In this document: piece by piece, positions 1-64,000 of the stretch | Position numbering within the stretch: the stretch's first letter is position 1 | Layout: each line of letters begins with the position of its first letter | Assembly: GCA_944389475.1 (NCBI GenBank) | Contig: CALXMM010000001.1 | Span: forward strand, 62,001 to 126,000 | DNA: 64,000 nucleotides | Reading direction: 5' to 3' | Source of the DNA: an uncultured Clostridia bacterium | Lineage (GTDB): Bacteria > Bacillota > Clostridia > TANB77 > CAG-508 | Notes under the pieces: generated by a model | Told to the model about the DNA's origin: nothing | Seen by the model: only the letters and a program-made list of their open reading frames with translations | The model's database searches: none | Program-made: the position numbers and the translations under genes

Positions 1-28
1 AAAATAAACCAATCTAGTTAAAGATTGG
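1..28 (-). terminator. Rho-independent terminator of the small secreted protein gene
   Basis: A CCAATCT/AGATTGG inverted repeat at 10-28 is followed, on the minus strand, by a T-rich tract (the complement of positions 1-8). It lies just past the stop codon of the minus-strand gene ending at 36. Confidence 0.65.
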
Positions 29-35
29 TAAAAAA

Positions 36-347
36 TTAATGTTTTAATCTAATTAAAATGGCAATACTTAATAATATAAGTAAAATTCCAATAACAATTA
101 ATAAAATATTTAAAATATTAGAAATATCTAAACCACTACTACTAGAAGAAGTTGTTGTAGTAGAAGTAGTAGAATATGTTGATGGTGTACTTGTTTGGTA
201 TGTGTTTGCTGTACTATTAGAAGAAGTTCTATTAGCTGCAAGATTCATATCTATATCATCAGCTGATACTGCAAAAGCAGGTGCTATATTTACAAAAAAT
301 AAACTTAAGATTATTGCTGGCAATATTATTAAAATTTTTTTCATCAT
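36..347 (-). CDS. Small secreted, Ser/Thr-rich membrane-anchored protein
   Basis: This is a 103-residue protein of unknown function. It has a signal peptide (residues 1-26, with an AFA-type cleavage site), a low-complexity Ser/Thr-rich middle (about residues 38-72) and a C-terminal hydrophobic helix (about 77-100) ending in a short basic tail. That architecture resembles a cell-surface stalk held in the membrane by its C-terminus; no LPXTG motif is present. The start is set by an AGGAGGG ribosome binding site about 9 bases upstream. The Ser/Thr tract comes from TAC/AGT-type triplet runs and may vary in length between strains. It is transcribed divergently from the AAA+ ATPase gene. No family was recognised, and its reality rests on the RBS, signal peptide and terminator. 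Confidence 0.7.
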   Translation of the reverse strand: MMKKILIILPAIILSLFFVNIAPAFAVSADDIDMNLAANRTSSNSTANTYQTSTPSTYSTTSTTTTSSSSSGLDISNILNILLIVIGILLILLSIAILIRLKH

Positions 348-459
348 ATGTTTTAACCCTCCTAAAATGTCCCTTGTTTATATTATCTATTTTATATGCT
401 ATTATCATACACAAAAACTAAAAAAAAGTCCATACAAAACTAAAAAAAATTAAAAAATA

Positions 460-488
460 TTGACAATGGAAGATATTAAATGTATCTT
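460..488 (+). promoter_or_regulatory. SigA-type promoter of the AAA+ ATPase gene
   Basis: TTGACA at 460-465, a 17-base spacer and TATCTT at 483-488, about 80 bases before the start codon at 567. Confidence 0.6.
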
Positions 489-566
489 AAAAACGAGAGA
501 AATAAAGGTTAAAAAATTAAAATTTGTGATTTCCGCAGAAAAAGCAATAGCGGAGGTAAGGAAGGA

Positions 567-3032
567 ATGAGATTAAATATGAATGATTATTTACTAAAGA
601 TAGCTAATAGCAAAGAACTTGAATTATATAGAAACTTGGACAAAGCAACATTAAAGATTATTTTAATGTATTTAAAAAATAATTTAATAGAAATATATAA
701 GCAAACAGAGCAAGAAGCTAAAAATAATGAAGTAAGATATGCAATAATAAAAAGTTGTATTCCATCAGAATATAATTATTTGGAATTTTTAATGGATTGT
801 AGACACAAGATAGATTTAAATACAGCAAGAACTGTATTCATAGAAAAAATCACAGAAAAAAAATTAAAATGTCCAAATTGCGAGCTTAAATACTGTATAA
901 AATATTTAATAAGAAATTTATTATATAAAATCACAATTCTACAAAATAGAGACCATTCTTTAATTAATATAATTGAATTAATTAATATCTATATAAATGA
1001 ATATGAGGCTAAAGAATATGATAACAAAACTATGGACTTCTCAAATATAGATACAGTAACATTAATGTATGTTGATATGATTCTTGAAAATAAATTTATC
1101 AAACTAGAGGATTTTAACAAAGAAACTGGTATAGCTAAATTTAATGTATTAAATTTGGTAAGATTGGAAAATTACATATATTACATTAATAAACTACATG
1201 CATATTATTCCGGAGCTTATAAAAATGAGCTAGAGTTGAATATAAAGGACTTTGCAGATTCAATAGGAAACTCTAAATATGAAGAATTTGAGTATATATA
1301 TAAATTAGCAGCTTACTACACATATTTAATTGAATATGAAAACATTAATGTAATAAATCAATTAAGGAAATATTTACAAGAGCAAAATATCAATAAAATG
1401 AGTAATAGGAGCAAATATTTTAATAAACTATATTCGGACAAAGTTGACAAACTCTCATGCAATAAAGAAACAAAAACCAGGATAAAAAGCTTATTCAACT
1501 ATGTTTTAAACTTTGATTATAGTACACCAACACCATTTATTCCAATAAATATCGTAATGTATACAGAAGATAGAGAAATGGCTATAAATATTTCGGAATT
1601 GATAGGTGAATACATGTGGTTCTTCTTATATTTAAAAGATAGAACAAAATATTATGAATATTCCATGAACGAAATTATTTCGGATAAAAGAATAATAAAT
1701 AACATGTATGTGGATGAGGTAGATGGAAAGCTAGTTTATAAATACGGAATTCTAAGAATTATGGATTTCCAAAATATAATTTATGCTTCTGATAAAGAGC
1801 AAAATATAATTTTAAATTTATTGACCGAAAAAATATTAAAGAATAATTCTAGAATTGTTACTATGATTTATGGTAATAAAGATATTATTAAGGGAATTTT
1901 AGATAAACATCCAATTCTTGCTGAAAATTTATTTAATATAGAGCTAAATATTGATGAATTAAAAATAGATGAGGTTTACCAAATTGTTATAGAAAAATTA
2001 GCTTTAACAGAAAAATTAACAGATGAAATAAAGCAGAAAATATATAATTACATAAAATTAAGTTATGGAAGTAGTGAAATAAAAAATACGGAATATGCAA
2101 AAGTGTTATTCAACAAAATTATTTTAAATGCAAATAGAAATTTTAATACAAACCATAAACAAGAATTATCATTGGATGACATACCTAATTTATATAATGT
2201 AAGGGATTTACCAGAAATTTTATCAGATTTAAATAACTTAATAGGATTAGGAAAAATAAAGGAACAAATAAAGAATCTAGTTAGCTTATTAAAATTTAAT
2301 AAAAAAGCAAATATAGATATCTCTAAATTTAATTTGCATATGGTATTTACCGGAAATCCTGGAACTGGTAAAACAACAGTGGCAAGGCTTTTAAGTGATA
2401 TTCTATACAACTTAGGATATACAAAGAAAAATAAACTTGTAGAAGTTTCAGCTAAAGATTTAATTGCAGAATATGTTGGTCAAACAGCAGGTAAAACATA
2501 TAATGTTTTAAAATCAGCTTTTGGAGGAGTACTTTTTATAGATGAAGCATATTCAATTGTAGAAAATGGTTCCAATGCTTCTTTTGCAAGTGATTGTATG
2601 ACAACTATTTTAAAAGTAATGGAAGACCAAAGAGACAATTTAATAGTAATCTTTGCAGGATATGAAAAGCAAATGGAGAATTTTATAAAATTCAATCCGG
2701 GCTTAAAGTCTAGAATTGGATATACAATAAAATTTGATGATTATACAAAACAGGAGTTATTAGATATATTCAAACAATTACTAGACAAAAACAATTTAAA
2801 AATTACAGATGGAGCATTAAACAAAGTTGAGAATATTATAGAAGTTTCAAGTAAAATAGAAGACTTTGGTAATGCGAGATATATAAATCAAATATATCAA
2901 GATATTTTAATAGAACATTCAAAAAATGTAGAAAATATAGACAATAAGGAAAATCTAATGACAATTACAGAAGATGATATAGACACCGCAAAATTAGAGG
3001 TAAAGAATGATACAAGAAGGATAGGGTTTTAG
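567..3032 (+). CDS. CbxX/SpoVK-type AAA+ ATPase with long N-terminal region
   Basis: An 821-residue protein. The C-terminal third is a CbxX/CfxQ (SpoVK-like) AAA+ module: Walker A GNPGTGKTT at residues 596-604, Walker B LFIDEA with D659/E660, and a FGNAR sensor-2-like motif near 767. Members of this family form hexameric remodelling machines (Rubisco activase CbbX, sporulation SpoVK), but many clostridial paralogues have no assigned target. The first ~540 residues are helical and unrecognised. They contain a CPNCELKYC cysteine cluster near residue 112 that could bind a metal. The start has a GGAGG site; a second ATG lies four codons downstream. It has its own promoter and no obvious operon partner. 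The ATPase call is firm, the substrate unknown. Confidence 0.85.
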   Translation: MRLNMNDYLLKIANSKELELYRNLDKATLKIILMYLKNNLIEIYKQTEQEAKNNEVRYAIIKSCIPSEYNYLEFLMDCRHKIDLNTARTVFIEKITEKKLKCPNCELKYCIKYLIRNLLYKITILQNRDHSLINIIELINIYINEYEAKEYDNKTMDFSNIDTVTLMYVDMILENKFIKLEDFNKETGIAKFNVLNLVRLENYIYYINKLHAYYSGAYKNELELNIKDFADSIGNSKYEEFEYIYKLAAYYTYLIEYENINVINQLRKYLQEQNINKMSNRSKYFNKLYSDKVDKLSCNKETKTRIKSLFNYVLNFDYSTPTPFIPINIVMYTEDREMAINISELIGEYMWFFLYLKDRTKYYEYSMNEIISDKRIINNMYVDEVDGKLVYKYGILRIMDFQNIIYASDKEQNIILNLLTEKILKNNSRIVTMIYGNKDIIKGILDKHPILAENLFNIELNIDELKIDEVYQIVIEKLALTEKLTDEIKQKIYNYIKLSYGSSEIKNTEYAKVLFNKIILNANRNFNTNHKQELSLDDIPNLYNVRDLPEILSDLNNLIGLGKIKEQIKNLVSLLKFNKKANIDISKFNLHMVFTGNPGTGKTTVARLLSDILYNLGYTKKNKLVEVSAKDLIAEYVGQTAGKTYNVLKSAFGGVLFIDEAYSIVENGSNASFASDCMTTILKVMEDQRDNLIVIFAGYEKQMENFIKFNPGLKSRIGYTIKFDDYTKQELLDIFKQLLDKNNLKITDGALNKVENIIEVSSKIEDFGNARYINQIYQDILIEHSKNVENIDNKENLMTITEDDIDTAKLEVKNDTRRIGF

Positions 3033-3123
3033 GAAAGATAGAATTCATCTAGTATTTATAAATAAGAAAAAGAATTTTAGGAGCATGTTAGAGAATAGTT
3101 TAAAACAAATTACTGTCATTGCT

Positions 3124-3153
3124 ATGTGTGCCTTTAGAACGAAACGAGAAAGG
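3124..3153 (+). promoter_or_regulatory. Recurrent leader hairpin covering the RBS (copy 1)
   Basis: The leader begins ATGTGTGCC; CCTTT at 3131-3135 can pair with AAAGG at 3149-3153, which is part of the ribosome binding site for the gene at 3167. Closely related leaders precede tyrS (23620-23650) and the UvrA-like gene (60106-60129). Confidence 0.45.
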
Positions 3154-3166
3154 AATGGAATTTAAT

Positions 3167-3673
3167 ATGGATAAAACAGCATTTTTTAAATTATCTTATG
3201 GTTTATACATAATAACTACAAAATATGAGGAACATTTTGCAGGATGTGTTGTAAATACTGTTGTACAAGCCACATCAGAAGATAGGCCAAAATTATTGGT
3301 TACTGTGAACAAAGAAAATGATACAAATGTAACAATGAAAAAATCTAAGAAAGTAAATATATCAGTTTTATCACAAGAAGCAGATATGCTTTTGATTGGA
3401 AAATTTGGTTTTAGAAGTAGTAAAGATTTTAATAAATTAGATGGAACTGAGAATATAACTGGAGCAAATGGAATTCCAGTAGTTACACAAGCTACAGTTT
3501 CTTATATAGAAGCAAAGATAATAAATGAAATAGATTGCGGAACTCACACAGTGTTTGTGTTAGAAGCAACAGAGGCTAAAAAATTAAATGATAAACCAGT
3601 TCTTACTTATGATTATTACCACAATGTTATTAAAGGGAAGACACCACCAAAGGCTTCATCTTTTAGTGATTAA
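3167..3673 (+). CDS. Flavin-reductase-like (FMN-binding split barrel) protein
   Basis: About 168 residues from the preferred start. The pattern LSYGLYIITTK...GCVVNTVVQAT...P.LLVTVNK...T......VNISVLS matches the flavin reductase-like domain of small NADH:FMN oxidoreductases and high-molecular-weight rubredoxins; here only the flavin barrel is present, without a rubredoxin tail. It is probably a cytoplasmic electron-transfer protein using FMN in an anaerobe. Upstream in-frame ATGs at 3125 and 3155 are less likely starts: 3125 belongs to a repeated leader element, and 3155 leaves only one base after the GAAAGG site. The ATG at 3167 has workable spacing. It may be cotranscribed with the endonuclease IV gene. 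Confidence 0.8.
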   Translation: MDKTAFFKLSYGLYIITTKYEEHFAGCVVNTVVQATSEDRPKLLVTVNKENDTNVTMKKSKKVNISVLSQEADMLLIGKFGFRSSKDFNKLDGTENITGANGIPVVTQATVSYIEAKIINEIDCGTHTVFVLEATEAKKLNDKPVLTYDYYHNVIKGKTPPKASSFSD

Positions 3674-3790
3674 CGGTTTTTATGGGACTTTTATAAATTG
3701 AAGAATTGGAATAGAAACTTTAATGGTGATTAACAGTTTTTAGGAGACAATGCTAAAAAGCTAGTGAGCTTATTAAGTGAGGTGGAAAAA

Positions 3791-4621
3791 ATGTTAAATA
3801 TAGGATGCCATTTATCAATATCTAAAGGCTATGAAAATATGGGAAAAGAAGCATTAAAGATAAATGCAAATACTTTTCAGTTTTTTACGCGTAATCCAAG
3901 GGGTGGGAAAATAAAAGAATTAAACGAAGAGGACATAAATAAATTGTTAGAACTTATGAAAGAACATAATTTTCCAATTATTCTAGCACATGCGCCATAT
4001 ACAATGAATTTATGTTCAGATAAAGCAGACATTAGAGATTTTGCTAAAAATATGATGAAAGAAGATTTGGATAGAATGGAATATTTGCCGGGAAATATGT
4101 ATAATTTTCACCCGGGAAGTCATGTTGGACAAGGTGTAGAAGTTGGAATACAATATATTTCCGAAGCACTTAATGAAGTTCTAACAAAAGAGCAATCAAC
4201 TACGGTTTTACTAGAGACAATGGCAGGCAAAGGAACTGAAATAGGAAGAAGTTTTGAAGAATTAAAAATGATTATGGACAAGGTAGAACTAAAAGAAAAA
4301 TTGGGTGTATGCTTAGATACTTGTCACGTAAATGATGCAGGATATGACCTAAATAATTTGGATGTTCTTTTGAAACAATTTGATAAGATTATAGGATTAA
4401 AATATTTAAAAGCAATACATTTAAATGATAGTATGAATGTAGTGGGAGCACATAAGGATAGACATCAAAAAATTGGAGAAGGAACAATTGGTATTGATGT
4501 GTTTGAAAAAATTATTAATCATCCTAAATTAAGGAATTTGCCATTTTATTTGGAAACTCCAAATGACTTAAATGGATATGCAAAAGAAATAAAATTATTA
4601 AGAGGTTTGTATAAAGAATAG
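3791..4621 (+). CDS. nfo: Endonuclease IV (AP endonuclease)
   Basis: 277 residues from the ATG at 3791, preceded by GAGGTGG; an in-frame ATG upstream lacks a good site. Endonuclease IV cleaves DNA 5' to abasic sites in base excision repair, using three zinc ions in a TIM barrel. The sequence shows the family opening ([10 protein letters not shown]), [28 protein letters not shown], and the closing [13 protein letters not shown] signature, which together hold the expected His, Asp and Glu metal ligands. Length is normal for bacterial Nfo (about 275-285). Neighbours are a flavin reductase and an RNA methyltransferase, a loose housekeeping cluster. Confidence 0.95.
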
Positions 4622-4698
4622 GGGAAAACAATAAAAAAGCTTTATAAAAAACTTAAAAATAGAAATAAAGACAATATATAAAGAATAGGAGTGAAAAA

Positions 4699-5643
4699 AT
4701 GCTTTCAGTAATGGAGGTAAAGAAAAAATTACCAAATGATTTTATAGAGAATTTATATAGTTTACATTCACCACTAGTAGCGGATAAGATATTAGCAGGT
4801 ATGGCAGAAAAAAGAAATACTACTTTGCGTGTAAATACCTTAAAATATAATATCCTAGATTTGATGAGATATTTTAGAGAGATAAATATAAAATTTGAAA
4901 GAGTACCTTTTTATGAAAATGCATTAATATTAAAAAATGCAACAGAAAAAGATGTCCAAAAATTAGATATATATGAAAATGGATATATTTATTTGCAAAG
5001 TTTATCCAGTATGGTTCCACCATTAGTTTTAGGTGCAAAAGAAAATGAAGAAGTGCTAGATATGGCTTCTGCACCTGGAAGTAAGACAACGCAAATATCT
5101 GCAATGATGAATAATACGGGACATATTTTTGCAAATGAATTGGATAAAATAAGGTGTGAAAGATTAAAATTTAATTTGGAGAATCAAGGAGCTACAAATG
5201 TTGAAGTTATAAATGGCAGAGGGGAAAGTCTTGGAAACAAATATCCTGAAAAATTTGATAAAGTTTTATTAGATACTCCTTGTAGTGGAGAAGGGAGATT
5301 TATTGCTGAAATCCCTAGTACATATAGAAATTGGTCAGAGCGAACAGTGAAAGATTTGGCTAAGCTACAAAAGAAATTAATAAAGAGCGGATATAATGCT
5401 CTAAAACCTAATGGAATTATGGTTTATTCTACTTGTACTTTGAACTTGGAAGAGAATGAAAATATTTTATCTTGGGCTTTGGAAAATTTGAATTTGAAAA
5501 TGCTTGATATTGATATAAATATAAAAAGTGCGATTAAAGGAGATAATACTGATACTTTTAAAGATATCGATAAGGCTATAAAGATTTTGCCTACTAGGGA
5601 GATGGAAGGATTCTTTGTGGCAAAGTTGAAAAAGGTTGTATAA
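4699..5643 (+). CDS. RsmB/RsmF-type RNA (cytosine-5) methyltransferase
   Basis: 314 residues of the NOL1/NOP2/Sun family, which transfers methyl from S-adenosylmethionine to C5 of cytosine in RNA, usually 16S rRNA. Visible motifs are the SAM site MASAPGSKTTQIS (near residue 121), DTPCSGEGRF with the release cysteine (near 195) and YSTCTLNLEENE with the nucleophilic cysteine (near 247). It is shorter than RsmB of Bacillus (about 440-450) because it lacks the N-terminal NusB-like domain, and shorter than RsmF because it lacks the C-terminal extension. The start at 4699 has AGGAGTG with good spacing. Exact target base cannot be read from sequence. Confidence 0.9.
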   Translation: MLSVMEVKKKLPNDFIENLYSLHSPLVADKILAGMAEKRNTTLRVNTLKYNILDLMRYFREINIKFERVPFYENALILKNATEKDVQKLDIYENGYIYLQSLSSMVPPLVLGAKENEEVLDMASAPGSKTTQISAMMNNTGHIFANELDKIRCERLKFNLENQGATNVEVINGRGESLGNKYPEKFDKVLLDTPCSGEGRFIAEIPSTYRNWSERTVKDLAKLQKKLIKSGYNALKPNGIMVYSTCTLNLEENENILSWALENLNLKMLDIDINIKSAIKGDNTDTFKDIDKAIKILPTREMEGFFVAKLKKVV

Positions 5644-5699
5644 TATATAAATTGGTTGCAATAGCCATGAACGAAAATAAAGTGAATATTTTGTTTTTA

Positions 5700-5739
5700 A
5701 AATTAGTACTATTTTAAATAGATAGTGCTAATTTTTTTT
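5700..5739 (+). terminator. Terminator after the RNA methyltransferase gene
   Basis: An ATTAGTACTAT/ATAGTGCTAAT stem with one G-T pair, followed by a run of eight T residues. Confidence 0.8.
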
Positions 5740-5808
5740 GAAAATGTAAAAAAAAGGGATTTGTTATGCAAAAAAAATGACAAAAAAGGTAGAAATTTGT
5801 AGAAAATG

Positions 5809-5817
5809 TGTTATAAT
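5809..5817 (+). promoter_or_regulatory. Extended -10 promoter of the pel-type operon
   Basis: TGTTATAAT at 5809-5817 is an extended -10 box; no good -35 is visible at the usual distance. It lies 37 bases before the first pel-like start codon. Confidence 0.55.
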
Positions 5818-5853
5818 TGTAAGGCGACAAAAAAATAAAAGGGGAAGTATAAT

Positions 5854-6660
5854 ATGAAAAAGAAAAAAATATTAAAAAATATAATTAATTTAATTATATT
5901 ATTTTTAAGTACGGAATTAATAAATATTCTTTTAAAAGAAATTCCTGAGCTTAATAATATTGATCTTAGATTAGTATTTATATTCATAATTGCAAATTAT
6001 ATGGGAACAAAATATGGAGTTGTATCTGCTATATTAGCAAGTATAATATATATTTTGCAAAATTATAGTGGAGTTTTAGATGTAAGTATAATAATGTTAA
6101 ATACAAACAATTGGTTACAGATAGCCATTTATTTAGCTTTTGCAATCATAATAGGATTAAAACATGATAAAGATAATTTAAAAATAAATTCATTAAATAA
6201 TTCTATTGATGAATATAAAGAAAAAGAAGAAGTTAATAATAAAAAAATACAAGCATATGAGGATGAATTAAAAGAATTTAATCAAGTATTATTAACTCAT
6301 AAAAAAACTTATTTCCAAGTTTCAAATTTTTTACATCAAATAGATTTAGTAAAGTATGATAATAAAAAAATTAGTAATTATTTAAAAGATATTTTAGATA
6401 ATGAAACCTGTGAATTTACTAATATACAATCAATAGAAAAATTCCTTGACAATAGAAGTATGACTACAGTTGGAGAAGAACATATATGGATAAATAAAGA
6501 TTTAAGCGAAGAAAAGCCTTGCTATATAGTTCCTATATCAATTGAAAGTCAAGATTATGCTGTTGTAATTTGGAAGTGCAAATTTGAACAAATGAATACT
6601 GATTATAGAAATCAAATAATAGGTATTGCTAAAATTATAAAATATGCATTATCACATTAG
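5854..6660 (+). CDS. PelD-like membrane protein without GGDEF domain
   Basis: 268 residues, first gene of the pel-type operon. Four hydrophobic helices fill roughly residues 8-108, followed by a charged coiled coil (about 108-150) and a C-terminal region (about 150-268) that looks like a small GAF-type domain. This is the layout of PelD up to its GAF domain. In Pseudomonas PelD a degenerate GGDEF domain with an RxxD site follows and binds cyclic di-GMP to switch on synthesis; here the protein simply ends, and no GGDEF remnant or RxxD site is visible. The identification rests on architecture and position before PelE-, PelA-, PelF- and PelG-like genes. RBS GGGGAAG. Confidence 0.75.
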   Translation: MKKKKILKNIINLIILFLSTELINILLKEIPELNNIDLRLVFIFIIANYMGTKYGVVSAILASIIYILQNYSGVLDVSIIMLNTNNWLQIAIYLAFAIIIGLKHDKDNLKINSLNNSIDEYKEKEEVNNKKIQAYEDELKEFNQVLLTHKKTYFQVSNFLHQIDLVKYDNKKISNYLKDILDNETCEFTNIQSIEKFLDNRSMTTVGEEHIWINKDLSEEKPCYIVPISIESQDYAVVIWKCKFEQMNTDYRNQIIGIAKIIKYALSH

Positions 6661-6675
6661 AAAGGAATTACCATA

Positions 6676-7533
6676 ATGTTATATAGAATAATAATAGTTT
6701 ATTTAATTATTGTATTAGTTTATTTTAAAATTCATGGTGTAAAGAAAAACAAAATTGAAAAATTCATTTTTTCAATTTGTATACCAATCTTTGGACTTAT
6801 AATTACCATATTATCAGAAATTTCAGAAAATAAAAAAATAAGTACATCAAAAAATTATACAAATACATCCAAAAATAAAATTGAACAAAGCAAAGAGTTT
6901 CTTACTAATATACAAAGTTCTGTTATAGATGATTTAGATTTAAAAGATTATGTAAAAACAAGGGATATAATATTATCTATGCAAACATTGCCTTTAAAGA
7001 AACAATGTGAAATATGCCAAATAACAATATGGTCAAAGAATGTAGAAATTTCACATATTTCCGCAGTTTCATTAATGAGAATAAAAACTTATTTTGAAAA
7101 GTTTTTTGTACATATGGAAACATATATGGATTTATCCAAGATTGAAAATATAGAAAGATATATTAATGGATTAAATAATTATTTAGAATGTAAAATAGTA
7201 TATGGTTCTTTAAGAGAGGAATATGTTAACAAAATTATTTCTCTACTAAAAGAGTTATTAGAAAAAAAGAGTAATTGCGAAGAAAAATATTATCGTATGC
7301 TAATAAATAGATGTCTAGAAGCGAAAAAATATGATGAAGCTAAAAAACATGCAAAGATATTGTTAGATAAATTTGGAGTTAATGAAGAACGTTATAATGA
7401 GGTTTTAAAAGTATATTATGAGATTAAAGATGAAAATTCTTTAAAGGATATAATAAATAAATTAAAAGATATTCCAAAACTTACAAAAGAATCAAAAGAA
7501 ATTGTAGAATTTTGGGAAGGGGAAAGGATGTAG
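6676..7533 (+). CDS. PelE-like membrane protein with helical repeat region
   Basis: 285 residues. Two hydrophobic helices near the N-terminus (about 1-17 and 30-48) are followed by a cytoplasmic all-helical region (about 80-285) with TPR-like pairs such as CLEAKKYDEAKKHAKILLDKFG. PelE in known pel operons has the same plan (two membrane helices plus TPRs) and is an inner-membrane scaffold for the Pel synthase. The sequence itself is too diverged for a motif match, so the call leans on order and topology. It starts 16 bases after the PelD-like gene, and the next gene starts one base after its stop, consistent with tight translational linkage. Confidence 0.7.
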   Translation: MLYRIIIVYLIIVLVYFKIHGVKKNKIEKFIFSICIPIFGLIITILSEISENKKISTSKNYTNTSKNKIEQSKEFLTNIQSSVIDDLDLKDYVKTRDIILSMQTLPLKKQCEICQITIWSKNVEISHISAVSLMRIKTYFEKFFVHMETYMDLSKIENIERYINGLNNYLECKIVYGSLREEYVNKIISLLKELLEKKSNCEEKYYRMLINRCLEAKKYDEAKKHAKILLDKFGVNEERYNEVLKVYYEIKDENSLKDIINKLKDIPKLTKESKEIVEFWEGERM

Positions 7534-7534
7534 A

Positions 7535-9385
7535 ATGAAAAAGGTAAAATTAGGTATATTACCTTATATAATAATATTATGTTGTTTGGCTTTTGTAATT
7601 GTAAAAGTAAGGGATACTCGTTTAGTAGATAGTTCAATACAATATACACCAAGTAATAACTTGCAATTAATAGGAAAAGATGAGTGGAATACATTACAAC
7701 AAACAACAGAAAAGATAAAAAATGAAAAGTCTATATTAATATATGATGATACAAATGAAAATGGTGTTACTACTTTTCAAAATGTTCAATATGTTTTAAA
7801 TTCCATGGGAGTAGATGTTGTACCAGTGAAAATAAGTGAACAGAGCCAATATAAAGATATTTCTGATTATGACACAATGGTAATCTGTTTGGAAAATTTA
7901 GAAAATTTAGCTTATTCAAGTAGTGAACTAGAAAATTGGGTAAGCAGTGGAAAAGGAATATATTTTACTCTACCTTTACAAAATGATGAATATCTTAAAC
8001 CATATGCAGATTTATTAGGAATAGAAGATCCAAATGATATTTCTACAATAGAATATAAAAATATGACATTTGCAGATGATTTTTTAATTGGAGCTAAGGG
8101 AAAAGAATTTTATGAAGACACCATAAATGGTAGTGGTTTAAAAGTAAATTTAAAAGATGATGTTACAATCCATGTAACTGAAGCAGAAGATTCAGGTAAT
8201 CCAATTTTATGGAATCTTCAATATGGTGATGGCTTTGTATCTGTTTGTAATGCATATTTATTAGGAGATAAGGTAACAAGAGGATTAATTGCTGCTGGAT
8301 ATGCTGAACTACATAATTGCTATGCATATCCTGTTATTAATTCTTCAATGTACTGTATAGATGATATGCCATCACCAATTCCAACCGGATATAATGAAAT
8401 AATAAATAAACAATATCATTGTAATATGGAAGACTTTTATTTTAATATTTGGTGGCCAAGAATGAAAAGTCTTACAGAAAAATATGGTATAAAGTATTCA
8501 GGATTTATAATACAGACATATGAGGATAACACAGAACCACCATATGATAATAAAACTTATATGGAAACCTCAAAATATTATGCTAATTCATTGTTAGATT
8601 CTGGTGGCGAGCTTGGAATTCATGGATATAATCATCAATCCTTAGTTTTTGAAGGATTTGATTATAGGGATGATAAGGTTCATTATAAACCATGGAAGAA
8701 TTTTAATGATATTGCTGAAGCTACTAGAGCTGTAATTGCTTTTGCAAAAGAGATAGCTCCAAATGCAAACATAACAACATATGTAGCACCTAGCAATATA
8801 ATCAGCCAGTATGTATGGAAAGAGATGGAAAAAAACATACCAGAAATTAAAGTGTATGCAGGTGTTTACATAGGAAATGAAGCAGAGATGGTACAAGAAT
8901 TTGAGGCAAAGGAAGATGGAATAGTATATGTTCCAAGAACAGATTCTGGAATGGATTTAGATTTAGATGTACAAAGTGAATTCTTAATGTATAACGAATT
9001 AAGTTTTCATTATGTTCACTCCAACTTCCTTCATCCAGATGATGTAATCGATGTAGATAGAGGGGCAAATGAAGGTTTTGAAACATTATTTGGAAAATTT
9101 GAGAACATGGTAAAAACCTTAAATGCTTCAGGTATAAGAAATACAACAGTTTCTGAAGGAGGAGCTGCTGTTCAAAGATATTGTTTAACATCATGTAAGC
9201 AAAATTTTGATGATGGAACTTTAAAACTTGAAGTTAATGGAATAAAAGATGAAGTATATTATTTTGTTAGATTAAATAATGGAGAAAAAATCAAAAATAT
9301 AGAAGGAGCAGAATATAAAAAAATTAATGATAACTACTATTTATTAAAAATAAATCAAAAAGATGTAGTTATAGAAATGGAATAG
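7535..9385 (+). CDS. PelA-like (DUF2194-type) extracellular polysaccharide deacetylase
   Basis: 616 residues with an N-terminal signal anchor (about 7-24), so the rest is outside the cell. Residues ~60-250 resemble a class-I glutaminase-like fold (YDTMVICLENL, GKGIYFTLP). From ~268 a CE4-type deacetylase region follows: an aspartate pair in MYCIDDMP (residues ~275-276) and H363xxxH367 in GIHGYNHQS, the expected Asp-His-His metal site. In pel systems PelA deacetylates the GalNAc-rich polymer; Gram-positive clusters carry a deacetylase-only PelA at this place. I see no separate GH166-type hydrolase domain here. The match to DUF2194 is from memory of the family, not a search. Confidence 0.75.
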   Translation: MKKVKLGILPYIIILCCLAFVIVKVRDTRLVDSSIQYTPSNNLQLIGKDEWNTLQQTTEKIKNEKSILIYDDTNENGVTTFQNVQYVLNSMGVDVVPVKISEQSQYKDISDYDTMVICLENLENLAYSSSELENWVSSGKGIYFTLPLQNDEYLKPYADLLGIEDPNDISTIEYKNMTFADDFLIGAKGKEFYEDTINGSGLKVNLKDDVTIHVTEAEDSGNPILWNLQYGDGFVSVCNAYLLGDKVTRGLIAAGYAELHNCYAYPVINSSMYCIDDMPSPIPTGYNEIINKQYHCNMEDFYFNIWWPRMKSLTEKYGIKYSGFIIQTYEDNTEPPYDNKTYMETSKYYANSLLDSGGELGIHGYNHQSLVFEGFDYRDDKVHYKPWKNFNDIAEATRAVIAFAKEIAPNANITTYVAPSNIISQYVWKEMEKNIPEIKVYAGVYIGNEAEMVQEFEAKEDGIVYVPRTDSGMDLDLDVQSEFLMYNELSFHYVHSNFLHPDDVIDVDRGANEGFETLFGKFENMVKTLNASGIRNTTVSEGGAAVQRYCLTSCKQNFDDGTLKLEVNGIKDEVYYFVRLNNGEKIKNIEGAEYKKINDNYYLLKINQKDVVIEME

Positions 9386-9389
9386 AATT

Positions 9390-10802
9390 ATGAAGATTTG
9401 TTTTATATTAGAAGGATGTTATCCATATGTTTATGGAGGAGTATCTACGTGGGTAAATCAATATATTTTGTCAAAACCAGAGCACGAATTTATACTATTA
9501 ACAATTGGTGCCAATAAAAGAGATAGACATAAATTTGTATATGATATACCGAAAAATGTAATTAAAATAGAAGAAATATTTTTAGATGAAGATGTAGAGG
9601 TTAATTCAAAAGCAAATAAATATATAAGCTCAGATATATTTTTAAAAGAAATAAAAAATCTTATTTTGGGCGAAAAGGTTAATTGGAAAAATATATTTGA
9701 TGAAGTAAAAAATCCAAATTGGAATGATAATGACTTTTTTGAAGGAAAACAATATTTAAATATTATAAATGATATAGCAAAAAATGAACTTAAGGAAGAT
9801 GGCTTTTTAGAAGTATTTTTTGGAATTAAGTCAATGCTAAAGCCATTATTACAATTATTAGCAATACCAATACCGGATGCAGATATTTATCATTCAGCTT
9901 CAACAGGATATGCAGGAATTTTAGGAGCGCTAGCAAAATATAAAACTAATAAACCATTTATCCTAACTGAGCATGGAATATATCCAAGAGAAAGAGAAGA
10001 AGAGTTGCTTGCTTGCGATTGGTTGGATGATTCAATGAAAAAAATTTGGATACAGTTCTTTTACAATATTTCGAGTATTGCGTATGAAAAAGCCACATTT
10101 GTAACATCTTTATTTGAGGCTTCTAAAGCAACTCAAATTGCTTTGGGATGTGATAAAGATAAATGTTATGTTATTCCAAATGGAATAAATTATAAACAAT
10201 ATGAAATAATGCCGGACAAAAAAGAAAATGGATTTACAGATATTGGAGCATTTATACGTTTTTCTAGAATTAAAGATGTAAAAACATTATTATATTCATT
10301 TTATGAAACGCATGCTAAATGCAATAATGCAAGATTACATATTTTTGGTGCAACTAACGACAAGGAATATAAAAAAGAATGTTTAGAAATAATAGATTCT
10401 TTAGGACTAAAAGAATGTGTAACCGTTTATGGACAAATAAATCCTTTAGATTATATGCCACGTATGGATTTTACAATATTAACAAGCATTTCAGAAGGTC
10501 AACCACTTACGATACTGGAATCATTTGCAGCTAGGAGACCTGTTGTATGCACGAATGTAGGATGTTGTAGGGAGCTAATAGAAGGAAATAACGATGGAAT
10601 TGGAAAAGCAGGAATTTGTTGCACACCTATGGACATATCTGGAATAGCAAGGGCAATGATTACTTTATGTCAAGATAAAGATTTATGTAAAAAACTTGGT
10701 AGAAATGGTTTAGAAAGAGTAAAGAAAAATTATACATACGAAAAAATGATAAATGGATATTTTGAATTATATGAAAAGGGGATAAAAAATTGGCAGGGAT
10801 AG
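9390..10802 (+). CDS. pelF: PelF-type glycosyltransferase (GT4)
   Basis: 470 residues, cytoplasmic. PelF is the retaining GT-B enzyme that polymerises UDP-GalNAc/GlcNAc in Pel synthesis. The opening CFILEGCYPYVYGGVSTWV is the hallmark of PelF. It continues with FILTEHGIYPREREEE and VIPNGINY, and a GT4 EX7E motif (E369 and E377 in SEGQPLTILE), then RRPVVCTNVGCCRELIEG. Length is close to the family's. It starts four bases after pelA-like and overlaps the PelG start by 13 bases, so the two are probably translationally coupled. This is the best recognised gene of the operon and anchors the identity of the others. Confidence 0.93.
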   Translation: MKICFILEGCYPYVYGGVSTWVNQYILSKPEHEFILLTIGANKRDRHKFVYDIPKNVIKIEEIFLDEDVEVNSKANKYISSDIFLKEIKNLILGEKVNWKNIFDEVKNPNWNDNDFFEGKQYLNIINDIAKNELKEDGFLEVFFGIKSMLKPLLQLLAIPIPDADIYHSASTGYAGILGALAKYKTNKPFILTEHGIYPREREEELLACDWLDDSMKKIWIQFFYNISSIAYEKATFVTSLFEASKATQIALGCDKDKCYVIPNGINYKQYEIMPDKKENGFTDIGAFIRFSRIKDVKTLLYSFYETHAKCNNARLHIFGATNDKEYKKECLEIIDSLGLKECVTVYGQINPLDYMPRMDFTILTSISEGQPLTILESFAARRPVVCTNVGCCRELIEGNNDGIGKAGICCTPMDISGIARAMITLCQDKDLCKKLGRNGLERVKKNYTYEKMINGYFELYEKGIKNWQG

Positions 10803-13627
10803 GTTTTGAACTAAATAAATTAATAAATAAAAAGAATTTTTTTAGTAAAGTAAGTGGATATTTTTATACAGCTAGTTCATGTTTAGGCTCTATGATATTA
10901 GGATTTGTTTTAATATTTGTAATACAAGCAATAGCTAGAGCTTTAGGGCAAGATAGTATAACATCTCAAAGATTTACAGGTTATATAACAAATACGGTAT
11001 TTTTATCAATGATAATTTTTGGATTTTTTTCATTAGTATTATCAAGATATATTTCCGATTTATTATATAGCAAAAAAGAAGAAAGATTATTATCTTCCTT
11101 TTGGGGAATTGTAGCTATAATTATTCCAATTTCTATATTAATTTATACCCCAATTTTGTTAATATCAAAAGTGCAATCCATTGACATTATACTTTTATTG
11201 GTATTACTTTCAGAATTTGTTTGTACTTGGATAGCTACTTTATATGTTACAATATTAAAAAATTATAAAAAAATAACTTTAGCATTTTTAATATCCATGA
11301 TTATATCTATTTTAATAATTCTAGCTTTTTATTATATTAAAATGATTAATATGGAAATAATGCTTTTAATAATTATTGCAAGTTATGGATTTGTTTTAAC
11401 ATTTTTAATAAATCTTTTACGAAAAGAATTTAAAAGCGAAGACAAAAATACATATGAATTTCTAAAATATTTTTCTAAATATCCAATATTGGCTCTTACT
11501 GGTTTATTCACAACATTAGGCACATTGATTCATTTTTATATAATGTGGTTTAGTCAATATGGAAATGAAATACAAGGATTAATACATAGTTCGCCAACCT
11601 ATGACTTTCCGGCTATTATTGCATATTTTTCAACTATTATTACTAGCATAACATTTGTAGCAATATTAGAGCCACATTTTTATAAAAAATATGCTAAGTA
11701 CTTTAAACTTATAAATTCTTCAGGGAATTATAAAGAATTGCAAGTAGCAAAACAAGAAATGGTATTAACATTAAAAGTTGAATTAAGAAACTTAATTATT
11801 AGGCAAATTGTAACAACAATATTATTTATAATAGTAATTAGTAAGATATTGTCAGATATTAATATTGGTATGAGCAAAACTATGATAGAGACTTTTAAGG
11901 TTTTATGTGCGGGTTATTCATTACAGGCAATAGGAAATGTAATATTACAATTACAGCTTTATTTTTCAGATAATAAAGGAGCTTTTGTTACTTCTGTTGT
12001 CTTCTTGTTAGTAACAACTGTAGTAACAATCTTAACTCTATTTTTAGATATTTCATTCTTAGGTGTAGGAGTGTTATTTGGTGGAGCTTTAATGGCAATT
12101 GTAGGCGATAAAAGATTAGAGAATTATTTAAATGATTTGGAATTTAATGTGTTAAATCAAAAAGAGAAGGAAACGAAAAATAGACTTTTTGTGTTAATAG
12201 AAAGAGCTTCTTTAAAAGTAAGAAAAATAAATAAAAATAAAATAATTAATCGAATAGCTAGTATAGGAACAATTGTTATATTAGTTTGCGTACTTGCAGT
12301 TAATGTCTTTAAAGGAGAAAGAGTGTCAACACAAACATATTTACCTCAAGAAACGGATGATATTCTTAATAATCCGGGAGTAGGATTAGCACCATGGGCA
12401 AAAAGCGAAAGTACATTACAATTAAATACGAAATTAGTATATATAGATTTATCATGGGCTGAGTGGGAACCAAGAAAAGGAGTTTATGATTACGAAGGTT
12501 TCGAAAATAAAAATCATATAAACGAATATAAACAGCAAGGAAGACAAGCGGTATTTAGATTTTATATGGATTATCCATCAACTGAATCACATAAAGATAT
12601 TCCTGATTGGCTATATAACGAAATTGATGGTGATGGAACTTGGTATAATACTAGTTATGGAAAAGGATTTTCTCCAAATTATAACAATCAAAAATTAATA
12701 GATTATCATAAAAAAGCTATTGAGGCATTTACACAAAGATATGGAGATGATGATTTCTTTGTATATGTTGAATTAGGAAGTTTAGGACATTGGGGTGAAT
12801 GGCATGTAAACAAAGATGAAGGACTTAAAGGAATGCCAGATTATGATATAAGAGAAAAGTATGTAGAGCCATATGTTTTAAATTTTAAAAAATCTAAGTT
12901 TTTGATGAGATACTCTTTAAAAGAAACGGAAAAATATAATTTTGGTTTATATAATGATATGACAGGTGATCAGAATGAAACAAATTATTGGTTTGAAGGT
13001 ATGCAAGGAACTGAAGTGTGGGAACAAACCGAAAATGAAAAGATGGCTAATAATATAAATAAATGGAAAACAATGCCTATAGGGGGAGAATTTGCATCTT
13101 CATATAGTAATGCATATTTCCTAAAGGATCATTTAGATATGACAATCTTTTTATTAAAACAAAGTCATCAATCTTTTATTGGACCAAAAGTAATAATAGA
13201 TGAAGAAGATGGTGCTAACTATAAAAAGCAAATGGATGAAATATTAAAAGTATTAGGACATAGATTATATGTTGAGAGAGCTACAATTAAAAGGCAAAAT
13301 TCTAATAAGTTAAATGTATCTTTAAATTTAAAAAATGATGGAACAGCACCAATATATACGGATACTCAATTAGCAATATATATTTATGATAATAATGGTA
13401 ATATGATATCTAAATCTGTAGCAACAAACTTTAATCCTGGAACAATATTACCAGATAATGTTGCTCAAAATGTAAATTTACAACTAGATACTAGCAATTT
13501 AGAAAGTAATACAACTTATAATTTATGTATAGCTCTAGAAGATAGAAACACAAATAATCCAATTATAGAATTAGCAATGCAAAAATATAAAGATAAGGTT
13601 TACAAAATTGGACAATTCAATTGGTAA
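10790..13627 (+). CDS. pelG: PelG flippase fused to a DUF4832-like glycosidase-type domain
   Basis: 945 residues from a TTG start with an AAGGGGAT site; MAGIGFELNKL is the usual PelG opening. Residues 1-460 hold 12 hydrophobic helices of a MOP-family flippase such as PelG, which exports the Pel polymer with PelD, E and F. A thirteenth helix at ~485-506 follows. Residues ~515-945 resemble a DUF4832-type TIM-barrel: LNNPGVGLAPWA, LSWAEWEPRKGVYDYE, VELGSLGHWGEWH (about 659-671, two candidate acidic catalytic residues) and MPIGGEFAS, ending in a beta-sandwich-like stretch. With twelve helices the flippase ends inside; the thirteenth would place the extra domain outside. Ordinary PelG is about 450-500 residues, so this is a real fusion and not an overlap of two ORFs. 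Confidence 0.88.
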   Translation: MAGIGFELNKLINKKNFFSKVSGYFYTASSCLGSMILGFVLIFVIQAIARALGQDSITSQRFTGYITNTVFLSMIIFGFFSLVLSRYISDLLYSKKEERLLSSFWGIVAIIIPISILIYTPILLISKVQSIDIILLLVLLSEFVCTWIATLYVTILKNYKKITLAFLISMIISILIILAFYYIKMINMEIMLLIIIASYGFVLTFLINLLRKEFKSEDKNTYEFLKYFSKYPILALTGLFTTLGTLIHFYIMWFSQYGNEIQGLIHSSPTYDFPAIIAYFSTIITSITFVAILEPHFYKKYAKYFKLINSSGNYKELQVAKQEMVLTLKVELRNLIIRQIVTTILFIIVISKILSDINIGMSKTMIETFKVLCAGYSLQAIGNVILQLQLYFSDNKGAFVTSVVFLLVTTVVTILTLFLDISFLGVGVLFGGALMAIVGDKRLENYLNDLEFNVLNQKEKETKNRLFVLIERASLKVRKINKNKIINRIASIGTIVILVCVLAVNVFKGERVSTQTYLPQETDDILNNPGVGLAPWAKSESTLQLNTKLVYIDLSWAEWEPRKGVYDYEGFENKNHINEYKQQGRQAVFRFYMDYPSTESHKDIPDWLYNEIDGDGTWYNTSYGKGFSPNYNNQKLIDYHKKAIEAFTQRYGDDDFFVYVELGSLGHWGEWHVNKDEGLKGMPDYDIREKYVEPYVLNFKKSKFLMRYSLKETEKYNFGLYNDMTGDQNETNYWFEGMQGTEVWEQTENEKMANNINKWKTMPIGGEFASSYSNAYFLKDHLDMTIFLLKQSHQSFIGPKVIIDEEDGANYKKQMDEILKVLGHRLYVERATIKRQNSNKLNVSLNLKNDGTAPIYTDTQLAIYIYDNNGNMISKSVATNFNPGTILPDNVAQNVNLQLDTSNLESNTTYNLCIALEDRNTNNPIIELAMQKYKDKVYKIGQFNW

Positions 13628-13704
13628 AATAAAAAGATTTATAAAAAACAACTTAGAATAGTCTGGAGTGAACTCACTTTAGTGGACATGAATTAAAAAA
13701 GATT

Positions 13705-13739
13705 ATGGGACTACATTAACTTGTAGTCTCATATTTTTT
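13705..13739 (+). terminator. Terminator of the pel-type operon
   Basis: ATGGGACTACA at 13705-13715 pairs with TGTAGTCTCAT at 13722-13732, followed by six T residues. Confidence 0.85.
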
Positions 13740-13863
13740 CTTTGACTTTACATTAAAAAATTTTTAGTATAGAAATAATGAACAAATGCCTAAAATTTGT
13801 ACATTTCAACATTATGTATACCTGCTAAAACTCCCTTATCCGTAAGAAAAATTTAGAAAATTG

Positions 13864-13892
13864 TTTACAAATTGGAAAATTTGGTATATAAT
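13864..13892 (+). promoter_or_regulatory. SigA-type promoter of the 34-codon peptide / surface-protein locus
   Basis: TTTACA at 13864-13869, a 17-base spacer and a perfect TATAAT at 13887-13892. It is the only convincing promoter between the pel-type operon and the LPXTG gene. Confidence 0.75.
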
Positions 13893-13961
13893 AGTTTCGG
13901 TTTTTATTTTATACATAAATGAGAATATAGTTGGAGTTAAAGATAAAAAGAGGGGTTAAAA

Positions 13962-14066
13962 ATGGAAAAAGTAAGCAAAGGTATTAATTCCGTAAGTAAA
14001 TATAATATTGGAATTAATTCAAATGGCAAATATTATTTTTGTCACATATTTTGCCATGCACTTTAA
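13962..14066 (+). CDS. 34-residue leader or signal-type peptide
   Basis: A short ORF with an AGAGGGG site 6 bases before ATG. The peptide has an internal repeat (GINSVSKYN then GINSNGKYY) and a distinctive C-terminus FCHIFCHAL with two Cys-His pairs. It sits inside a complete transcription unit: promoter at 13864 and a strong terminator at 14073. Two stem-loops fold within the coding sequence: a 9-bp ATTAATTCC/GGAATTAAT stem near 13983-14018 and one spanning 14024-14056. It could be a leader peptide for attenuation of the downstream sortase operon, a secreted signalling peptide, or a modified peptide precursor; no processing or export genes lie nearby. No family recognised. Confidence 0.5.
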   Translation: MEKVSKGINSVSKYNIGINSNGKYYFCHIFCHAL

Positions 14067-14072
14067 TATGAT

Positions 14073-14128
14073 AAACTTAAGATTTTAATAGCAATTAATG
14101 TAAAGAAATCTTAGGTTTATATTTTTTT
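14073..14128 (+). terminator. Terminator between the 34-codon ORF and the LPXTG gene
   Basis: AAACTTAAGATTT (14073-14085) pairs with AAATCTTAGGTTT (14106-14118) and is followed by seven T residues. It begins six bases past the ORF's stop codon. Only 42 bases separate it from the next start codon, so the sortase operon probably depends on readthrough. Confidence 0.8.
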
Positions 14129-14170
14129 ACAAAATTTTTATCTTCTAACAAAATTAAGGAGGGGGAAAGT

Positions 14171-15181
14171 ATGAAAAGCTTTACTAAAAAGCTAGCCATT
14201 TTACTAATTGCATTATTAACAATTGTAACATTAATGCCTTTAAGCAAAGTATTTGCTGCTAATGAAGACATACAATTAGTTAAAGCTACAAATGGTAATA
14301 TTGTTATTTATGTAAATGGATTAGAAAAGAATGATTTTGCTTATGCTTTATCAAATAAAGAGGGAGCAACTGAAGGAGAATTAACATATAAAAAATCAGT
14401 GCTAGATAGTGAAAATAGTGAAGAAGCAAATTATGTAGCAGTAGTTACACCAGAAGAATTAAGTCAAAATGGTTATTTATATGTAAAGAAAAATGGTGAA
14501 GATGTAGCAAATACAATTCAAATTAATGCAGATGTAAACAATATGTTTACACAAGAACAAATGAGCTTAGTTGAAAATACAACTAAAAGAATTGCAACAG
14601 AAGTTATAACAGATTCTAACTCTAGAGAGGAAACTGTAAATGAAGTTAAATATACATATACAGTTGGAGGTTTAAAAATTACAGATGACCAAACTGCAAC
14701 ATATTCATATGTTATGGTTAAATTACCAGCAGATGGATATACTAATCTTCAAAATTTAGCTAATGAACTAAATATGAATGATAAAACTGTATGCGATAGA
14801 ATACAGCTAGCTAACGAATTTTACAATCAATATCAAGCATTATTAGATAATGCTAATGCAGAGAATAGTTGGAAAGCAGTAGAGAATATGCAAATATTAC
14901 AAAATGAAGATTATGAAAATAATGAGAACTATGTTGTATTATTAAAAAAGGTTGCAACAGATGGAACAACAACATATGATGCAAAATTTATGAATACAGA
15001 GTTTACAAATACAGAAACTGTAATACCAGCTAGTACTCAAGAAGTTAAAAAACAAGAAACTTCAAAATTACCTATAACAGGTGACAGTATTGCATTATTC
15101 GTTATTTTAGCAGCATTAATAATTATGGCAATATTTGTTTATGTAAGAATGAGAAAAGCAAATAAAAAGGCAGATAAATAA
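14171..15181 (+). CDS. LPXTG-type cell-wall-anchored surface protein
   Basis: 336 residues with a signal peptide (1-29, ending VFAAN), an extracellular region of no recognised family, and a classical sorting signal at the C-terminus: LPITG at residues 300-304, a hydrophobic helix (about 308-327) and a basic tail RMRKANKKADK. A sortase would cut between Thr and Gly and link the protein to peptidoglycan or to a pilus partner. An unusually strong AAGGAGGGGG site precedes the ATG. The next gene, the sortase, overlaps the stop codon by one base (TAATG), so substrate and enzyme are translationally coupled. Confidence 0.85.
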   Translation: MKSFTKKLAILLIALLTIVTLMPLSKVFAANEDIQLVKATNGNIVIYVNGLEKNDFAYALSNKEGATEGELTYKKSVLDSENSEEANYVAVVTPEELSQNGYLYVKKNGEDVANTIQINADVNNMFTQEQMSLVENTTKRIATEVITDSNSREETVNEVKYTYTVGGLKITDDQTATYSYVMVKLPADGYTNLQNLANELNMNDKTVCDRIQLANEFYNQYQALLDNANAENSWKAVENMQILQNEDYENNENYVVLLKKVATDGTTTYDAKFMNTEFTNTETVIPASTQEVKKQETSKLPITGDSIALFVILAALIIMAIFVYVRMRKANKKADK

Positions 15182-15768
15182 TGAAAAATAGAATTTATAA
15201 AATAATCTTTTGTATTTTAATCATTTTAATTATATTTGTTATAGCTCTAATTCTTATAAAAGAAATGAAGAGCAATGAAAATGAAAAGAAAAATCAAGAG
15301 GTTGTAGAAAATTTTTCAAGTATAGATAATAGTCAAAAACAAGAATTAACATTAAATGGCTACAAAGTAATAGGTTTAATAAAAATTCCGGCAATCAATC
15401 TAGAATATCCTATTTTAGATATGGAAATTTCTAATCCGGAGGAAGCAAAGGCTCCAATGAAACTTGCAATAATTAAATATTGGGGCGGAGAAGTTAATGG
15501 ATATGGTAACTTATCACTTGCAGGCCACAATAATTATAATGGAACAATGTTTGGTAAAACCAAGAATTTAAAAGTAGGAGATATAGTTGAATTAACAGAT
15601 TTAAATAATCAAACAATTCAATATCAAATATATGATATTTTTAAAACAGATCCAAACGATGTAACAATATTGGAAACAAAGGATAAAACAATTAGAGAGG
15701 TTACTCTAATTACTTGTACAAATGGTAATAGAGAAAGATTAATATTAAAAGCCAAAGAAATGATATAG
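15181..15768 (+). CDS. Sortase
   Basis: 195 residues with an N-terminal membrane anchor (about 5-28) and an extracellular sortase fold. The catalytic set is visible: His116 in LAGHNNYN, Cys179 in TLITC and Arg186 in NGNRERL. Sortases are membrane transpeptidases that join LPXTG proteins to lipid II or to pilin lysines. The short length, TLITC motif and coupling to a single LPITG gene suit a dedicated housekeeping-like or pilus-assembly sortase; I cannot assign the class safely. The following adhesin gene starts 15 bases downstream. Confidence 0.9.
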   Translation: MKNRIYKIIFCILIILIIFVIALILIKEMKSNENEKKNQEVVENFSSIDNSQKQELTLNGYKVIGLIKIPAINLEYPILDMEISNPEEAKAPMKLAIIKYWGGEVNGYGNLSLAGHNNYNGTMFGKTKNLKVGDIVELTDLNNQTIQYQIYDIFKTDPNDVTILETKDKTIREVTLITCTNGNRERLILKAKEMI

Positions 15769-15783
15769 AAGGAGGAGTTTTTG

Positions 15784-18700
15784 ATGGCAAAGCCAAGTAA
15801 GAAAGCGACAATTATTACAGTTGCTATATTAGCAGTTCTTTTAATAGTTGCTATTGTTGCTGTTGCAGTCTTTTTAAGAGATAAAGGTTCAACAGAAGCT
15901 GCTGGAATGGAATCAGAACAAACTGTAGGTCAAAATGAAAATTCAGAAACAAAGACATCTGAAGAACCAAATCAAGAGACTCAAAGTGCACAAGAATCTT
16001 CTACACCAAGTGGTACAAATACATTAGGTGAGATAGCTTCTAATGCTAATCAACAAACAACTAATGAAGGAACAACACAAAATGCTGGAACACAAGGAAC
16101 TACAACAAGTACAGGAACAGCAGGAACAACTAATGCTGGAACATCAAATACAAATGGTTCTAGCTCAAATGTAGGTACAAATAGTTCAAATGGAACTACT
16201 ACATCTACAGAAAATATTCAAGAATCAACAATCACAAGAACTGATATAGTTAATATACCTGAAAGAAAGGTTTCAGAGGATCATAATGTTTGGTGGGAGC
16301 CAATGAGCATTAGTGCATTATTAGCTTCTGCAAATCCAACAACTAATGATATTGTTGATGTAGAAAAATCAGGAAATGAAGAAGTAGCACAAGGTGAAAC
16401 AATAAACTATACAATAAAGGTTACAAATAAAACAGATAAAAAATTAGAAGGAATAGAAGTTAAAGATGTTTTACCAGAAGAAGTAGATTTAAATTCTATT
16501 CAATATGAAACTGAACCAAAAATGGTTGAAGGAAACATTGTAAAATGGAATGTTGATATTGAACCAAACGCATATGTAGAAATTAAATTTTCTGTAAAAG
16601 TTAAAACTACTGTTGCACCAAATACAGAAATAAAGAACTCAGCTATTGCAAATGGTAAAACAAGTAATGAAGTTATAACAAAAGTAGATGAAGCAACTGT
16701 ATCTGTACCAGTATCAAAAGAGATACAAGCAGGAGATAGTGATGCAGCAAAAGCATATCCAATAAGTGGAGCAGTTGTAACATTAAAGGGAACAGATGGT
16801 TCAACACAAGATGTAACATTAAATAAAGATAATAATTATGCATATGAATTTAAAGATTTAGCTAAATATGATGCACAAGGAAATGAAATTACATATACAG
16901 CAGAAGAATCAGCAATAAAAGGAGAAGAAGAAGAATTTAAACATTATAAACAAGATGAATCAAAAGGAGAAGGACAATTTGTAAACACATTTGACCCATC
17001 AACTGTACAAGATGAAACAACAGAACTTCCTGTACATAAAGATATCGTTACAAATAATAGTGATGCAGCAAAAGCATATGCAATAACAGGAGTAGTTGTA
17101 ACATTGGAAGGAACAAATGTAGAACCAATAACATTAAATGAAGCAAATAACTATACAGGAAAATTCACAGGCTTAAAGAAATATGATGAAGAAGGAAATT
17201 TAATTAAATATAATGCAGAAGAATCAGCAATAGCAGAAGAAGAAGCAGCATTTAATCATTATACAAAAACAGAAAATGAAGAAGGACAATTTGTAAATAC
17301 ATTTGACCCATCAACAGTGCAAGATAAAACAGAACTTACAGTTACAAAGACTTGGGATGATATGGATAACAATTTTAAGACTAGACCTAAAAGTGGTGCT
17401 ATTAAAGTAAACTTAAAAGCTAATGGTAAAATAGTACAAAAAGATGTTTCTATAAAGGCTAGTGAAGGTTGGACATATACTTTTAGAGATTTAAATAAAT
17501 ATGATTCAACTGGAAAAATTATAGATTATACTGTTGAAGAAGAGCTAATTCCAAATTACAATTATCCACCAACATATAATAAAACTGATAATGGATACGA
17601 AATTGTAAATAAAGCTGATTTAAAAGAAACAAGTATAGATAAAACAGTTGTAGGAATTAAGCAAGTAGGTTCAGAAAATCCCAATACAATAGACACAGAA
17701 ATTCCACAACCAGATTTAGATGAAAATGAAATAGAAAAAACTTATAAATTAAATGCTAGTTTAGGTGATACTATTATTTACAATATAAGAGTAAATAATG
17801 ATGGAAATACAAAATTAAATAATGTTACAGTAACTGATGACAAAGCAGTAACAATTATAGGAGTAACACCTATTAAAAATGGAACTAAAGGAAATAAGAC
17901 TGAAGTTAATATTCCAACAACAGCAAATACTAATTTATTATTAGCAGCAGTTAATAAAACAACATTAGATGTTGGAGAAGGATATATCTTTACAGTATCA
18001 TATACATTAGGTCAAGCTGATATTGCTGATGTATCAGAATTCTCTAATAAAGCAACAATAGATTCTGATGAAACAGATCCAGAATCAAGTACATCAACTG
18101 TTAATACAAATGTAAAATTTGACCACGAGTTAACAAAGAAAATTATGTCTGTTGAAGGAAGAGATGTATCTAACCCAACACAAACTATAGTAGATTCAAC
18201 AACAATAGTTAATACATATTCTGACAAAGCAAATAAGGGCGAAACTATAACATATAAAATAACAGCTGAAAATAAAGGAACTACAACAATTAGTAATTTG
18301 AAATTAACAGATAATAGAGATGTATATGTAGAATCAATAAAATTCTCAACACAAAAAGATAGTATTCCAGTTAATAAAAACATAACAGTAGAAGAGAACT
18401 TATTAAATAGTGATACTTATGAATTAGCACCAGGAGAAACAGTAGAAGTTGTTGTAACATATGAAATTGGAAGTATGAGTAAGGACAATACAGGTGCAGA
18501 AGAATTAAACATTGAAAATATAACAAACCTATACGGAGATGCTTTTGATCCAAGTTCAAATGATCCAAATAATAGTTACAAAGATGTAAAAGATGAAGCA
18601 AGAGCAGAAATTACTGCAACAATGAAAGCTAATATATCAATTAGTAAAAAATCAGACAAAGGAAATAAAGAACTAGAACCAGGAGATAAAATAAAATATA

Positions 18701-20235
18701 CAGTAACATTAACAAATAGTTCACCTGTAGAAGGAACAGCAAAAGTTAAAGAAAGTGTTCCAACTGGTACAACTTTAGTTAGTGATGTAACAGTAAAAAC
18801 ATCAAAATCAGGAACTAATAATCCTACAAAATTAAGTCCAGAACAAATTGAGACTATGTCAAACGGAGAGTTAGAATTAACAGTACCTGGTAATGGAAAT
18901 GTAGTAATAACATTTACTGTTGAAGTACAAAATTCAGCAATAGCAACAACAGTAAAAAATCAAGCATCAATAGCCAATGAAGATAAAACTTCAGAAAAAA
19001 TAGAAAATCCAATTAAAAAAGCTTTAAATATTTATGAAACAAAAACAGAATTAGGTAAACAAAGTGTTGTTATAGTAGTAGATATGACATTAAGTTTAGC
19101 TGCAGGTGTTGAAACAGATAATACTGACAGATTAGCATATGCACCATTAAATGCTGATGGAAGTATTAACTACAGAGCAGGATATGAAAATACAAGATGG
19201 TTTAAATTAAAAACAGCATTAGATAGCTTTATAGATTCATATTTAGGAGAGAATCCTGGAAATAAAAAATCTGTTGCAATTGTAGGATTCTGTAAAGATA
19301 TAGTTTTAGATAGTAAAGATATACTTTTAGATAGTGATGGATTTATAACTAACGCTGAAACAGCAAAAGATCTTTATAAAAATGTATTTACATTTGACCA
19401 ATATAAAGCAGCAGTTGATTTTGGACTAAGTTGCAAAGAAGACCCAGATGAGATGTTAGATTTCTTAGAGGATCATGGTAAAGATCGTGATGACCAAACA
19501 CCATTTAAAGAAAATAAAGATGGAACATATGACATAGATGTTGATGTTTTATCATTCCTTGATGACATAGGATTTTATGATGGTAAAAAATGTGGTTTAG
19601 GTTCAGGAACTAATATTCCTATTGGATTAAAAGAGGGAGAAAAATTAGTTTCATCACAAACTGAGAAAAATATTCCAACGGATTTAATAGTAATTACTGA
19701 TGGAGAAAATAACAAAGGTGAAAAATCAGATATTGCTAAATATGCAGAAGAAGTTATGAAAAATTCTGTAAAGGATAATGATAATAAAGAAGTAAATTCT
19801 AAATTATATGCAATTGGATTTACTGAAGATGCAAAAACATTTAAAGATTTATTAAAAGGTCATATGACAAAATATTATACAGCAACTGATACAACATCAT
19901 TAAACAATGCTTTTACAGCAATAAAAGGAGATACTGAAAGAAATCCAGAACCAATTAGGGCAACAACAAGTAATGAAGGATGGGTATCATTAAACGATAT
20001 TTCTTTTGCAGATAATTCAGTAATTACATTCTACACTGGAAGTGCAATACAAACAGATACTTCTACTACAATTGTAAAATATGATAATTTTGAAGAATTT
20101 AAGAATGCTAAAGATAAGACAGAAAAAGCATATTATAATTCATCAAATAATACATTTAATTTAAAACAATTCTTAATTGATAACAATGTAAAGGCGGGAG
20201 CTACAATTAATATGGAAGTATATACTGTAGAATAA
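15784..20235 (+). CDS. Giant surface protein: N-terminal anchor, DUF11/Cna-B repeats, VWA domain
   Basis: 1483 residues from the ATG at 15784 (GGAGGAG site; the TTG just before is unlikely). Layout: signal-anchor helix (~9-31), Gly/Ser/Thr/Asn linker (~38-150), a DUF11-like beta domain (~175-300), two near-identical Cna-B-like repeats (~308-412 and ~416-513, each ending FVNTFDPSTVQD), a third Cna-B-type domain (~517-620), further DUF11-like domains (~640-1075) and a von Willebrand A domain (~1092-1380) with MIDAS residues DMTLS (1100-1104) and ITDGEN. It ends with a small domain and lacks any LPXTG signal, so it appears held by its N-terminus, unusual for a VWA/Cna-B adhesin beside a sortase. 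Likely role: adhesion or a surface fibre. Confidence 0.85.
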   Translation: MAKPSKKATIITVAILAVLLIVAIVAVAVFLRDKGSTEAAGMESEQTVGQNENSETKTSEEPNQETQSAQESSTPSGTNTLGEIASNANQQTTNEGTTQNAGTQGTTTSTGTAGTTNAGTSNTNGSSSNVGTNSSNGTTTSTENIQESTITRTDIVNIPERKVSEDHNVWWEPMSISALLASANPTTNDIVDVEKSGNEEVAQGETINYTIKVTNKTDKKLEGIEVKDVLPEEVDLNSIQYETEPKMVEGNIVKWNVDIEPNAYVEIKFSVKVKTTVAPNTEIKNSAIANGKTSNEVITKVDEATVSVPVSKEIQAGDSDAAKAYPISGAVVTLKGTDGSTQDVTLNKDNNYAYEFKDLAKYDAQGNEITYTAEESAIKGEEEEFKHYKQDESKGEGQFVNTFDPSTVQDETTELPVHKDIVTNNSDAAKAYAITGVVVTLEGTNVEPITLNEANNYTGKFTGLKKYDEEGNLIKYNAEESAIAEEEAAFNHYTKTENEEGQFVNTFDPSTVQDKTELTVTKTWDDMDNNFKTRPKSGAIKVNLKANGKIVQKDVSIKASEGWTYTFRDLNKYDSTGKIIDYTVEEELIPNYNYPPTYNKTDNGYEIVNKADLKETSIDKTVVGIKQVGSENPNTIDTEIPQPDLDENEIEKTYKLNASLGDTIIYNIRVNNDGNTKLNNVTVTDDKAVTIIGVTPIKNGTKGNKTEVNIPTTANTNLLLAAVNKTTLDVGEGYIFTVSYTLGQADIADVSEFSNKATIDSDETDPESSTSTVNTNVKFDHELTKKIMSVEGRDVSNPTQTIVDSTTIVNTYSDKANKGETITYKITAENKGTTTISNLKLTDNRDVYVESIKFSTQKDSIPVNKNITVEENLLNSDTYELAPGETVEVVVTYEIGSMSKDNTGAEELNIENITNLYGDAFDPSSNDPNNSYKDVKDEARAEITATMKANISISKKSDKGNKELEPGDKIKYTVTLTNSSPVEGTAKVKESVPTGTTLVSDVTVKTSKSGTNNPTKLSPEQIETMSNGELELTVPGNGNVVITFTVEVQNSAIATTVKNQASIANEDKTSEKIENPIKKALNIYETKTELGKQSVVIVVDMTLSLAAGVETDNTDRLAYAPLNADGSINYRAGYENTRWFKLKTALDSFIDSYLGENPGNKKSVAIVGFCKDIVLDSKDILLDSDGFITNAETAKDLYKNVFTFDQYKAAVDFGLSCKEDPDEMLDFLEDHGKDRDDQTPFKENKDGTYDIDVDVLSFLDDIGFYDGKKCGLGSGTNIPIGLKEGEKLVSSQTEKNIPTDLIVITDGENNKGEKSDIAKYAEEVMKNSVKDNDNKEVNSKLYAIGFTEDAKTFKDLLKGHMTKYYTATDTTSLNNAFTAIKGDTERNPEPIRATTSNEGWVSLNDISFADNSVITFYTGSAIQTDTSTTIVKYDNFEEFKNAKDKTEKAYYNSSNNTFNLKQFLIDNNVKAGATINMEVYTVE

Positions 20236-20248
20236 TTTAAAGATATTT

Positions 20249-20289
20249 AAGTCCTGTGATAGTTAAACTATTGCAGGGCTTAGCTTTTT
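20249..20289 (+). terminator. Terminator after the giant surface protein
   Basis: AAGTCCTGTGATAGT at 20249-20263 pairs with ACTATTGCAGGGCTT at 20267-20281 over a short loop, followed by a T tract. Confidence 0.85.
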
Positions 20290-20339
20290 AAATAATTAAA
20301 TATATAATAAATTTATGTTTTGCTAAAAAGGGGAATATA

Positions 20340-20780
20340 ATGAAAGCAAAGAGAATGAAACAAAAGGTAAGTAAAAGCAAAATAAAAAATAAAAGAAATA
20401 TTAAAATAAATAAAGTAATATTGCTTTTTATAGTTTTAGTTGCAATAGTAGGAGCAGTTGTGTTTTTTATATATAAAAATTCAAATAAAGTAGAAGATCC
20501 TTTATTAGGAGAAAAAGATGTTTTTGGAATGGAACTTAAAAATATTCGTATTGAAAAACAAAATGGAATATATATTTTTACTGCACAATTAAAAAATACA
20601 TTAAATGAAAAATTTGAATCAAAACCAGTCCAAATAATATTTAGAGATGAAAAAAATCAGAAAATTATAAAATATAAGTATACAATAAATGATTTAGAAA
20701 AAGGTGAAATACAGGATATTAAAATAAAAACATCAGAGCCAATAGATGAGTTTTATACATTTTATATAGAAGAAGATTAG
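20340..20780 (+). CDS. Membrane-anchored extracellular protein with FxLYD-like domain
   Basis: 146 residues. A very basic N-terminus (residues 1-27) is followed by one transmembrane helix (about 28-47) and an extracellular beta domain (about 60-146). The stretch ELKNIRIEKQNGIYIFTAQLKNT resembles FxLYD-type domains found in secreted or membrane proteins that handle intersubunit contacts. It has an AAGGGG site. It follows the adhesin's terminator by about 50 bases, so it may be expressed separately or by readthrough. The domain match is by pattern only. Confidence 0.65.
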   Translation: MKAKRMKQKVSKSKIKNKRNIKINKVILLFIVLVAIVGAVVFFIYKNSNKVEDPLLGEKDVFGMELKNIRIEKQNGIYIFTAQLKNTLNEKFESKPVQIIFRDEKNQKIIKYKYTINDLEKGEIQDIKIKTSEPIDEFYTFYIEED

Positions 20781-20821
20781 TAAGAATATGCGTATATTGT
20801 AAAAAAAGTTGTATAAAGCAG

Positions 20822-20850
20822 TTGACGTAATTTAACACAGATGGTAAAAT
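20822..20850 (+). promoter_or_regulatory. Promoter of the structured RNA candidate
   Basis: TTGACG at 20822-20827, a 17-base spacer and TAAAAT at 20845-20850, with no start codon plus RBS following closely. Confidence 0.7.
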
Positions 20851-20856
20851 ATAAGC

Positions 20857-21051
20857 ATATTTTAGGAGTTTACCTAAGAGCTATAGGCACGAGCGGTAAA
20901 GAGTAATCAGTCACTTCCAAAATTTTTTAAAAAAGGACTAGTGAAAAATTACTTACACTATGTAAGATTAGAATAAATTTAAGTTAAAATATTAAGTATA
21001 ATCAAAGTCTTACAAAGGAGTCTTAAAAGATTTCTTTGTAGGGCTTTTTTT
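20857..21051 (+). ncRNA. Candidate structured non-coding RNA, ~195 nt
   Basis: A promoter and a strong terminator (21004-21051) bracket about 195 bases with no credible ORF. The ends can pair: ATATTTTA near 20857-20864 with TAAAATAT near 20983-20990. Inside are TTTACC/GGTAAA around a CTATAGGCACGAGC segment, TAGTG/CACTA and CTTAC/GTAAG stems. I recognise no riboswitch, tmRNA, SRP RNA or RNase P signature. Length and paired ends would allow a 6S-like RNA, but I cannot show it. It could also be a long leader for the kinase-like gene at 21135, though the terminator argues against constant readthrough. Confidence 0.5.
21004..21051 (+). terminator. Terminator of the RNA candidate
   Basis: AAAGTCTTACAAAG pairs with CTTTGTAGGGCTTT (two G-T pairs), followed by a run of seven T residues. 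Confidence 0.85.
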
Positions 21052-21134
21052 ATATAAATTGAGTAAAAATAATATAGACAGAATAACTTTCTTACCAATG
21101 AAAATAAACATATAAATAAAGGGGGGAGATTTTT

Positions 21135-21698
21135 ATGGCAAAATTTGTACTAATTTGTGGACCGCAGGCTGTAGGAAAAATGACAGTTGGGCAAGAATTA
21201 GCTAAAATTACTAATTTAAAATTTATGCATAATCACGAAACAATAGATTTACCACTAAGGTTTTTTCCGTTTAAGTCGGAGCAAAGAAGAAAATTAACAG
21301 ATTTATTTAGGTTTGCAATTTTCGAAGAAGTTGCAAAAAGTGATTTAAAAGGAATGATATTTACTCTATTATGGGAATTTGAGAAGCAAGAAGATTGGGA
21401 ATGGGTAAGAAAAGTAAAAAATATGTTTGAAAAAGAAAATGGTGAATTTTACATAGTAGAATTAGAAAGTACTTTAGAAGAAAGATTAAAGAGAAATAAG
21501 ACAGAAAATAGACTAAAAAATAAGCCTACAAAAAGAGATTTAGATTTTAGTGAAAAAGAATTGTTAAGTTCAATGCAAATACATAGGTTTAATTCAAATA
21601 AAGGAGAAATCAAATATAAAAATTATTTAAGAATAGATAACACAAATATTTCTGCAGAAGACACCGCAAAAATGATAAAAGATAAATTCAATTTATAA
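21135..21698 (+). CDS. P-loop kinase-like protein (AAA_33/shikimate-kinase-like)
   Basis: 187 residues. A Walker A motif GPQAVGKMT (residues 9-17) opens a small nucleotide-kinase fold. The C-terminal half has a lid-like basic segment (LEERLKRNKTENRLKNKPTKRD) and DNTNISAEDTAKMI near the end. Such stand-alone small P-loop proteins are annotated as AAA-family ATPases or shikimate kinase-like; the substrate is usually unknown. It has a GGGGGGAG site and no partner gene. Cytoplasmic. The fold is fairly clear, the reaction is not. Confidence 0.7.
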   Translation: MAKFVLICGPQAVGKMTVGQELAKITNLKFMHNHETIDLPLRFFPFKSEQRRKLTDLFRFAIFEEVAKSDLKGMIFTLLWEFEKQEDWEWVRKVKNMFEKENGEFYIVELESTLEERLKRNKTENRLKNKPTKRDLDFSEKELLSSMQIHRFNSNKGEIKYKNYLRIDNTNISAEDTAKMIKDKFNL

Positions 21699-21747
21699 AA
21701 TTTAATGCATAAATTAAGAAAATAACATTGTGATGGGGGTGAGTATT

Positions 21748-21960
21748 TTGAAAGATAAATTTGAGAAAAATAAAAAGAAAATTAATTTAACATTAAAAAG
21801 AAGATATGCTGATGGAAGAAACAAATCAAATGATATTTTAGAAAAGGATTTTAAAAATAAAAAATTTGATAATGAAGATTTTAAAGGTAATATTTCATTA
21901 TTAACTGTTAAAAAAGTTAGAGAAGAATGGAAAGTTGATGATGAACAGAGATGCATATAA
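21748..21960 (+). CDS. Small basic hypothetical protein
   Basis: About 70 residues from a TTG at 21748, chosen because GGGGTGA lies five bases upstream; in-frame GTG/ATG codons at 21730-21735 fall within that site. The protein is lysine-rich and contains RRYADGRNKSNDILEKDFKNKKF, with no membrane helix. Its 3' end overlaps the start of the next small ORF, suggesting a two-gene unit. No family recognised; a small toxin-antitoxin or phage-type pair is possible but unsupported. Confidence 0.45.
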   Translation: MKDKFEKNKKKINLTLKRRYADGRNKSNDILEKDFKNKKFDNEDFKGNISLLTVKKVREEWKVDDEQRCI

Positions 21961-22102
21961 TAGGAAAGAAGTAAGCAAAGAAGAATACAATATGGCTTAC
22001 GAAACAGCAAATATGATTATGAAAAAAGCAAAAGAGAAAGATAGCATACAAAATTTAATTAATTTTACAAATAAATATTATAAAGAATTAAAGAATATAT
22101 AA
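21941..22102 (+). CDS. Small helical hypothetical protein (53 residues)
   Basis: A 53-codon ORF in another frame, overlapping the end of the preceding small gene (ATG at 21941, or 21938, with GGAAAG upstream). It is highly charged and predicted helical (KEEYNMAYETANMIMKKAKEK...NKYYKELKNI). The overlapping arrangement is typical of coupled small genes. It ends 21 bases before the acetyltransferase start, so all may be one operon. No family recognised. Confidence 0.4.
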   Translation: MNRDAYNRKEVSKEEYNMAYETANMIMKKAKEKDSIQNLINFTNKYYKELKNI

Positions 22103-22123
22103 AAATATGAGAGGATGATGAAA

Positions 22124-22681
22124 ATGTACTATAAAAAATTGGTAGGAAAAAACATATACTTATCACCAAGAACAGTGGATGATGCAGAACAATATACAAA
22201 CTGGATAAATGATTTTGAAACGACTGATTACTTAGGAAGAAGTAATCAAATAATGACAATAGAAAAAGAAAAAGAATTTTTAGAAAAGCATATAGCAGAT
22301 GAAGCAACATTTAATATTGTAACATTAAATGAAGATAAATTAATTGGCTCAATCTCATTAGAAAATATAGACCATACAAATAGAAGAGCTACACTTGGAA
22401 TATTTATAGGAGATAGAGAAGAAAGAGAAAAAGGTTATGGAACAGAAGCAATACGATTAATCCTAGATTACGGTTTTAATTATTTAAACTTAAATAATAT
22501 CAATTTAGATGTAATGGAATTTAATGATAGAGCAATTGCTTGTTATAAAAAATGTGGTTTTAAAGAAATAGGCAGAAGAAGAAAAAGTGAATTCTTAGAT
22601 GGAAAATATTATGATAGAGTAAGTATGGATATTTTAAATGAAGAATTCACAGAAAAATATATCTTAAATCGAAACATCTGA
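22124..22681 (+). CDS. GNAT acetyltransferase, RimJ/RimL type
   Basis: About 185 residues. The Acetyltransf_3 pattern is plain: LRPRT-like start (IYLSPRTVDDAEQYTNWIND), LIGSISLENID, LGIFIGDREEREKGYGTEAIRLILDYGFNYLNLNNI with the acetyl-CoA loop REKGYG, and ERAIACYKKCGFKEIGR-like end. It transfers acetyl from acetyl-CoA to an amine, often a protein N-terminus, an antibiotic or a small molecule; the substrate is not deducible. ATG at 22124 is preferred because GAGAGG lies nine bases before it, against two ATGs at 22115 and 22118. Its TGA stop codon is the first part of a palindromic repeat. Confidence 0.85.
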   Translation: MYYKKLVGKNIYLSPRTVDDAEQYTNWINDFETTDYLGRSNQIMTIEKEKEFLEKHIADEATFNIVTLNEDKLIGSISLENIDHTNRRATLGIFIGDREEREKGYGTEAIRLILDYGFNYLNLNNINLDVMEFNDRAIACYKKCGFKEIGRRRKSEFLDGKYYDRVSMDILNEEFTEKYILNRNI

Positions 22682-22707
22682 ACTTTGGGGACGGACCTTA
22701 AAGTTCA
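22679..22707 (+). repeat. REP-like palindrome, copy 1
   Basis: GAACTTTGGGGAC-GGACCTTAAAGTTC-type imperfect palindrome followed by TTTACATAA. It overlaps the stop codon of the acetyltransferase gene. Related copies lie at 23255, 27658 and, inverted, 28853. Confidence 0.8.
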
Positions 22708-22812
22708 TTAAGTTTACATAATTATCATTAAAAGAAAATTTATTAATTCTTAACTCTAAAAAAATGTATATTTCAACAGCCTTTGGAAATAATGAACAAA
22801 GGAGGTCGAAAT

Positions 22813-23247
22813 ATGGAAGAGAACAATTTAAAAATATTAAAAGAAATTCATAAAGCAACAAAAATGGGAATGGATTCAATATCATTTGTTGCAGAAAAAT
22901 TATATGACAATAAATTGAAAGACAATTTAAGTTTTCAATATACGCAATATGGTCAAGTTATGGATAGAGTAAACAAATTATATGAAAACTATGGAGAAAT
23001 ACCGGAAGACAAAAACGTTATGAATACTATAATGGGATGGACAGGAGTTCAAATGAATACATTAAGTGATAAAAGTCCATCACACATAGCTGAAATGATG
23101 ATTGAAGGTACAACAATGGGAATAATAGAAGGAAGAAAACTAATGAATAATGAGGCAACACAAGCTTCTAAAGATGTTAGAGATTTATTAAACAACTTCG
23201 TAACATTCCAAGAAAATAATGTAGAACAACTAAAGAAATTTTTATAG
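22813..23247 (+). CDS. Four-helix hypothetical protein, DUF2383/ferritin-like
   Basis: 144 residues from the ATG at 22813, with a GGAGG site; the upstream in-frame ATGs lack one. The protein is all helical: KILKEIHKATKMGMDSISFVAEKL, then LSFQYTQYGQVMDRVNKLYENYGEIPED, two further helices and a final LLNNFVTFQENNVEQLKKFL. The spacing resembles small DUF2383-type four-helix bundles of clostridia, some of which accompany spore or stress proteins. No metal-binding Glu/His set is evident. It stands between two REP-like palindromes. Function unknown. Confidence 0.65.
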   Translation: MEENNLKILKEIHKATKMGMDSISFVAEKLYDNKLKDNLSFQYTQYGQVMDRVNKLYENYGEIPEDKNVMNTIMGWTGVQMNTLSDKSPSHIAEMMIEGTTMGIIEGRKLMNNEATQASKDVRDLLNNFVTFQENNVEQLKKFL

Positions 23248-23254
23248 AGATTTT

Positions 23255-23286
23255 ATGAACTTTAGGGACGGTCCTTAAAAGTTCAT
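23255..23286 (+). repeat. REP-like palindrome, copy 2
   Basis: ATGAACTTTAGGGAC pairs with GGTCCTTAAAAGTTCAT (one bulged base), followed by a TCTACATAA flank; seven bases past the preceding stop codon. Confidence 0.8.
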
Positions 23287-23329
23287 AAAGTCTACATAAA
23301 AAGTAATGCTAAAGAATATTAACTAATAC

Positions 23330-23358
23330 TTGAAAATACGAATTAAATCAAGTATAAT
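23330..23358 (+). promoter_or_regulatory. Promoter of the tyrS T-box leader
   Basis: TTGAAA at 23330-23335, 17-base spacer, TATAAT at 23353-23358. Confidence 0.75.
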
Positions 23359-23390
23359 ATAGCAAATTGAATTTAATTATGTTTTAAAAA

Positions 23391-23585
23391 GAAACTCAGT
23401 AGTAATTTATTGTAACTAATAGAGAAGCAATGTTTGGTGGAAATTGCTAGAAAATAGATTACGAATTACAATTCTTATAGTAATTAACGTGTAGCTACGA
23501 AAAGCTTAATGAGGCAATTATTTAATTGTAAATAAAGGTGGTACCACGATGCACATCGTCCTTTAAGGATGATGTGCTTTTTGAA
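23391..23585 (+). promoter_or_regulatory. T-box riboswitch controlling tyrS
   Basis: The conserved T-box sequence AATAAAGGTGGTACCACG is at 23531-23548, followed by a terminator (GCACATCGTC/GATGATGTGC plus T tract, to 23585). Upstream is a stem-I region beginning with a GAAACTCAGTAG-type segment. TAC in ATTACGAATTA near 23459 is a plausible tyrosine specifier codon. Uncharged tRNA-Tyr would stabilise the antiterminator and allow tyrS transcription. Confidence 0.92.
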
Positions 23586-23619
23586 TTTATGGGGGGATGC
23601 TTGAATCCAATGGATTAAT

Positions 23620-23650
23620 ATGTGTACCTTTAGAGTAAAGTGAGAAAGGA
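23620..23650 (+). promoter_or_regulatory. Recurrent leader hairpin covering the RBS (copy 2)
   Basis: ATGTGTACC leader with CCTTT (23627-23631) able to pair with AAAGG (23645-23649) of the tyrS ribosome binding region; homologous to 3124-3153. Confidence 0.45.
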
Positions 23651-23661
23651 AAGGATTTTTT

Positions 23662-24819
23662 ATGGATAAATTAGAATTAATTAAAAGAAAAGCAGTAGAT
23701 ATATTTTCTGAAGAAGAGTTAAAACAAAAATTAGATAGTGGGAGAAAACTTACAATAAAACTTGGAGCAGACCCATCAAGACCGGATTTGCATTTAGGTC
23801 ATACAGTTGTGCTAAGAGCTCTAAAAACCTTCCAAGAAATGGGACATGAAGTAGTATTTGTAATAGGTGATTTTACAGGAATGATAGGTGACCCATCCGG
23901 AAAGAGTAAAACTAGACCAGCTCTAACATTTGAGCAAACAAGAAAAGCGGGAGAGACATATTTTAAGCAGGTTACAAAAATTTTGGATAAAGATAAAACA
24001 AAAATTGCTTACAACTCAGAATGGCTTTCTAAAATGAATTTTGAAGATGTTATTAAACTTACGAGTAAATATACAGTTGCAAGGATTTTAGAAAGAGATG
24101 ATTTTAAAAATAGATATGAAAACAATTTGCCACTTTCTATGCATGAGTTATTATATCCATTAATGCAAGGATATGATTCTGTTGCATTGCATGCAGATAT
24201 AGAAATAGGTGGAACTGACCAAACTTTCAATCTTTTAGTAGGAAGAGAATTGCAAAAAGATTATGGTCAAGAAAGACAGGTTGTATTAACATTTCCACTT
24301 TTAGTTGGGCTTGATGGAAAAGAAAAGATGAGTAAATCCTTGGATAACTATATTGGTATTGATGAAGCTCCAGAAGTAATGTATGAAAAGGCTATGAAGA
24401 TTCCGGATGATGTTTTGATGGATTACTATAGATTAACAACCGATGTTGATATAAAAGAGGCAGAAGAATTAATAAAAGAAGATATTGTAAAAGCACATAA
24501 AAGATATGCAGAAGAAATTATATCAATGTATCATGGAACAGATAAAATAAAAATGGCAGAAGAAAGATATAATCAAATTGCAAAAGGTGGAGTCCCAGAA
24601 AATATTAAAACTTTTAAGTTATCTAATAATGAAGAAATAAATATTTGTGATTTACTTGTAAAAGTGGGTTTTGCAAGTTCAAAGAGCGAAGCTAAAAGAA
24701 TGATTACTGGAAATGGTGTAAAATTAGATGGAAATACTGTGGAAGATATTAATTTTAAGTTAAAACCAAATCAAAATATATTACAATTTGGGAAGAATAA
24801 ATTTATTAAACTTGTGTAA
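23662..24819 (+). CDS. tyrS: Tyrosyl-tRNA synthetase
   Basis: 385 residues. Charges tRNA-Tyr with tyrosine in the cytoplasm. The class I signatures are HLGH at residues 44-47 and KMSKS at 222-226, with GADPSRPDLHLGH and GGTDQTFNLLVGR typical of the TyrZ-like branch. A C-terminal S4 RNA-binding domain (about 320-385, LLVKVGFASSKSEAKRMI...G.V.LDG) is complete. Start with AAAGGA and normal spacing. Controlled by the T-box leader upstream, with a possible second layer in the leader hairpin at 23620. Confidence 0.96.
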   Translation: MDKLELIKRKAVDIFSEEELKQKLDSGRKLTIKLGADPSRPDLHLGHTVVLRALKTFQEMGHEVVFVIGDFTGMIGDPSGKSKTRPALTFEQTRKAGETYFKQVTKILDKDKTKIAYNSEWLSKMNFEDVIKLTSKYTVARILERDDFKNRYENNLPLSMHELLYPLMQGYDSVALHADIEIGGTDQTFNLLVGRELQKDYGQERQVVLTFPLLVGLDGKEKMSKSLDNYIGIDEAPEVMYEKAMKIPDDVLMDYYRLTTDVDIKEAEELIKEDIVKAHKRYAEEIISMYHGTDKIKMAEERYNQIAKGGVPENIKTFKLSNNEEINICDLLVKVGFASSKSEAKRMITGNGVKLDGNTVEDINFKLKPNQNILQFGKNKFIKLV

Positions 24820-24835
24820 TTTAAGAAATTCAATG

Positions 24836-24864
24836 TTGCTTTTGATTGAAAGTTACAATATAAT
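24836..24864 (+). promoter_or_regulatory. Promoter of the murL-murD2 pair
   Basis: TTGCTT at 24836-24841, 17-base spacer, TATAAT at 24859-24864; the leader of about 100 bases contains a GTGTC/GACAC pairing. Confidence 0.65.
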
Positions 24865-24968
24865 ATCTTAAGAAAAATGACCATTATAAATAAGGGCATG
24901 AGGGTGTCATTAAATTAAAATATTTAACAAGATAGGACACAGCTCAAAATCCCGGTTAGGAGATAAAA

Positions 24969-26324
24969 ATGACTTTTTTACAATTAAGAGAAAAATATCC
25001 AGATTTTTCATATAACTGGTATAAAATAGAAGAAAATGAGAATGAATATAAATTAAGCTTTGAATTCGAAATAAAAGGACTTTCAAAATTCAATCCAACT
25101 TGGGTTATTCCAAAGAAAAATAATATTAAACCAAATAAAGAATTATTGGAGAATTTAGTTTTCAGTTTGGGGATGACAGAGCTTGTTAGTTATTGGAAAA
25201 TAACTTGTTCACCAAATGTTACTATAAATAATATTAAACTTACACAAGAACAAATTGATTGGTGGAAAAAATTATATTTCTTTGGATTGGGAGAATTCTT
25301 TTATAAAAATAATATTAAAACAAATATGGAAGATTTTATGAGCATGTCCACTGGTACTAAAGTACTATTAAAAACGGATTTGAATGAAGAATTTAAAGGT
25401 GCTTTAGTTCCAATTGGTGGAGGAAAAGATTCAATAGTAACATTGGATGTTATAAAAAAGGATTTTAAAGATAATTTGTGCTATATTATAAATCCTAGAG
25501 GTGCAACAACTGAAACAGCTGAAACTGCAGGATATGGAGAGAATCAAATTTGCAATGTAAAAAGAACTTTAGATAAAAACATGCTAGAACTTAACAAAGA
25601 AGGGTTCTTAAATGGACATACGCCATTTTCATCAATCGTTGCATTTTCTAGTTTGATTGTAGCATATTTAAATAAGAAGAAATACATAGTACTATCAAAC
25701 GAAGCAAGTGCAAACGAATCTACAATATATGAGGAAGAAGTAAATCATCAATATTCAAAAAGCTATGAATTTGAAAAAGACTTTAATAATTATGTACAAA
25801 AATATATTTTTGATGATATACATTATTTTAGTTTGTTAAGACCTATTAGTGAGTATCAAATAGCAAAACATTTTGCAAAATTACCTAAATTTTATAAGAT
25901 TTTTAAAAGTTGTAATGTAGGCAGTAAAGAGAATAAATGGTGTGCTAATTGTCCAAAATGCTTATTTGTGTATATAATTTTATCTCCATTTGTATCAAGG
26001 AAAGATATGGTGGATATTTTTGGAGAAGATTTGCTTGAAAAAGAAAATTTGAAAAATACAATGGAAATGCTTTGTGGAATACAAAGAAACAAACCATTTG
26101 AGTGTGTTGGCTCTAGAGATGAAGTAAATACAGCAATTTGTGAGACTATAAAAAAATGCGAAACAAATCATGAAGAATTGCCTTTATTATATAAGTATTA
26201 TAAAACTACTAAAAAATATGAGGAATATAAAAATAACGAAAATACATATAACACATTTTACAATGCAGAAAATAATGTTCCAGAACATTATATAAAAATG
26301 TTGAAGGAAAGTGAGATAATATGA
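24969..26324 (+). CDS. murL: UDP-MurNAc-L-Ala-L-Glu epimerase (MurL-like)
   Basis: 451 residues. A PP-loop-type ATP site PIGGGKDS (residues 148-155) and a cysteine cluster around 315-332 (SCNVGSKENKWCANCPKC) stand out. MurL, first described in Xanthomonas, uses ATP to epimerise the terminal L-Glu of UDP-MurNAc-L-Ala-L-Glu to D-Glu, replacing glutamate racemase. The assignment rests on the PP-loop, length and the strict pairing with a MurD-family ligase that starts inside its last codon (ATGA overlap at 26321-26324). Cytoplasmic. Alternative: another ATP-pyrophosphatase of unknown substrate. Start follows GGAG at normal distance. Confidence 0.75.
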   Translation: MTFLQLREKYPDFSYNWYKIEENENEYKLSFEFEIKGLSKFNPTWVIPKKNNIKPNKELLENLVFSLGMTELVSYWKITCSPNVTINNIKLTQEQIDWWKKLYFFGLGEFFYKNNIKTNMEDFMSMSTGTKVLLKTDLNEEFKGALVPIGGGKDSIVTLDVIKKDFKDNLCYIINPRGATTETAETAGYGENQICNVKRTLDKNMLELNKEGFLNGHTPFSSIVAFSSLIVAYLNKKKYIVLSNEASANESTIYEEEVNHQYSKSYEFEKDFNNYVQKYIFDDIHYFSLLRPISEYQIAKHFAKLPKFYKIFKSCNVGSKENKWCANCPKCLFVYIILSPFVSRKDMVDIFGEDLLEKENLKNTMEMLCGIQRNKPFECVGSRDEVNTAICETIKKCETNHEELPLLYKYYKTTKKYEEYKNNENTYNTFYNAENNVPEHYIKMLKESEII

Positions 26325-27667
26325 AAGAATCAATATTAAATAAGTTTAAAGCAGATTTACAGGATAAGAAGATTGCAATTTGGGGATTTGGAAAAGAAGG
26401 AACATCAACATTACAATTTATACAAAATAATAATATTAAATGTAAAGAATTAGCTATATTGGATACGAGAGATATAGATATTGATGGTATAAAAAAATTA
26501 AATGATGTAAATGAATTGAATGAATATGATTTAATTTTTAAGAGTCCTGGAATTGTTGTAGATGATAATGTAAATAAAGAAAAGCTTACTTCACAAACAG
26601 AGGAGTTTATAAAGATTTTATCTAAACAAATAATTGGTATAACAGGAACTAAGGGTAAAAGTACAACGACAACTCTTACTTATACTATTTTAAAAAAATA
26701 TTTCCCCAATACGGTATTAGTAGGGAATATAGGTATTCCATGCTTTAATGCTATAAATGAAATAGATGAGAATACAAATATTGTTTTTGAACTTAGTTGT
26801 CATCAATTGGAGTTTGTAAAGTATTCTCCACATATTGCAGTTATTTTAAATTTTTATCAAGAACATTTAGACCATTACAAAACTTTTGAAAATTATATTA
26901 AAGCAAAACTTAATATAAATAAATTTCAAAAGCCAGATGATATATTTATTTTTGGTGAGAATTGTAAACCATATATTAATAGTAAAACTAAAAATAATAT
27001 ATGCATAAATGATTATATTGATGGTAGAACGATTACAATTAATAATGATAAGATAGAAATTCATAAAGATGATACACATTTAATAGGTGAGCACAATCTT
27101 TTTGATATTGCGATTTCCTATTATATTTGTAGAGAGATATATAAAATATCAAATGAAGATTTTAAATCAGCCTTAAAGCAATTTAAAGGCCTACCACATA
27201 GATTAGAATATGTAACAACAAAGGATGATGTTTTATATTATGATGATTCCGTTTCTACAATTGGTGAAACAACCATTGAGGCTCTAAAAGCGCTAAAGAA
27301 TGTAAATACATTAATTTTAGGCGGAATGGATAGAAAGATAGACTATTCAAACTTAGAAGACTTTATTTTGCAACAAGAAAGTTTAGAAAATATTATTTTG
27401 ATGTACGATACAGGAAAAAGAATTTTTTCTGAACTTCAAAATAAAAACGAACTTCAAAATGATAAGAAGAATCAAAATAATAATAAAAGTGATAATAAGA
27501 AAAATTGCTATTTAGTAGAGGACTTAGAAGAGGCAGTAAAAAAAGCAAAAGAAGTTACAAAGAAAAATACGATATGCTTATTATCTCCAGCTGCAGCAAG
27601 TTATGGCTTCTTTAAAAATTTTGAAGAAAGAGGAGATAAATTTAAAGAGTATGTTTTTGAACTTTAG
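26321..27667 (+). CDS. murD2: MurD-family ligase, probably the L-Glu-adding MurD2
   Basis: 448 residues with the Mur ligase plan: N-terminal Rossmann domain (IAIWGFGKEGTST), ATP site GTKGKSTT at 109-116, central motifs VGNIGIPCF, ELSCHQLEFV, LNFYQEHLDHYKTFENYIKAK, and a C-terminal domain with PHRLEYV and YYDDSVSTIGETTIEAL. MurD adds D-Glu to UDP-MurNAc-L-Ala; the MurD2 variant adds L-Glu, later epimerised by MurL. Its four-base overlap with murL is the reason to prefer MurD2. The last codons (Glu-Leu-stop) lie within a REP-like palindrome, so the natural C-terminus may have been altered by its insertion. Confidence 0.85.
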   Translation: MKESILNKFKADLQDKKIAIWGFGKEGTSTLQFIQNNNIKCKELAILDTRDIDIDGIKKLNDVNELNEYDLIFKSPGIVVDDNVNKEKLTSQTEEFIKILSKQIIGITGTKGKSTTTTLTYTILKKYFPNTVLVGNIGIPCFNAINEIDENTNIVFELSCHQLEFVKYSPHIAVILNFYQEHLDHYKTFENYIKAKLNINKFQKPDDIFIFGENCKPYINSKTKNNICINDYIDGRTITINNDKIEIHKDDTHLIGEHNLFDIAISYYICREIYKISNEDFKSALKQFKGLPHRLEYVTTKDDVLYYDDSVSTIGETTIEALKALKNVNTLILGGMDRKIDYSNLEDFILQQESLENIILMYDTGKRIFSELQNKNELQNDKKNQNNNKSDNKKNCYLVEDLEEAVKKAKEVTKKNTICLLSPAAASYGFFKNFEERGDKFKEYVFEL

Positions 27668-27686
27668 GGACGGACCTTAAAGTTCA
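27658..27686 (+). repeat. REP-like palindrome, copy 3
   Basis: TGAACTTTAGGGAC/GGACCTTAAAGTTCA with a GTTAACATAA flank. Its first ten bases encode the final codons and stop of the Mur ligase. It could also act as a terminator. Confidence 0.8.
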
Positions 27687-27853
27687 TTTTGTTAACATAA
27701 AGCCAAAAATATTAAAATTGAATTTTTTAAAAATTTATTTAAATGCTTTTTTGAAAAAATAAAAATATATTTTAATATTTAGTGCATAAGAAATGGAAGA
27801 TTAGGTATTTAATCTAAAGAAAGAATGTTCACAAAAAATTCACAAAACTTATG

Positions 27854-27898
27854 TTGACATGTGACACTGTGTCATATATAATATATGATACAGTGTCA
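27854..27898 (+). promoter_or_regulatory. Strong promoter with paired palindromic operators (TetR-exporter locus)
   Basis: TTGACA at 27854-27859, 17-base spacer and TATAAT at 27877-27882. TGACACTGTGTCA (27862-27874) fills the spacer and TGATACAGTGTCA (27886-27898) lies just past the -10. Together they form a near-perfect 37-bp dyad centred in the -10. This is a typical layout for repression by a TetR-family dimer pair, most likely the product of the gene at 28086. Confidence 0.8.
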
Positions 27899-27934
27899 TT
27901 TTGATGTGCCCTAAAATCAAACATTATCTAATAT

Positions 27935-28005
27935 TTTTACATATATGTAAAAGAATATAAATGCAATTATTGTGGATTGAGAAAACATTTTACATACATG
28001 TAAAA
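27935..28005 (+). promoter_or_regulatory. Two 18-bp palindromes in the tetR leader
   Basis: TTTTACATATATGTAAAA at 27935-27952 and TTTTACATACATGTAAAA at 27988-28005, centres 53 bp (about five helical turns) apart. They differ from the promoter dyad and probably bind a second regulator, or the same one with another specificity. Confidence 0.6.
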
Positions 28006-28085
28006 AGCTTAGAATTTTAAAATTCAAACCAAATTATAACAGACTTAAGCACAGCAAAATATAATACTAAAGGAAGGAGGAAAAA

Positions 28086-28700
28086 ATGCCATCAAAAACT
28101 TTTTTAAATCTATCACAAGAAAAGAAAAATAAGATATTAAAAGCAGCAAACAAAGAATTTGCTAGAGTTCCCATAGAACAGGTTTCTATAAAAAATATTG
28201 TAGAAGAAGCCGGAATCGCAAGAGGAAGTTTTTATCAATATTTTGAAGATAAAGAAGATTTGTTTGACTATATGATGAAACTTAAAATGGGTAATATGGA
28301 AAATAAACTCAACAAAATGATAGAGAAAGAAAATGGAAACATCATAAATATATGCATTAATATTTATGACCAATTTATACGAATTGGAAAAATTAGAAAA
28401 AATAATAAATTTTTTAAAAAGATTTTTGAGAATGTTAAAACAAGTGATAATTTAATGTTTATTAAAAAGTCTGAAATGAATAATAAAGTGGAGGAGACTT
28501 TTTATAATTTGTATGATAAAAACAAAGAATTTCTAAATGTTAAGAATGAGGAAGAATTTAGATTGGTTATAGATATATTATTTACAATTACAAGAAAAAG
28601 AATTGTAGCTTCACTTAAATACAAGGATAGCAATGAAGCTAGAAATGATTTCTTAAAAGAAATTGAATTTGTAAAAAATGGAATTATGAAACAAAATTAA
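28086..28700 (+). CDS. TetR-family transcriptional regulator
   Basis: 204 residues. The N-terminal DNA-binding domain is clear: KKNKILKAANKEFARVPIEQVSIKNIVEEAGIARGSFYQYFEDKEDLF (about residues 13-60). The C-terminal ligand domain is helical and unclassified. It starts after a strong AAGGAAGGAGG site, in a ~385-base intergenic region with at least four palindromes. It precedes a two-gene ABC exporter and is the obvious candidate for its control. An inducer would most likely be a lipophilic or drug-like compound; that is inference from the family. Confidence 0.9.
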   Translation: MPSKTFLNLSQEKKNKILKAANKEFARVPIEQVSIKNIVEEAGIARGSFYQYFEDKEDLFDYMMKLKMGNMENKLNKMIEKENGNIINICINIYDQFIRIGKIRKNNKFFKKIFENVKTSDNLMFIKKSEMNNKVEETFYNLYDKNKEFLNVKNEEEFRLVIDILFTITRKRIVASLKYKDSNEARNDFLKEIEFVKNGIMKQN

Positions 28701-28710
28701 ATTAGGGGAC

Positions 28711-28853
28711 AATTAAGATTATGTGAATCAAGTGAGAATAAAAAGACTATGCCTAAAGCTCATTAGAGTTTGTTAAGATTATGTAAATTAAGTGAACATA
28801 AAAGGACTATACTTAAAGCTCATTAGAGTTCATGAAGATTATGTAAATCAAGT
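28711..28853 (+). repeat. 60-bp tandem repeat, about 2.4 copies
   Basis: Units at 28711-28770 and 28771-28830 and a partial third to about 28853, each with AAGATTATGTRAATYAAGTG and TAAAGCTCATTAGAGTT. The period is exactly 60. The third copy runs into the inverted REP-like palindrome at 28853. Confidence 0.85.
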
Positions 28854-28881
28854 GAACTTTAAGGTCCGTCCCTAAAGTTCA
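28853..28881 (-). repeat. REP-like palindrome, copy 4 (inverted orientation)
   Basis: TGAACTTTAAGGTCCGTCCC then TAAAGTTCA: the reverse complement of copies 1-3, directly before the RBS of the ABC exporter gene. The TTTACATAA flank is present on its left as TTATGTAAA. Confidence 0.8.
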
Positions 28882-28899
28882 AAAAGGAGAGAAAAAGTA

Positions 28900-31365
28900 A
28901 TGTTAAAAGTATTGAAGAACTTAAAACAATCTGCTATTTCTGTTGTTGTTATTATTTTACTTTTATGTGTTCAAGCTGCAACAGATTTAGCTTTACCAAC
29001 ATATACTTCTAGGATTGTAAATGTGGGTATTCAACAAGGTGGAATTGAAAATGCTTCACCTGAGGTTATTGCGAAGAGCCAAATGGATGACCTTTTAGAA
29101 TTTACTAATGATGATGATAAAATTCTAAATAGTTATGAATTGATTTCTAAAGATAGTAAAGAATATAACAAATATGTTAAGAAATATCCAGAGGTTGCTA
29201 ACCAGGAAGTATATCTAATTAAAGATTTAAAAGAAGAAGAATTAAATGATTTAAATAAAACTATTTCTAAACCATTACTTGCACTTTCTTCTTTAAATTC
29301 ACCGGAGCAAGCTAGTAAAGATGATATGGATTTATTACTAAGCTTTGCTGAAAATAAAGATGAGGTTATGAATGCATACGAATTATCTGAAGATGGAAAT
29401 ACATATAAATTAAAGGATATTGGTAATGTTGAAAAGGGTAAATTAAATCATAACTTATTAAAATCTTTATTGGTAAAATTAATTACATCTAATGAAGAAT
29501 CTGCAAATCAAATGAAGAATTCTATGTTAGAGAATTTGCCTGAAACACAAAAATCTGTAATGGCAAATATGTCTTTATTGCAAATAATAAATATGATGCC
29601 AGAGGAGCAAAAATTAGAATTTGCAAATAGCTTAGAGCAAGAATTACCAAATATGTTAGATAAAATGGTATCTAATTTATCTGAATCTATGCAGGAACAA
29701 GCTGCAATACAAGAAGTAAAAATACAATATCAATATTTGGGAGCAAACACAGATAGTATACAAAATACGTTTATTTTAATTTCTGGTTTACAAATGCTAG
29801 GAATTGCATTAATTGCTATGGCTAGTGCTATTACAATAATGTTATTATCATCAAGGGTTGCTGCTAAACTTGGTAAAACTTTAAGAGAAAAAGTGTTCAA
29901 GAAAGTCTTAAGTTTCTCTACACAAGAGTTTAATGGATTTTCTACAGCATCATTAATTACACGTACAACCAATGATATACAGCAAATTCAAATGCTTTTA
30001 ACAATTTTATTTAGAGTTGTTGTATATGCACCAATTATAGCAATAGGTGGATTTATAAGAGTATTATTTAATAATGATGCATCAATGGCTTGGATAATAG
30101 GTTTGGCTGTTGTATGTCTTATTATAATTGTTCTTGCATTAATGATTATAGCAATGCCTAAATTTAAGATATTACAAAAATTAGTTGATAAATTAAACTT
30201 AGTTTCTCGTGAGATTTTAAGTGGAAGTCAAGTTATTCGTGCTTTTAATACTGAGGAAAGAGAAGAGAATAGATTTGACAATGCAAACCAAAATTTGATG
30301 AAGACTCAAGTTTTTGTTAACAGAGCAATGAGTATTATGATGCCTGCTTTAATGCTAGTTATGAACTGTATAACAGTCCTTATAGTTTGGGTTGGTGCAC
30401 ATAATGTTAATAATGGAATAATGCAAGTTGGAGATGTTATGGCATTTATCCAATATACAATGCAAATTGTTATGGCATTCTTAATGATTTCTATGGTATC
30501 TATAATGTTACCACGTGCTACTGTTTCAGCTGAACGTATAAATGAAGTATTAGAGACAGAACCTAAAATTAAGGATAAAAAAGAAACAAAATCATTTAAA
30601 GAAGATAAAAAAGGATATGTTGAATTTAAAGATGTTTCATTCCACTATCCAGATGCAGATACTGAGGTTATTTCTGATATTTCGTTTACAGCTAAACCTG
30701 GAGAGACTACAGCATTAATAGGTAGTACAGGTAGTGGTAAATCTACTATAGTTAATTTGATTCCAAGATTATATGATGTAACTGGTGGAGAATTATTGGT
30801 AGATGGAACAAATGTAAAAGATGTTAGCCAGAAAGAGTTAAGAAAGAGAATAGGTTTTGTACCACAAAAAGGAATATTGTTCTCTGGAACAATAGAATCT
30901 AACATAAAATATGGTAATGAAAATATATCAGATGAGAAGATGATAGAAGCAGCACAAATTGCTCAAGCAGAAGAGTTTATCGAAACAAAGCCTTTAAAAT
31001 ATCAAGAGCCAATTTCACAAGGTGGAGGTAATGTTTCTGGTGGACAAAAACAACGTTTATCAATAGCTAGGGCTATTGCAATTGACCCAGAAATATTTGT
31101 ATTTGATGATAGTTTTTCTGCTCTTGACATGAAGACAGATAAAATATTAAGAGAAGAACTTGCAAAACGTACAAAGGGTAAAACTGTAATTATAGTTGCA
31201 CAAAGAATTAGTACAATTATGAATGCAGACCAAATAATAGTATTGGATGAAGGTAAGATTGTAGGAAAAGGAACACATGAGGAATTAATGGAATCTTGTG
31301 AAACTTATAGACAAATAGCTTTATCACAACTTTCAAAGGAGGAATTGGAAAATGGCAGAGAATAA
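28900..31365 (+). CDS. ABC exporter half with large extracellular insertion (heterodimer partner 1)
   Basis: 821 residues: six transmembrane helices plus an ATPase domain. Between TM1 and TM2 is an inserted domain of roughly residues 45-283, rich in charged helices and placed outside the cell; ordinary halves are 570-620 residues. Walker A GSTGSGKST starts at 608 and the signature NVSGGQKQR is canonical, but Walker B reads FVFDDS, with Asp737 where the catalytic Glu belongs. This half therefore donates a good signature and a weak catalytic site. With the next gene (14-base overlap) it forms a heterodimeric exporter of the BmrCD/TM287-288 type, probably for drugs, lipids or peptides. Confidence 0.9.
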   Translation: MLKVLKNLKQSAISVVVIILLLCVQAATDLALPTYTSRIVNVGIQQGGIENASPEVIAKSQMDDLLEFTNDDDKILNSYELISKDSKEYNKYVKKYPEVANQEVYLIKDLKEEELNDLNKTISKPLLALSSLNSPEQASKDDMDLLLSFAENKDEVMNAYELSEDGNTYKLKDIGNVEKGKLNHNLLKSLLVKLITSNEESANQMKNSMLENLPETQKSVMANMSLLQIINMMPEEQKLEFANSLEQELPNMLDKMVSNLSESMQEQAAIQEVKIQYQYLGANTDSIQNTFILISGLQMLGIALIAMASAITIMLLSSRVAAKLGKTLREKVFKKVLSFSTQEFNGFSTASLITRTTNDIQQIQMLLTILFRVVVYAPIIAIGGFIRVLFNNDASMAWIIGLAVVCLIIIVLALMIIAMPKFKILQKLVDKLNLVSREILSGSQVIRAFNTEEREENRFDNANQNLMKTQVFVNRAMSIMMPALMLVMNCITVLIVWVGAHNVNNGIMQVGDVMAFIQYTMQIVMAFLMISMVSIMLPRATVSAERINEVLETEPKIKDKKETKSFKEDKKGYVEFKDVSFHYPDADTEVISDISFTAKPGETTALIGSTGSGKSTIVNLIPRLYDVTGGELLVDGTNVKDVSQKELRKRIGFVPQKGILFSGTIESNIKYGNENISDEKMIEAAQIAQAEEFIETKPLKYQEPISQGGGNVSGGQKQRLSIARAIAIDPEIFVFDDSFSALDMKTDKILREELAKRTKGKTVIIVAQRISTIMNADQIIVLDEGKIVGKGTHEELMESCETYRQIALSQLSKEELENGRE

Positions 31366-33199
31366 AAATGTAAGACCTCCAATGGGAGGCGGTAGAAGAG
31401 CTGGTAGAGTAGTAGAAAAACCTAAAGATTTTAAAGGTACTACAAAGAAATTAATAAAAACTTATTTAGCACAATATAAAATTCCAATTATTATAGTTAT
31501 TTTATTTGCTGTTGGAAGTACCATATTTTCAATCATTGGACCTAAAATTTTAGGTAATGCTACAACAGAAATCTTTAATGGATTAATGAATAAATTATCC
31601 GGTGGTTCTGGAATAGATTTTGGAAAAATGGGTCAAATACTTCTTACACTACTTGGATTATATGTGTTGAGTTCTGTATTTTCTTTAGTACAAGGATTTA
31701 CTATGACTACAGTAACACAAAAAATAACTTACAAAATGCGTAAGGATTTAGTGCATAAAATTAATAAATTACCAATGAAATATTTTGATAAGAAAACTCA
31801 TGGTGAAGTTTTGTCAATTATCACAAACGATATAGATACAGTTTCTTTTAACTTAAACCAAAGCATAACACAAATTATAACTTCTATCTGCACAATTATT
31901 GGTATTTTGATAATGATGTTTTCTATAAACTGGTTGATGACATTAGTTTCATTAATTATTTTACCTGTAACAGCCTTTTTAAGCTTTTTTATAGTAAAAC
32001 ATTCACAAAAGTACTTTAAGGCTCAACAAGATTATTTAGGTCATGTAAATGGTCAAGTAGAAGAAGTTTATGGTGGTCATACAATTGTTAAAGTGTTTAA
32101 TGGTGAAGAAAAAGTAACAAAAACATTTGAAGAAGCCAATGATGCTTTATATAGATCAGCTTGGAGGTCACAATTCCTATCTGGTTTAATACATCCAATA
32201 ACTAACTTTATTGGAAATGTTGGTTATGTTGCAGTTGCTATTTTAGGTGGTTATTTAACAGTTCAAGGTAAAATTGCTGTTGGTGATATACAAAGTTTCA
32301 TTCAATATAATAGACAATTTATACAACCTATAACACAAATAGCACAAATCTCTGGTACTTTACAATCTATGATTGCTGCTGCAGAAAGAGTTTTTGCTTT
32401 CTTGGAAGAGCCAGAAGAAGTAGAAACAGCCAAAGGTGATATAGATACTAGTAAGTTAAACGGTAATGTTGTTTTCGACCATGTTAACTTTGGATATGAT
32501 CCAAATAAAACAATTATTAATGACTTTTGTGCAAATGTTAAAGATGGACAGAAAATTGCAATTGTTGGACCTACAGGTGCAGGTAAATCAACTATGGTTA
32601 AATTGTTGATGAGATTCTATGATGTAAATAAAGGTTCAATTTCTGTTGATGGTCATAACATTAAAGATTTTAAGAGGTCAAAATTAAGAAAGATGTTTGG
32701 TATGGTTTTACAAGATACATGGTTATTTAGTGGAACTGTTGAAGATAATATTAAATATGGAAAGCCGGATGCAACAGAAAGTGAAGTTATAGAAGCTGCT
32801 AAGGCTGCACATGTTCATCATTTTATAAAAACATTGCCAAAGGGTTATAAATCTGTTTTGAATGAGGAAACAAGTAATGTTTCTGCAGGTCAAAAACAAT
32901 TATTAACTATTGCTAGGGTTATTTTAGCAAATCCTAAAATATTAATTTTGGATGAGGCTACAAGCTCTATAGATACAAGAACTGAGCAACAAATCCAATC
33001 TGCTATGGATAATTTAATGAAGGGTAGAACAAGTTTCATTATTGCCCATAGATTGTCTACAATAAAAAATGCGGATTTAATCTTGGTTATGAATCATGGT
33101 GATATTGTAGAGCAAGGAAATCATGAGGAATTATTAGCTAAGAATGGATTCTATGCAGGATTGTATAATTCACAATTCGAAGTCGAAGAAGAAGCTTAA
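31352..33199 (+). CDS. ABC exporter half (heterodimer partner 2)
   Basis: 615 residues. A basic N-terminal tail (about 1-35) precedes six transmembrane helices and an ATPase domain with Walker A GPTGAGKST, Walker B ILILDEATS (catalytic Glu535) and a degenerate signature NVSAGQ (509-514, Ala in place of the first Gly). Its defects complement partner 1: the dimer would have one full and one degenerate ATP site. It begins within the end of partner 1, with GGAGGAATTGG as RBS. Regulated presumably by the TetR gene upstream. Confidence 0.93.
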   Translation: MAENKNVRPPMGGGRRAGRVVEKPKDFKGTTKKLIKTYLAQYKIPIIIVILFAVGSTIFSIIGPKILGNATTEIFNGLMNKLSGGSGIDFGKMGQILLTLLGLYVLSSVFSLVQGFTMTTVTQKITYKMRKDLVHKINKLPMKYFDKKTHGEVLSIITNDIDTVSFNLNQSITQIITSICTIIGILIMMFSINWLMTLVSLIILPVTAFLSFFIVKHSQKYFKAQQDYLGHVNGQVEEVYGGHTIVKVFNGEEKVTKTFEEANDALYRSAWRSQFLSGLIHPITNFIGNVGYVAVAILGGYLTVQGKIAVGDIQSFIQYNRQFIQPITQIAQISGTLQSMIAAAERVFAFLEEPEEVETAKGDIDTSKLNGNVVFDHVNFGYDPNKTIINDFCANVKDGQKIAIVGPTGAGKSTMVKLLMRFYDVNKGSISVDGHNIKDFKRSKLRKMFGMVLQDTWLFSGTVEDNIKYGKPDATESEVIEAAKAAHVHHFIKTLPKGYKSVLNEETSNVSAGQKQLLTIARVILANPKILILDEATSSIDTRTEQQIQSAMDNLMKGRTSFIIAHRLSTIKNADLILVMNHGDIVEQGNHEELLAKNGFYAGLYNSQFEVEEEA

Positions 33200-33378
33200 A
33201 ACCAAAGGAATACTTTATAACCTGTGAAAAAGAACATTTTGAAGATGTCGCCATAAATCACAAGAAGAAAGTTAGTATACAAAATAGAAAATTTAACATT
33301 AAATGGGCTATGCCACTTGAATATTTTGGTGTAGAAATAGTGAAAAATGATAAAGAAAATAAAGTATATGGTATATGA
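33199..33378 (+). pseudogene. Gene remnant without a start codon
   Basis: An open frame of about 59 codons follows the ABC exporter stop, with protein-like composition (EYFITCEKEHFEDVAIN... KWAMPLEYFGVEIV) but no usable start codon or RBS. It ends just inside a terminator. It looks like the 3' end of a deleted gene; the family is unknown. Confidence 0.35.
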
Positions 33379-33396
33379 ACATATACTTTATTTTTG
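33361..33396 (+). terminator. Terminator after the ABC exporter operon
   Basis: AAAGTATATG (33361-33370) pairs with CATATACTTT (33380-33389), followed by ATTTTTG. Confidence 0.75.
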
Positions 33397-33566
33397 TGCC
33401 AAATTTTAAAAGCATCGAATTCGAGGAATGTGATAGAGATTTTTAATAACATAAGATAGTTGTTATAGCTAATTACTCTCATTTATGCAGTATGCTATTA
33501 TAACGAGTAATTTGTGTAATAAACTAAAAATAAACTAAAGGTTTATTAAAATAAACTAACTGTCGG

Positions 33567-33595
33567 TTGAGTTTGTAAAAAAGTAATAGTACAAT
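33567..33595 (+). promoter_or_regulatory. Promoter of the XRE-family gene
   Basis: TTGAGT at 33567-33572, 17-base spacer, TACAAT at 33590-33595. AAATAAACTAA is repeated about three times just upstream (33520-33560), a possible operator. Confidence 0.65.
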
Positions 33596-33619
33596 AGAAT
33601 TAACAAAGGAGGGATTTAT

Positions 33620-34018
33620 ATGTCAAATAAAAGTATTGGAGAAATGATTAGTTCTTTAAGAAAAGAAAAAGGAATGACACAAAATGATTTAGCAGAAAAA
33701 ATGAATGTAACAGATAAAGCTGTGTCAAAATGGGAAAGAAACTTATCTTGCCCTGATGTTAATTCTATTCCAAAATTAGCAGAAATTTTAGGTACAACAG
33801 TAGAAGAATTATTAAATGCTCAATCTAAAAAGGAAGATAATAAAATTAATGAAATTGTTAATATAGTATTAATAGGCATCGGATTAGCAATGGGAATTTG
33901 CATAATAGTTACTTCTATATTGAAACAAATTGATATGAATAATGCTATTACTATGTTAGGAATAGGAATAAGTTGTTTAGCAATTTATTTACTAAAAAAT
34001 AAAAATGATAAACAATGA
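33620..34018 (+). CDS. XRE-family regulator with C-terminal membrane helices
   Basis: 132 residues. Residues 5-62 form a Cro/CI helix-turn-helix (IGEMISSLRKEKGMTQNDLAEKMNVTDKAVSKWERNLSCPDVNSIPKLAEILGTTVEELL is the classic pattern). Two hydrophobic helices follow (about 82-101 and 107-126), so the regulator is membrane-tethered, a common clostridial form thought to sense envelope state. GGAGG site before ATG. It probably controls nearby envelope genes or itself; this is inferred. Confidence 0.88.
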   Translation: MSNKSIGEMISSLRKEKGMTQNDLAEKMNVTDKAVSKWERNLSCPDVNSIPKLAEILGTTVEELLNAQSKKEDNKINEIVNIVLIGIGLAMGICIIVTSILKQIDMNNAITMLGIGISCLAIYLLKNKNDKQ

Positions 34019-34022
34019 AATA

Positions 34023-34051
34023 TAGGGCTAGATATTTAATTACTAGCCCTA
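34023..34051 (+). terminator. Hairpin after the XRE gene
   Basis: Perfect TAGGGCTAG/CTAGCCCTA stem with a weak following CAAATTTT tract. From 34060 to 34200 I see nothing else of note. Confidence 0.55.
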
Positions 34052-34203
34052 CAAATTTTGATGAGAACAAAAATTAAATACAACAACGATTTTGACTAAA
34101 AAGTTAAAAGATATTTATAAATTTAATAAAAATTGCAAACAAGAATATGTTAATAAGGTATTGTTTTTAACATCTATTTTATGAGGTACTAAATATGCTG
34201 TAG

Positions 34204-34232
34204 TTGATAATTACTCTAATTTGTGGTATTAT
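34204..34232 (+). promoter_or_regulatory. Promoter TTGATA-17-TATTAT
   Basis: TTGATA at 34204-34209 and TATTAT at 34227-34232. The whole element closely resembles the promoter at 45790-45818. Confidence 0.55.
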
Positions 34233-34262
34233 GCCAAAAAAGAAATAAAAGGGAAGAGAAAT

Positions 34263-34797
34263 TTGAAAATAGATGATAAAGAATTAGAAAAAATATTTTT
34301 AGATATTATTAAATGAACCTGTTGGGACAGTAAAATGGAGATATTATAAAGCTATCTATTCATTAAAAGCAATTTTAGGAAATCTTGCAATGTTTATTGT
34401 TTCTTTTGTAATAGGTGTAAAAGTATTAATTTCAGGTAAACAAAAGGGAAATATTAATCAATATGATAGAATAATGGAAAGTCCAACAGTACAAGATGAT
34501 ACTAAAAATTCAACTATATCAGAAAAAAATACTTTTCAAGATGAAAATAAAAGTTTTAATAGTGGTAGTACAAAAGAAGAAAATTTTCGTGGCGATACAA
34601 ACAACACAATTACTAATATAATACAAGATAACAATAATACTATTCAAGAGAATACAATTTATAGTGAGCAACCAGAGAATTATTATAATCAATATATAGG
34701 GTATGGATTTTTAGGAATATCTGTTATATTTTTATTAATAACTTTATATTTTTTCTTAAAACACCAACTAAAACACCTAGAAAAATTGTCTAAATAA
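34263..34797 (+). pseudogene. Membrane protein gene, apparently frameshifted near its 5' end
   Basis: A TTG at 34263 with GGGAAGAG opens a 17-codon frame that stops at 34316. The next frame continues directly with NEPVGTVKWRYYKAIYSLKAILGNLAMF and stays open to 34797. Removing one base near 34312 would join them. The downstream ORF alone, from ATG 34390, gives 135 residues: a hydrophobic helix (~1-15), an Asn/Asp/Gln/Ser-rich extracellular middle and a C-terminal helix (~100-120). It may be a decayed gene, a sequencing slip or two pieces with the second still translated from 34390 (AGGAAA upstream). Function unknown. Confidence 0.5.
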
Positions 34798-34820
34798 TAG
34801 AAAGGAAAAAGGTGGTTGGG

Positions 34821-35798
34821 ATGAAAAGGAAAATTTTAATTATATTAGGAATAATAGTTATGTTACTAATAATATGTGGACTTGTATTTTATATAGATTA
34901 TGAGAATGTTTCAAACAATGAATTACCAATGTCTAATGTGGAATCTTCAAATAATATAACAATAAATAATGATATTATAATTATTAAAGATGGAAAAATA
35001 CAAAATGAAAATTTGATTGATACATTTATTGAAAATTCAAACAATAAACAAGCTACAAAGTTGGAAATAGATGTTACTTCAAATGAAAAGACAGATGTTA
35101 TTAAGCTAGAATATGTACCTGCTGAAAAAAATGAGAATCAAAATGATAATTTATCATCAAATTCAACGGTAATAATAAACGGACCAAACCAAGAATTTAC
35201 ATACGAAGATTATCAGAAATATTATGGATATTATAAAATGACTAAAAATGAAAAAGAAGAGAAATTTGATGCTTTACATTGGAATATAAAAAGATTAACA
35301 AATGGAAACACAGTACAAGTTATATTTAATTCAAACACTTTTGATTTAGCTGAAATACCAGTAATATTTGAATATAATTTAGATAGTTCTTTGTACAAAA
35401 AAACTTATGATTTGACATATTTAGGAAGAAAAGATAATGGAATAAAACAAATTGCAAAAACAAATCAATTTGACAATATTGATTATGGTTTATATACACT
35501 AGCAGGAGATGTAACTGTTACAATAAAACAAGATAAGGTGTATTCATTAGAAGATGCGCTAAAGGAAAAAATCATAAGTGTGCAAAGTATTTTAGATCAA
35601 GCAAAAGTAGATGAAAAATATGGAATTTGTGAAGTAGCATTTTATAGTGATGGTGGAAGTATTGAATATAGATATAATGATTACACAATATTAAAATTTA
35701 ATTCCTTAGATGGAAATAGAGATTTAATAATAGGGATGCCTGGTTCTATTATAAATAATGAACAATATACAAAAATAAATAACGCAAAAGAAGAATAA
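34821..35798 (+). CDS. Membrane-anchored extracellular protein, DUF4362-like
   Basis: About 325 residues from ATG 34821 (AGGTGGTTGGG upstream). An N-terminal helix (about 4-24) anchors an extracellular part. Residues ~45-105 (NNDIIIIKDGKIQNENLIDTFIENSNNKQATKLEIDV...) follow the pattern of DUF4362, a small domain of Gram-positive envelope proteins. The second half (about 130-325) is a beta-rich region of no recognised family. It may be cotranscribed with the preceding damaged membrane gene. Role unknown. Confidence 0.65.
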   Translation: MKRKILIILGIIVMLLIICGLVFYIDYENVSNNELPMSNVESSNNITINNDIIIIKDGKIQNENLIDTFIENSNNKQATKLEIDVTSNEKTDVIKLEYVPAEKNENQNDNLSSNSTVIINGPNQEFTYEDYQKYYGYYKMTKNEKEEKFDALHWNIKRLTNGNTVQVIFNSNTFDLAEIPVIFEYNLDSSLYKKTYDLTYLGRKDNGIKQIAKTNQFDNIDYGLYTLAGDVTVTIKQDKVYSLEDALKEKIISVQSILDQAKVDEKYGICEVAFYSDGGSIEYRYNDYTILKFNSLDGNRDLIIGMPGSIINNEQYTKINNAKEE

Positions 35799-35818
35799 AT
35801 TTTACAATTATTAAGAAT

Positions 35819-35852
35819 CATGGTCCATAATATATATATATTATGGACCATG
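35819..35852. repeat. Perfect 34-bp palindrome between convergent genes
   Basis: Every base from 35819 to 35852 pairs with its mirror (arms begin CATGGTCCATAATATAT). It separates two convergent genes but lacks a T tract on either side, so a simple terminator role is uncertain. Confidence 0.8.
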
Positions 35853-35938
35853 GATTTGATAAATTAAAGAAAAGTAAAAGAATAAAAAATGTAAATTAAT
35901 GCTATATACTTATACTTTATATGCTTTTTGAACAATTT

Positions 35939-36571
35939 TTATTTATACAACAATGTAATTCTTCTACCTTTTACTTCAATGAGTTTATCTTCTTTTAAAT
36001 GTTTTAATTCTCTAAACATTGAAGCTCTGTTAACACCTATATAATCTGCTAAGTCTTTAAAAGGGAAGGGTAGATGTATATATTTAGTATCACTTTTTTT
36101 ATTTTCAATTTCAAAATATTCTAGGAGTTTATCCCTTATTTGTTTTTTCTCTAGGACTTTAATTCTCTCATTCTTTTCTCTGGTTTTAAGATTGTATATT
36201 TCAAATAAATTTCTAAAGAAGATTTGAAAATAACTGTATTTTAAATTATTAATATCAATTATTCTATCATAATCAATTACGACTACTCTCGAATCCTCTT
36301 TTGCAATTAATTGAAAATCTTCACTATTTGTTGCAGAAAGATTAGTTCCAAAAAGACTGTTTTCTGGTGTTAAATTTTCTACAATTATTTCATTTCCGTT
36401 ATAGTCAATATTTTGAATTTGTACAAAACCTGAGAGTACAATACCTACTATATTTTCGCTTTTTATAGTAGGAAGGACCTCCTCATTCTGCTTGTAGGGA
36501 TATACGTGAACCCCTAGTAAAATGAATAGTTTGCGGACTTGTGAATCAGTTAAACCTTCGAATAAATTCAT
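35939..36571 (-). CDS. Crp/Fnr-family transcriptional regulator
   Basis: 210 residues. The N-terminal cyclic-nucleotide-binding-like beta barrel (about 15-115: IVGIVLSGFVQIQNIDYNGNEIIVENLTPENSLFG) is followed by a dimer helix and a winged HTH (about 145-208: LADYIGVNRASMFRELKHLKEDKLIEVKGRRITLL). There is no N-terminal cysteine cluster, so it is not an iron-sulphur FNR; the phosphate-binding arginine of cAMP receptors is also not evident. It is divergent from nrdD, with a perfect 18-bp palindrome between them that overlaps its own predicted -35. It likely regulates itself and anaerobic ribonucleotide reduction. RBS GGAGG. Confidence 0.88.
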   Translation of the reverse strand: MNLFEGLTDSQVRKLFILLGVHVYPYKQNEEVLPTIKSENIVGIVLSGFVQIQNIDYNGNEIIVENLTPENSLFGTNLSATNSEDFQLIAKEDSRVVVIDYDRIIDINNLKYSYFQIFFRNLFEIYNLKTREKNERIKVLEKKQIRDKLLEYFEIENKKSDTKYIHLPFPFKDLADYIGVNRASMFRELKHLKEDKLIEVKGRRITLLYK

Positions 36572-36612
36572 GAAAAATTACCTCCAAAAAAAATTTTAAC
36601 AAAAATTTTAAA

Positions 36613-36657
36613 AAGTTGCAAGTGCAACTTGTGAAATAAAAAAATTATATATATTAT
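36613..36657 (+). promoter_or_regulatory. Palindromic operator and divergent promoters, Crp/Fnr gene and nrdDG
   Basis: AAGTTGCAAGTGCAACTT (36613-36630) is a perfect dyad. For nrdD, TTGTGA at 36629-36634, 17 bases, TATTAT at 36652-36657. On the minus strand TTGCAA within the dyad, 17 bases, then TAAAAT gives a promoter for the regulator. The dyad thus touches both promoters. Confidence 0.7.
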
Positions 36658-36696
36658 AATGGCATACTAGAAAAAATAAGAGGAGGAACAAAAGAC

Positions 36697-38862
36697 ATGA
36701 AAGTTGTAAAAAGAGATGGACATATTGTAGATTATGATCAACAAAAAATAAGGGAAGCAATAGGAAAAGCTAATAAAGAAGTAAGAGGTAAGGAAAAAGC
36801 AACAAAGGAAGAAATTGATGAAATTATAAAATACATTGAAGAGTTAAACAAAAAAAGAATTCTTGTAGAAGACATACAAGATATTATCGAAGAAAAATTA
36901 ATGGAATTTGGCAAATACAAATTAGCTAAAAAGTACATTACATATAGATATACAAGAGAGTTAGTAAGAAAAGCTAATACAACTGACCAAACAATTAAGG
37001 AATTAATTGAAGGTGAAAACGAATATTGGAATAATGAAAATTCTAATAAAAATGCAGAAGTAGTAACAACACAAAGAGATTATTTAGCTGGAATAACTAG
37101 TACAGATATTACAAGAAGATTTTTATTACCAGAAGATATTGTTAAAGCACATGATGCAGGTATTATACATTTTCATGATGCTGACTACTTTGCACAAAAT
37201 GCATTGCATAACTGTGAATTAATTAATCTTGAAGATATGTTACAAAATGGAACAATTATAAATGGAGTAATGATAGAAAAGCCACATAGATTTATTACAG
37301 CAGCTACAATTGCAACACAAATAATTCTTGCTGTAACTTCATCAAGCTATGGTGGAGCAACTGTTTCTCTTACACACCTAGCACCATTTATAAGATCAAG
37401 TTATGAAAGATACTATAAAAAGTATAAGGATAGAAATTTATCTGAAGAAGAATGTAAGAAATTTGCAGAACAAGATACTAGAAAAGAAGTAGAAGATGGT
37501 GTACAAACATTTAACTACCAAGTAAATTCTATGACAAATACAAATGGACAAGCTCCTTTCTTATCAGTTTTCATGTACTTAGGCGAAACCGATGAATATA
37601 AAGATGAATTAGCATTATTAATAGAAGAATTCTTAAAACAAAGAATATTAGGATTTAAAAATGAAAAGGGTGTATATATTACACCAGCATTTCCAAAATT
37701 ACTATATGTTCTTGAGGAAGACAATATACGTGAAGACAGTAAATATTGGTATTTAACAAAACTTGCTGCAGAATGTACAGCAAAGAGATTGGTTCCAGAT
37801 TATATTTCTGAAAAGAAAATGAAGGAATTAAAAGTTGATAAAAATGGAAATGGACAATGTTATCCTTGTATGGGATGTCGTTCATTCTTAACACCTTATG
37901 TAGACCCTAAAACAAATAAACCTAAATATTATGGAAGATTTAATCAAGGTGTTGTTACAATCAACTTACCAGATGTAGCATTATCTTCTGGTGGAGATTT
38001 TGATAAATTCTGGAAGATATTTGATGAAAGATTGGAATTATGTCACAGAGCATTACAAATAAGACATAAACGTTTAAGCAGAGTAACAAGTGATGTAGCT
38101 CCAGTTTTATGGCAACATGGTGCACTTGCAAGATTAAAGAAAGGTGAATCAATTCATGAATTATTACATCATGGATATTCAACAATTTCACTTGGTTATG
38201 CTGGATTATATGAATGTGTAAAATATATGACAGGTCATTCTCATACAGATAATGGAGAAGGAGAAGAATTTGGATTAAAAGTAATGCAACATCTAGATGA
38301 TATGGCTAATAAATGGAAGGCAGAGGAAGATATTGACTATTCTGTATATGGTTCACCAATTGAATCTACAACATATAAATTTGCAAAATGCTTAAAAGAA
38401 AGATTTGGAACTATAAAGGGAATAACAGATAGACAATATATTACAAACTCTTATCATGTACCTGTTTTTGAAGAGATAGATGCATTCTCTAAATTAAAAC
38501 TAGAAAGTAAATTTCAACAATTAAGCCCAGGAGGAGCAATTTCATATGTTGAAACTCCTAACTTACAAAACAATATTGAATCAGTTCTTGAAGTAATTCA
38601 ATTTATTTATGACAATATTATGTATGCAGAACTTAATACAAAATCAGATTTTTGTCAAAAATGTGGTTATTCAGGAGAAATTTTAATAGATGATAACCTA
38701 GAATGGTATTGCCCAAACTGTGGCAATAGAGACCACAACACATTAAATGTTGCAAGACGTACTTGTGGATACATTGGAACCAACTTCTGGAACAAAGGAA
38801 GAACACAAGAAATAAAAGAAAGAGTATTACATATAGATAATAAGGTGGCAGAAACAGTATGA
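36697..38862 (+). CDS. nrdD: Anaerobic ribonucleoside-triphosphate reductase
   Basis: 721 residues. Reduces NTPs to dNTPs without oxygen by a glycyl radical. An ATP-cone occupies residues 1-90 (VVKRDGHIVDYDQQKI). The core contains IHFHDADY, GGATVSLTHLAPF, NTNGQAPF and QCYPCMGCRSFL. A C-terminal zinc site uses CQKCG and CPNCG, followed by RRTCGYIGT, where Gly691 carries the radical. Length is normal. It overlaps nrdG by four bases (ATGA). The presence of this class III enzyme indicates an anaerobic lifestyle. Controlled probably by the divergent Crp/Fnr-family protein. Confidence 0.96.
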   Translation: MKVVKRDGHIVDYDQQKIREAIGKANKEVRGKEKATKEEIDEIIKYIEELNKKRILVEDIQDIIEEKLMEFGKYKLAKKYITYRYTRELVRKANTTDQTIKELIEGENEYWNNENSNKNAEVVTTQRDYLAGITSTDITRRFLLPEDIVKAHDAGIIHFHDADYFAQNALHNCELINLEDMLQNGTIINGVMIEKPHRFITAATIATQIILAVTSSSYGGATVSLTHLAPFIRSSYERYYKKYKDRNLSEEECKKFAEQDTRKEVEDGVQTFNYQVNSMTNTNGQAPFLSVFMYLGETDEYKDELALLIEEFLKQRILGFKNEKGVYITPAFPKLLYVLEEDNIREDSKYWYLTKLAAECTAKRLVPDYISEKKMKELKVDKNGNGQCYPCMGCRSFLTPYVDPKTNKPKYYGRFNQGVVTINLPDVALSSGGDFDKFWKIFDERLELCHRALQIRHKRLSRVTSDVAPVLWQHGALARLKKGESIHELLHHGYSTISLGYAGLYECVKYMTGHSHTDNGEGEEFGLKVMQHLDDMANKWKAEEDIDYSVYGSPIESTTYKFAKCLKERFGTIKGITDRQYITNSYHVPVFEEIDAFSKLKLESKFQQLSPGGAISYVETPNLQNNIESVLEVIQFIYDNIMYAELNTKSDFCQKCGYSGEILIDDNLEWYCPNCGNRDHNTLNVARRTCGYIGTNFWNKGRTQEIKERVLHIDNKVAETV

Positions 38863-39353
38863 GATATAATTTAGTTAGAAAAATGGATATATCAAATGGA
38901 CCAGGAGTTAGAGTATCAATCTTTATGCAAGGATGTAGTTTCCATTGTAAAAATTGCTTTAACCCTGAGACATGGGATTTTAATGGTGGTAAAGAATTTA
39001 CTGATAAAACTATAGAAGAAGTTATAGATTTATGTAATAAAGATTATGTAAAAGGATTATCAATATTGGGCGGAGAACCAATGAATCCTACTAATATTGA
39101 AGGAACGACCAAGCTTGCTAAAGCATTTAAAAAAGAGTATCCAAATAAAAACATATGGGTATGGTCAGGATATAATTTTGAGAAGGATTTAAAAGATAAA
39201 GAAGTCTTAAACTATGTAGATGTTTTAGTAGATGGACAGTATAAAGAGGAATTACATTCTCCAATCCTAAAATGGCGCGGTTCTTCTAATCAAAGAGTAA
39301 TAGATGTACAAAAATCATTAAAAAATAATAAAACAGTTTTATTAGTAGAATAA
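38859..39353 (+). CDS. nrdG: Anaerobic RNR activating enzyme (radical SAM)
   Basis: 164 residues. Uses a [4Fe-4S] cluster and S-adenosylmethionine to install the glycyl radical on NrdD. The cluster ligands are C26, C30 and C33 in CSFHCKNC; SILGGEPM and NIWVWSGY follow as expected. Length is typical. Overlap with nrdD ensures coupled translation. Confidence 0.95.
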   Translation: MRYNLVRKMDISNGPGVRVSIFMQGCSFHCKNCFNPETWDFNGGKEFTDKTIEEVIDLCNKDYVKGLSILGGEPMNPTNIEGTTKLAKAFKKEYPNKNIWVWSGYNFEKDLKDKEVLNYVDVLVDGQYKEELHSPILKWRGSSNQRVIDVQKSLKNNKTVLLVE

Positions 39354-39359
39354 TTAAAA

Positions 39360-39400
39360 GGGATTTAGGGATTTGAATGCAGTCCTTAAATCCCTATTTT
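39360..39400 (+). terminator. Terminator after nrdG
   Basis: GGGATTTAGGGA pairs with TCCTTAAATCCC, followed by TATTTT. An in-frame ATG at 39377 of the next ORF lies inside this stem and is not the start. Confidence 0.65.
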
Positions 39401-39418
39401 AAAAGGAGGAATATATTT

Positions 39419-39937
39419 ATGAATGAAACTATTAAAAATTTAATTGAAAGAAGAAGTTGCAGAAACTATAAATCTGAACAAATTAAAGATGAAGAATTAA
39501 ATCAAATTTTGGAAGCTGGAGAATATGCTCCTACTGGTGGTGGAAGACAGTCTCCAATTATGGTTGTTATTCAAAATAAAGAAGTTATTAGCAAATTATC
39601 TAAATTAAATGCTAAAGTAATGGGAGGAAACTCAGCCCCTTTTTATGGAGCTCCAACTGTAGTTGTAGTTTTAGCAGATAAAAATATAGGGACATATAAA
39701 GAAGATGGTAGTTTAGTTTTAGGAAATTTAATGAATGCTGCACATAGTTTAGGAATAGGTTCATGTTGGATTCATAGAGCAAGGGAAGAGTTTGAAACAG
39801 ATGAAGGTAAAGAGTTGTTAAAAGAATGGAATATTCCAGATAATTATGTGGGAATAGGACATTGCATTTTAGGATATCCAGAAAAAGTTGGAGAAGCAAA
39901 ACCACGTAAAGAGGATTATATTAGATTTGTTAGATAG
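39419..39937 (+). CDS. Nitroreductase-family FMN oxidoreductase
   Basis: 172 residues from ATG 39419 with AAGGAGGA; the longer frame upstream is within the nrdG terminator. The family pattern is clear: IKNLIERRSCRNYKSEQIKDEELNQILEAGEYAPTGGGRQ, SAPFYGAPTVVVV, GNLMNAAHSLGIGSCWI, and VGIGHCILGYP. These are NAD(P)H-dependent, FMN-containing cytoplasmic enzymes acting on quinones, nitro compounds or flavins. The physiological substrate is not deducible. Confidence 0.9.
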   Translation: MNETIKNLIERRSCRNYKSEQIKDEELNQILEAGEYAPTGGGRQSPIMVVIQNKEVISKLSKLNAKVMGGNSAPFYGAPTVVVVLADKNIGTYKEDGSLVLGNLMNAAHSLGIGSCWIHRAREEFETDEGKELLKEWNIPDNYVGIGHCILGYPEKVGEAKPRKEDYIRFVR

Positions 39938-39974
39938 TTGCAAAAAAGATACAATTAATAAATAAGGAGTTCCT

Positions 39975-40544
39975 ATGAAAAAAATTGAAATTAATGAAAT
40001 TACAATTGATGATATTCCAGATTACGTTAAAGTTAATATAAAAGCTTGGAATGAATCATATAAGGGAATATTGAATGATGAAATATTAAATAATATAACA
40101 AGTAATCAAGATTTATCTATAAAAAAGCAAATTGAGAAATTTGAAGAAGAAAAGAAAAATAATACTAAAAAATATATTTTGAAAGTAAACAATGAATCAG
40201 TTGGAATGTCATCTATTGGAAAAGCGGTAGATGAAAAATATAAAGGTATGGGAGAAATATATTCATTATATTTATTAGATAAGGTAAAGAAACAAGGATA
40301 TGGAAAATTACTTTTTTATCATGATATTTATGAGTTAATTGATATGAATTTTAATAATATGATTATAGGTTGTCTAGTTAACAATCCTTCTAATGAATTT
40401 TATAAACATATGGGAGGAAGGTTAGTAGATGTTGTTATTAGAAAAGTAAAAGGTTATGAAATGAAAGAAAATATATATTATTATGAAAATATAAAAGATT
40501 TAAAAGAAAAAAATATAAGCATGAAAAATGAGATTAAGTTATAA
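39975..40544 (+). CDS. GNAT-family N-acetyltransferase
   Basis: 189 residues. The start (IEINEITIDDIPDYVKVNIKAWNESYKGILNDEIL) and the acetyl-CoA-binding stretch IYSLYLLDKVKKQGYGKLLFYHDI, then MIIGCLVNNPSNEFYKHMGGRLV, fit the GNAT fold. Substrate unknown. It has AAGGAG upstream and follows the nitroreductase by about 37 bases, so it could share its transcript. Confidence 0.85.
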   Translation: MKKIEINEITIDDIPDYVKVNIKAWNESYKGILNDEILNNITSNQDLSIKKQIEKFEEEKKNNTKKYILKVNNESVGMSSIGKAVDEKYKGMGEIYSLYLLDKVKKQGYGKLLFYHDIYELIDMNFNNMIIGCLVNNPSNEFYKHMGGRLVDVVIRKVKGYEMKENIYYYENIKDLKEKNISMKNEIKL

Positions 40545-40563
40545 AAAAATATAAAAAAAGTTA

Positions 40564-40592
40564 TTGACCCAACTCTAAGTGATATATAAATA
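40564..40592 (+). promoter_or_regulatory. Promoter of the DUF362 gene
   Basis: TTGACC at 40564-40569, 17 bases, TAAATA at 40587-40592. Confidence 0.5.
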
Positions 40593-40636
40593 ATAATTAA
40601 AAAATTATATATAATAGTATTGAAGGGAGATATAAA

Positions 40637-41521
40637 ATGGAAAAGTCTAAAGTTTATTTTACAAAAGAAATTACACCAGAAAGTGTAATAAAAATGTATG
40701 AAAAATTAGGTAAGGAATTACCAGGAAAGGTTGCTGTAAAACTACATTCTGGAGAACAAGGAAATCAAAACTATATAAGACCAGAATTTGTTAAAGCAAT
40801 AGTTGAAAGAGTAAATGGTACAGTTGTAGAATGTAATACAGCATACGAAGGAGCTAGAAATACAACAGAAAAACATAAAAAATTAATACAGGACCATGGT
40901 TGGACAAAATATTTTGATGTAGACCTTATGGATGCTGAAGGAGATGACATGGTTCTAGATATACCAAATGGAAAAGTTTTAAAACAAGATTTTGTTGGAA
41001 ATCATATGAAAAACTATGACTCAATGTTAGTACTTTCACATTTTAAAGGTCATCCAATGGGAGGATATGGAGGAGCATTAAAACAATTATCAATTGGTTG
41101 TGCTTCATCTGAAGGAAAATCTTGGATACATTCTGCAGGAAAATCTAAGAATCAATATGAAATCTGGGACAATCTTCCAGAACAAGATAAATTTTTAGAG
41201 TCAATGGCAGATGCTGCTTCAGCAGTTTACAATTACTTTAAAGATAATATTGTATTTATAAATGTAATGTGCAATTTATCTGTTGATTGTGATTGTTGTG
41301 CTGTTGCAGAAGATCCTTGTATGAAAGACATAGGAATTTTAGCAAGTTTAGATCCTATTGCAATTGATAAAGCTTGTATAGATTTAGTATATAATTCTAA
41401 AGATCCAGGTAGAGACCATTTTGTAGAAAGAGTAGAAAGACAACATGGAACACATACAATTGATGCTGCAAATGAGCTTGGATTTGGAACAATTAATTAT
41501 GAATTAATTAATGCAGATTAA
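40637..41521 (+). CDS. DUF362 protein
   Basis: 294 residues. The family pattern is present: VAVKLHSGEQGNQNYIRPEF, MVLSHFKGHPMGGYGGALKQLSIGCASSEGK, and DCDCCAVAEDPCMKDIGILASLDPIAIDKACIDLV. The DCDCC...PC cysteines suggest an iron-sulphur site. DUF362 proteins occur widely in anaerobes, often with ferredoxin domains, and have no settled reaction; here there is no added ferredoxin domain. GGGAG site, own promoter. Cytoplasmic. Confidence 0.88.
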   Translation: MEKSKVYFTKEITPESVIKMYEKLGKELPGKVAVKLHSGEQGNQNYIRPEFVKAIVERVNGTVVECNTAYEGARNTTEKHKKLIQDHGWTKYFDVDLMDAEGDDMVLDIPNGKVLKQDFVGNHMKNYDSMLVLSHFKGHPMGGYGGALKQLSIGCASSEGKSWIHSAGKSKNQYEIWDNLPEQDKFLESMADAASAVYNYFKDNIVFINVMCNLSVDCDCCAVAEDPCMKDIGILASLDPIAIDKACIDLVYNSKDPGRDHFVERVERQHGTHTIDAANELGFGTINYELINAD

Positions 41522-41604
41522 AATATACTTGTATTACTTTAAATTAGTTAATATAATATAATAATATTATAATATTATAAAGAGAGATATAAAATTAATT
41601 ATTG

Positions 41605-41648
41605 GCCACCTGTATATTTGTAAAAAATTGAAGGTGGCTAAAATTTTG
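41605..41648 (+). terminator. Hairpin after the DUF362 gene
   Basis: GCCACCT (41605-41611) pairs with AGGTGGC (41632-41638), followed by TAAAATTTTG. Confidence 0.55.
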
Positions 41649-41668
41649 TAAAAATTGTTAAAAACATA

Positions 41669-41698
41669 TTGACAAAGATATAAAAAATGGGGTAAAAT
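41669..41698 (+). promoter_or_regulatory. Promoter of the tRNA pair
   Basis: TTGACA at 41669-41674, 18-base spacer, TAAAAT at 41693-41698. Confidence 0.75.
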
Positions 41699-41718
41699 AT
41701 TAATTGTCCGCAAGAGAT

Positions 41719-41796
41719 GGTGAGTATAGCGTAGCTGGTTAACGCGCCAGTTTGTGGCACTGGAGACCCTGGGTTCGAATCCCAGTACTCACCCCA
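41719..41796 (+). tRNA. tRNA-His (GTG anticodon)
   Basis: GTGAGTA/TACTCAC acceptor stem, D-loop AGCTGGTTAACGC, anticodon loop TTTGTGGC, and TTCGAAT T-loop. The extra 5' G of tRNA-His (41719) pairs with C73, and CCA is encoded (41794-41796). Confidence 0.96.
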
Positions 41797-41871
41797 GATT
41801 TAATATAGGGTGTAGCAACTGAGAATTTCGAACGAAGTTACGAATCTAAAATGTGGATAATTTATAAATAT

Positions 41872-41946
41872 TGGGCTGTAGCCAAGCGGTAAGGCACCAG
41901 ACTTTGACTCTGGCATGCGCAAGTTCGAATCTTGCCAGCCCAGCCA
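41872..41946 (+). tRNA. tRNA-Gln (TTG anticodon)
   Basis: TGGGCTG/CAGCCCA acceptor stem, anticodon loop CTTTGAC with TTG, TTCGAAT T-loop, discriminator G and encoded CCA (41944-41946). It ends near the start of a repeat-rich accessory stretch. Confidence 0.96.
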
Positions 41947-41961
41947 ACTCAAAAATTGTAG

Positions 41962-41996
41962 AAAACGTTGAAATCATTAAGGTTTCAACGTTTTTT
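41962..41996 (+). terminator. Terminator of the tRNA operon
   Basis: AAACGTTGAAA/TTTCAACGTTT stem followed by a T tract. Confidence 0.85.
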
Positions 41997-42013
41997 ATCA
42001 CTTGTAATTTATA

Positions 42014-42086
42014 GATTTTTTACATATTTTTCAATCATTTATAACCCTTTAGGCTGTTAGGTTTTCACGATTTTTAATTTTTAGTA
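42014..42086 (+). repeat. Imperfect ~73-bp direct repeat, left copy
   Basis: Shares TTTTTTAC..., AATCATTT, GCTGT(T/A)AGGTTTTCACGATTTTT-like blocks with 43242-43315, about four fifths identical by eye. It follows the tRNA terminator. The gap 41997-42406 otherwise holds only AT-rich repeats. Confidence 0.7.
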
Positions 42087-42101
42087 ATTTTTAGTATTTT
42101 A

Positions 42102-42165
42102 AACAACTAACTAAACAAAGTAGCTAATCAAATAATTAAAGTTTAGATTTGTTTAGTTAGTTGTT
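42102..42165. repeat. Inverted repeat with perfect 18-bp arms
   Basis: AACAACTAACTAAACAAA at 42102-42119 is the exact reverse complement of 42148-42165, with a 28-base loop. A third partial copy (TTTGTTTAGTTAGT) lies near 42236. Confidence 0.8.
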
Positions 42166-42406
42166 CTGATTTTTGAAATAATAAAAAGTGGGGTAATTAT
42201 GTAAGTAAGTAATAGCAATAGATTTAAAGATTTTTTTGTTTAGTTAGTAATTATTTTTCATCTAAAGTATTTATATTGTTAGCATTTAATTTTGAATATT
42301 TAGAAGATGTGTTTACGAATAAAAATTTTATTGCTAATGTATTCTGTTTATGGTAAACTTTTGTAAAGTTTAAATATATTTTTTTGGTATAAATGAGGAA
42401 TAGTAT

Positions 42407-42901
42407 ATGAAAAATAGTAAATTTAATATTCTATTAATGGTTATGATAATTGGTTTATTTATTATTGAGATTTATATATTAGATTTAAATGATAAATACA
42501 AATATGATATTTCTAAAATAATTGGGATAAGTAATGTAAATGATTTTCATATTGAAAAAATCAAGAGAAGTTATGGACCAGGAACTGACCCTGTGTTTAT
42601 TACATTTAGGATATCTATTAATAATTACAATAAATACACATTAAATTATTATGATGTTAAAAATGAAAATGATTTTTATGAAGGTGAGATAACAAATAAA
42701 AAGAAAAAAGTTGAAAATTATTATTTATGTTGTTATGAAACATCAGGATATGAAACCGAAAATATAAAAATAATAAATAAAGCAAAAGATAATATAATTC
42801 AACTAAGGTTTAATGGAGCAATATTAATAATATTAATAGTTTTATTTGTTATAAGAATATTAAAAACAATTAAAACTAAAAAGCCAAATGCAAAGAATTA
42901 G
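42407..42901 (+). CDS. Membrane protein of unknown function
   Basis: 164 residues with an N-terminal helix (about 7-27), an extracellular or luminal middle of about 100 residues (IEKIKRSYGPGTDPVFITFRISINNYNKYTLNYYD...) and a C-terminal helix (about 134-152) with a basic tail. No family recognised. The ribosome binding site is weak (ATGAGGAAT). It lies between the two direct repeats and has its own terminator, so it looks like cargo of a small inserted segment. Confidence 0.6.
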   Translation: MKNSKFNILLMVMIIGLFIIEIYILDLNDKYKYDISKIIGISNVNDFHIEKIKRSYGPGTDPVFITFRISINNYNKYTLNYYDVKNENDFYEGEITNKKKKVENYYLCCYETSGYETENIKIINKAKDNIIQLRFNGAILIILIVLFVIRILKTIKTKKPNAKN

Positions 42902-42940
42902 ATAAATTAATTAGTCAAAAAATTTAATAAAATAATTCAA

Positions 42941-42983
42941 AAAAGAACGAGATATGAAATATGGTCATATCTCGTTCTTTTTG
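42941..42983 (+). terminator. Strong terminator, possibly bidirectional
   Basis: AAAAGAACGAGATATGA (42941-42957) pairs perfectly with 42965-42981, and both flanks supply T/A runs. On the minus strand it would end the regulator remnant at 42997. Confidence 0.85.
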
Positions 42984-42996
42984 ATATAACAAACTA

Positions 42997-43071
42997 TTAT
43001 TTTTTAGTAGGAACATATTCAATAATATCTGATACTTGGCAATTTAAAACATTGCAAAATATTTTAATATA
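42997..43071 (-). pseudogene. C-terminal remnant of an XRE-family regulator
   Basis: The minus strand reads KIFCNVLNCQVSDIIEYVP before a stop codon, the familiar end of small Cro/CI proteins (usually ICKALNCQPGDIIEYVP). The remaining helix-turn-helix part is missing. On the + strand next to it (about 43083-43157) another short open frame without a start remains. The rest of the 42902-43491 gap holds the right direct repeat and AT-rich sequence. Confidence 0.6.
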
Positions 43072-43241
43072 AAACAATTTCTAACATACTAGAACTTATA
43101 AAGGAAAATAAAGTATTTTCTTTAGAGGAAACATTGGTTAAAATCGATAAAATATAAATAATTAGGTGTAAAAGTATTTAAGAGATGAATAATTACTAAA
43201 TATAATTTTTCTTAATTTATTTTCATTTCTAATTTTCAAAC

Positions 43242-43315
43242 AACTTTTTTACGTGTTTTCTAATCATTTTTAATCTTTTGGACTGTAAGGTTTTCACGAT
43301 TTTTCATTTTCAATA
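43242..43315 (+). repeat. Imperfect ~73-bp direct repeat, right copy
   Basis: Counterpart of 42014-42086, sharing AATCATTTTTAA, GGACTGTAAGG and GGTTTTCACGATTTTT-type blocks; the pair brackets about 1.2 kb. Confidence 0.7.
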
Positions 43316-43491
43316 TTATCAGTTGAGGAGTAAGTGTAATCAAACATAAGAACTAATATTATTTAGTTCTCAACCTGTTGTTAAAAGCATATATTAATGC
43401 TATACTTTTGTGTAAATAAAGTTATTTTGAGAAAAATAAGATTATATGTCAACAAAGAAATATAATGTATTAAATGTAGAAAGGGAAGATT

Positions 43492-44193
43492 ATGAAATTA
43501 GTAGTAAAAAATCTAAAAAAGAACTTTGAAAAGAAAGAAGTATTAAAAGATATAAATTTTGAATTTGAAAAAGGAAAAATTTATGGCTTACTAGGTAGAA
43601 ACGGAGCAGGAAAAACAACATTCTTTAATTGTCTAAATGAAGATTTAGATATAGATGCAGGAGAATTCTACATAGAAGATAATGGAAAACAAAGAAAAAT
43701 GGAAGCAGAGGATGTAGGATATGTTTTATCCACACCAAATGTACCGGAATTTTTAACAGCAAGAGAGTTTTTAAAATTCTTTATTGATATAAATAAGAAA
43801 AGAATTAAAAATGAAAAAACAATAGATGAATATTTTGATTTTATGAAAATAGATGTAGAAGATAGGGATAGACTATTAAAAGATTATTCTCACGGTATGA
43901 AAAATAAAGTGCAAATGCTTGTAAATATAATTGCAAATCCAAATGTATTGCTATTAGATGAACCATTAACTTCATTTGATGTGGTTGTAGCAGAAGAAAT
44001 GAAACAGATGTTAAGAGAAATAAAGAAAGATCACATTATTATTTTCTCTACTCATATAATGGAACTTGCATTAGATTTATGTGATGAAATAGTTATCTTA
44101 AATAAAGGTATTTTAGAAGAAATAGACAAAAATAACACTGATAATGAACATCTAAAAAATAAAATATTAGATGCACTAAAGGAGGAAAAATAA
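43492..44193 (+). CDS. ABC transporter ATP-binding protein
   Basis: 233 residues. Complete ATPase: Walker A LLGRNGAGKTT (near residue 33), signature YSHGMKNKVQ (a SHGMK variant of LSGGQ common in this branch), Walker B VLLLDEPLTSFD and the switch histidine in FSTHIME. It pairs with the permease starting one base after its stop. The branch resembles clostridial ABC-2-type exporters linked to bacteriocin immunity or lipid handling; substrate unknown. Confidence 0.92.
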   Translation: MKLVVKNLKKNFEKKEVLKDINFEFEKGKIYGLLGRNGAGKTTFFNCLNEDLDIDAGEFYIEDNGKQRKMEAEDVGYVLSTPNVPEFLTAREFLKFFIDINKKRIKNEKTIDEYFDFMKIDVEDRDRLLKDYSHGMKNKVQMLVNIIANPNVLLLDEPLTSFDVVVAEEMKQMLREIKKDHIIIFSTHIMELALDLCDEIVILNKGILEEIDKNNTDNEHLKNKILDALKEEK

Positions 44194-44194
44194 A

Positions 44195-45772
44195 ATGCTA
44201 AAAACATTTATAACTTCCTTTAAATTGCAAAACACTTATAGAACAAACAGCATTATTTATTCTATAAAACAATTACCATTAATAAAAAGAATACTACCAA
44301 ATAGTTTATACAAATGTAAAGGACTAAAAATATTTGCAGGTATTATTAGTATTTTTGAGGAAATAATTAATATTTTTATTGGTAAAATTATATATATTGT
44401 AGCAATGATAATGATGGTTCTTTCTTTGTATCAAACAAATCAAGCAGACACATTTATACATCTATTTGTATTTTTAACACTCGCAGGAGGAGTGCTAAAT
44501 ACATATATGCTAAATCCTACAAAGGACAAATACTATGCAATTATTATAATGAATATAAATGCTAGAGAATATGCATTATCTAATTATTATTATCAATTAA
44601 TAAAATTGATTGTTGGATTTTTACCATTTACAATTCTATTTGGTATGATAGCAGGTGTGCCATTATGGGTTCAAATTTCAATTCCATTTTTTGTATTAGC
44701 AATAAAATTGATAGTAATGAATTATAGTATATATAAATTTAAGAAAACAAATAAAGCATCAAATGAAAATATACTAAATAAATTTAGTTGGGGATTTATA
44801 GGAATATGCTTACTTCTTGCTTATGGTTTACCAGCAATAAATATTACAATAAATCAAACCCTATTCTTATATGTATTTATTATTGCAATAATATTAGGAA
44901 TAATTAGTTTAATAAAAATACATAACTTCAAAAATTATAGAAAAATGTATAAACAAATATTAACAAAATCAAATGTGTATGTGCAAGAAAAAGCAACTGG
45001 AACACAAGCAATGAAAGATATCAGTCTAAAACAAATAGAATTAGACAAAAATTATACAAGTAACAAATCAGGTTTTGCATATTTCCACGATTTATTTGTA
45101 AAAAGACATAGAAAGATACTAACAGAAGCAGTAAAGAAACAATCAGTAGTTATATTAGTAATAATTACAGCAATGATTATTGGTATAACAATGAATAATG
45201 ATTTTAAAGTAAAAACTAATCAAATATTACTTGTATATTTACCATACTTTGTATTTGTTATGTACTGTATAAATAGAAGTTCTAGTGTTACACAAGCTAT
45301 GTTTATGAATTGTGATCACAGTATGCTAACATATAGAATATATAGAACACCGAAAGTAATACTAGGTATATTTAAAGAAAGATTAAAAACATTAATAACA
45401 ATAAATTTATTACCAGCAGCATTGATTGGTGGAGGATTAGTAGTATTATTGTATTTATCTGGAGGAACAGATAATCCAATAAATTATGTAATTCAATTTG
45501 TGTCAATTATATCAATGAGTATATTCTTTTCTGTTCATTATTTGGTAATGTATTATTTATTACAACCTTATAATGTAAATACTGAAATGAAAAGTAGCAC
45601 ATATAAAGTAGTTCAAGGTTTAACGTATATTGTTTGTTGGTATATGATACAAATTAAAATGCCTATATTTACTTTTGGTATATCGACAATAGTATTTTGC
45701 ATAGCATATTGCTTGATTTCATTATTTATTGCGTATAAATATGCACCAAAAACTTTCAAGTTAAGAGTATAA
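44195..45772 (+). CDS. ABC transporter permease
   Basis: 525 residues with roughly twelve hydrophobic helices in two groups (about 58-245 and 320-515), separated by a charged cytoplasmic stretch (about 250-310). The RBS AAGGAGG is inside the end of the ATPase gene, indicating translational coupling. No extracellular domain. The protein family is not one I can name, but a polytopic permease next to an ATPase gene defines a two-component exporter. Confidence 0.85.
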   Translation: MLKTFITSFKLQNTYRTNSIIYSIKQLPLIKRILPNSLYKCKGLKIFAGIISIFEEIINIFIGKIIYIVAMIMMVLSLYQTNQADTFIHLFVFLTLAGGVLNTYMLNPTKDKYYAIIIMNINAREYALSNYYYQLIKLIVGFLPFTILFGMIAGVPLWVQISIPFFVLAIKLIVMNYSIYKFKKTNKASNENILNKFSWGFIGICLLLAYGLPAINITINQTLFLYVFIIAIILGIISLIKIHNFKNYRKMYKQILTKSNVYVQEKATGTQAMKDISLKQIELDKNYTSNKSGFAYFHDLFVKRHRKILTEAVKKQSVVILVIITAMIIGITMNNDFKVKTNQILLVYLPYFVFVMYCINRSSSVTQAMFMNCDHSMLTYRIYRTPKVILGIFKERLKTLITINLLPAALIGGGLVVLLYLSGGTDNPINYVIQFVSIISMSIFFSVHYLVMYYLLQPYNVNTEMKSSTYKVVQGLTYIVCWYMIQIKMPIFTFGISTIVFCIAYCLISLFIAYKYAPKTFKLRV

Positions 45773-45789
45773 ATTTCAAATGAGAGTAA

Positions 45790-45818
45790 TTGATAATTGC
45801 TTTTATTTATGATATTAT
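45790..45818 (+). promoter_or_regulatory. Promoter TTGATA-17-TATTAT
   Basis: TTGATA at 45790-45795, TATTAT at 45813-45818; spacer sequence resembles the promoter at 34204-34232. Confidence 0.65.
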
Positions 45819-45858
45819 TTTAGCGGAAAAATAGTAACTTGTAGAGGTGATTGTTTAT

Positions 45859-46299
45859 ATGGAAAATAAATATGAATTTTTTATAGCAGGTAGATCTAGA
45901 AATAAAGAAAATATACTAAAAATATGTGATTTATTTGATAAATATAAAGTTTCTTATTATTGTTTTTTGAAAAATGAGGAAGATTGGGGATACGGAAATA
46001 AAAATCAAACACCAGAAGAAAAGCAAAAAGAATTTGAGTCATTAAGTCTCAAAAGTGATATAGTTTTAAGGTTATTTAATAATGATTTAGAGGGAGAAAA
46101 AAGTTCCAAAAACTTACTTTTGGTTTTACCAGCTGGAAAAGCAGCCCATATTGAATCAGGTATTGCTTACGGATTAGGAAAGAAGTGTTATGCAATAGGT
46201 GAATATGAAGCTACTGATACATTATATAATATTTTTGAAGAAATTTTTAGTAATGAAACAGAATTGGAGGAATTTTTAAAGAAATATTCAGAAAAATAA
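45859..46299 (+). CDS. Nucleoside 2-deoxyribosyltransferase-like (Rossmann-type) protein
   Basis: 147 residues from ATG 45859 (GAGGTGA eight bases upstream). It opens EFFIAGRSRNKENILKICDLFDKYKVSYYCF and contains VLPAGKAAHIESGIAYGLGKKCYAIGE. This D/P-x-G...H.E.G.A...GK pattern is shared by nucleoside deoxyribosyltransferases and related nucleotide-binding proteins, with Glu in HIESGIA as the candidate catalytic residue. Its true substrate is unknown; some homologues are uncharacterised or defence-related. Cytoplasmic, single gene with its own promoter. Confidence 0.65.
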   Translation: MENKYEFFIAGRSRNKENILKICDLFDKYKVSYYCFLKNEEDWGYGNKNQTPEEKQKEFESLSLKSDIVLRLFNNDLEGEKSSKNLLLVLPAGKAAHIESGIAYGLGKKCYAIGEYEATDTLYNIFEEIFSNETELEEFLKKYSEK

Positions 46300-46376
46300 A
46301 TTATAAAAAGATAAGTGAAATCATTCATCGATTATCTAATTTTATAAAAGCAAAAATTAGAGGGTAAAAGGATTAA

Positions 46377-46804
46377 ATGAAAAAAAGAACTATTTATATA
46401 ATTTTAATAATATTATTTATTTTATTAGATTTATATACAGCATTTTTAACATTTTTAGATTATTTAGCAGAGTATAAAACAATAGAAATATATAATCAAG
46501 AATCAAATATAGTAAAAGAAATCAAAGAACATTTTAATATTAATTATGATATAAAAAGGTTAGATTTAAGTCAGGAGTGCCAGATGGGTATTATTTAGAT
46601 ATTTATAATGAAAAAAATCAAGTTCAATCAGTATTTGAAGATAATCATGAAGATAGTAATATATTTGATTATTTTAAAAATATGAAACCAGATACTTCAA
46701 AACATTTAAAATACATAATTGTTGAGATACTATTTGAATTAATAATCATTTTTATAATTGAAGAAATATATCAAAAGAAAGATAGAACATATAAACATAA
46801 ATAG
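46377..46804 (+). pseudogene. Two-helix membrane protein gene with a central frameshift
   Basis: The first frame (46377-46598) has a start with GAGGGTAAAAGG upstream, a transmembrane helix (about 5-26) and ends shortly after DIKRLDLSQ. The second frame (from about 46571 to 46804) continues SGVPDGYYLDIYNEKNQV... and ends with another helix and basic tail. A one-base change near 46570 would join them into a ~142-residue protein. No homopolymer run is present, so a real mutation is more likely than a simple read error. Family unknown. Confidence 0.6.
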
Positions 46805-46963
46805 GGTAGAAGTTCCAAATGGATAGAAACTGAAAATATATGGAAATCTTTAAAAATAAAAATAGTAATTTATTTGAAAGGTATAGAAAAAAGGGAAAAT
46901 AAAGTTTGTAGTACAAATTTATAATATCTTGAAAAATATAATAGTGAAGGAAAAGAGAAAAAA

Positions 46964-47572
46964 ATGATAAAAAGATATACAAAAAATGAAATTGATGAAT
47001 TAGCTAAAATATTAAAAAATGATGGTGTTATTAGTGTTCCTACTGATACTGTTTATGGTGTATGTGCTAGAATAAATTCAAAAATAGCACACGATAAATT
47101 AATGATGGTAAAAAATCGTCCAAAAAATAAAGCATTTCCAGTTATGTGTGCAAATGAAGAACAGATAAAAAGTATAGCTATTGTAAATGAAAAAGCAGAG
47201 AAGTTAATTAAAGCATTTATGCCAGGTCCAATTACATTAGTTTTAAGGAAAAAAAGCAATTTGCCAAATTATATAACGAATGGAAAAGATTCAATTGCAA
47301 TTAGAATGGCAACATCAAAAGCAATAGAAAAATTAATTATAAAAACAGAAAGCCCAATATTTATGACAAGTGCTAATCAAAGTGGAAAAAGGGAATGTAC
47401 CAATTTAGATGAAATAGAAAAAGCTTGTCCTCTTTTAGATGGAATGCTGGAAGGAGATGTGTTTTTCTCAAAAGGGAGTACAATTGTAGATTGTATTTCG
47501 AAAGAAATAAAGATTTTAAGAGAAGGACCAATTTCTTTTAAACAAATAAAAGAAGTGATTAACAATTTATAA
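46964..47572 (+). CDS. YrdC/Sua5-family L-threonylcarbamoyladenylate synthase
   Basis: 202 residues. Makes threonylcarbamoyl-AMP from Thr, bicarbonate and ATP for the t6A modification of tRNAs. Family motifs: GVISVPTDTVYGVCA near the start, KNRPKNKAFPVMCA, FMPGPITLVLRKK, IAIRMA, PIFMTSANQSGK and STIVDC...ILREGPIS. The protein is the short TsaC-type without the Sua5 C-terminal domain. Bacteria can encode more than one YrdC-like protein, so this need not be the main copy. GAAGGAAAAGAG site. Confidence 0.9.
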   Translation: MIKRYTKNEIDELAKILKNDGVISVPTDTVYGVCARINSKIAHDKLMMVKNRPKNKAFPVMCANEEQIKSIAIVNEKAEKLIKAFMPGPITLVLRKKSNLPNYITNGKDSIAIRMATSKAIEKLIIKTESPIFMTSANQSGKRECTNLDEIEKACPLLDGMLEGDVFFSKGSTIVDCISKEIKILREGPISFKQIKEVINNL

Positions 47573-47586
47573 TTGAGGTATGAATA

Positions 47587-48696
47587 ATGAAAAAGAAATT
47601 AAAAAGAATATTAAAAATATTTATAATAATAAGTATTATTTTGCTAATTGCTTATATTATTTTTAAAGAGATTAAACAACCTTCTTGGTTTGCAGATGAA
47701 TATTATATAGTTGATTTTGAAAATAGTGATAAAAATTTGACTAAAGAAGAAGAAAAATCACTATTAACAATGATAAATTCAAATGTTTATAACTTTAAGG
47801 ATAATGATAATATTGAAATAACTAAGCTTGCATATCAACATCCTTTTAGACATGAGTCAGTTTGCTATATATTTTTAAAAGCTAATATAAATTCAAGATT
47901 ACCATTTGAATTAATAAATGTAACAGAAAATTATAAAGAATATGTAATTAAACATGTATGTCTAAATACAAATGATTGTCAAGAATTTAATTTAGTTAGA
48001 AGAATAGTAAATGATAAATACAAATGGTGGAAAAAAAATGAAAAAAAGGTAGAGTATACTGAAATCGAAGAACCTTATATAACACAAGAAAAGGATAATG
48101 ATTTATTAAAAAAGTATGAAGTTGTATCGGGGGAAAACCTTCTTGGTCAAATCGTTGACATTACTGATAAATATTTAGAAATTCAAACAAATAGTTCGGA
48201 CATTAAATTGGTGGAGATAGATTGGAAAGTTACTAATTTTGTTAATTACAGAACTAAAGAAAGTCTTATGATTTACGATATAAAAAAGGGAGATTATTTC
48301 TATAATAAGCAAATTATTAGAAATATTACCGGAGATGAATTGGTAAAAGAAAGCTTGAAAAGTATAGTTAGAGGTTCTAGTAATAATTTATTTGTACCTA
48401 CAAAATTAATTTCACTAATAGATATGAATGGATATTATATAGCTAAAATTGAAATGAGGAATAAAACTTCAGATTTATTGAAAAATAAAATAGAGGATGA
48501 AAATACATATCAAATAGAATTTATAATTAATAGTGATACAAAGTTCTACCTAGGAGAATATAAAATTCCTATTGACTCAACAATTCAAGATTTATTTAAT
48601 CATAAAGAAATAACGATAAAGATTAGTAAAGATAGTGCTGATGATGTATATCCTATAATTACTGAAATAGTGGTAGGATACGATATAAAAACTTAA
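47587..48696 (+). CDS. Membrane-anchored extracellular protein of unknown function
   Basis: 369 residues. A basic N-terminus and one helix (about 8-27) precede a long extracellular region. No family recognised; the C-terminal half alternates short beta segments (GQIVDITDKYLEIQTNSSDIKLVEIDW, GYYIAKIEMRNKT). It starts 15 bases after the YrdC-like gene with a TGAGGT site and ends at a strong terminator, so the two may share a transcript. Confidence 0.6.
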   Translation: MKKKLKRILKIFIIISIILLIAYIIFKEIKQPSWFADEYYIVDFENSDKNLTKEEEKSLLTMINSNVYNFKDNDNIEITKLAYQHPFRHESVCYIFLKANINSRLPFELINVTENYKEYVIKHVCLNTNDCQEFNLVRRIVNDKYKWWKKNEKKVEYTEIEEPYITQEKDNDLLKKYEVVSGENLLGQIVDITDKYLEIQTNSSDIKLVEIDWKVTNFVNYRTKESLMIYDIKKGDYFYNKQIIRNITGDELVKESLKSIVRGSSNNLFVPTKLISLIDMNGYYIAKIEMRNKTSDLLKNKIEDENTYQIEFIINSDTKFYLGEYKIPIDSTIQDLFNHKEITIKISKDSADDVYPIITEIVVGYDIKT

Positions 48697-48739
48697 TAGC
48701 TTAATTTATTAATAATTATTGTCATAAATTAAAATCTTT

Positions 48740-48774
48740 AATTACTTTATACGAAAGTATAAAGTAATTTTTTT
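48740..48774 (+). terminator. Terminator before the ECF sigma gene
   Basis: AATTACTTTATAC pairs perfectly with GTATAAAGTAATT around a GAAA tetraloop, followed by a T tract. Confidence 0.9.
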
Positions 48775-48920
48775 CTAATAATTCTTTATAAAAAATAGCT
48801 ATATAATTGGATATGTGAAGTAATGTGATAAAAAATATATTTCTTGAGACAAAAATAGCTTTTGAAAAATCTAATATATGAATCAAATATATGTGCATAT
48901 AAAGATTTATGGAGGAAATT

Positions 48921-49454
48921 ATGAATACTAAATTAATAAAACTAGCAATTAATGCCAAAAAAGGTGATATAGATGCTTTTTCAGAATTAATTGTAAGTTT
49001 AGAACAAGATTTATATAGAATTGCAAGTATAAGATTAAATTCTGCCGAAGTTATTGATGATGCTTTACAATCAACTATAGAACAAGCATTAAAGAATATA
49101 AAAAAATTAAGGAAGCCTCAATATGTAAAAACGTGGCTTATAAAAATATTAATTAATAATTGTAATGCCATATATAAGAAAAATAAAAATAAGGTAGAAT
49201 TTAATGAAAATATAAAATTAAATATTAAAAATTCTAATGAAGAAGTTATTAATTCAAAATTAGATTTTTATATTATGTTAAAAGATTTAAATGAAAAAGA
49301 AAAATTAGCGATAACACTATATTATTCAGAAAAATTAACAACAAAAGAAATTAGTAAAATACTTAAAGAACCCGAAAGTACAATAAGAAATAGAATATCA
49401 AGAGCAATAAGAAAATTAAAAGAAAAATATGAAGGAGGGGTGCATTATGAATGA
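48921..49454 (+). CDS. ECF-type RNA polymerase sigma factor
   Basis: About 177 residues from ATG 48921, chosen because GGAGG precedes it; the in-frame ATG at 48909 is part of that site. Sigma region 2 (KKGDIDAFSELIVSLEQDLYRIASIRLNSAEVIDDALQSTIEQALKNIKKLR) and region 4 (LDFYIMLKDLNEKEKLAITLYYSEKLTTKEISKILKEPESTIRNRISRAIRKLK) are complete. ECF sigmas direct transcription of envelope-stress genes. The overlapping gene downstream is its probable anti-sigma factor, and such pairs usually activate their own promoter. Confidence 0.92.
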   Translation: MNTKLIKLAINAKKGDIDAFSELIVSLEQDLYRIASIRLNSAEVIDDALQSTIEQALKNIKKLRKPQYVKTWLIKILINNCNAIYKKNKNKVEFNENIKLNIKNSNEEVINSKLDFYIMLKDLNEKEKLAITLYYSEKLTTKEISKILKEPESTIRNRISRAIRKLKEKYEGGVHYE

Positions 49455-50637
49455 AAATCATAAAAATTTTGAAAGTAATATAAGAAAAATATTTATTGAA
49501 GAAATTGAAGTCCCTTATCATACAAAGAATACAATTATGAAAACTTTACAAGAACAAAAAGAAAAATCTAAAAATAAGAAAAAGAAAATTAATATTATAA
49601 GAACATTAGCTACAGCTTGTGCGTGTTGTGTATTAGTTACAGGGGTTGTTTTTGCGAAAGATATAACAAATATGATAAAAAACTTCTTTTTAAATAATAA
49701 CGGAATGGATAATGCAATAAAAAATGGATATATAGACAATCCTAACATGGAATATATTAATTCAAATGGAACAGAAATTAAAATAAACAGTATTCTTATG
49801 GATGATTATAATTTGAGCTTAGAAATAGGAGTAAAAGGGGATTTTATCAAAGAAAATATTACAGAAATATGTTTTTCTGACATGATTATTACAGATGAAA
49901 ATAAAAATATTTTATATTGTGAAGATAAGGATACTTTTGAAAAATATGTTAAAGACAATAATCTAGATTATAACTGGAAGGACAATAATGTTCATTATTT
50001 AAATTCAGGGAGCAATTGGTATATAAAATCAATCAATGAAAGTACTATTAATTTAGTTTACAACTTATTTGCAGATAATCAATATCCAAAAAGCCAAAAA
50101 CTATTTATCAACTTAAATAAAATTTTATTTTCTGATAAAGGCAAAGAAAAAATGATACAAGGGGATTGGAATATAGAATATGAAGTCCCAGAGAAATTTT
50201 ACAATAGAGAAGAAATAATATATAATGTTAAAAATTGTAGTAGTGATAAAGTAAAATTAGTACAATTAGTGATTTCACAAACAACAGCAAAAATGCAATT
50301 AATAACAGATGAAAAGCCTATTTTACCATATGATTTAAATGATGATGATGCAACTAAGGAAAGAAAAATACAAGAAGAATTAGAAAGAGAACAGAATATG
50401 ACTGTGCAAGACTTTGAAAATAGTAGGAAGTTTAAAGATGAGTATATTGAAAATGATAAAGGAGAGAAATTTTATCCTTCAAATAGCACAAGTGAAGACA
50501 CAGGATATTCTTATATTGATATGAAATATTTATTACATTGGCAGACTTTTAGCTTAAATAAATATAGTGCAACAAACAGTTTGAAGCTTTATTTGAATTA
50601 TAATGGAGAAGATATAGTTATAGAATTAGAAAGATAG
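49447..50637 (+). CDS. DUF4179-type anti-sigma factor (membrane)
   Basis: 396 residues from ATG 49447 (GGAGGGG upstream), overlapping the sigma gene by eight bases. The cytoplasmic N-terminal ~58 residues would hold the sigma; one transmembrane helix (about 60-77, TACACCVLVTGVVFA) follows. The extracellular part starts with KDITNMIKNFFLNNNGMDNAIKNGYI, the usual opening of DUF4179, and is a beta-rich sensor. The pairing with an ECF sigma and the coupled start support the anti-sigma role. Confidence 0.85.
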   Translation: MNENHKNFESNIRKIFIEEIEVPYHTKNTIMKTLQEQKEKSKNKKKKINIIRTLATACACCVLVTGVVFAKDITNMIKNFFLNNNGMDNAIKNGYIDNPNMEYINSNGTEIKINSILMDDYNLSLEIGVKGDFIKENITEICFSDMIITDENKNILYCEDKDTFEKYVKDNNLDYNWKDNNVHYLNSGSNWYIKSINESTINLVYNLFADNQYPKSQKLFINLNKILFSDKGKEKMIQGDWNIEYEVPEKFYNREEIIYNVKNCSSDKVKLVQLVISQTTAKMQLITDEKPILPYDLNDDDATKERKIQEELEREQNMTVQDFENSRKFKDEYIENDKGEKFYPSNSTSEDTGYSYIDMKYLLHWQTFSLNKYSATNSLKLYLNYNGEDIVIELER

Positions 50638-50701
50638 ATAAAATTATGTTCTTAAAAATATATAAATTTATTACTTAGGAGAAATTAAGAATGAAAATCA
50701 T

Positions 50702-50877
50702 ATGAAAACTTATGCTTTATTATTATTTTAATAATATTCACAATCTACTATGTACTTAATATTTATTTAATTAAATTCTTTCTAGTTGGTAGAGCTAGAA
50801 AAGAGAAACCAAACATACCGATATTAGGAGAAAATAATATACCTTTAAGGGATGAAATAGAATTGGAAAAGTTTTGA
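50702..50877 (+). pseudogene. Remnant of a small membrane protein
   Basis: ATG 50702 opens MKTYALLLF then stops; a shifted frame continues ILIIFTIYYVLNIYLIKFFLVGRARKEKPNIPILG... to a stop at 50877. A slip in the TTA/TTATT run near 50725 would join them. The bases just after (to about 50900) resemble the 3' end of the gene at 45859, suggesting a rearranged fragment. Confidence 0.35.
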
Positions 50878-50915
50878 AGAAATATTCAGGAAAACAATTA
50901 TAAAGGAGAATTGTA

Positions 50916-51329
50916 ATGAAAAAATTAAATTTAGTAGTTGTATTTAATAAAGATTTAGATAAAGGACTCTTCTGTATTAGAGCCAAAGAGCCATATAAGG
51001 GACTATATAATTTTGTAGGAGGAAAAGTTGAAGAAGGCGAAACTAATGATGAAGCAGCATATAGAGAATTATTTGAAGAAACAGGAATTAGTCGAGAAGA
51101 TATAATGTTGGACCATTTTATGGATTTAAATTATTTTAAATATGAAAATAATTTGCAAGTATATTATGGAATATTAAAACAGAAAGTAAATTTAGTAGAA
51201 GAAAAGAATAAATTAGTATGGGTAGATTTGAATAAAGAATTATTAAATAATGAAAAATTTGCTGGAAATTATAATATTCCTCACATAATTAAACAGATAA
51301 AAACATATTTAAAAGATGAAAGCAAGTAA
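50916..51329 (+). CDS. NUDIX hydrolase
   Basis: 137 residues. The Nudix box is complete: GGKVEEGETNDEAAYRELFEETGI (about residues 35-58, catalytic REL.EE.G core). Nudix enzymes hydrolyse nucleoside diphosphates linked to another group; the start NLVVVFNKDLDKGLFCIRAKEPYKGLYNFVGG fits the MutT/8-oxo-dGTP-like group, but the substrate is unknown. AAGGAG site. Followed by its own terminator. Confidence 0.93.
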   Translation: MKKLNLVVVFNKDLDKGLFCIRAKEPYKGLYNFVGGKVEEGETNDEAAYRELFEETGISREDIMLDHFMDLNYFKYENNLQVYYGILKQKVNLVEEKNKLVWVDLNKELLNNEKFAGNYNIPHIIKQIKTYLKDESK

Positions 51330-51363
51330 GGGAGTAATTTAATTGAAACTTACTCCCTTTTGT
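51329..51363 (+). terminator. Terminator after the NUDIX gene
   Basis: AAGGGAGTAA (51329-51338) pairs with TTACTCCCTT (51351-51360), followed by TTG; the stem starts on the last base of the stop codon. Confidence 0.75.
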
Positions 51364-51400
51364 GGTATTATAACTAAAAATAATAAAATGGAGAAAAATA

Positions 51401-52672
51401 TTGAAAAGAGTATTAATATACATATTGCTATTAATAATTATATTTATTAGTTTATTTATCATTTTTAGAATAGAAATGAATAATGAAATAATTCAAGAAA
51501 ATACAGTTGGCAAGGTGGCTGAAGATACAGATATTCCAAAACCTGATAGAATAATATATAAAAATAAAGAGGGAAAGTATGTAATTATCTATCATGATGT
51601 TGAAAATTTTCAACTTATATATAATGAACTGTACTATAGAATTTCAGGAATAAATGAAAGAAAAACATATACAGAGTATGAAATTACAAAAATGCAAGAT
51701 GAAGGTCAATTTATAGAGTTTGATTATGATACTAAAAGCAAAAATTATGTGTTTTTTCTAGATAATCCTGAACTGGGAATTATAAAAAGAACAGCAAATG
51801 GAGGACAAGTTATATTAAACGATTTAAAAGATAAAGAAAGTTTAATAAAAAAATTAGAAGATTGGACAAAATATTATAAAAAATATGATTTTAATCGTGG
51901 TAAAAATTATACATTAAAAAGTAGTTTAGATACTCTTCCAAATATTACAAATTTAGTGGAAGAAAAGGAATGGGTGTATCAATCAATAATAGACAATAAT
52001 GAGATTGACTATCAAAATGCAGTAAAACTTTTAGGAGCGCAATCACCTGATGATATACCAGCATTTGATCCAAATTATGAAACAGCAATAATTACTCTTT
52101 CTAAATATGAAATAAAAAATATTAAGCAAAACATAGGAAATATAAAATATGAATTTGGAGATTATCAAGATAAATATTTTGCTAATATTTTAATTGTAAG
52201 TAAAATTGTAAATACAAATTGTATTTATTATAATATAAATTCTAGTACATTAATACCATCAGAAAGTATGAATACAAATATTGATGATTATGCTGTAGAA
52301 TATACCATCAAAGATGGTAAGTATAATGCAAATTATAATAATCAGCAAATTGAAATAATTCCATTAGATAAGGCATGTGATATAGCAGATAATGAGGCAA
52401 AGAAAGAAAAATACCAATATCAATCTTGGAGGTCTGAATTTTATAGTAGGGGAAAAAATATGCAGGATTCTGTTTCTGCAGAATTAATATCTGATTTAAG
52501 TCCTATTAGTAAGGGGTATCATTGGAATCCAAACTGGCAAGTAGGTGAGTATAGAAATACTCTTATGTGGAAGATAAGATTGTTTGATGAAAATGACCCT
52601 TTAACAAATTTATATATTTATGTGAATGCTATAAATGGAGATATTGTAGGTGCTGGCGATTCCAGCGATTAA
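51401..52672 (+). CDS. Membrane-anchored extracellular protein, possible PepSY-like C-terminus
   Basis: 423 residues from a TTG at 51401; the ATG at 51389 is out of frame and quickly stopped. A helix (about 4-23) anchors it. The C-terminal 90 residues (ACDIADNEAKKEKYQYQSW...LMWKIRLFDENDPLTNLYIYVNAINGDIVGAGDS) resemble PepSY-type domains, which end in YVDA.TGE..G patterns. The rest is unassigned. It is followed ten bases later by a multi-helix membrane protein and may act with it. Confidence 0.6.
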   Translation: MKRVLIYILLLIIIFISLFIIFRIEMNNEIIQENTVGKVAEDTDIPKPDRIIYKNKEGKYVIIYHDVENFQLIYNELYYRISGINERKTYTEYEITKMQDEGQFIEFDYDTKSKNYVFFLDNPELGIIKRTANGGQVILNDLKDKESLIKKLEDWTKYYKKYDFNRGKNYTLKSSLDTLPNITNLVEEKEWVYQSIIDNNEIDYQNAVKLLGAQSPDDIPAFDPNYETAIITLSKYEIKNIKQNIGNIKYEFGDYQDKYFANILIVSKIVNTNCIYYNINSSTLIPSESMNTNIDDYAVEYTIKDGKYNANYNNQQIEIIPLDKACDIADNEAKKEKYQYQSWRSEFYSRGKNMQDSVSAELISDLSPISKGYHWNPNWQVGEYRNTLMWKIRLFDENDPLTNLYIYVNAINGDIVGAGDSSD

Positions 52673-52681
52673 GGAGTAAAA

Positions 52682-53797
52682 ATGGCAATAATATTATTTA
52701 TAATAGGTTTATTAATGTTAATAGTTCCACTAATTCTAACATTTCTTAACATATTAAATTTATTTAAAAAGAAAAAAATTAAAGAAAATGTTGTGGACTT
52801 ATTAATTTTTGTATTGGGAATACCACTTACAATTTTTTTGTTCTGGATTAGCGACTTTAGAGATTATACCGAGGCTTTAAAATTAGGTGGAATGGGAGAA
52901 TTGGGGTTACATAGTCCAATTGCTTCTTGGAGCATGCCAACAGTATTAACAATATTAGGAGTAGGTATTGTATCTTACTTTTTAGTAAGAGTAAAAAAAT
53001 TAAAATTACCACCATTAATTATAGTTGTAGCAATGTCTGGAGTATTCATTTGCTCAATTTATATGATTATTTGGATAATACAACTTGGAAATAATTTAAT
53101 TGAAAAATCTTCTTTGGCAATACCATATTTAATCTTATTTCCACTAAATTATATATTATGTGCTATAAGAGCAGAAATTGAAATTATGAAGAAGTATAAG
53201 CAAGAAAATCTAGAAAGAAAAGAGTATAATAATAAATTCTTAAACTTATGTACTAAAATTCTTTATAATATAGACAATTGGCCAATACTTTCAATTGTTT
53301 TTGCAATACCACTTGTTGTTGTACTTATATGTATATTAGTACTTTTTGGGCAAAGACCGGATGAAGCGATAAAAGCATTCCTAGAGACAAGTGATTGGAC
53401 ATTATCTACAAAGATATCTCCACCTCCAATTACATATGATGGACATTATTTATGTACAGTTTCTTTAAGAGGACATAAAAAGCTTGTAAAACCAATAAGA
53501 ATGGGTATAAGACATGGTCAAAAAATTGTAGTTAATAGACAATTATGTATTGCAAATGCTTTTGAAAATTTAATAGAGGAAAGAACTCCTAAATTTCATC
53601 ATTTTGTAAGACATATCTATGACAAATATGGTTTCCCATTATCTAAACATATTAATACAAGCATAGAAGCAGATATTACATATATTTTAATGAAACCATT
53701 GGAATGGATATTTTTAATTGTCTTATATGCATTTGATGTACATCCAGAAAACAGAATTGCAACACAATATATTGGAAAGAAAACGTACAAAAGATAG
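52682..53797 (+). CDS. Polytopic membrane protein, DUF6688-like
   Basis: 371 residues with about six hydrophobic helices: four within 1-155, one near 195-220 and one near 335-352. The C-terminal region contains a conserved-looking block PPPITYDGHYLCTVSLRGHKKLVKPIRMGIRHGQKIVVNRQLCIANAFENLIEE and HHFVRHIYDKYGFPLSKHI, which I associate with DUF6688; no function is known. AAGGAG site. Possibly in an operon with the preceding gene. Confidence 0.65.
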   Translation: MAIILFIIGLLMLIVPLILTFLNILNLFKKKKIKENVVDLLIFVLGIPLTIFLFWISDFRDYTEALKLGGMGELGLHSPIASWSMPTVLTILGVGIVSYFLVRVKKLKLPPLIIVVAMSGVFICSIYMIIWIIQLGNNLIEKSSLAIPYLILFPLNYILCAIRAEIEIMKKYKQENLERKEYNNKFLNLCTKILYNIDNWPILSIVFAIPLVVVLICILVLFGQRPDEAIKAFLETSDWTLSTKISPPPITYDGHYLCTVSLRGHKKLVKPIRMGIRHGQKIVVNRQLCIANAFENLIEERTPKFHHFVRHIYDKYGFPLSKHINTSIEADITYILMKPLEWIFLIVLYAFDVHPENRIATQYIGKKTYKR

Positions 53798-53820
53798 TTT
53801 AATAAAAGGAGAATAGTTTA

Positions 53821-54025
53821 TTGAAAGATTTAATTATATATCCAAATGAAGATGATAAAATAAAAATTGAATTTGATATAATATTTCATAAGCAGAAATT
53901 TAACAGGTGGTGGAGCATTAATTGGACTTGCCAGTTCTAGTGCAACTACTATTGCTACAGTATTAAGTAATGGGACAAATATAAATATATTAGATGAATG
54001 CTCAAAAGTTTTAACTAAAACATGA
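53821..54025 (+). pseudogene. Broken small gene
   Basis: A TTG at 53821 with AAAAGGAG opens KDLIIYPNEDDKIKIEFDII..., after which sense moves to another frame: NLTGGGALIGLASSSATTIATVLSNGTNINILDECSKVL up to the stop at 54025. A shift near 53885 separates the two halves. The Gly/Ala/Ser-rich second half resembles a short hydrophobic segment. Family unknown. From 54026 to 54458 only the pheS promoter and T-box are seen. Confidence 0.45.
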
Positions 54026-54094
54026 AAAGCAAACCTTAACTGAATTATAAGAAAAAATGTTAAAATTAAATTATAACTAATTTTAACAAATGTA

Positions 54095-54123
54095 TTTACA
54101 AAAGCATAATTTAGTAGTAAAAT
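54095..54123 (+). promoter_or_regulatory. Promoter of the pheST T-box leader
   Basis: TTTACA at 54095-54100, 17 bases, TAAAAT at 54118-54123. Confidence 0.75.
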
Positions 54124-54149
54124 AAATTCGATTTTATCGAATTATTATA

Positions 54150-54376
54150 TAAATTTGGCATAGAAGTTATCTAAGTAGTTAATTTGAAAATCTACAAAGG
54201 GAATTGTGATCGTGGACTGTAAGTCACAATAGAAAGTCAAATTAATGAATTTCAATAATGAAGTCAAATCGTGTAAGAGCGTTAATCTTTAATGAGGTAG
54301 TAGATATACTATAAAATAAGGTGGTACCACGAGCAAATTCGTCCTTTAGGATGTGTTGCTCGTGTTTTTGTTTTTG
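54150..54376 (+). promoter_or_regulatory. T-box riboswitch controlling pheST
   Basis: T-box core AATAAGGTGGTACCACG near 54315-54331, followed by a terminator (GAGCAAATTCGTCC/GGATGTGTTGCTC plus T tract). TTC in GAATTTCAATAATG near 54251 is a plausible phenylalanine specifier. Readthrough depends on uncharged tRNA-Phe. Confidence 0.92.
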
Positions 54377-54458
54377 TGAAAGAAAGTGATTAATTTTAAA
54401 AAAACAGAATTAATTGCTTTAAAAAAATATAATCAAAATTTTAGAAAGGAAAAAGATT

Positions 54459-55496
54459 ATGAAAGAAAAATTAGAAGAAATTAAAACAAAAGGTTTAGAA
54501 AAAATTGAAACTGCCAAAACTCTTGCAGAACTTGAAGAAGTTAGAAAAGAGTTAACAGGTAAAAAAAGTGAATTATCTGCAATTTTAAAATCTATGAAAA
54601 CTTTGTCTCCAGAAGAGAAGAAATCAATTGGTATGCAAAGTACAGAAATCAAAAAAACTTTCGAAAATAAATTACAACTTAAAGAAGAAGAAATTATCGA
54701 AAATACTAGTGTACTAAAAGAACCAATCGATTTAACTTTACCTGGAAAAAAGGTTAGTGGTGGAGCACTTCATCCAATAACTCAAATGAAGTATGATTTA
54801 AATGATGCATTTTTATCATTAGGGTTTGAGGTATATAGTGAAGATGATATAAGTAGTGAAAAATATGCATTTGATAATTTGAATTTTGCAAAGAATCACC
54901 CAGCTCGTCAATCTATGGATACTTATTGGCTTGAAGGAACAGAGGATAAAGAAGGGGCAGAAAAATTATGTTTAAGACCTCATTTAACAGGTGCTTCTGT
55001 AAGATATTTGTTAAAACATGGAGCTCCAGCTAGATTTATTTATCCAGGAGAAGTTTATAGAAATGAAACAACGGATGCTAGACATGAAAGAGCTTTTTTT
55101 CAATATGAAGCATTAATTGTTGATAAAGATATTTCATTCTCATCTGGTATTGTTATGATTCAAACAATCTTGGAAAAAGTTTTTGGAAGAAAAATAAAGA
55201 CAAGAATGAGAGAAGGATTTTTCCCATTTACAGAACCAGGTTATGAAATAGATATGGAATGTCTTGTTTGTGGTGGAAAAGGCTGCAAGGTTTGTAATCA
55301 CAATGGTTGGATAGAAGTTATGCCAGGTGGTGTAATTCATCCAAATGTATTAAGGTCAGCAAATTTAGACCCAGATGTATGGACAGGATTTTTCATTAAC
55401 ATTGGTCTAGATAGATTAGTAATGATGAGATATGGAGTGGATGATGTAAGATTATTCCGTAATGCTGATTTAAGATTTTTAAAACAATTTAAATAG
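54459..55496 (+). CDS. pheS: Phenylalanyl-tRNA synthetase alpha subunit
   Basis: 345 residues. Catalytic subunit of the alpha2-beta2 enzyme. An N-terminal coiled coil (about 1-85) precedes the class II core: GGALHPITQM, FDNLNFAKNHPARQSMDTYWL, LRPHLTGASVRYL, YRNETTDARHERAFFQYEALIVD and GLDRLVMMRYGVDDVR (motif 3). CLVCGGKGCKVCNHNGW (about 268-284) is a cysteine-rich loop that could bind zinc; it is seen in many clostridial and other PheS proteins. The beta-subunit gene follows after 14 bases. Confidence 0.96.
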   Translation: MKEKLEEIKTKGLEKIETAKTLAELEEVRKELTGKKSELSAILKSMKTLSPEEKKSIGMQSTEIKKTFENKLQLKEEEIIENTSVLKEPIDLTLPGKKVSGGALHPITQMKYDLNDAFLSLGFEVYSEDDISSEKYAFDNLNFAKNHPARQSMDTYWLEGTEDKEGAEKLCLRPHLTGASVRYLLKHGAPARFIYPGEVYRNETTDARHERAFFQYEALIVDKDISFSSGIVMIQTILEKVFGRKIKTRMREGFFPFTEPGYEIDMECLVCGGKGCKVCNHNGWIEVMPGGVIHPNVLRSANLDPDVWTGFFINIGLDRLVMMRYGVDDVRLFRNADLRFLKQFK

Positions 55497-55510
55497 AAAG
55501 GATTTTTAAT

Positions 55511-57934
55511 ATGAGAGTATCATTAAATTTAATTAGAAAATATGTTGATTTACCAAAAGATTTAACTGATGAACAAATTGCGTATGATATGACACTTCGT
55601 ACTGTAGAAGTTGATGAAGTAGAAAATGTTGGTTCAAAATTTCATGACATAGTTGTAGGTAAGATTCTAGAAATAAAAGAACATCCAAATGCAGATAAAT
55701 TAAGAATATGTATGGTAGATGTTGGAGAAACAGAACCTTTACAAATTGTATGCGGTGGTTCCAACCTTTATGTTGGAGAAAAGGTAGTTGTTTCTAAAAT
55801 AGGAGCAGAAGTAGTTTGGCATGGACAAGGAGAACCTGTAAAAATATCAAAAACTAAAATGAGGGGAGAACTTTCTTATGGAATGATTTGTGCTTCTTCA
55901 GAAGTATATTTAAGTGATTTCTTCCCAACAGAAAATGAAAGTGAAATAGTTGATTTAAAAGATTTTGATTGCAAACCAGGTGATAGTGTTGCAGATTTAT
56001 TTGGAATGAATGATACAGTTCTAGTAATAGATAATAAATCATTATCTAATAGACCTGATTTATGGGGACATTATGGAATTGCAAGAGAATTATCAGCAAT
56101 ATATAATGTACCATTAAAGAATTTACCAAAATATGAACTAGATAAAAACTTACCAAAATATAATGTAGAAATACAGGACACAACAAAATGCAATAGATAT
56201 GTTGCTATAGAAATTGATGGAATAGATTTAAGAAAATCTCCAATGTGGATGCAATCATTACTTTCTAAAGTCGGACAAAGACCAATAAATGCAATTGTAG
56301 ATATTACAAATTATGTAATGATGGCTGTTGGTCAACCACTTCATGCATTTGATAAAACACATGTTAGTGGAGAAAAAATAATTGTTAGAAATGCAAAGGA
56401 AAACGAAGAATTATTATTACTTGATAATAACTCTATAAAATTGACATCTGATGATTTAGTTATTTGTGATGAAAGTGATGCAATGGGATTAGCTGGTATT
56501 AGAGGAGGAAAGAAGGACTCTATTTTACCAGATACTAAAGGAGTTCTTTTAGAAATTGCAAACTTTTCAGCAGATACAATTAGACAAACTGAGAAAAGAT
56601 TTGCAGAAAAAACTGATGCAGGAATTAGATATGAAAAAGGATTGGATACACAAAAAGTAGAAGATGGTGTTAATTTAGCATTAACACTTATAAAAGAAAT
56701 ATTCCCAGATAGTAAAGTGGTTAAATATGCAGATGTATATCCAAATGAAACAAAAAAGAATGAGATAAAAGTAAGTGAAAAATTCTTAGATACAAGATTA
56801 GGTAAGAAAATACCTCAAGAAAAGATAGAGCAAATACTAACATCATTGGGATATAAAATATCATTAGAAAATGGTGTATATAATGTAATAGTTCCAACAT
56901 GGAGATCAACTGGTGATGTTACAATTAAAGATGATGTAATGGGAGATATTGCTAGAATATTAAGTTTTGATAGTTTTGAGCCAAATCCAATTACAATCAG
57001 TTTTGAACATTCTGTAATTCAAAATGATGTTTTATTAGAAAGAAGAATAAAAGAATATTTAGCATTTAGATGTGGATTCTATGAAATATTTACTTATCCA
57101 TGGGTTGATGAAAAATACATTGATATTTCAGGAGTAGATAAAGATAAATCCTTAAAATTGGAAATGCCACCTGCTCCAAATTTAGCATATTTAAGAAGTT
57201 CATTAATACCAGCAATGATAGAAGCAGTTAGTAAAAATTTAAGATATTATGATGAATTTAGATTATTTGACTTAGAGGAAGTTTATGAAAAAGGAGATTA
57301 TAGACCATCTTCAGAGGATGAAATATTACCAATTCAAAATAATTATTTGGCAGGAAGCATTGTTGGTAAGGATGCAAAAGAAATATTCTATGAGGCAAAA
57401 GGTGTAATCGAAAATATGGCTAGATACTGCCAAATGGAAGAAATTAAATTAGAAAAAATAGAGAAGCCAGATTGGGCAGATATTAATGCATATCTAAATA
57501 TAACAAAAGATGGTGAAATAATTGGTTCTCTTGGACTTTTATCATTAAAAGCAATGACAGAAGCAAAAATAAAAAGAACTAATGTAGCTATGTTTGAGGT
57601 AAATGTAGATAAGTTCGTTCCTTTTGCTTCTAGAACAAATGAGTATGAAAGATTACCGGAATTACCATTAGTAGAAAAAGATTTATCTGTAATTGTTGAT
57701 AAAGAAATTACATGGGCACAAATAGAAGAAAGTATTAAATCAAAAGCAAAAGAAATTGAATTTGTTGATGAATATGAAGGAAACCAAATACCAGATGGTA
57801 AAAAATCAATAACATTAAAGGTAAAAATACTTAACGAAGGCACAACTATGACTTCAGAACAAATAAATGAAAGAATTAATAGTATATTAAAAACTTTAAA
57901 CAAAAAATGTGGAGCTAAGTTAAGAGAAGATTAA
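55511..57934 (+). CDS. pheT: Phenylalanyl-tRNA synthetase beta subunit
   Basis: 807 residues. Domains in order: tRNA-binding EMAP-like domain (about 40-150, VGKILEIKEHPNADKLRICMVDVG), B3/B4 editing domain (about 205-375, RYVAIEIDG, INAIVDITNYVMMAVGQPLHAFD), B5 (about 400-470), a class II-like core and a C-terminal ferredoxin-fold anticodon-binding domain (about 715-807, RLPELPLVEKDLSVIVD...). Length typical. It is the last gene of the T-box-controlled unit and ends at a bidirectional terminator. Confidence 0.96.
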   Translation: MRVSLNLIRKYVDLPKDLTDEQIAYDMTLRTVEVDEVENVGSKFHDIVVGKILEIKEHPNADKLRICMVDVGETEPLQIVCGGSNLYVGEKVVVSKIGAEVVWHGQGEPVKISKTKMRGELSYGMICASSEVYLSDFFPTENESEIVDLKDFDCKPGDSVADLFGMNDTVLVIDNKSLSNRPDLWGHYGIARELSAIYNVPLKNLPKYELDKNLPKYNVEIQDTTKCNRYVAIEIDGIDLRKSPMWMQSLLSKVGQRPINAIVDITNYVMMAVGQPLHAFDKTHVSGEKIIVRNAKENEELLLLDNNSIKLTSDDLVICDESDAMGLAGIRGGKKDSILPDTKGVLLEIANFSADTIRQTEKRFAEKTDAGIRYEKGLDTQKVEDGVNLALTLIKEIFPDSKVVKYADVYPNETKKNEIKVSEKFLDTRLGKKIPQEKIEQILTSLGYKISLENGVYNVIVPTWRSTGDVTIKDDVMGDIARILSFDSFEPNPITISFEHSVIQNDVLLERRIKEYLAFRCGFYEIFTYPWVDEKYIDISGVDKDKSLKLEMPPAPNLAYLRSSLIPAMIEAVSKNLRYYDEFRLFDLEEVYEKGDYRPSSEDEILPIQNNYLAGSIVGKDAKEIFYEAKGVIENMARYCQMEEIKLEKIEKPDWADINAYLNITKDGEIIGSLGLLSLKAMTEAKIKRTNVAMFEVNVDKFVPFASRTNEYERLPELPLVEKDLSVIVDKEITWAQIEESIKSKAKEIEFVDEYEGNQIPDGKKSITLKVKILNEGTTMTSEQINERINSILKTLNKKCGAKLRED

Positions 57935-57950
57935 TTTTATATTATTTAAA

Positions 57951-57985
57951 AAACAAGTGCAGCTTTTTGGGGCTACACTTGTTTT
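57951..57985. terminator. Bidirectional terminator between pheT and the lipoprotein gene
   Basis: AAACAAGTG (57951-57959) pairs with CACTTGTTT (57976-57984), extended by AGC/GCT; T run on the + side and A run on the other. Confidence 0.8.
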
Positions 57986-57988
57986 GCA

Positions 57989-58609
57989 TTATTTAATTAG
58001 TTCGGTATCGATGATTTCAAAATTAGCTCTATGGATATACAGAGCTTTTCCATCTATCATCAATTTAGTCATCTTAGGTAAATCATCTGGAATTTCCCAG
58101 TATACATCATCGCCACTATAAGCACGAATTGGAACACCGAGTTGGGACTGAATTACAACAACTCTAGATTTTCCAAAATAATTTTTGAACTTATTAATGG
58201 CTTTAGATATAGAAGTAAGTCCAGATAATCCACTAGAATCACTTTCTACATCTGTGAGACTAAACTCAATATCTGGAGAAAGCCCTTTTTCTTCAAAGAT
58301 AACAGTATTGCCACAAGCTTCTATTTCTTTACCATCAATTGTGATAGTAATAACAGAAGAAAGAGAAGAAGTTATATTCCCCTCAGTGTCATAACCATCA
58401 TCCACATAGTTACCATCGATATCAATTTTATCACCAGAGGCGGTAAAAAATTGAGCACCATAGTTGTCATAGAAGTCAGCAGTGTAAGATACACCTACTA
58501 AGCTTCCCTTAAAAGAATTAAATTTACTTTCAAGAAAGCTACAGCCTGGAAGTCCCATGACAACCAGAATTGCGACTACCGAAAGTAATGCCGATAGTTT
58601 CTTTTTCAT
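57989..58609 (-). CDS. Lipoprotein, DUF5052-like
   Basis: About 206 residues from the second Met (58607-58609), which has GGAG six bases upstream. A lipobox LPGC closes a signal peptide of about 22 residues, so it would be lipid-anchored on the outside of the membrane. The mature part (SLVGVSYTADFYDNYGAQFFTASGDKIDIDGN... TDVESDSSGLSG... YWEIPDDLPKMTKLMIDGKALYIHRANFEIIDTELI) matches what I recall of DUF5052, of unknown function. Its base composition is noticeably higher in G+C (about 38-42% in sampled lines) than the surrounding genes, a sign of transfer. Confidence 0.75.
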   Translation of the reverse strand: MKKKLSALLSVVAILVVMGLPGCSFLESKFNSFKGSLVGVSYTADFYDNYGAQFFTASGDKIDIDGNYVDDGYDTEGNITSSLSSVITITIDGKEIEACGNTVIFEEKGLSPDIEFSLTDVESDSSGLSGLTSISKAINKFKNYFGKSRVVVIQSQLGVPIRAYSGDDVYWEIPDDLPKMTKLMIDGKALYIHRANFEIIDTELIK

Positions 58610-58737
58610 TTGAAACTCCATTCTCCCATAAAAATTATTTTACTGTAGTTGCTAATCCTTTGTTGTAAAAATTAGGATAATAAAGCAATACATAAATATT
58701 TTAACATGCTTTACATAAATAATCAACAATTTAAATA

Positions 58738-58766
58738 TTGATGTTATTTGTGTTTTACTCTATAAT
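58738..58766 (+). promoter_or_regulatory. Promoter of the DUF1848 gene
   Basis: TTGATG at 58738-58743, 17 bases, TATAAT at 58761-58766. Confidence 0.7.
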
Positions 58767-58795
58767 ATAGATATATGTGTTAGGAGTGAATTAAA

Positions 58796-59725
58796 TTGAT
58801 AATAAATTCAGGATGTAGAACAGACATACCAGCATTTTATTCGAAATGGTTCATGAATAGAATAAGAGAAGGATATGTATATGTTAGAAATCCGTATTAT
58901 AATACTAAAGTTACAAAATGTATTTTAAATCCAAATCTTGTTGATTGTTTGGCTTTTTGTAGTAAAAATCCTGAACCAATGCTTAAATATTTAGATGAAT
59001 TAGACAAGTTTAAGCAATTTTGGTTTGTTACAATTACTCCATATGGAAAAGATATAGAACCAAGTGTGTCGGATAAAACAAGGGTTATAGAAAGTTTTAA
59101 GAAAATATCTGAGCATGTTGGAATAAATGCAGTTAATTGGAGATATGACCCGATATTTATAGGAATGGGATTTGATGTTGAAAGGCATATAAAATGTTTC
59201 GAAGAAATGGCTAGAAGTTTAAAGGGTTATGTAAAAAATTGTACAATTAGTTTTTTAGATTTATATGAGAAAGTAAAAAGAAATGCACCGAATATCAAGC
59301 CACCAACAAGGGATGAACAAATTGAAATTGGAAAAGCATTTAGTAAAATTGGAAAAGAAAATGGAATTACCATACATAGCTGTTGTGAAAAAACATTTCT
59401 TGCGCCATATGGTATAGATTGTAAAGGTTGTATGACAAAAGAAATAGTTGAAGAAGGAATTGGGTGTAAATTAAATCCACCTAAGAGGAAGAATATTAGA
59501 GAAGATTGTAATTGCCTATTAGGAAATGATATAGGAGCATATAACAGTTGTGGGCATTTGTGTATATATTGTTATGCAAATGCAAATAAAGAACTTGTAA
59601 GAAAAAATATGCTAAAACACGATCCAAACTCTCCATTTTTAATAGGAAATTCAATGCCGGAAGATGAAGTTCATTTGGCAAAACAGAAAAGTTGGAAAAT
59701 AGATGAACAAATTAGTTTTCTATAA
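58796..59725 (+). CDS. DUF1848 protein (cysteine-rich, radical-SAM-like)
   Basis: 309 residues from a TTG with TAGGAGTG upstream. The family pattern is visible: IINSGCRTDIPAFYSKWFMNRIREGYVYVRNPYY at the start, WFVTITPYGKDIEPSV, VNWRYDPIFI, and a cysteine-rich end with IHSCCEK, GIDCKGCM, and CGHLCIYCYAN (CxxxCxxC, about residues 258-265). The last motif suggests an iron-sulphur cluster of radical-SAM type placed at the C-terminus, in contrast to the usual N-terminal position. Reaction unknown. Confidence 0.88.
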   Translation: MIINSGCRTDIPAFYSKWFMNRIREGYVYVRNPYYNTKVTKCILNPNLVDCLAFCSKNPEPMLKYLDELDKFKQFWFVTITPYGKDIEPSVSDKTRVIESFKKISEHVGINAVNWRYDPIFIGMGFDVERHIKCFEEMARSLKGYVKNCTISFLDLYEKVKRNAPNIKPPTRDEQIEIGKAFSKIGKENGITIHSCCEKTFLAPYGIDCKGCMTKEIVEEGIGCKLNPPKRKNIREDCNCLLGNDIGAYNSCGHLCIYCYANANKELVRKNMLKHDPNSPFLIGNSMPEDEVHLAKQKSWKIDEQISFL

Positions 59726-60028
59726 GTATTTTCTGCAAATGTTGAAATAAATGGATTTGCAAATGAAGATGAAATTGTTGGACAGGAGCATATTATTGGA
59801 AAAGACAAATTACTTTATAGAGCAATAAAAGCTGATAGACTGGGTTCAATAATATTATATGGACCACCTGGTACGAGGAAAACTACTATTGCAAAAGTAA
59901 TTGCAAATACAACAAATGCATATTTTTGTAAGTTGAATGCTACAAATGCAGGAATTAAGGATGTAGAAAAAGTTATAGATGATGCAAAAGAATTTTTAGA
60001 CTATTTAAAGAAAAATTTAAAACAATAA
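59726..60028 (+). pseudogene. Truncated rarA/mgsA paralogue
   Basis: An open frame of about 100 codons directly after the DUF1848 stop, with no start codon. It encodes DEIVGQEHIIGKDKLLYRAI... IILYGPPGTRKTT... GIKDVEKVIDDAKEFL. It parallels residues about 30-100 of the intact rarA at 62611. The Walker A motif reads GPPGTRKTT, with Arg replacing the essential second Gly, and the protein ends before Walker B. It is a decayed fragment. The rest of the gap to 60141 holds the leader element at 60106. Confidence 0.8.
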
Positions 60029-60105
60029 TAAATGCAGAAATTTTAAATTTTTTAATGAAAAATTTAAAATAAAGAAGAAACTTGATTTTGAAAGTAAGAT
60101 TCCGT

Positions 60106-60129
60106 ATGTGTCTTAGAACAAAGAAAGGA
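60106..60129 (+). promoter_or_regulatory. Recurrent leader element (copy 3, shortened)
   Basis: ATGTGTCTTAGAACAAAGAA, then AGGAATGTAATTTAAAATGG, closely matching the leader and start region of the gene at 3167; the CCTTT arm is lost here. Confidence 0.4.
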
Positions 60130-60141
60130 ATGTAATTTAAA

Positions 60142-62598
60142 ATGGTAGATAAAATAATAGTTAGAGGAGCTAAAGTTCATAATTTAAAAAATATTAATCT
60201 AGATATTCCACTAAATAAAATTGTAGCTATATCAGGGGTATCTGGAAGTGGAAAATCATCACTTGCTTTGGGAGTACTTTATGCAGAAGGTTCAAGAAGA
60301 TATTTGGAAGCACTATCTACATATACTAGAAGAAGAATTTCTCAAGGAGAAAAAGCAAAAGTTGATTATATTCTTCATATACCTAGTGCGTTAGCATTAC
60401 ATCAAAGACCAAGTGTACCAAGTATTAGGTCAACATTTGGAACAGCAACAGAACTTTTAAATTCTATAAGATTATTATTTTCAAGATGTGGAAATTATAC
60501 TTGCCCTAATGGGCATATTCTTCCTGCAAGTGCAGGTGTTGCAAGAGATGAGCAATTGGAATGCCCAGTATGTGGTGAAAAGTTTTACGGGTTAGGAGCA
60601 GAAGAATATGCATTCAATTCATCAGGTGCCTGCCAAAAATGTGGAGGAATTGGAACAATAGAAACTGTAAATATGGATTCTTTAATTCCAAACAAAGACT
60701 TAACTATAGATGAAGGAGCTGTTGCACCTTGGAATAGTTTAATGTGGTCTTTAATGACCGATGTATGTCGTGCAATGGGAGTTAGAACAGATGTACCTTT
60801 TAAAGATTTAACTAAAGAAGAACAGGATATTGTTTATGATGGACCAATGGTTAAAAAACATATTTTTTATAGACCAAAAAAAGGAGATACTACTCTTGCT
60901 ACTGAGATGGATTTTACATATTATAGTGCAAAGGCTACAGTTTTAAATGCTTTAAAGAAAGTAAAAGATGAGAAAAGCATGAGTAGAGTTTCAAAATTTT
61001 TGAAAGAGGAAATATGTCCAGAATGTAATGGCTCAAGAATAAATGAAAGGGCAGATTCTACTTTGCTTGGAGGAAAACATCTATCAGAAGTTTGCCAAAT
61101 GAGTTTAAGAGACTTAAATGAATGGCTTCCAAAAGTTGTTAATGAATTAAATGATGAAGTAAAACAAATGGGTAAAAACATATTAGAAGAGTTCACTATA
61201 AATGCAAATGCTTTACTATCACTTGGGCTTGGATATTTAACATTGGATAGAGCAAGTAATACATTATCTACTGGTGAGTTACAAAGAGTTCAGTTAGCAA
61301 GAACAGTAAGAAATAGAACTACTGGGGTTTTATATGTTTTAGATGAGCCAAGTATTGGGTTACATCCTGCAAATGTTGATGGACTAATAAATTTATTTAA
61401 AGAATTAATTAAAGATGGAAACTCTGTAGTATTAGTTGACCACGATACAAGAATTTTGAAGGTTGCAGATTATATGATAGAAATTGGTCCGGAAGCAGGA
61501 GCAAAAGGTGGAGAAATTATTGGAGAAGGTACAATAGAGGATATTATTAAAAATAAAAAATCTGTTATTGGTCCATATTTAAATGGCAATGAAGAAGTTA
61601 AGGTAAGAGATGAAATTAAAGAAGAAGATATATTTAAATTTGGAAAAATCAGTTTAAAGACAGATTCAATACATACAGTAAAGCCACTTAGTATAGAGAT
61701 ACCAAAAGGAAGATTAACAACTGTAACAGGAGTATCTGGGAGTGGTAAAACGACATTAATTCTTGAATCATTATATCCTGCAATTAAAGCAAAACTAAAT
61801 AATGAAGCTATGCCTAAACATATAAAAGAATTAAATGCAGATTGGGTAAATAAAATTAATTTAATAGATGCAACTCCAATAGGAAATAATGTAAGGAGTA
61901 CAGTTGCAACATATTCTGGTGTATTTGATGATTTAAGAAAATTATATGGAAAGTTGAGTAAAGATTATACTGCAAGTGATTTTTCTTATAATACCGGAAA
62001 ATTAAAATGCAAGACCTGTGATGGAACAGGAATTATTTCTATGGATGTTCAATTCTTGCCAGACATAGAAATGACTTGTAATTCTTGTGATGGTACAAGA
62101 TATTCTGATGATGTTGATGGAATTCGTTATAATAATTATTCAATTAAAGATATTATGAAATTAACAATAAGACAAGCATTAGAGGTATTTAAGGACAATA
62201 AAAAAATAAGAGATAAGTTACAGGTTTTAGTTGATTTAGGAATAGGATATTTAGCTTTAGGAGAAGCAACCCCAGCACTATCTGGAGGAGAAGCACAGAG
62301 ATTAAAACTTGCTTCTGAAATTGGAAAAGTTCAAGATGGAAGTGTATTTATATTTGATGAACCTAGTATTGGTTTACATCCTAGAGATGTAAGAACTTTA
62401 TTACAAGTATTTCAAAGATTAATAGACAATGGTGCTACAATAATTGTAATTGAACACGACTTAGATGTAATTAAAAATTCTGACTATATTATAGATATGG
62501 GCCCAGAAGGCGGATATTTAGGTGGAGAAATAGTAGCAAAAGGAACAAAAGAAGATATTAAGAATAATAAGAAAAGTATTACTGGAAGATATTTATAG
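60142..62598 (+). CDS. UvrA2-type ABC ATPase (excinuclease subunit A paralogue)
   Basis: 818 residues, against about 940 for UvrA. Two ABC modules are present: Walker A GVSGSGKSS (about 31-39) and GVSGSGKTT (about 530), signatures LSTGELQRVQLA and LSGGEAQRLKLA, and Walker B LYVLDEPSIGLHP and VFIFDEPSIGLHP. Zinc-type CxxC clusters include CPECNGSRI, CKTCDGTGI and CNSCDGTRY. Between the first Zn cluster and FNSSGACQKCGG there are only ~40 residues, so the UvrB-binding domain is missing. That defines class II UvrA proteins, which are linked to DNA-damage tolerance or antibiotic self-resistance and do not replace UvrA. It probably shares a transcript with rarA. Confidence 0.88.
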   Translation: MVDKIIVRGAKVHNLKNINLDIPLNKIVAISGVSGSGKSSLALGVLYAEGSRRYLEALSTYTRRRISQGEKAKVDYILHIPSALALHQRPSVPSIRSTFGTATELLNSIRLLFSRCGNYTCPNGHILPASAGVARDEQLECPVCGEKFYGLGAEEYAFNSSGACQKCGGIGTIETVNMDSLIPNKDLTIDEGAVAPWNSLMWSLMTDVCRAMGVRTDVPFKDLTKEEQDIVYDGPMVKKHIFYRPKKGDTTLATEMDFTYYSAKATVLNALKKVKDEKSMSRVSKFLKEEICPECNGSRINERADSTLLGGKHLSEVCQMSLRDLNEWLPKVVNELNDEVKQMGKNILEEFTINANALLSLGLGYLTLDRASNTLSTGELQRVQLARTVRNRTTGVLYVLDEPSIGLHPANVDGLINLFKELIKDGNSVVLVDHDTRILKVADYMIEIGPEAGAKGGEIIGEGTIEDIIKNKKSVIGPYLNGNEEVKVRDEIKEEDIFKFGKISLKTDSIHTVKPLSIEIPKGRLTTVTGVSGSGKTTLILESLYPAIKAKLNNEAMPKHIKELNADWVNKINLIDATPIGNNVRSTVATYSGVFDDLRKLYGKLSKDYTASDFSYNTGKLKCKTCDGTGIISMDVQFLPDIEMTCNSCDGTRYSDDVDGIRYNNYSIKDIMKLTIRQALEVFKDNKKIRDKLQVLVDLGIGYLALGEATPALSGGEAQRLKLASEIGKVQDGSVFIFDEPSIGLHPRDVRTLLQVFQRLIDNGATIIVIEHDLDVIKNSDYIIDMGPEGGYLGGEIVAKGTKEDIKNNKKSITGRYL

Positions 62599-62610
62599 GA
62601 GATGATTTAT

Positions 62611-63942
62611 ATGCATCAAGAATCAATGTTTGAAAGTCCTAAAAATGAACCATTAGCATCAAGAATGAGACCAAAGAATATAAATGAGGTTGTAGGCCAA
62701 TCACATTTAATAGGTGAAAACAAAATATTAAGAAAAATAATTGAAAGTGATAATGTACCTTCAATGATATTTTGGGGACCTCCCGGAGTTGGTAAAACAA
62801 CTTTGGCAAGAATAATTGCAAATGAAACAAAATCTGAATTTATAACTTTTTCTGCTGTAACTTCTGGAATTAAAGAGATTAAGAAAGTTATGGAAGAAGC
62901 AGATGCTAATAAGAGAATGGGAATAAATACGATTGTTTTTGTAGATGAAATTCATCGTTTTAATAAGGCTCAACAAGATGCTTTTTTACCATTTGTAGAA
63001 AAAGGTTCAATAGTTTTAATAGGAGCTACAACGGAAAACCCTTCATTCGAAATTAATAATGCTTTGCTTTCTAGATGTAGAGTTTTTGTTTTAAAAGAAT
63101 TATCTAGTGAAGATATTTTAGTATTATTAAAAAGAGCAATTACAGATGAAAGAGGTTTTGGAAAAGAAAAGATTGAGATTTCTGAAGATAATCTTAAATT
63201 AATAGCTAATTTTGCTAATGGTGATGCAAGGTCTGCACTTACTACATTGGATATGATTATTACAAATGCAGAATTAGGTGAAGATGGAACAATAAAAGTA
63301 ACTGAAGATACTATAGAAAGTTGTTTGAATAAAAAGACACTCTTATATGATAAAAATGGTGAGGAGCATTATAATTTGATTTCTGCATTACATAAATCTA
63401 TGAGAAATAGTGATCCAGATGCAGCTGTATATTGGCTTGCAAGAATGTTAGAGGCTGGAGAAGATCCAATTTATATAGCAAGAAGAATTACAAGATTTGC
63501 TTCTGAAGATATTGGTTTGGCAGATACAAATGCTTTAAATGTGGCAATAAATGTTTATCAAGCATGTCATTTTATTGGAATGCCAGAATGTAATGTTCAT
63601 TTAGCAGAAGCTGTAATATATATGTCTTTAGCTCCAAAATCTAATGCTTGTGATGTTGCATATATGCTTGCAAGTTCTGATGCTAAAAAGATGTTAGCTG
63701 AACCTGTACCTTTAGTAATTAGAAATGCTCCAACTAAATTAATGAAAGATTTAAATTATGGTAAAGGATATCAATATGCTCATGATACCAAAGATAAATT
63801 AACTACTATGGAATGTTTGCCAGAATCTTTAATTGGAAAAACATACTATAGACCTGGAACACAGGGAAATGAAGGTCGTTTTAAACAAAGATTAGAACAA
63901 ATTAAGGAATGGAAAAAAGAGCATAAAGATAAACAAAAATAA
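62611..63942 (+). CDS. rarA: Replication-associated recombination ATPase RarA (MgsA)
   Basis: 443 residues from ATG 62611 (AGGAG upstream; ATG 62602 directly abuts the site). RarA is a tetrameric clamp-loader-like AAA+ ATPase acting at stalled replication forks. Motifs: PLASRMRPKNINEVVGQSHLIG, Walker A GPPGVGKTT, Walker B IVFVDEIHRFNKAQQDAF, sensor ATTENPSFE, SRCRVF arginine finger and the C-terminal MgsA domain (LISALHKSMRNSDPDAAVYWLARMLEAGEDPIYIARR...). Complete, unlike the fragment at 59726. It begins 12 bases after the UvrA2 gene. Confidence 0.95.
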   Translation: MHQESMFESPKNEPLASRMRPKNINEVVGQSHLIGENKILRKIIESDNVPSMIFWGPPGVGKTTLARIIANETKSEFITFSAVTSGIKEIKKVMEEADANKRMGINTIVFVDEIHRFNKAQQDAFLPFVEKGSIVLIGATTENPSFEINNALLSRCRVFVLKELSSEDILVLLKRAITDERGFGKEKIEISEDNLKLIANFANGDARSALTTLDMIITNAELGEDGTIKVTEDTIESCLNKKTLLYDKNGEEHYNLISALHKSMRNSDPDAAVYWLARMLEAGEDPIYIARRITRFASEDIGLADTNALNVAINVYQACHFIGMPECNVHLAEAVIYMSLAPKSNACDVAYMLASSDAKKMLAEPVPLVIRNAPTKLMKDLNYGKGYQYAHDTKDKLTTMECLPESLIGKTYYRPGTQGNEGRFKQRLEQIKEWKKEHKDKQK

Positions 63943-64000
63943 GTAATATAAATAATTATTGTTTCAATATAAATGTGAAAACTATAATAAAAAGTTAAAG

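Follow-up and report, generated by a model that had tools for sequence, protein, structure and literature searches.

The closest described relatives of the locus analyzed here are the Gram-positive pelDEA(DA)FG operons accompanied by a CotH/VTC/DUF4956/DUF4832 gene set (PMC7112168, PMC12345266). In the streptococcal and clostridial pel clusters, the DUF4832 protein is the product of a separate accessory gene, which lies beside genes for CotH, a VTC-type polyphosphate polymerase, and a DUF4956 protein (PMC7112168). SIR_1591 of Streptococcus intermedius, composed of a transmembrane (TM) helix, a TIM barrel, and a DUF4832 β-domain, has been interpreted as membrane-anchored; it has hydrolase activity and breaks up Pel aggregates, yet its deletion produced no aggregation phenotype (PMC12345266). 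A hydrolase that cleaves Pel, a biofilm sugar, is likewise tied to the biosynthetic machinery in Pseudomonas aeruginosa, where PelA carries both hydrolase and deacetylase, and in Bacillus cereus, as PelAH (BCE_5582).

The window, a 64,000-nucleotide stretch of the genome of an uncultured Clostridia bacterium, contains at 5854–13627 a pel operon that shares with the Gram-positive systems its core genes, their order, a deacetylase-only PelA, and a homologous DUF4832 hydrolase. In those operons, however, PelG (~480–500 aa) has a gene of its own, as does the hydrolase, whereas in the window the two form one protein; the window's genome also has no CotH, its PelD is short, and no gene stands between PelG and the hydrolase. 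As in P. aeruginosa and B. cereus, a putative Pel hydrolase is thereby tied to the biosynthetic machinery, but P. aeruginosa joins its hydrolase to the deacetylase, while here a different hydrolase is joined to the exporter. No PelG fusion is described in the literature searched, which covered few subscription papers, and to our knowledge the window thus exemplifies a conserved architecture, undescribed within that literature, that is a rearrangement of known parts.

The pel operon and its genomic setting

The operon is of the Gram-positive type and consists of five intact, closely packed ORFs, all on the forward strand and in the order D-E-A-F-G that the first-pass annotation had recognized. 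The pelD-like gene (5854–6660; 268 aa), identified by its ORF, BLAST matches to PelDs, and Pfam, aligns only with the internal TM/GAF-like part of the 700–950 aa clostridial PelDs; neither an N-terminal SDR part nor a GGDEF match was detected in it by BLAST or Pfam. PelD is only ~270 aa across the window's clade (for example L085:285–1094), and two GGDEF genes are present elsewhere in the window's genome. The pelE-like gene (6676–7533; 285 aa, with TM segments and a repeat-like region) was assigned from its profile match to PelE genes that occupy this position in other operons. It is followed by pelA(DA) (7535–9385), which encodes a membrane-anchored PelA. Here the expectation of a shortened Gram-positive PelA held: the Pfam matches comprise DUF2194 and deacetylase domains and nothing else, the hydrolase domain being absent, and the protein matches 9zau, a solved chain of B. 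cereus PelADA (E 8e-60, 206 bits), of which it retains the IDD, GIHGYNHQ, and HPDD motifs. The pelF gene (9390–10802) encodes a GT4 glycosyltransferase that matches the NCBIfam PelF equivalog NF038011 (E 8e-103). It overlaps by 13 nt with the pelG::GH fusion gene (10790–13627), a 945-aa ORF delineated with Pfam and AlphaFold2, which starts with a TTG codon at 10790; its closest homologue has ATG at the same place. A terminator-like stem-loop with a T tail on the same strand (13704–13733) is the probable end of the operon.

Pel is very rare in the family to which the window belongs, and among genomes drawn from that family and order a true PelG was found only in G000 and G316. In the congeners G010 and G013, the genes that border the operon in the window, rsmB and the LPXTG/sortase set, lie close together and pel is absent, and in G316 pel occupies a different genomic setting. 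The pel-free site in congeners and the other setting in G316 point to insertion of the whole operon at the window site, probably by horizontal transfer. The segment 5643–14171 of the window is a variable insertion spot that holds pel here and different content in other congeners. Directly 3′ of pel, at 14171–20235, are genes for an LPXTG-type protein, a sortase, and a protein of 1484 aa in which adhesin-like regions are repeated; this set occupies the same site in two congeners without pel.

Architecture and predicted topology of the fused exporter

The PelG exporter domain (residues 1–454; 10790–12151) has 12 TM helices and matches PF16933 across positions 1–451 of the 452-position profile (E 8e-108). 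The protein then extends far beyond helix 12, to 945 aa as against the usual ~480–500 aa; nearly all other PelGs examined, fusions excepted, have open frames of 458–600 aa, the 600-residue frame in L053 (G970) lying above the usual length. In the full-length AlphaFold2 model (mean pLDDT 90.7) twelve long helices are seen up to residue 448 and another at residues 485–506 (12242–12307), exactly where an extra helix had been noted at first reading. This thirteenth TM helix has a pLDDT below 50 in the full-length model, in which only the five fused sequences cover it, and of ~88 in a model of the domain alone; in alignments with standalone homologues it falls on their N-terminal signal anchor. Helices 12 and 13 are separated by a linker (residues 455–484; 12152–12241), recognized from the alignment, with 12 Lys/Arg in residues 442–488. 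Because this linker is Lys/Arg-rich, it is predicted to be cytoplasmic, and the C-terminal domain would face the outside of the cell. The positive-inside rule gives the same picture for the exporter, Lys/Arg making up 26 of 139 residues in inside loops and 5 of 74 in outside loops in an N-in arrangement, and so supports the external placement that had been proposed.

Beyond helix 13, a TIM-barrel glycoside-hydrolase-like domain (approximately residues 511–825; 12320–13264) is followed by a C-terminal β-sandwich (residues 826–945; 13265–13624), the carbohydrate-binding-module-like part of DUF4832; the match to the DUF4832 Pfam family (PF16116) spans residues 719–922 (E 4e-20). An AlphaFold2 model of residues 476–945, built from an 80-sequence alignment, has a mean pLDDT of 93.1 and consists of a signal-anchor-like helix, the barrel, and the β-sandwich. 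Foldseek matched the domain in the PDB to endoglycoceramidase (2oym), GH35 β-galactosidases, and Bacillus β-amylase, in agreement with the published analysis of SIR_1591 (PMC12345266). A contig search with the domain alignment A1 returned 350 relatives, of which the best 80 were examined, whereas a single-sequence search with the full fused protein found no match. E670 (12797–12799), after strand β-4 (657–661), and E767 (13088–13090), within strand β-7 (764–768), are identical in all of these best 80. In such barrels the two catalytic acids usually sit at β-4 and β-7, and from fold and conservation together we infer that E670 and E767 form the catalytic pair. Thus the TIM-barrel hydrolase that had been surmised from sequence motifs is supported by confident structure prediction, which shows a barrel with an acidic pair, and by comparison with glycoside hydrolases.

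The β-sandwich resembles carbohydrate-binding domains, as has been described also for SIR_1591 (PMC12345266), and could suggest that the fused domain is a noncatalytic module that binds or guides Pel, holding or steering the polymer. We consider this very unlikely: besides E670 and E767, eight surrounding residues (R590, D594, H601, D603, H667, R707, D723, and H793) are invariant in 80/80 of the best 80 of 350 relatives, and one standalone member is active. Part of the hydrolase profile A3 also matched anthrax protective-antigen chains (E 3e-4 to 0.02, ~20 bits); these matches are weak and partial and are likely due to chance.

Origin and recurrence of the fusion

The first-pass annotation had suggested that the hydrolase function was moved from PelA to the exporter. 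The data do not support this, because the domain belongs to a different hydrolase family, DUF4832, and has a different source gene, one that normally stands on its own in pel clusters. Profile A3 found no match to a PelA hydrolase among solved structures, and the PelA hydrolase (GH166/GH114-like) is missing from the 50 best Foldseek matches of the fused domain. The window's genome contains no other DUF4832 gene, no CotH, and no GH114-type gene.

Among the best 80 of the 350 relatives together with the earlier loci, pelG and the hydrolase gene are apart at 59 loci, directly adjacent at 3 (L105, L132, where their ends overlap, and L156), and fused at 5. The S. intermedius locus (L122) has the order pelG-CotH-VTC-DUF4956-hydrolase; its hydrolase is 468 aa, the length published for SIR_1591, and shares ~33% identity with the fused domain over the domain. 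The separate forms in Chloroflexota and Lachnospiraceae proved to be true separate ORFs when checked for hidden fusion. The fused protein resembles SIR_1591 in its TM anchor, TIM barrel, and β-sandwich and in the same invariant acids, whereas SIR_1591 is standalone, with its own start, and the window form hangs on PelG helix 13. By these comparisons, the fused gene is an in-frame joining of pelG to a DUF4832 accessory hydrolase gene that is a separate pel-operon gene in most relatives. Moreover, the alignment of the fused domain with the standalone proteins begins at their extreme N-terminal hydrophobic segment, and an N-terminal TM/signal segment or lipobox is present in 75 of the 76 standalone homologues among the best 80 of 350 relatives. 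Most plausibly, then, helix 13 is the hydrolase's former N-terminal signal anchor.

A survey of PelG homologues found the PelG-hydrolase fusion in at least five genomes, the window's included, and in two divergent lineages (best 80 of 350 relatives). The other carriers are the uncultured Clostridia BRZ_AS bin32, which belongs to the window's family but to another genus (L084, in the same genome as G316), an uncultured Clostridium (L085), and the rumen metagenome-assembled genomes (MAGs) RUG11079 (L086) and RUG074 (L087). The long PelG ORF noted at first in the window thus has four counterparts of the same architecture, all five proteins being 937–945 aa. The assembly that contains the window is a draft in 32 contigs, and few genomes carry the fusion, as might be expected if an assembly error or a frameshift had artificially joined two genes. 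The probability of this is negligible: the same architecture and junction recur in five independent assemblies, with PelG identities of 36–78% and no internal stop, and these independent genomes carrying the same ORF rule the artefact out. In addition, dN/dS of the hydrolase half is 0.12–0.26 and similar to that of the PelG half; values well below 1 in both halves argue against an artefact and indicate that both have been kept by purifying selection.

In trees built by a quick method, the five fused genes are set apart from all others by a branch with SH-aLRT support of 99 (PelG), 100 (hydrolase), and 99 (PelF), a grouping that depends on fairly long branches. Because the five form one clade in all three trees, a single old fusion is the simplest account, and most likely one fairly old event occurred within one operon lineage. 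Conserved genes also follow the fusion operons in the two rumen MAGs (L086:11390–14644 and L087:11300–14564), where a 346-aa gene and a large gene, the latter bearing peptidoglycan-binding repeats in L086, are possibly further operon members.

Possible cleavage of Pel during export

Collectively, the operon, the fusion, the fold, the conserved acids, the predicted topology, the recurrence, the single clade, and the purifying selection, all computed here, suggest a model that we regard as probable. In it, pelG fused with a neighbouring SIR_1591-type gene of its own operon, the anchor of the hydrolase became helix 13, and the translocon-tethered hydrolase cleaves Pel at its exit. PelF together with PelD and PelE would make the polymer inside the cell, PelG would translocate it, and the membrane-anchored PelADA would deacetylate it at the exit; B. 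cereus PelADA has been modelled touching PelG helices (PMC13254593). With the retained signal anchor as helix 13, the 12-helix exporter (N-in, C-in) would hold the hydrolase outside, one molecule per exporter, where it would cut Pel endolytically at that same exit. Cutting might set chain length, or release or clear polymer at the exporter. We infer that the fused hydrolase can cut Pel, stays attached, and acts on nascent chains during export, and the earlier idea that the polymer is trimmed as it emerges is plausible. The missing aggregation phenotype of the SIR_1591 deletion (PMC12345266), the low confidence of helix 13 in the full-length model, and the rarity of the fusion weigh against the model.

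Whether the hydrolase stays attached depends on the fate of helix 13. Were this helix a cleaved internal signal, the fusion would serve to make and secrete the hydrolase together with the exporter, yielding a released or wall-located dispersal enzyme that does not act on nascent polymer. Such an arrangement would suit the ability of standalone SIR_1591 to work on preformed aggregates from outside (PMC12345266), the alanine-rich helix-13 regions of L086 and L087, and the lipobox, lipoprotein- or signal-peptide-like, in 13 of the 76 standalone relatives (best 80 of 350). We nevertheless judge release to be unlikely, since SIR_1591 itself has been interpreted as membrane-anchored and the hydrophobic anchor lacks a lipobox in 62 of the same 76. 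Fusion to the exporter constitutes Rosetta-stone evidence that the hydrolase works at the translocon. This matters because SIR_1591 is active and yet deleting it gave no aggregation phenotype (PMC12345266); with PelG-GH, cutting of Pel during export could be studied in a single polypeptide. The fusion is carried by a small number of gut and rumen bacteria, its enzyme partner, standalone elsewhere, probably cuts Pel, and conversion of an accessory enzyme's signal anchor into an extra helix of the exporter would be a simple example of coupling between export and modification.

A second type of fusion was found in two poultry-gut Lachnospiraceae MAGs, Candidatus Dorea gallistercoris (L137:3486–6725) and Candidatus Egerieimonas intestinavium (L149:3493–6801), where PelG runs on into a CotH kinase domain to give proteins of 1080 and 1103 aa. 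As in the window, an accessory extracytoplasmic protein is joined to the PelG C terminus via a signal sequence; here, however, the partner is a CotH kinase and the junction is a hydrophobic segment with an internal lipobox-like end. L137 and L149 group together on the PelG tree, far from the hydrolase fusions, and CotH is normally the gene after pelG, as in L122. The two separate fusions indicate that the gene following pelG was captured at least twice, with a signal sequence as the linker through the membrane, and the independent PelG-CotH joining at the same point suggests that the C-terminal end of PelG tolerates such tethering. More tentatively, the PelG C terminus may have served in evolution as a docking site for extracytoplasmic enzymes that modify Pel, allowing cotranslocational cleavage or phosphorylation, with the hydrolase as a built-in chain-length cutter; we see this as possible rather than probable. 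Apart from the fusions, the pelA, pelE, or pelG frames look broken at L101:14594–16413, L115:1163–2082, L155:1746–3569, and L093:8501–9866, in several named genomes, streptococcal ones among them, which suggests loss of Pel in some strains.

Follow-up and report, generated by a model that had tools for sequence, protein, structure and literature searches.

Attenuators of the trpL type consist of a leader open reading frame (ORF), hairpins and an intrinsic terminator. In Streptococcus gallolyticus the pil1 (and pil3) locus places a promoter, a ribosome binding site (RBS), a 38-codon leader ORF and an intrinsic terminator before an LPXTG pilin/sortase operon; pil1 pilus expression is high when the leader ends 4 bp before or inside the terminator and low when the leader start is lost (PMC3894217). 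It is thus known from that species that a translated leader and a terminator can control sortase-anchored adhesins. In Enterococcus, the prgQ/IRS1 region of plasmid pCF10 combines a short peptide gene and a leaky terminator with surface adhesin genes; in that system the peptide acts as a pheromone inhibitor, and termination is assisted by the antisense RNA anti-Q (PMC8265641). In Clostridioides difficile, c-di-GMP riboswitches precede sortase substrates such as CD2831 (PMC6447587). In the open-access literature, to judge by titles and abstract starts, leader-peptide attenuation of sortase operons was found in PMC3894217 alone, and nothing on this theme that names Clostridia was found, which does not prove absence from print.

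Here we describe a leader locus before a sortase operon of uncultured gut Clostridia. It shares with pil1 all parts listed above, and in silico the spacing between leader stop and hairpin corresponds in 6/6 sequences to the pil1 ON arrangement. It differs by lacking GCAGA or any other tandem repeat in the leader, by a conserved RNA fold inside the ORF, by unrelated sequence and by its different Bacillota class. It resembles prgQ in the parts named above but shows no sign of constraint on the peptide, and the one promoter-like site on the minus strand of the ORF is not preserved in L081, the one relative inspected by eye. Unlike trpL-type attenuators it has neither a shared, mutually exclusive antiterminator nor a run of one regulatory codon. 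With the C. difficile riboswitches it would share RNA-level control of sortase-anchored adhesins in Clostridia, as proposed here, but no Rfam riboswitch is present at the leader.

Layout of the locus

The window, by which we mean the whole analysed stretch of 64,000 nucleotides, is part of a contig (C1) of a draft genome of 1.61 Mb. Between a Pel-like exopolysaccharide gene and the sortase operon it holds, in this order, a promoter, a 5' leader, an RBS, a 34-codon ORF and a terminator. A preliminary description had called promoter, RBS, ORF and terminator well formed, and had placed the operon 42 bases after the terminator. Scans and folding located each of the four, the ATG at 14171 does lie 42 bases past the T-tract end at 14128, and the observation is confirmed. 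The arrangement is more than chance, because the whole of it is conserved in five further operons. The features are as follows.

13839-13850, + strand: motif copy 1, TCCGTAAGAAAA, likely DNA operator beside the -35 box; the motif lies upstream of most operons of the family
13864-13892, + strand: promoter TTTACA-N17-TATAAT, the operon's own; 11/12 consensus match
13899-14170, + strand: transcribed leader; start presumed from the -10 box
13950-13955, + strand: RBS of the leader ORF, GAGGGG; GAGGG or near variants in relatives
13962-14066, + strand: leader ORF, 34 codons; open frame in 6/6 sequences, 34-38 codons long
13968-14064, + strand: three-way junction RNA fold within the ORF (closing helix P1, hairpins P2 and P3); minimum-energy folds of 6/6 ORFs
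13982-14019, + strand: hairpin P2 (TATTAATTCC / GGAATTAATT); 98% of cells paired, 8/9 pairs invariant
13989-14000, + strand: motif copy 2, TCCGTAAGTAAA, within the ORF at the P2 loop edge; TTCCGTA in the ORF of 5/5 relatives
14071-14128, + strand: predicted intrinsic terminator; arms 14071-14085 / 14106-14120, T-tract end at 14128
14171-15181, + strand: LPXTG surface protein (LPITG), operon gene 1; weak match, below cut-off, to NCBIfam EF0750_LPXTG
15181-15768, + strand: sortase; Pfam Sortase 1.4e-23, TIGR01076 above cut-off
15781-20235, + strand: large surface protein with Cna_B and DUF11 repeats, operon gene 3; start conserved in L081-L085

Directly 5' of the sortase operon, positions 7535-13627 hold a Pel-like cluster of a DUF2194 protein, a PelF-like glycosyltransferase (DUF3492) and a PelG-DUF4832 fusion. 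The last of these, a PelG with a DUF4832 tail, is the upstream neighbour of the leader and has its stop at 13627.

The site at 13864-13892 is the best promoter match on both strands between 13000 and 15000. An LPXTG gene is present in nine of the 14 genomes of the genus (window's genome counted), and in all eight other same-genus operons TTTACA/T-N17-TATAAT stands 25-57 nt before the LPXTG start and aligns with the window promoter. In the window this distance is 278 nt, the leader unit lying in between; over the 137 bases that end at the -10 box, identity to G010 is 75%. Since the operon's promoter is this far off with the leader between, the leader should form the 5' end of the operon mRNA and the terminator should block the operon. 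A weak promoter-like site was found at 14126-14154 (9/12, -10 CAAAAT), in a region partly absent from all five leader-bearing relatives. A strong transcription start at 14128-14165, which the preliminary description had named as refuting its reading, is not predicted at the sequence level. In L081-L085 the gap from T-tract to RBS is only about 13-16 nt, so that a second promoter has no room there. We considered an invertible promoter between TACGGA and TCCGTA and rejected it: the two copies have no more than about 9 bases in common, and L095 and L106 carry both of them on the downstream side of the promoter.

Distribution and probable transfer

A sortase scan of the contigs of species genomes gave 45 loci, and in 44 of them an LPXTG ORF adjoins the sortase (none at L120). 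L081-L085, which are closest to the window in the sortase tree among operons whose upstream DNA is complete, all (5/5) show the window's order: promoter, RBS, an ORF 36-38 codons long, terminator, operon. The preliminary description had made its reading depend on whether operon-bearing relatives conserve the ORF; these five nearest operons do, whereas the same-genus relatives (8/8) and most others have the operon without the leader ORF. L086, another near relative, has 127 bases before the gene, in which the terminator 3' arm and T-tract are kept and the rest is not. At L086:1-127 the contig ends in the leader and the preceding sequence is unrelated, possibly because of a mobile-element insertion or an assembly junction. 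The leader-bearing rows group with L086 in the sortase tree (7 members, support 100/100), and the leader itself occurs only in a single operon clade, with 6 sequences.

A covariance model of ORF and terminator, run against 67 sources, found at E < 0.1 only L081-L085, the window and L060, which has the sequence of L081 and belongs to genome G341. Among 390 family genomes, strong scores were obtained in G000 and G341 only; the weak matches in G425, G416 (one of two places) and G007 were on inspection terminators or coding repeats. Weak peptide-profile matches exist, for instance in G365 at 3e-4, and the best peptide match among 94 relatives had an E-value of 0.0053. The peptide was not found away from the sortase operon at strong scores in the 390 family genomes, nor in viral contigs. 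Same-genus DNA matches around the RBS and start codon were discarded as ordinary gene starts such as MEKV.

The window sortase is 84-88% identical to those of the leader-bearing group and 64-68% to the nearest same-genus sortases. The window tyrosyl-tRNA synthetase (tyrS) is 87-91% identical to that of four same-genus genomes, 70% to that of G005 and 72% to that of G341. Because the sortase is closest to another genus and tyrS to its own, operon and leader have probably moved between genera, where they stand under a native-looking promoter.

Other leaders occur in the set. L091:1874-2000, L092:1860-1988 and L094:1863-1988 are different, ORF-less leaders of 126-129 nt; in each, a hairpin encloses a conserved CCGTA(A/G)GG stretch, and the hairpin arms differ among the three. 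A hairpin with T-tract that resembles a terminator, unrelated in sequence, was also seen by eye in L104, some 25-75 bases ahead of the start of its LPXTG gene.

Reading frame and peptide

In all six sequences the frame of the leader ORF has no stops, as against 2-7 in each of the other two frames. RBS, start codon and frame are retained throughout, and the ORFs differ in length by whole codons, that is by in-frame indels. Random placement of substitutions keeps the frame open in all four lines with a probability of 4e-4 to 3e-3, an approximate value from a star tree rooted on L081 with L084 left out. Peptide pN/pS is 0.87, pooled over 14 of the 15 pairs (the near-identical pair L083/L084 was left out), which indicates that the amino acids are hardly constrained and which is also expected of structured non-coding RNA. 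A conserved functional protein was rejected on this value. Conservation of the peptide as opposed to just the hairpins, a check proposed beforehand, came out divided: as far as the six sequences tell, reading frame and RNA fold are both kept, in different ways, and the amino acids barely.

The peptide matched no protein family in Pfam and NCBIfam searches, and among the neighbouring genes none for maturation or export could be recognised. With pN/pS near 1 besides, the signalling or modified peptide of the preliminary description gains no support. Two to four Cys are present among the last 12 residues in all six leaders, compared with a background of 39 in 4952 residues (0.8%) in ten neighbouring proteins. 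The GINS..KY repeat pointed out earlier is real at the DNA level in the window, where 13980-14009 and 14010-14039 (30 nt) are 70% identical, and is not visible in the relatives' peptides. No tandem repeats were detected at 13860-14180, so there is no evident Pil1-style phase switch. Homopolymer runs are limited to A5/T5 in the window and A5-A6/T6 in relatives. Slippage by one base, in one direction, in the T run close to the ORF end would shift the stop into or past the stem in 6/6; runs of 5-6 are short, and the possibility is retained as no more than an idea.

RNA fold of the ORF

Two stem-loops had been noticed inside the ORF. Both were found, and with a closing helix they make up a three-way junction, present in the minimum-energy fold of 6/6 ORFs. 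P1 pairs the first ORF codons with the last, P2 consists of TTAATTCC/GGAATTAA and P3 covers about codons 19-28. Compared with 1000 synonymous recodings each, the minimum free energies of the six ORFs have z values of -1.9 to -4.2. Recodings that fold as well numbered 41, 0, 21, 2, 2 and 1 of 1000, which puts all six in the top 4.1% or better, although these results are not independent since the ORFs are related. When terminator and a short 5' helix are included in the alignment, 93% of cells pair. Both-side changes occur in 5/50 pairs (shuffled mean 2.6), a number reached by 20/500 shuffles, and the covariation score was reached by 1/500. This modest covariation is supportive of the predicted junction, not proof of it. 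Neither the window nor the ten relatives' loci searched (of 45) gave an Rfam match at gathering score.

Terminator and modelled ribosome

The terminator at 14071-14128 was skipped by a simple terminator scan, its loop being longer than the rule allows. Its arms are 93% complementary, it folds at -15.7 kcal/mol (z = -4.1 versus shuffles), and its 3' arm with the T-tract (AAATCTTAGGTTTATATTTTTTT) is identical in 6/6. In the window it starts 4 bases past the leader stop codon; across the six the stop lies between 3 nt inside the terminator stem and 4 nt before it. A ribosome was parked in silico at the stop codon with a footprint of 10 nt beyond. In 6/6 this changed the terminator from -13.3 to -20.1 kcal/mol into -2.6 to -7.1 kcal/mol with loss of contact to the T-tract, whereas with the ribosome four codons upstream of the stop the terminator stayed at -13.3 to -17.5 kcal/mol (6/6). 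On this modelled collapse, a fully translated ORF should allow readthrough.

As a control, a stem scan found a terminator-like stem at 32/139 genes, of which four (the LPXTG/sortase junction in L081, L082, L083 and L085) were removed by hand as false. Among 28 ordinary terminators of the window and the 45 relatives' loci, stop and stem are at most 4 nt apart in two, so that the spacing is not decisive alone; nor is close spacing unique within the compact clade. No antiterminator pairing with the terminator 5' arm common to the six leaders was found, and the three-way junction is compatible with the terminator, hence not a classical antiterminator.

The TCCGTA/TACGGA motif

The hexamer TCCGTA/TACGGA (with CCGTAAG/CTTACGG) is present in 34 of 43 upstream regions, some of them near-copies (the window's plus those of 42 loci, without L086, L112 and L120), compared with a mean of 3.3 and a maximum of 9 in 200 shuffles. 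Of the two copies in the window, the first is 13 bases away from the -35 box on its 5' side and the second falls within the ORF, at the edge of P2. Genome-wide YCCGTAAGNAAA has five matches, two of them at the leader locus, 150 bp apart. The motif may be a transcription factor site, a candidate operator that would add a second regulatory layer. Among the literature matches listed, titles and abstract starts pointed to unrelated uses only. At some sites among the window and L081-L125 operons the motif is near-palindromic (TTTCCGTAAGGAAA). Genome-wide copies also occur upstream of another gene (L128), and one lies, by eye, beside the end of a reversed dnaA-like gene (L129), perhaps the origin region.

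Discussion

We regard it as fairly likely that the leader is a translation-dependent transcription attenuator before the LPXTG/sortase/Cna_B-adhesin operon. By sequence and comparison, the order of the parts, the conserved promoter, the conserved frame, the conserved fold and the terminator are established. The attenuator reading, put forward in the preliminary description, gains from the upstream promoter being the operon's conserved one, from the lack of room for a promoter after the terminator in relatives and from the joint conservation of ORF and terminator. RNA polymerase would start from 13864-13892 and make a leader of roughly 230 nt that ends by default at the terminator 14071-14128. 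A ribosome at the leader stop would cover the 5' arm and detach the hairpin from the T-tract, letting the polymerase enter the operon. With the leader untranslated, or the ribosome halted at least four codons earlier, the terminator would form and the operon be off. Collapse of the terminator under a ribosome at the stop is a computed result; we infer that it occurs in cells and that the fold has a role. The three-way junction, an obvious candidate for translation-rate control, is proposed to set how often ribosomes get through the leader. That it senses a ligand, a protein or temperature and so gates ribosome arrival at the stop, riboswitch-like through translation of its own codons, is a speculative and rather unlikely extension.

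Several findings could also be read without an attenuating ribosome. A structured cis-regulatory RNA, riboswitch-like or protein-binding, might tune the terminator, the ORF being incidental or only a reporter of the fold. The fold being stabler than synonymous recodings, the junction in 6/6, pN/pS near 1 and the ORF-less L091, L092 and L094, whose different hairpin leader has the same CCGTA motif, are in line with such an RNA. We nevertheless hold it to be possible at best, since RBS, start codon and frame are kept in 6/6 with in-frame indels, fold and terminator are not mutually exclusive, and the window and ten relatives' loci gave no Rfam family. The DNA itself could be the switch, with a regulator bound at the TCCGTAAG motif at 13839 and, within the ORF, at 13989, acting by looping or as a roadblock and leaving the ORF a by-product. 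Enrichment of the motif (34/43 versus 3.3 in shuffles) and the two of only five genome-wide YCCGTAAGNAAA matches 150 bp apart suggest as much, but frame, RBS and terminator are left unexplained and most motif-bearing operons are without a leader ORF, which makes this scarcely probable.

Other readings give the peptide or its codons the leading part. The complete unit of promoter, RBS, ORF and terminator, and the at least two Cys in the last 12 residues in 6/6 (0.8% in ten neighbouring proteins), would suit an independent small gene that has a terminator to itself and encodes a functional peptide, be it a signal, a modified peptide or a small toxin; the operon would then depend on weak readthrough or on a second, weak promoter. 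Yet its amino acids are hardly constrained and fit no family, the neighbouring genes include none recognised as serving maturation or export, strong scores in 390 family genomes and viral contigs placed none away from the operon, and the promoter is the operon's own; we consider a small gene improbable. The clustering of Cys codons near the stop (background 39/4952) also recalls trp-type attenuation, in which stalling at these codons when charged tRNA-Cys is low would decide readthrough. We give this very little credence: the six have no common antiterminator partner of the 5' arm, on which ground cysteine attenuation was rejected, and the operon has no evident cysteine link. Moreover, the last Cys is the final codon in L085 but precedes it by three codons in the window, so that stalling would have opposite effects in the two and the model is inconsistent.

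Taken as an attenuator, the leader is conserved and probably gated by translation, and it is unusual in that reading frame and RNA fold overlap. The pil1 layout recurs here in uncultured gut Clostridia with unrelated sequence and free of repeats, which suggests that this solution arose more than once. As frame and fold are kept but the amino acids hardly, the leader offers a clear test of the act of translation, rather than the peptide, as the signal.
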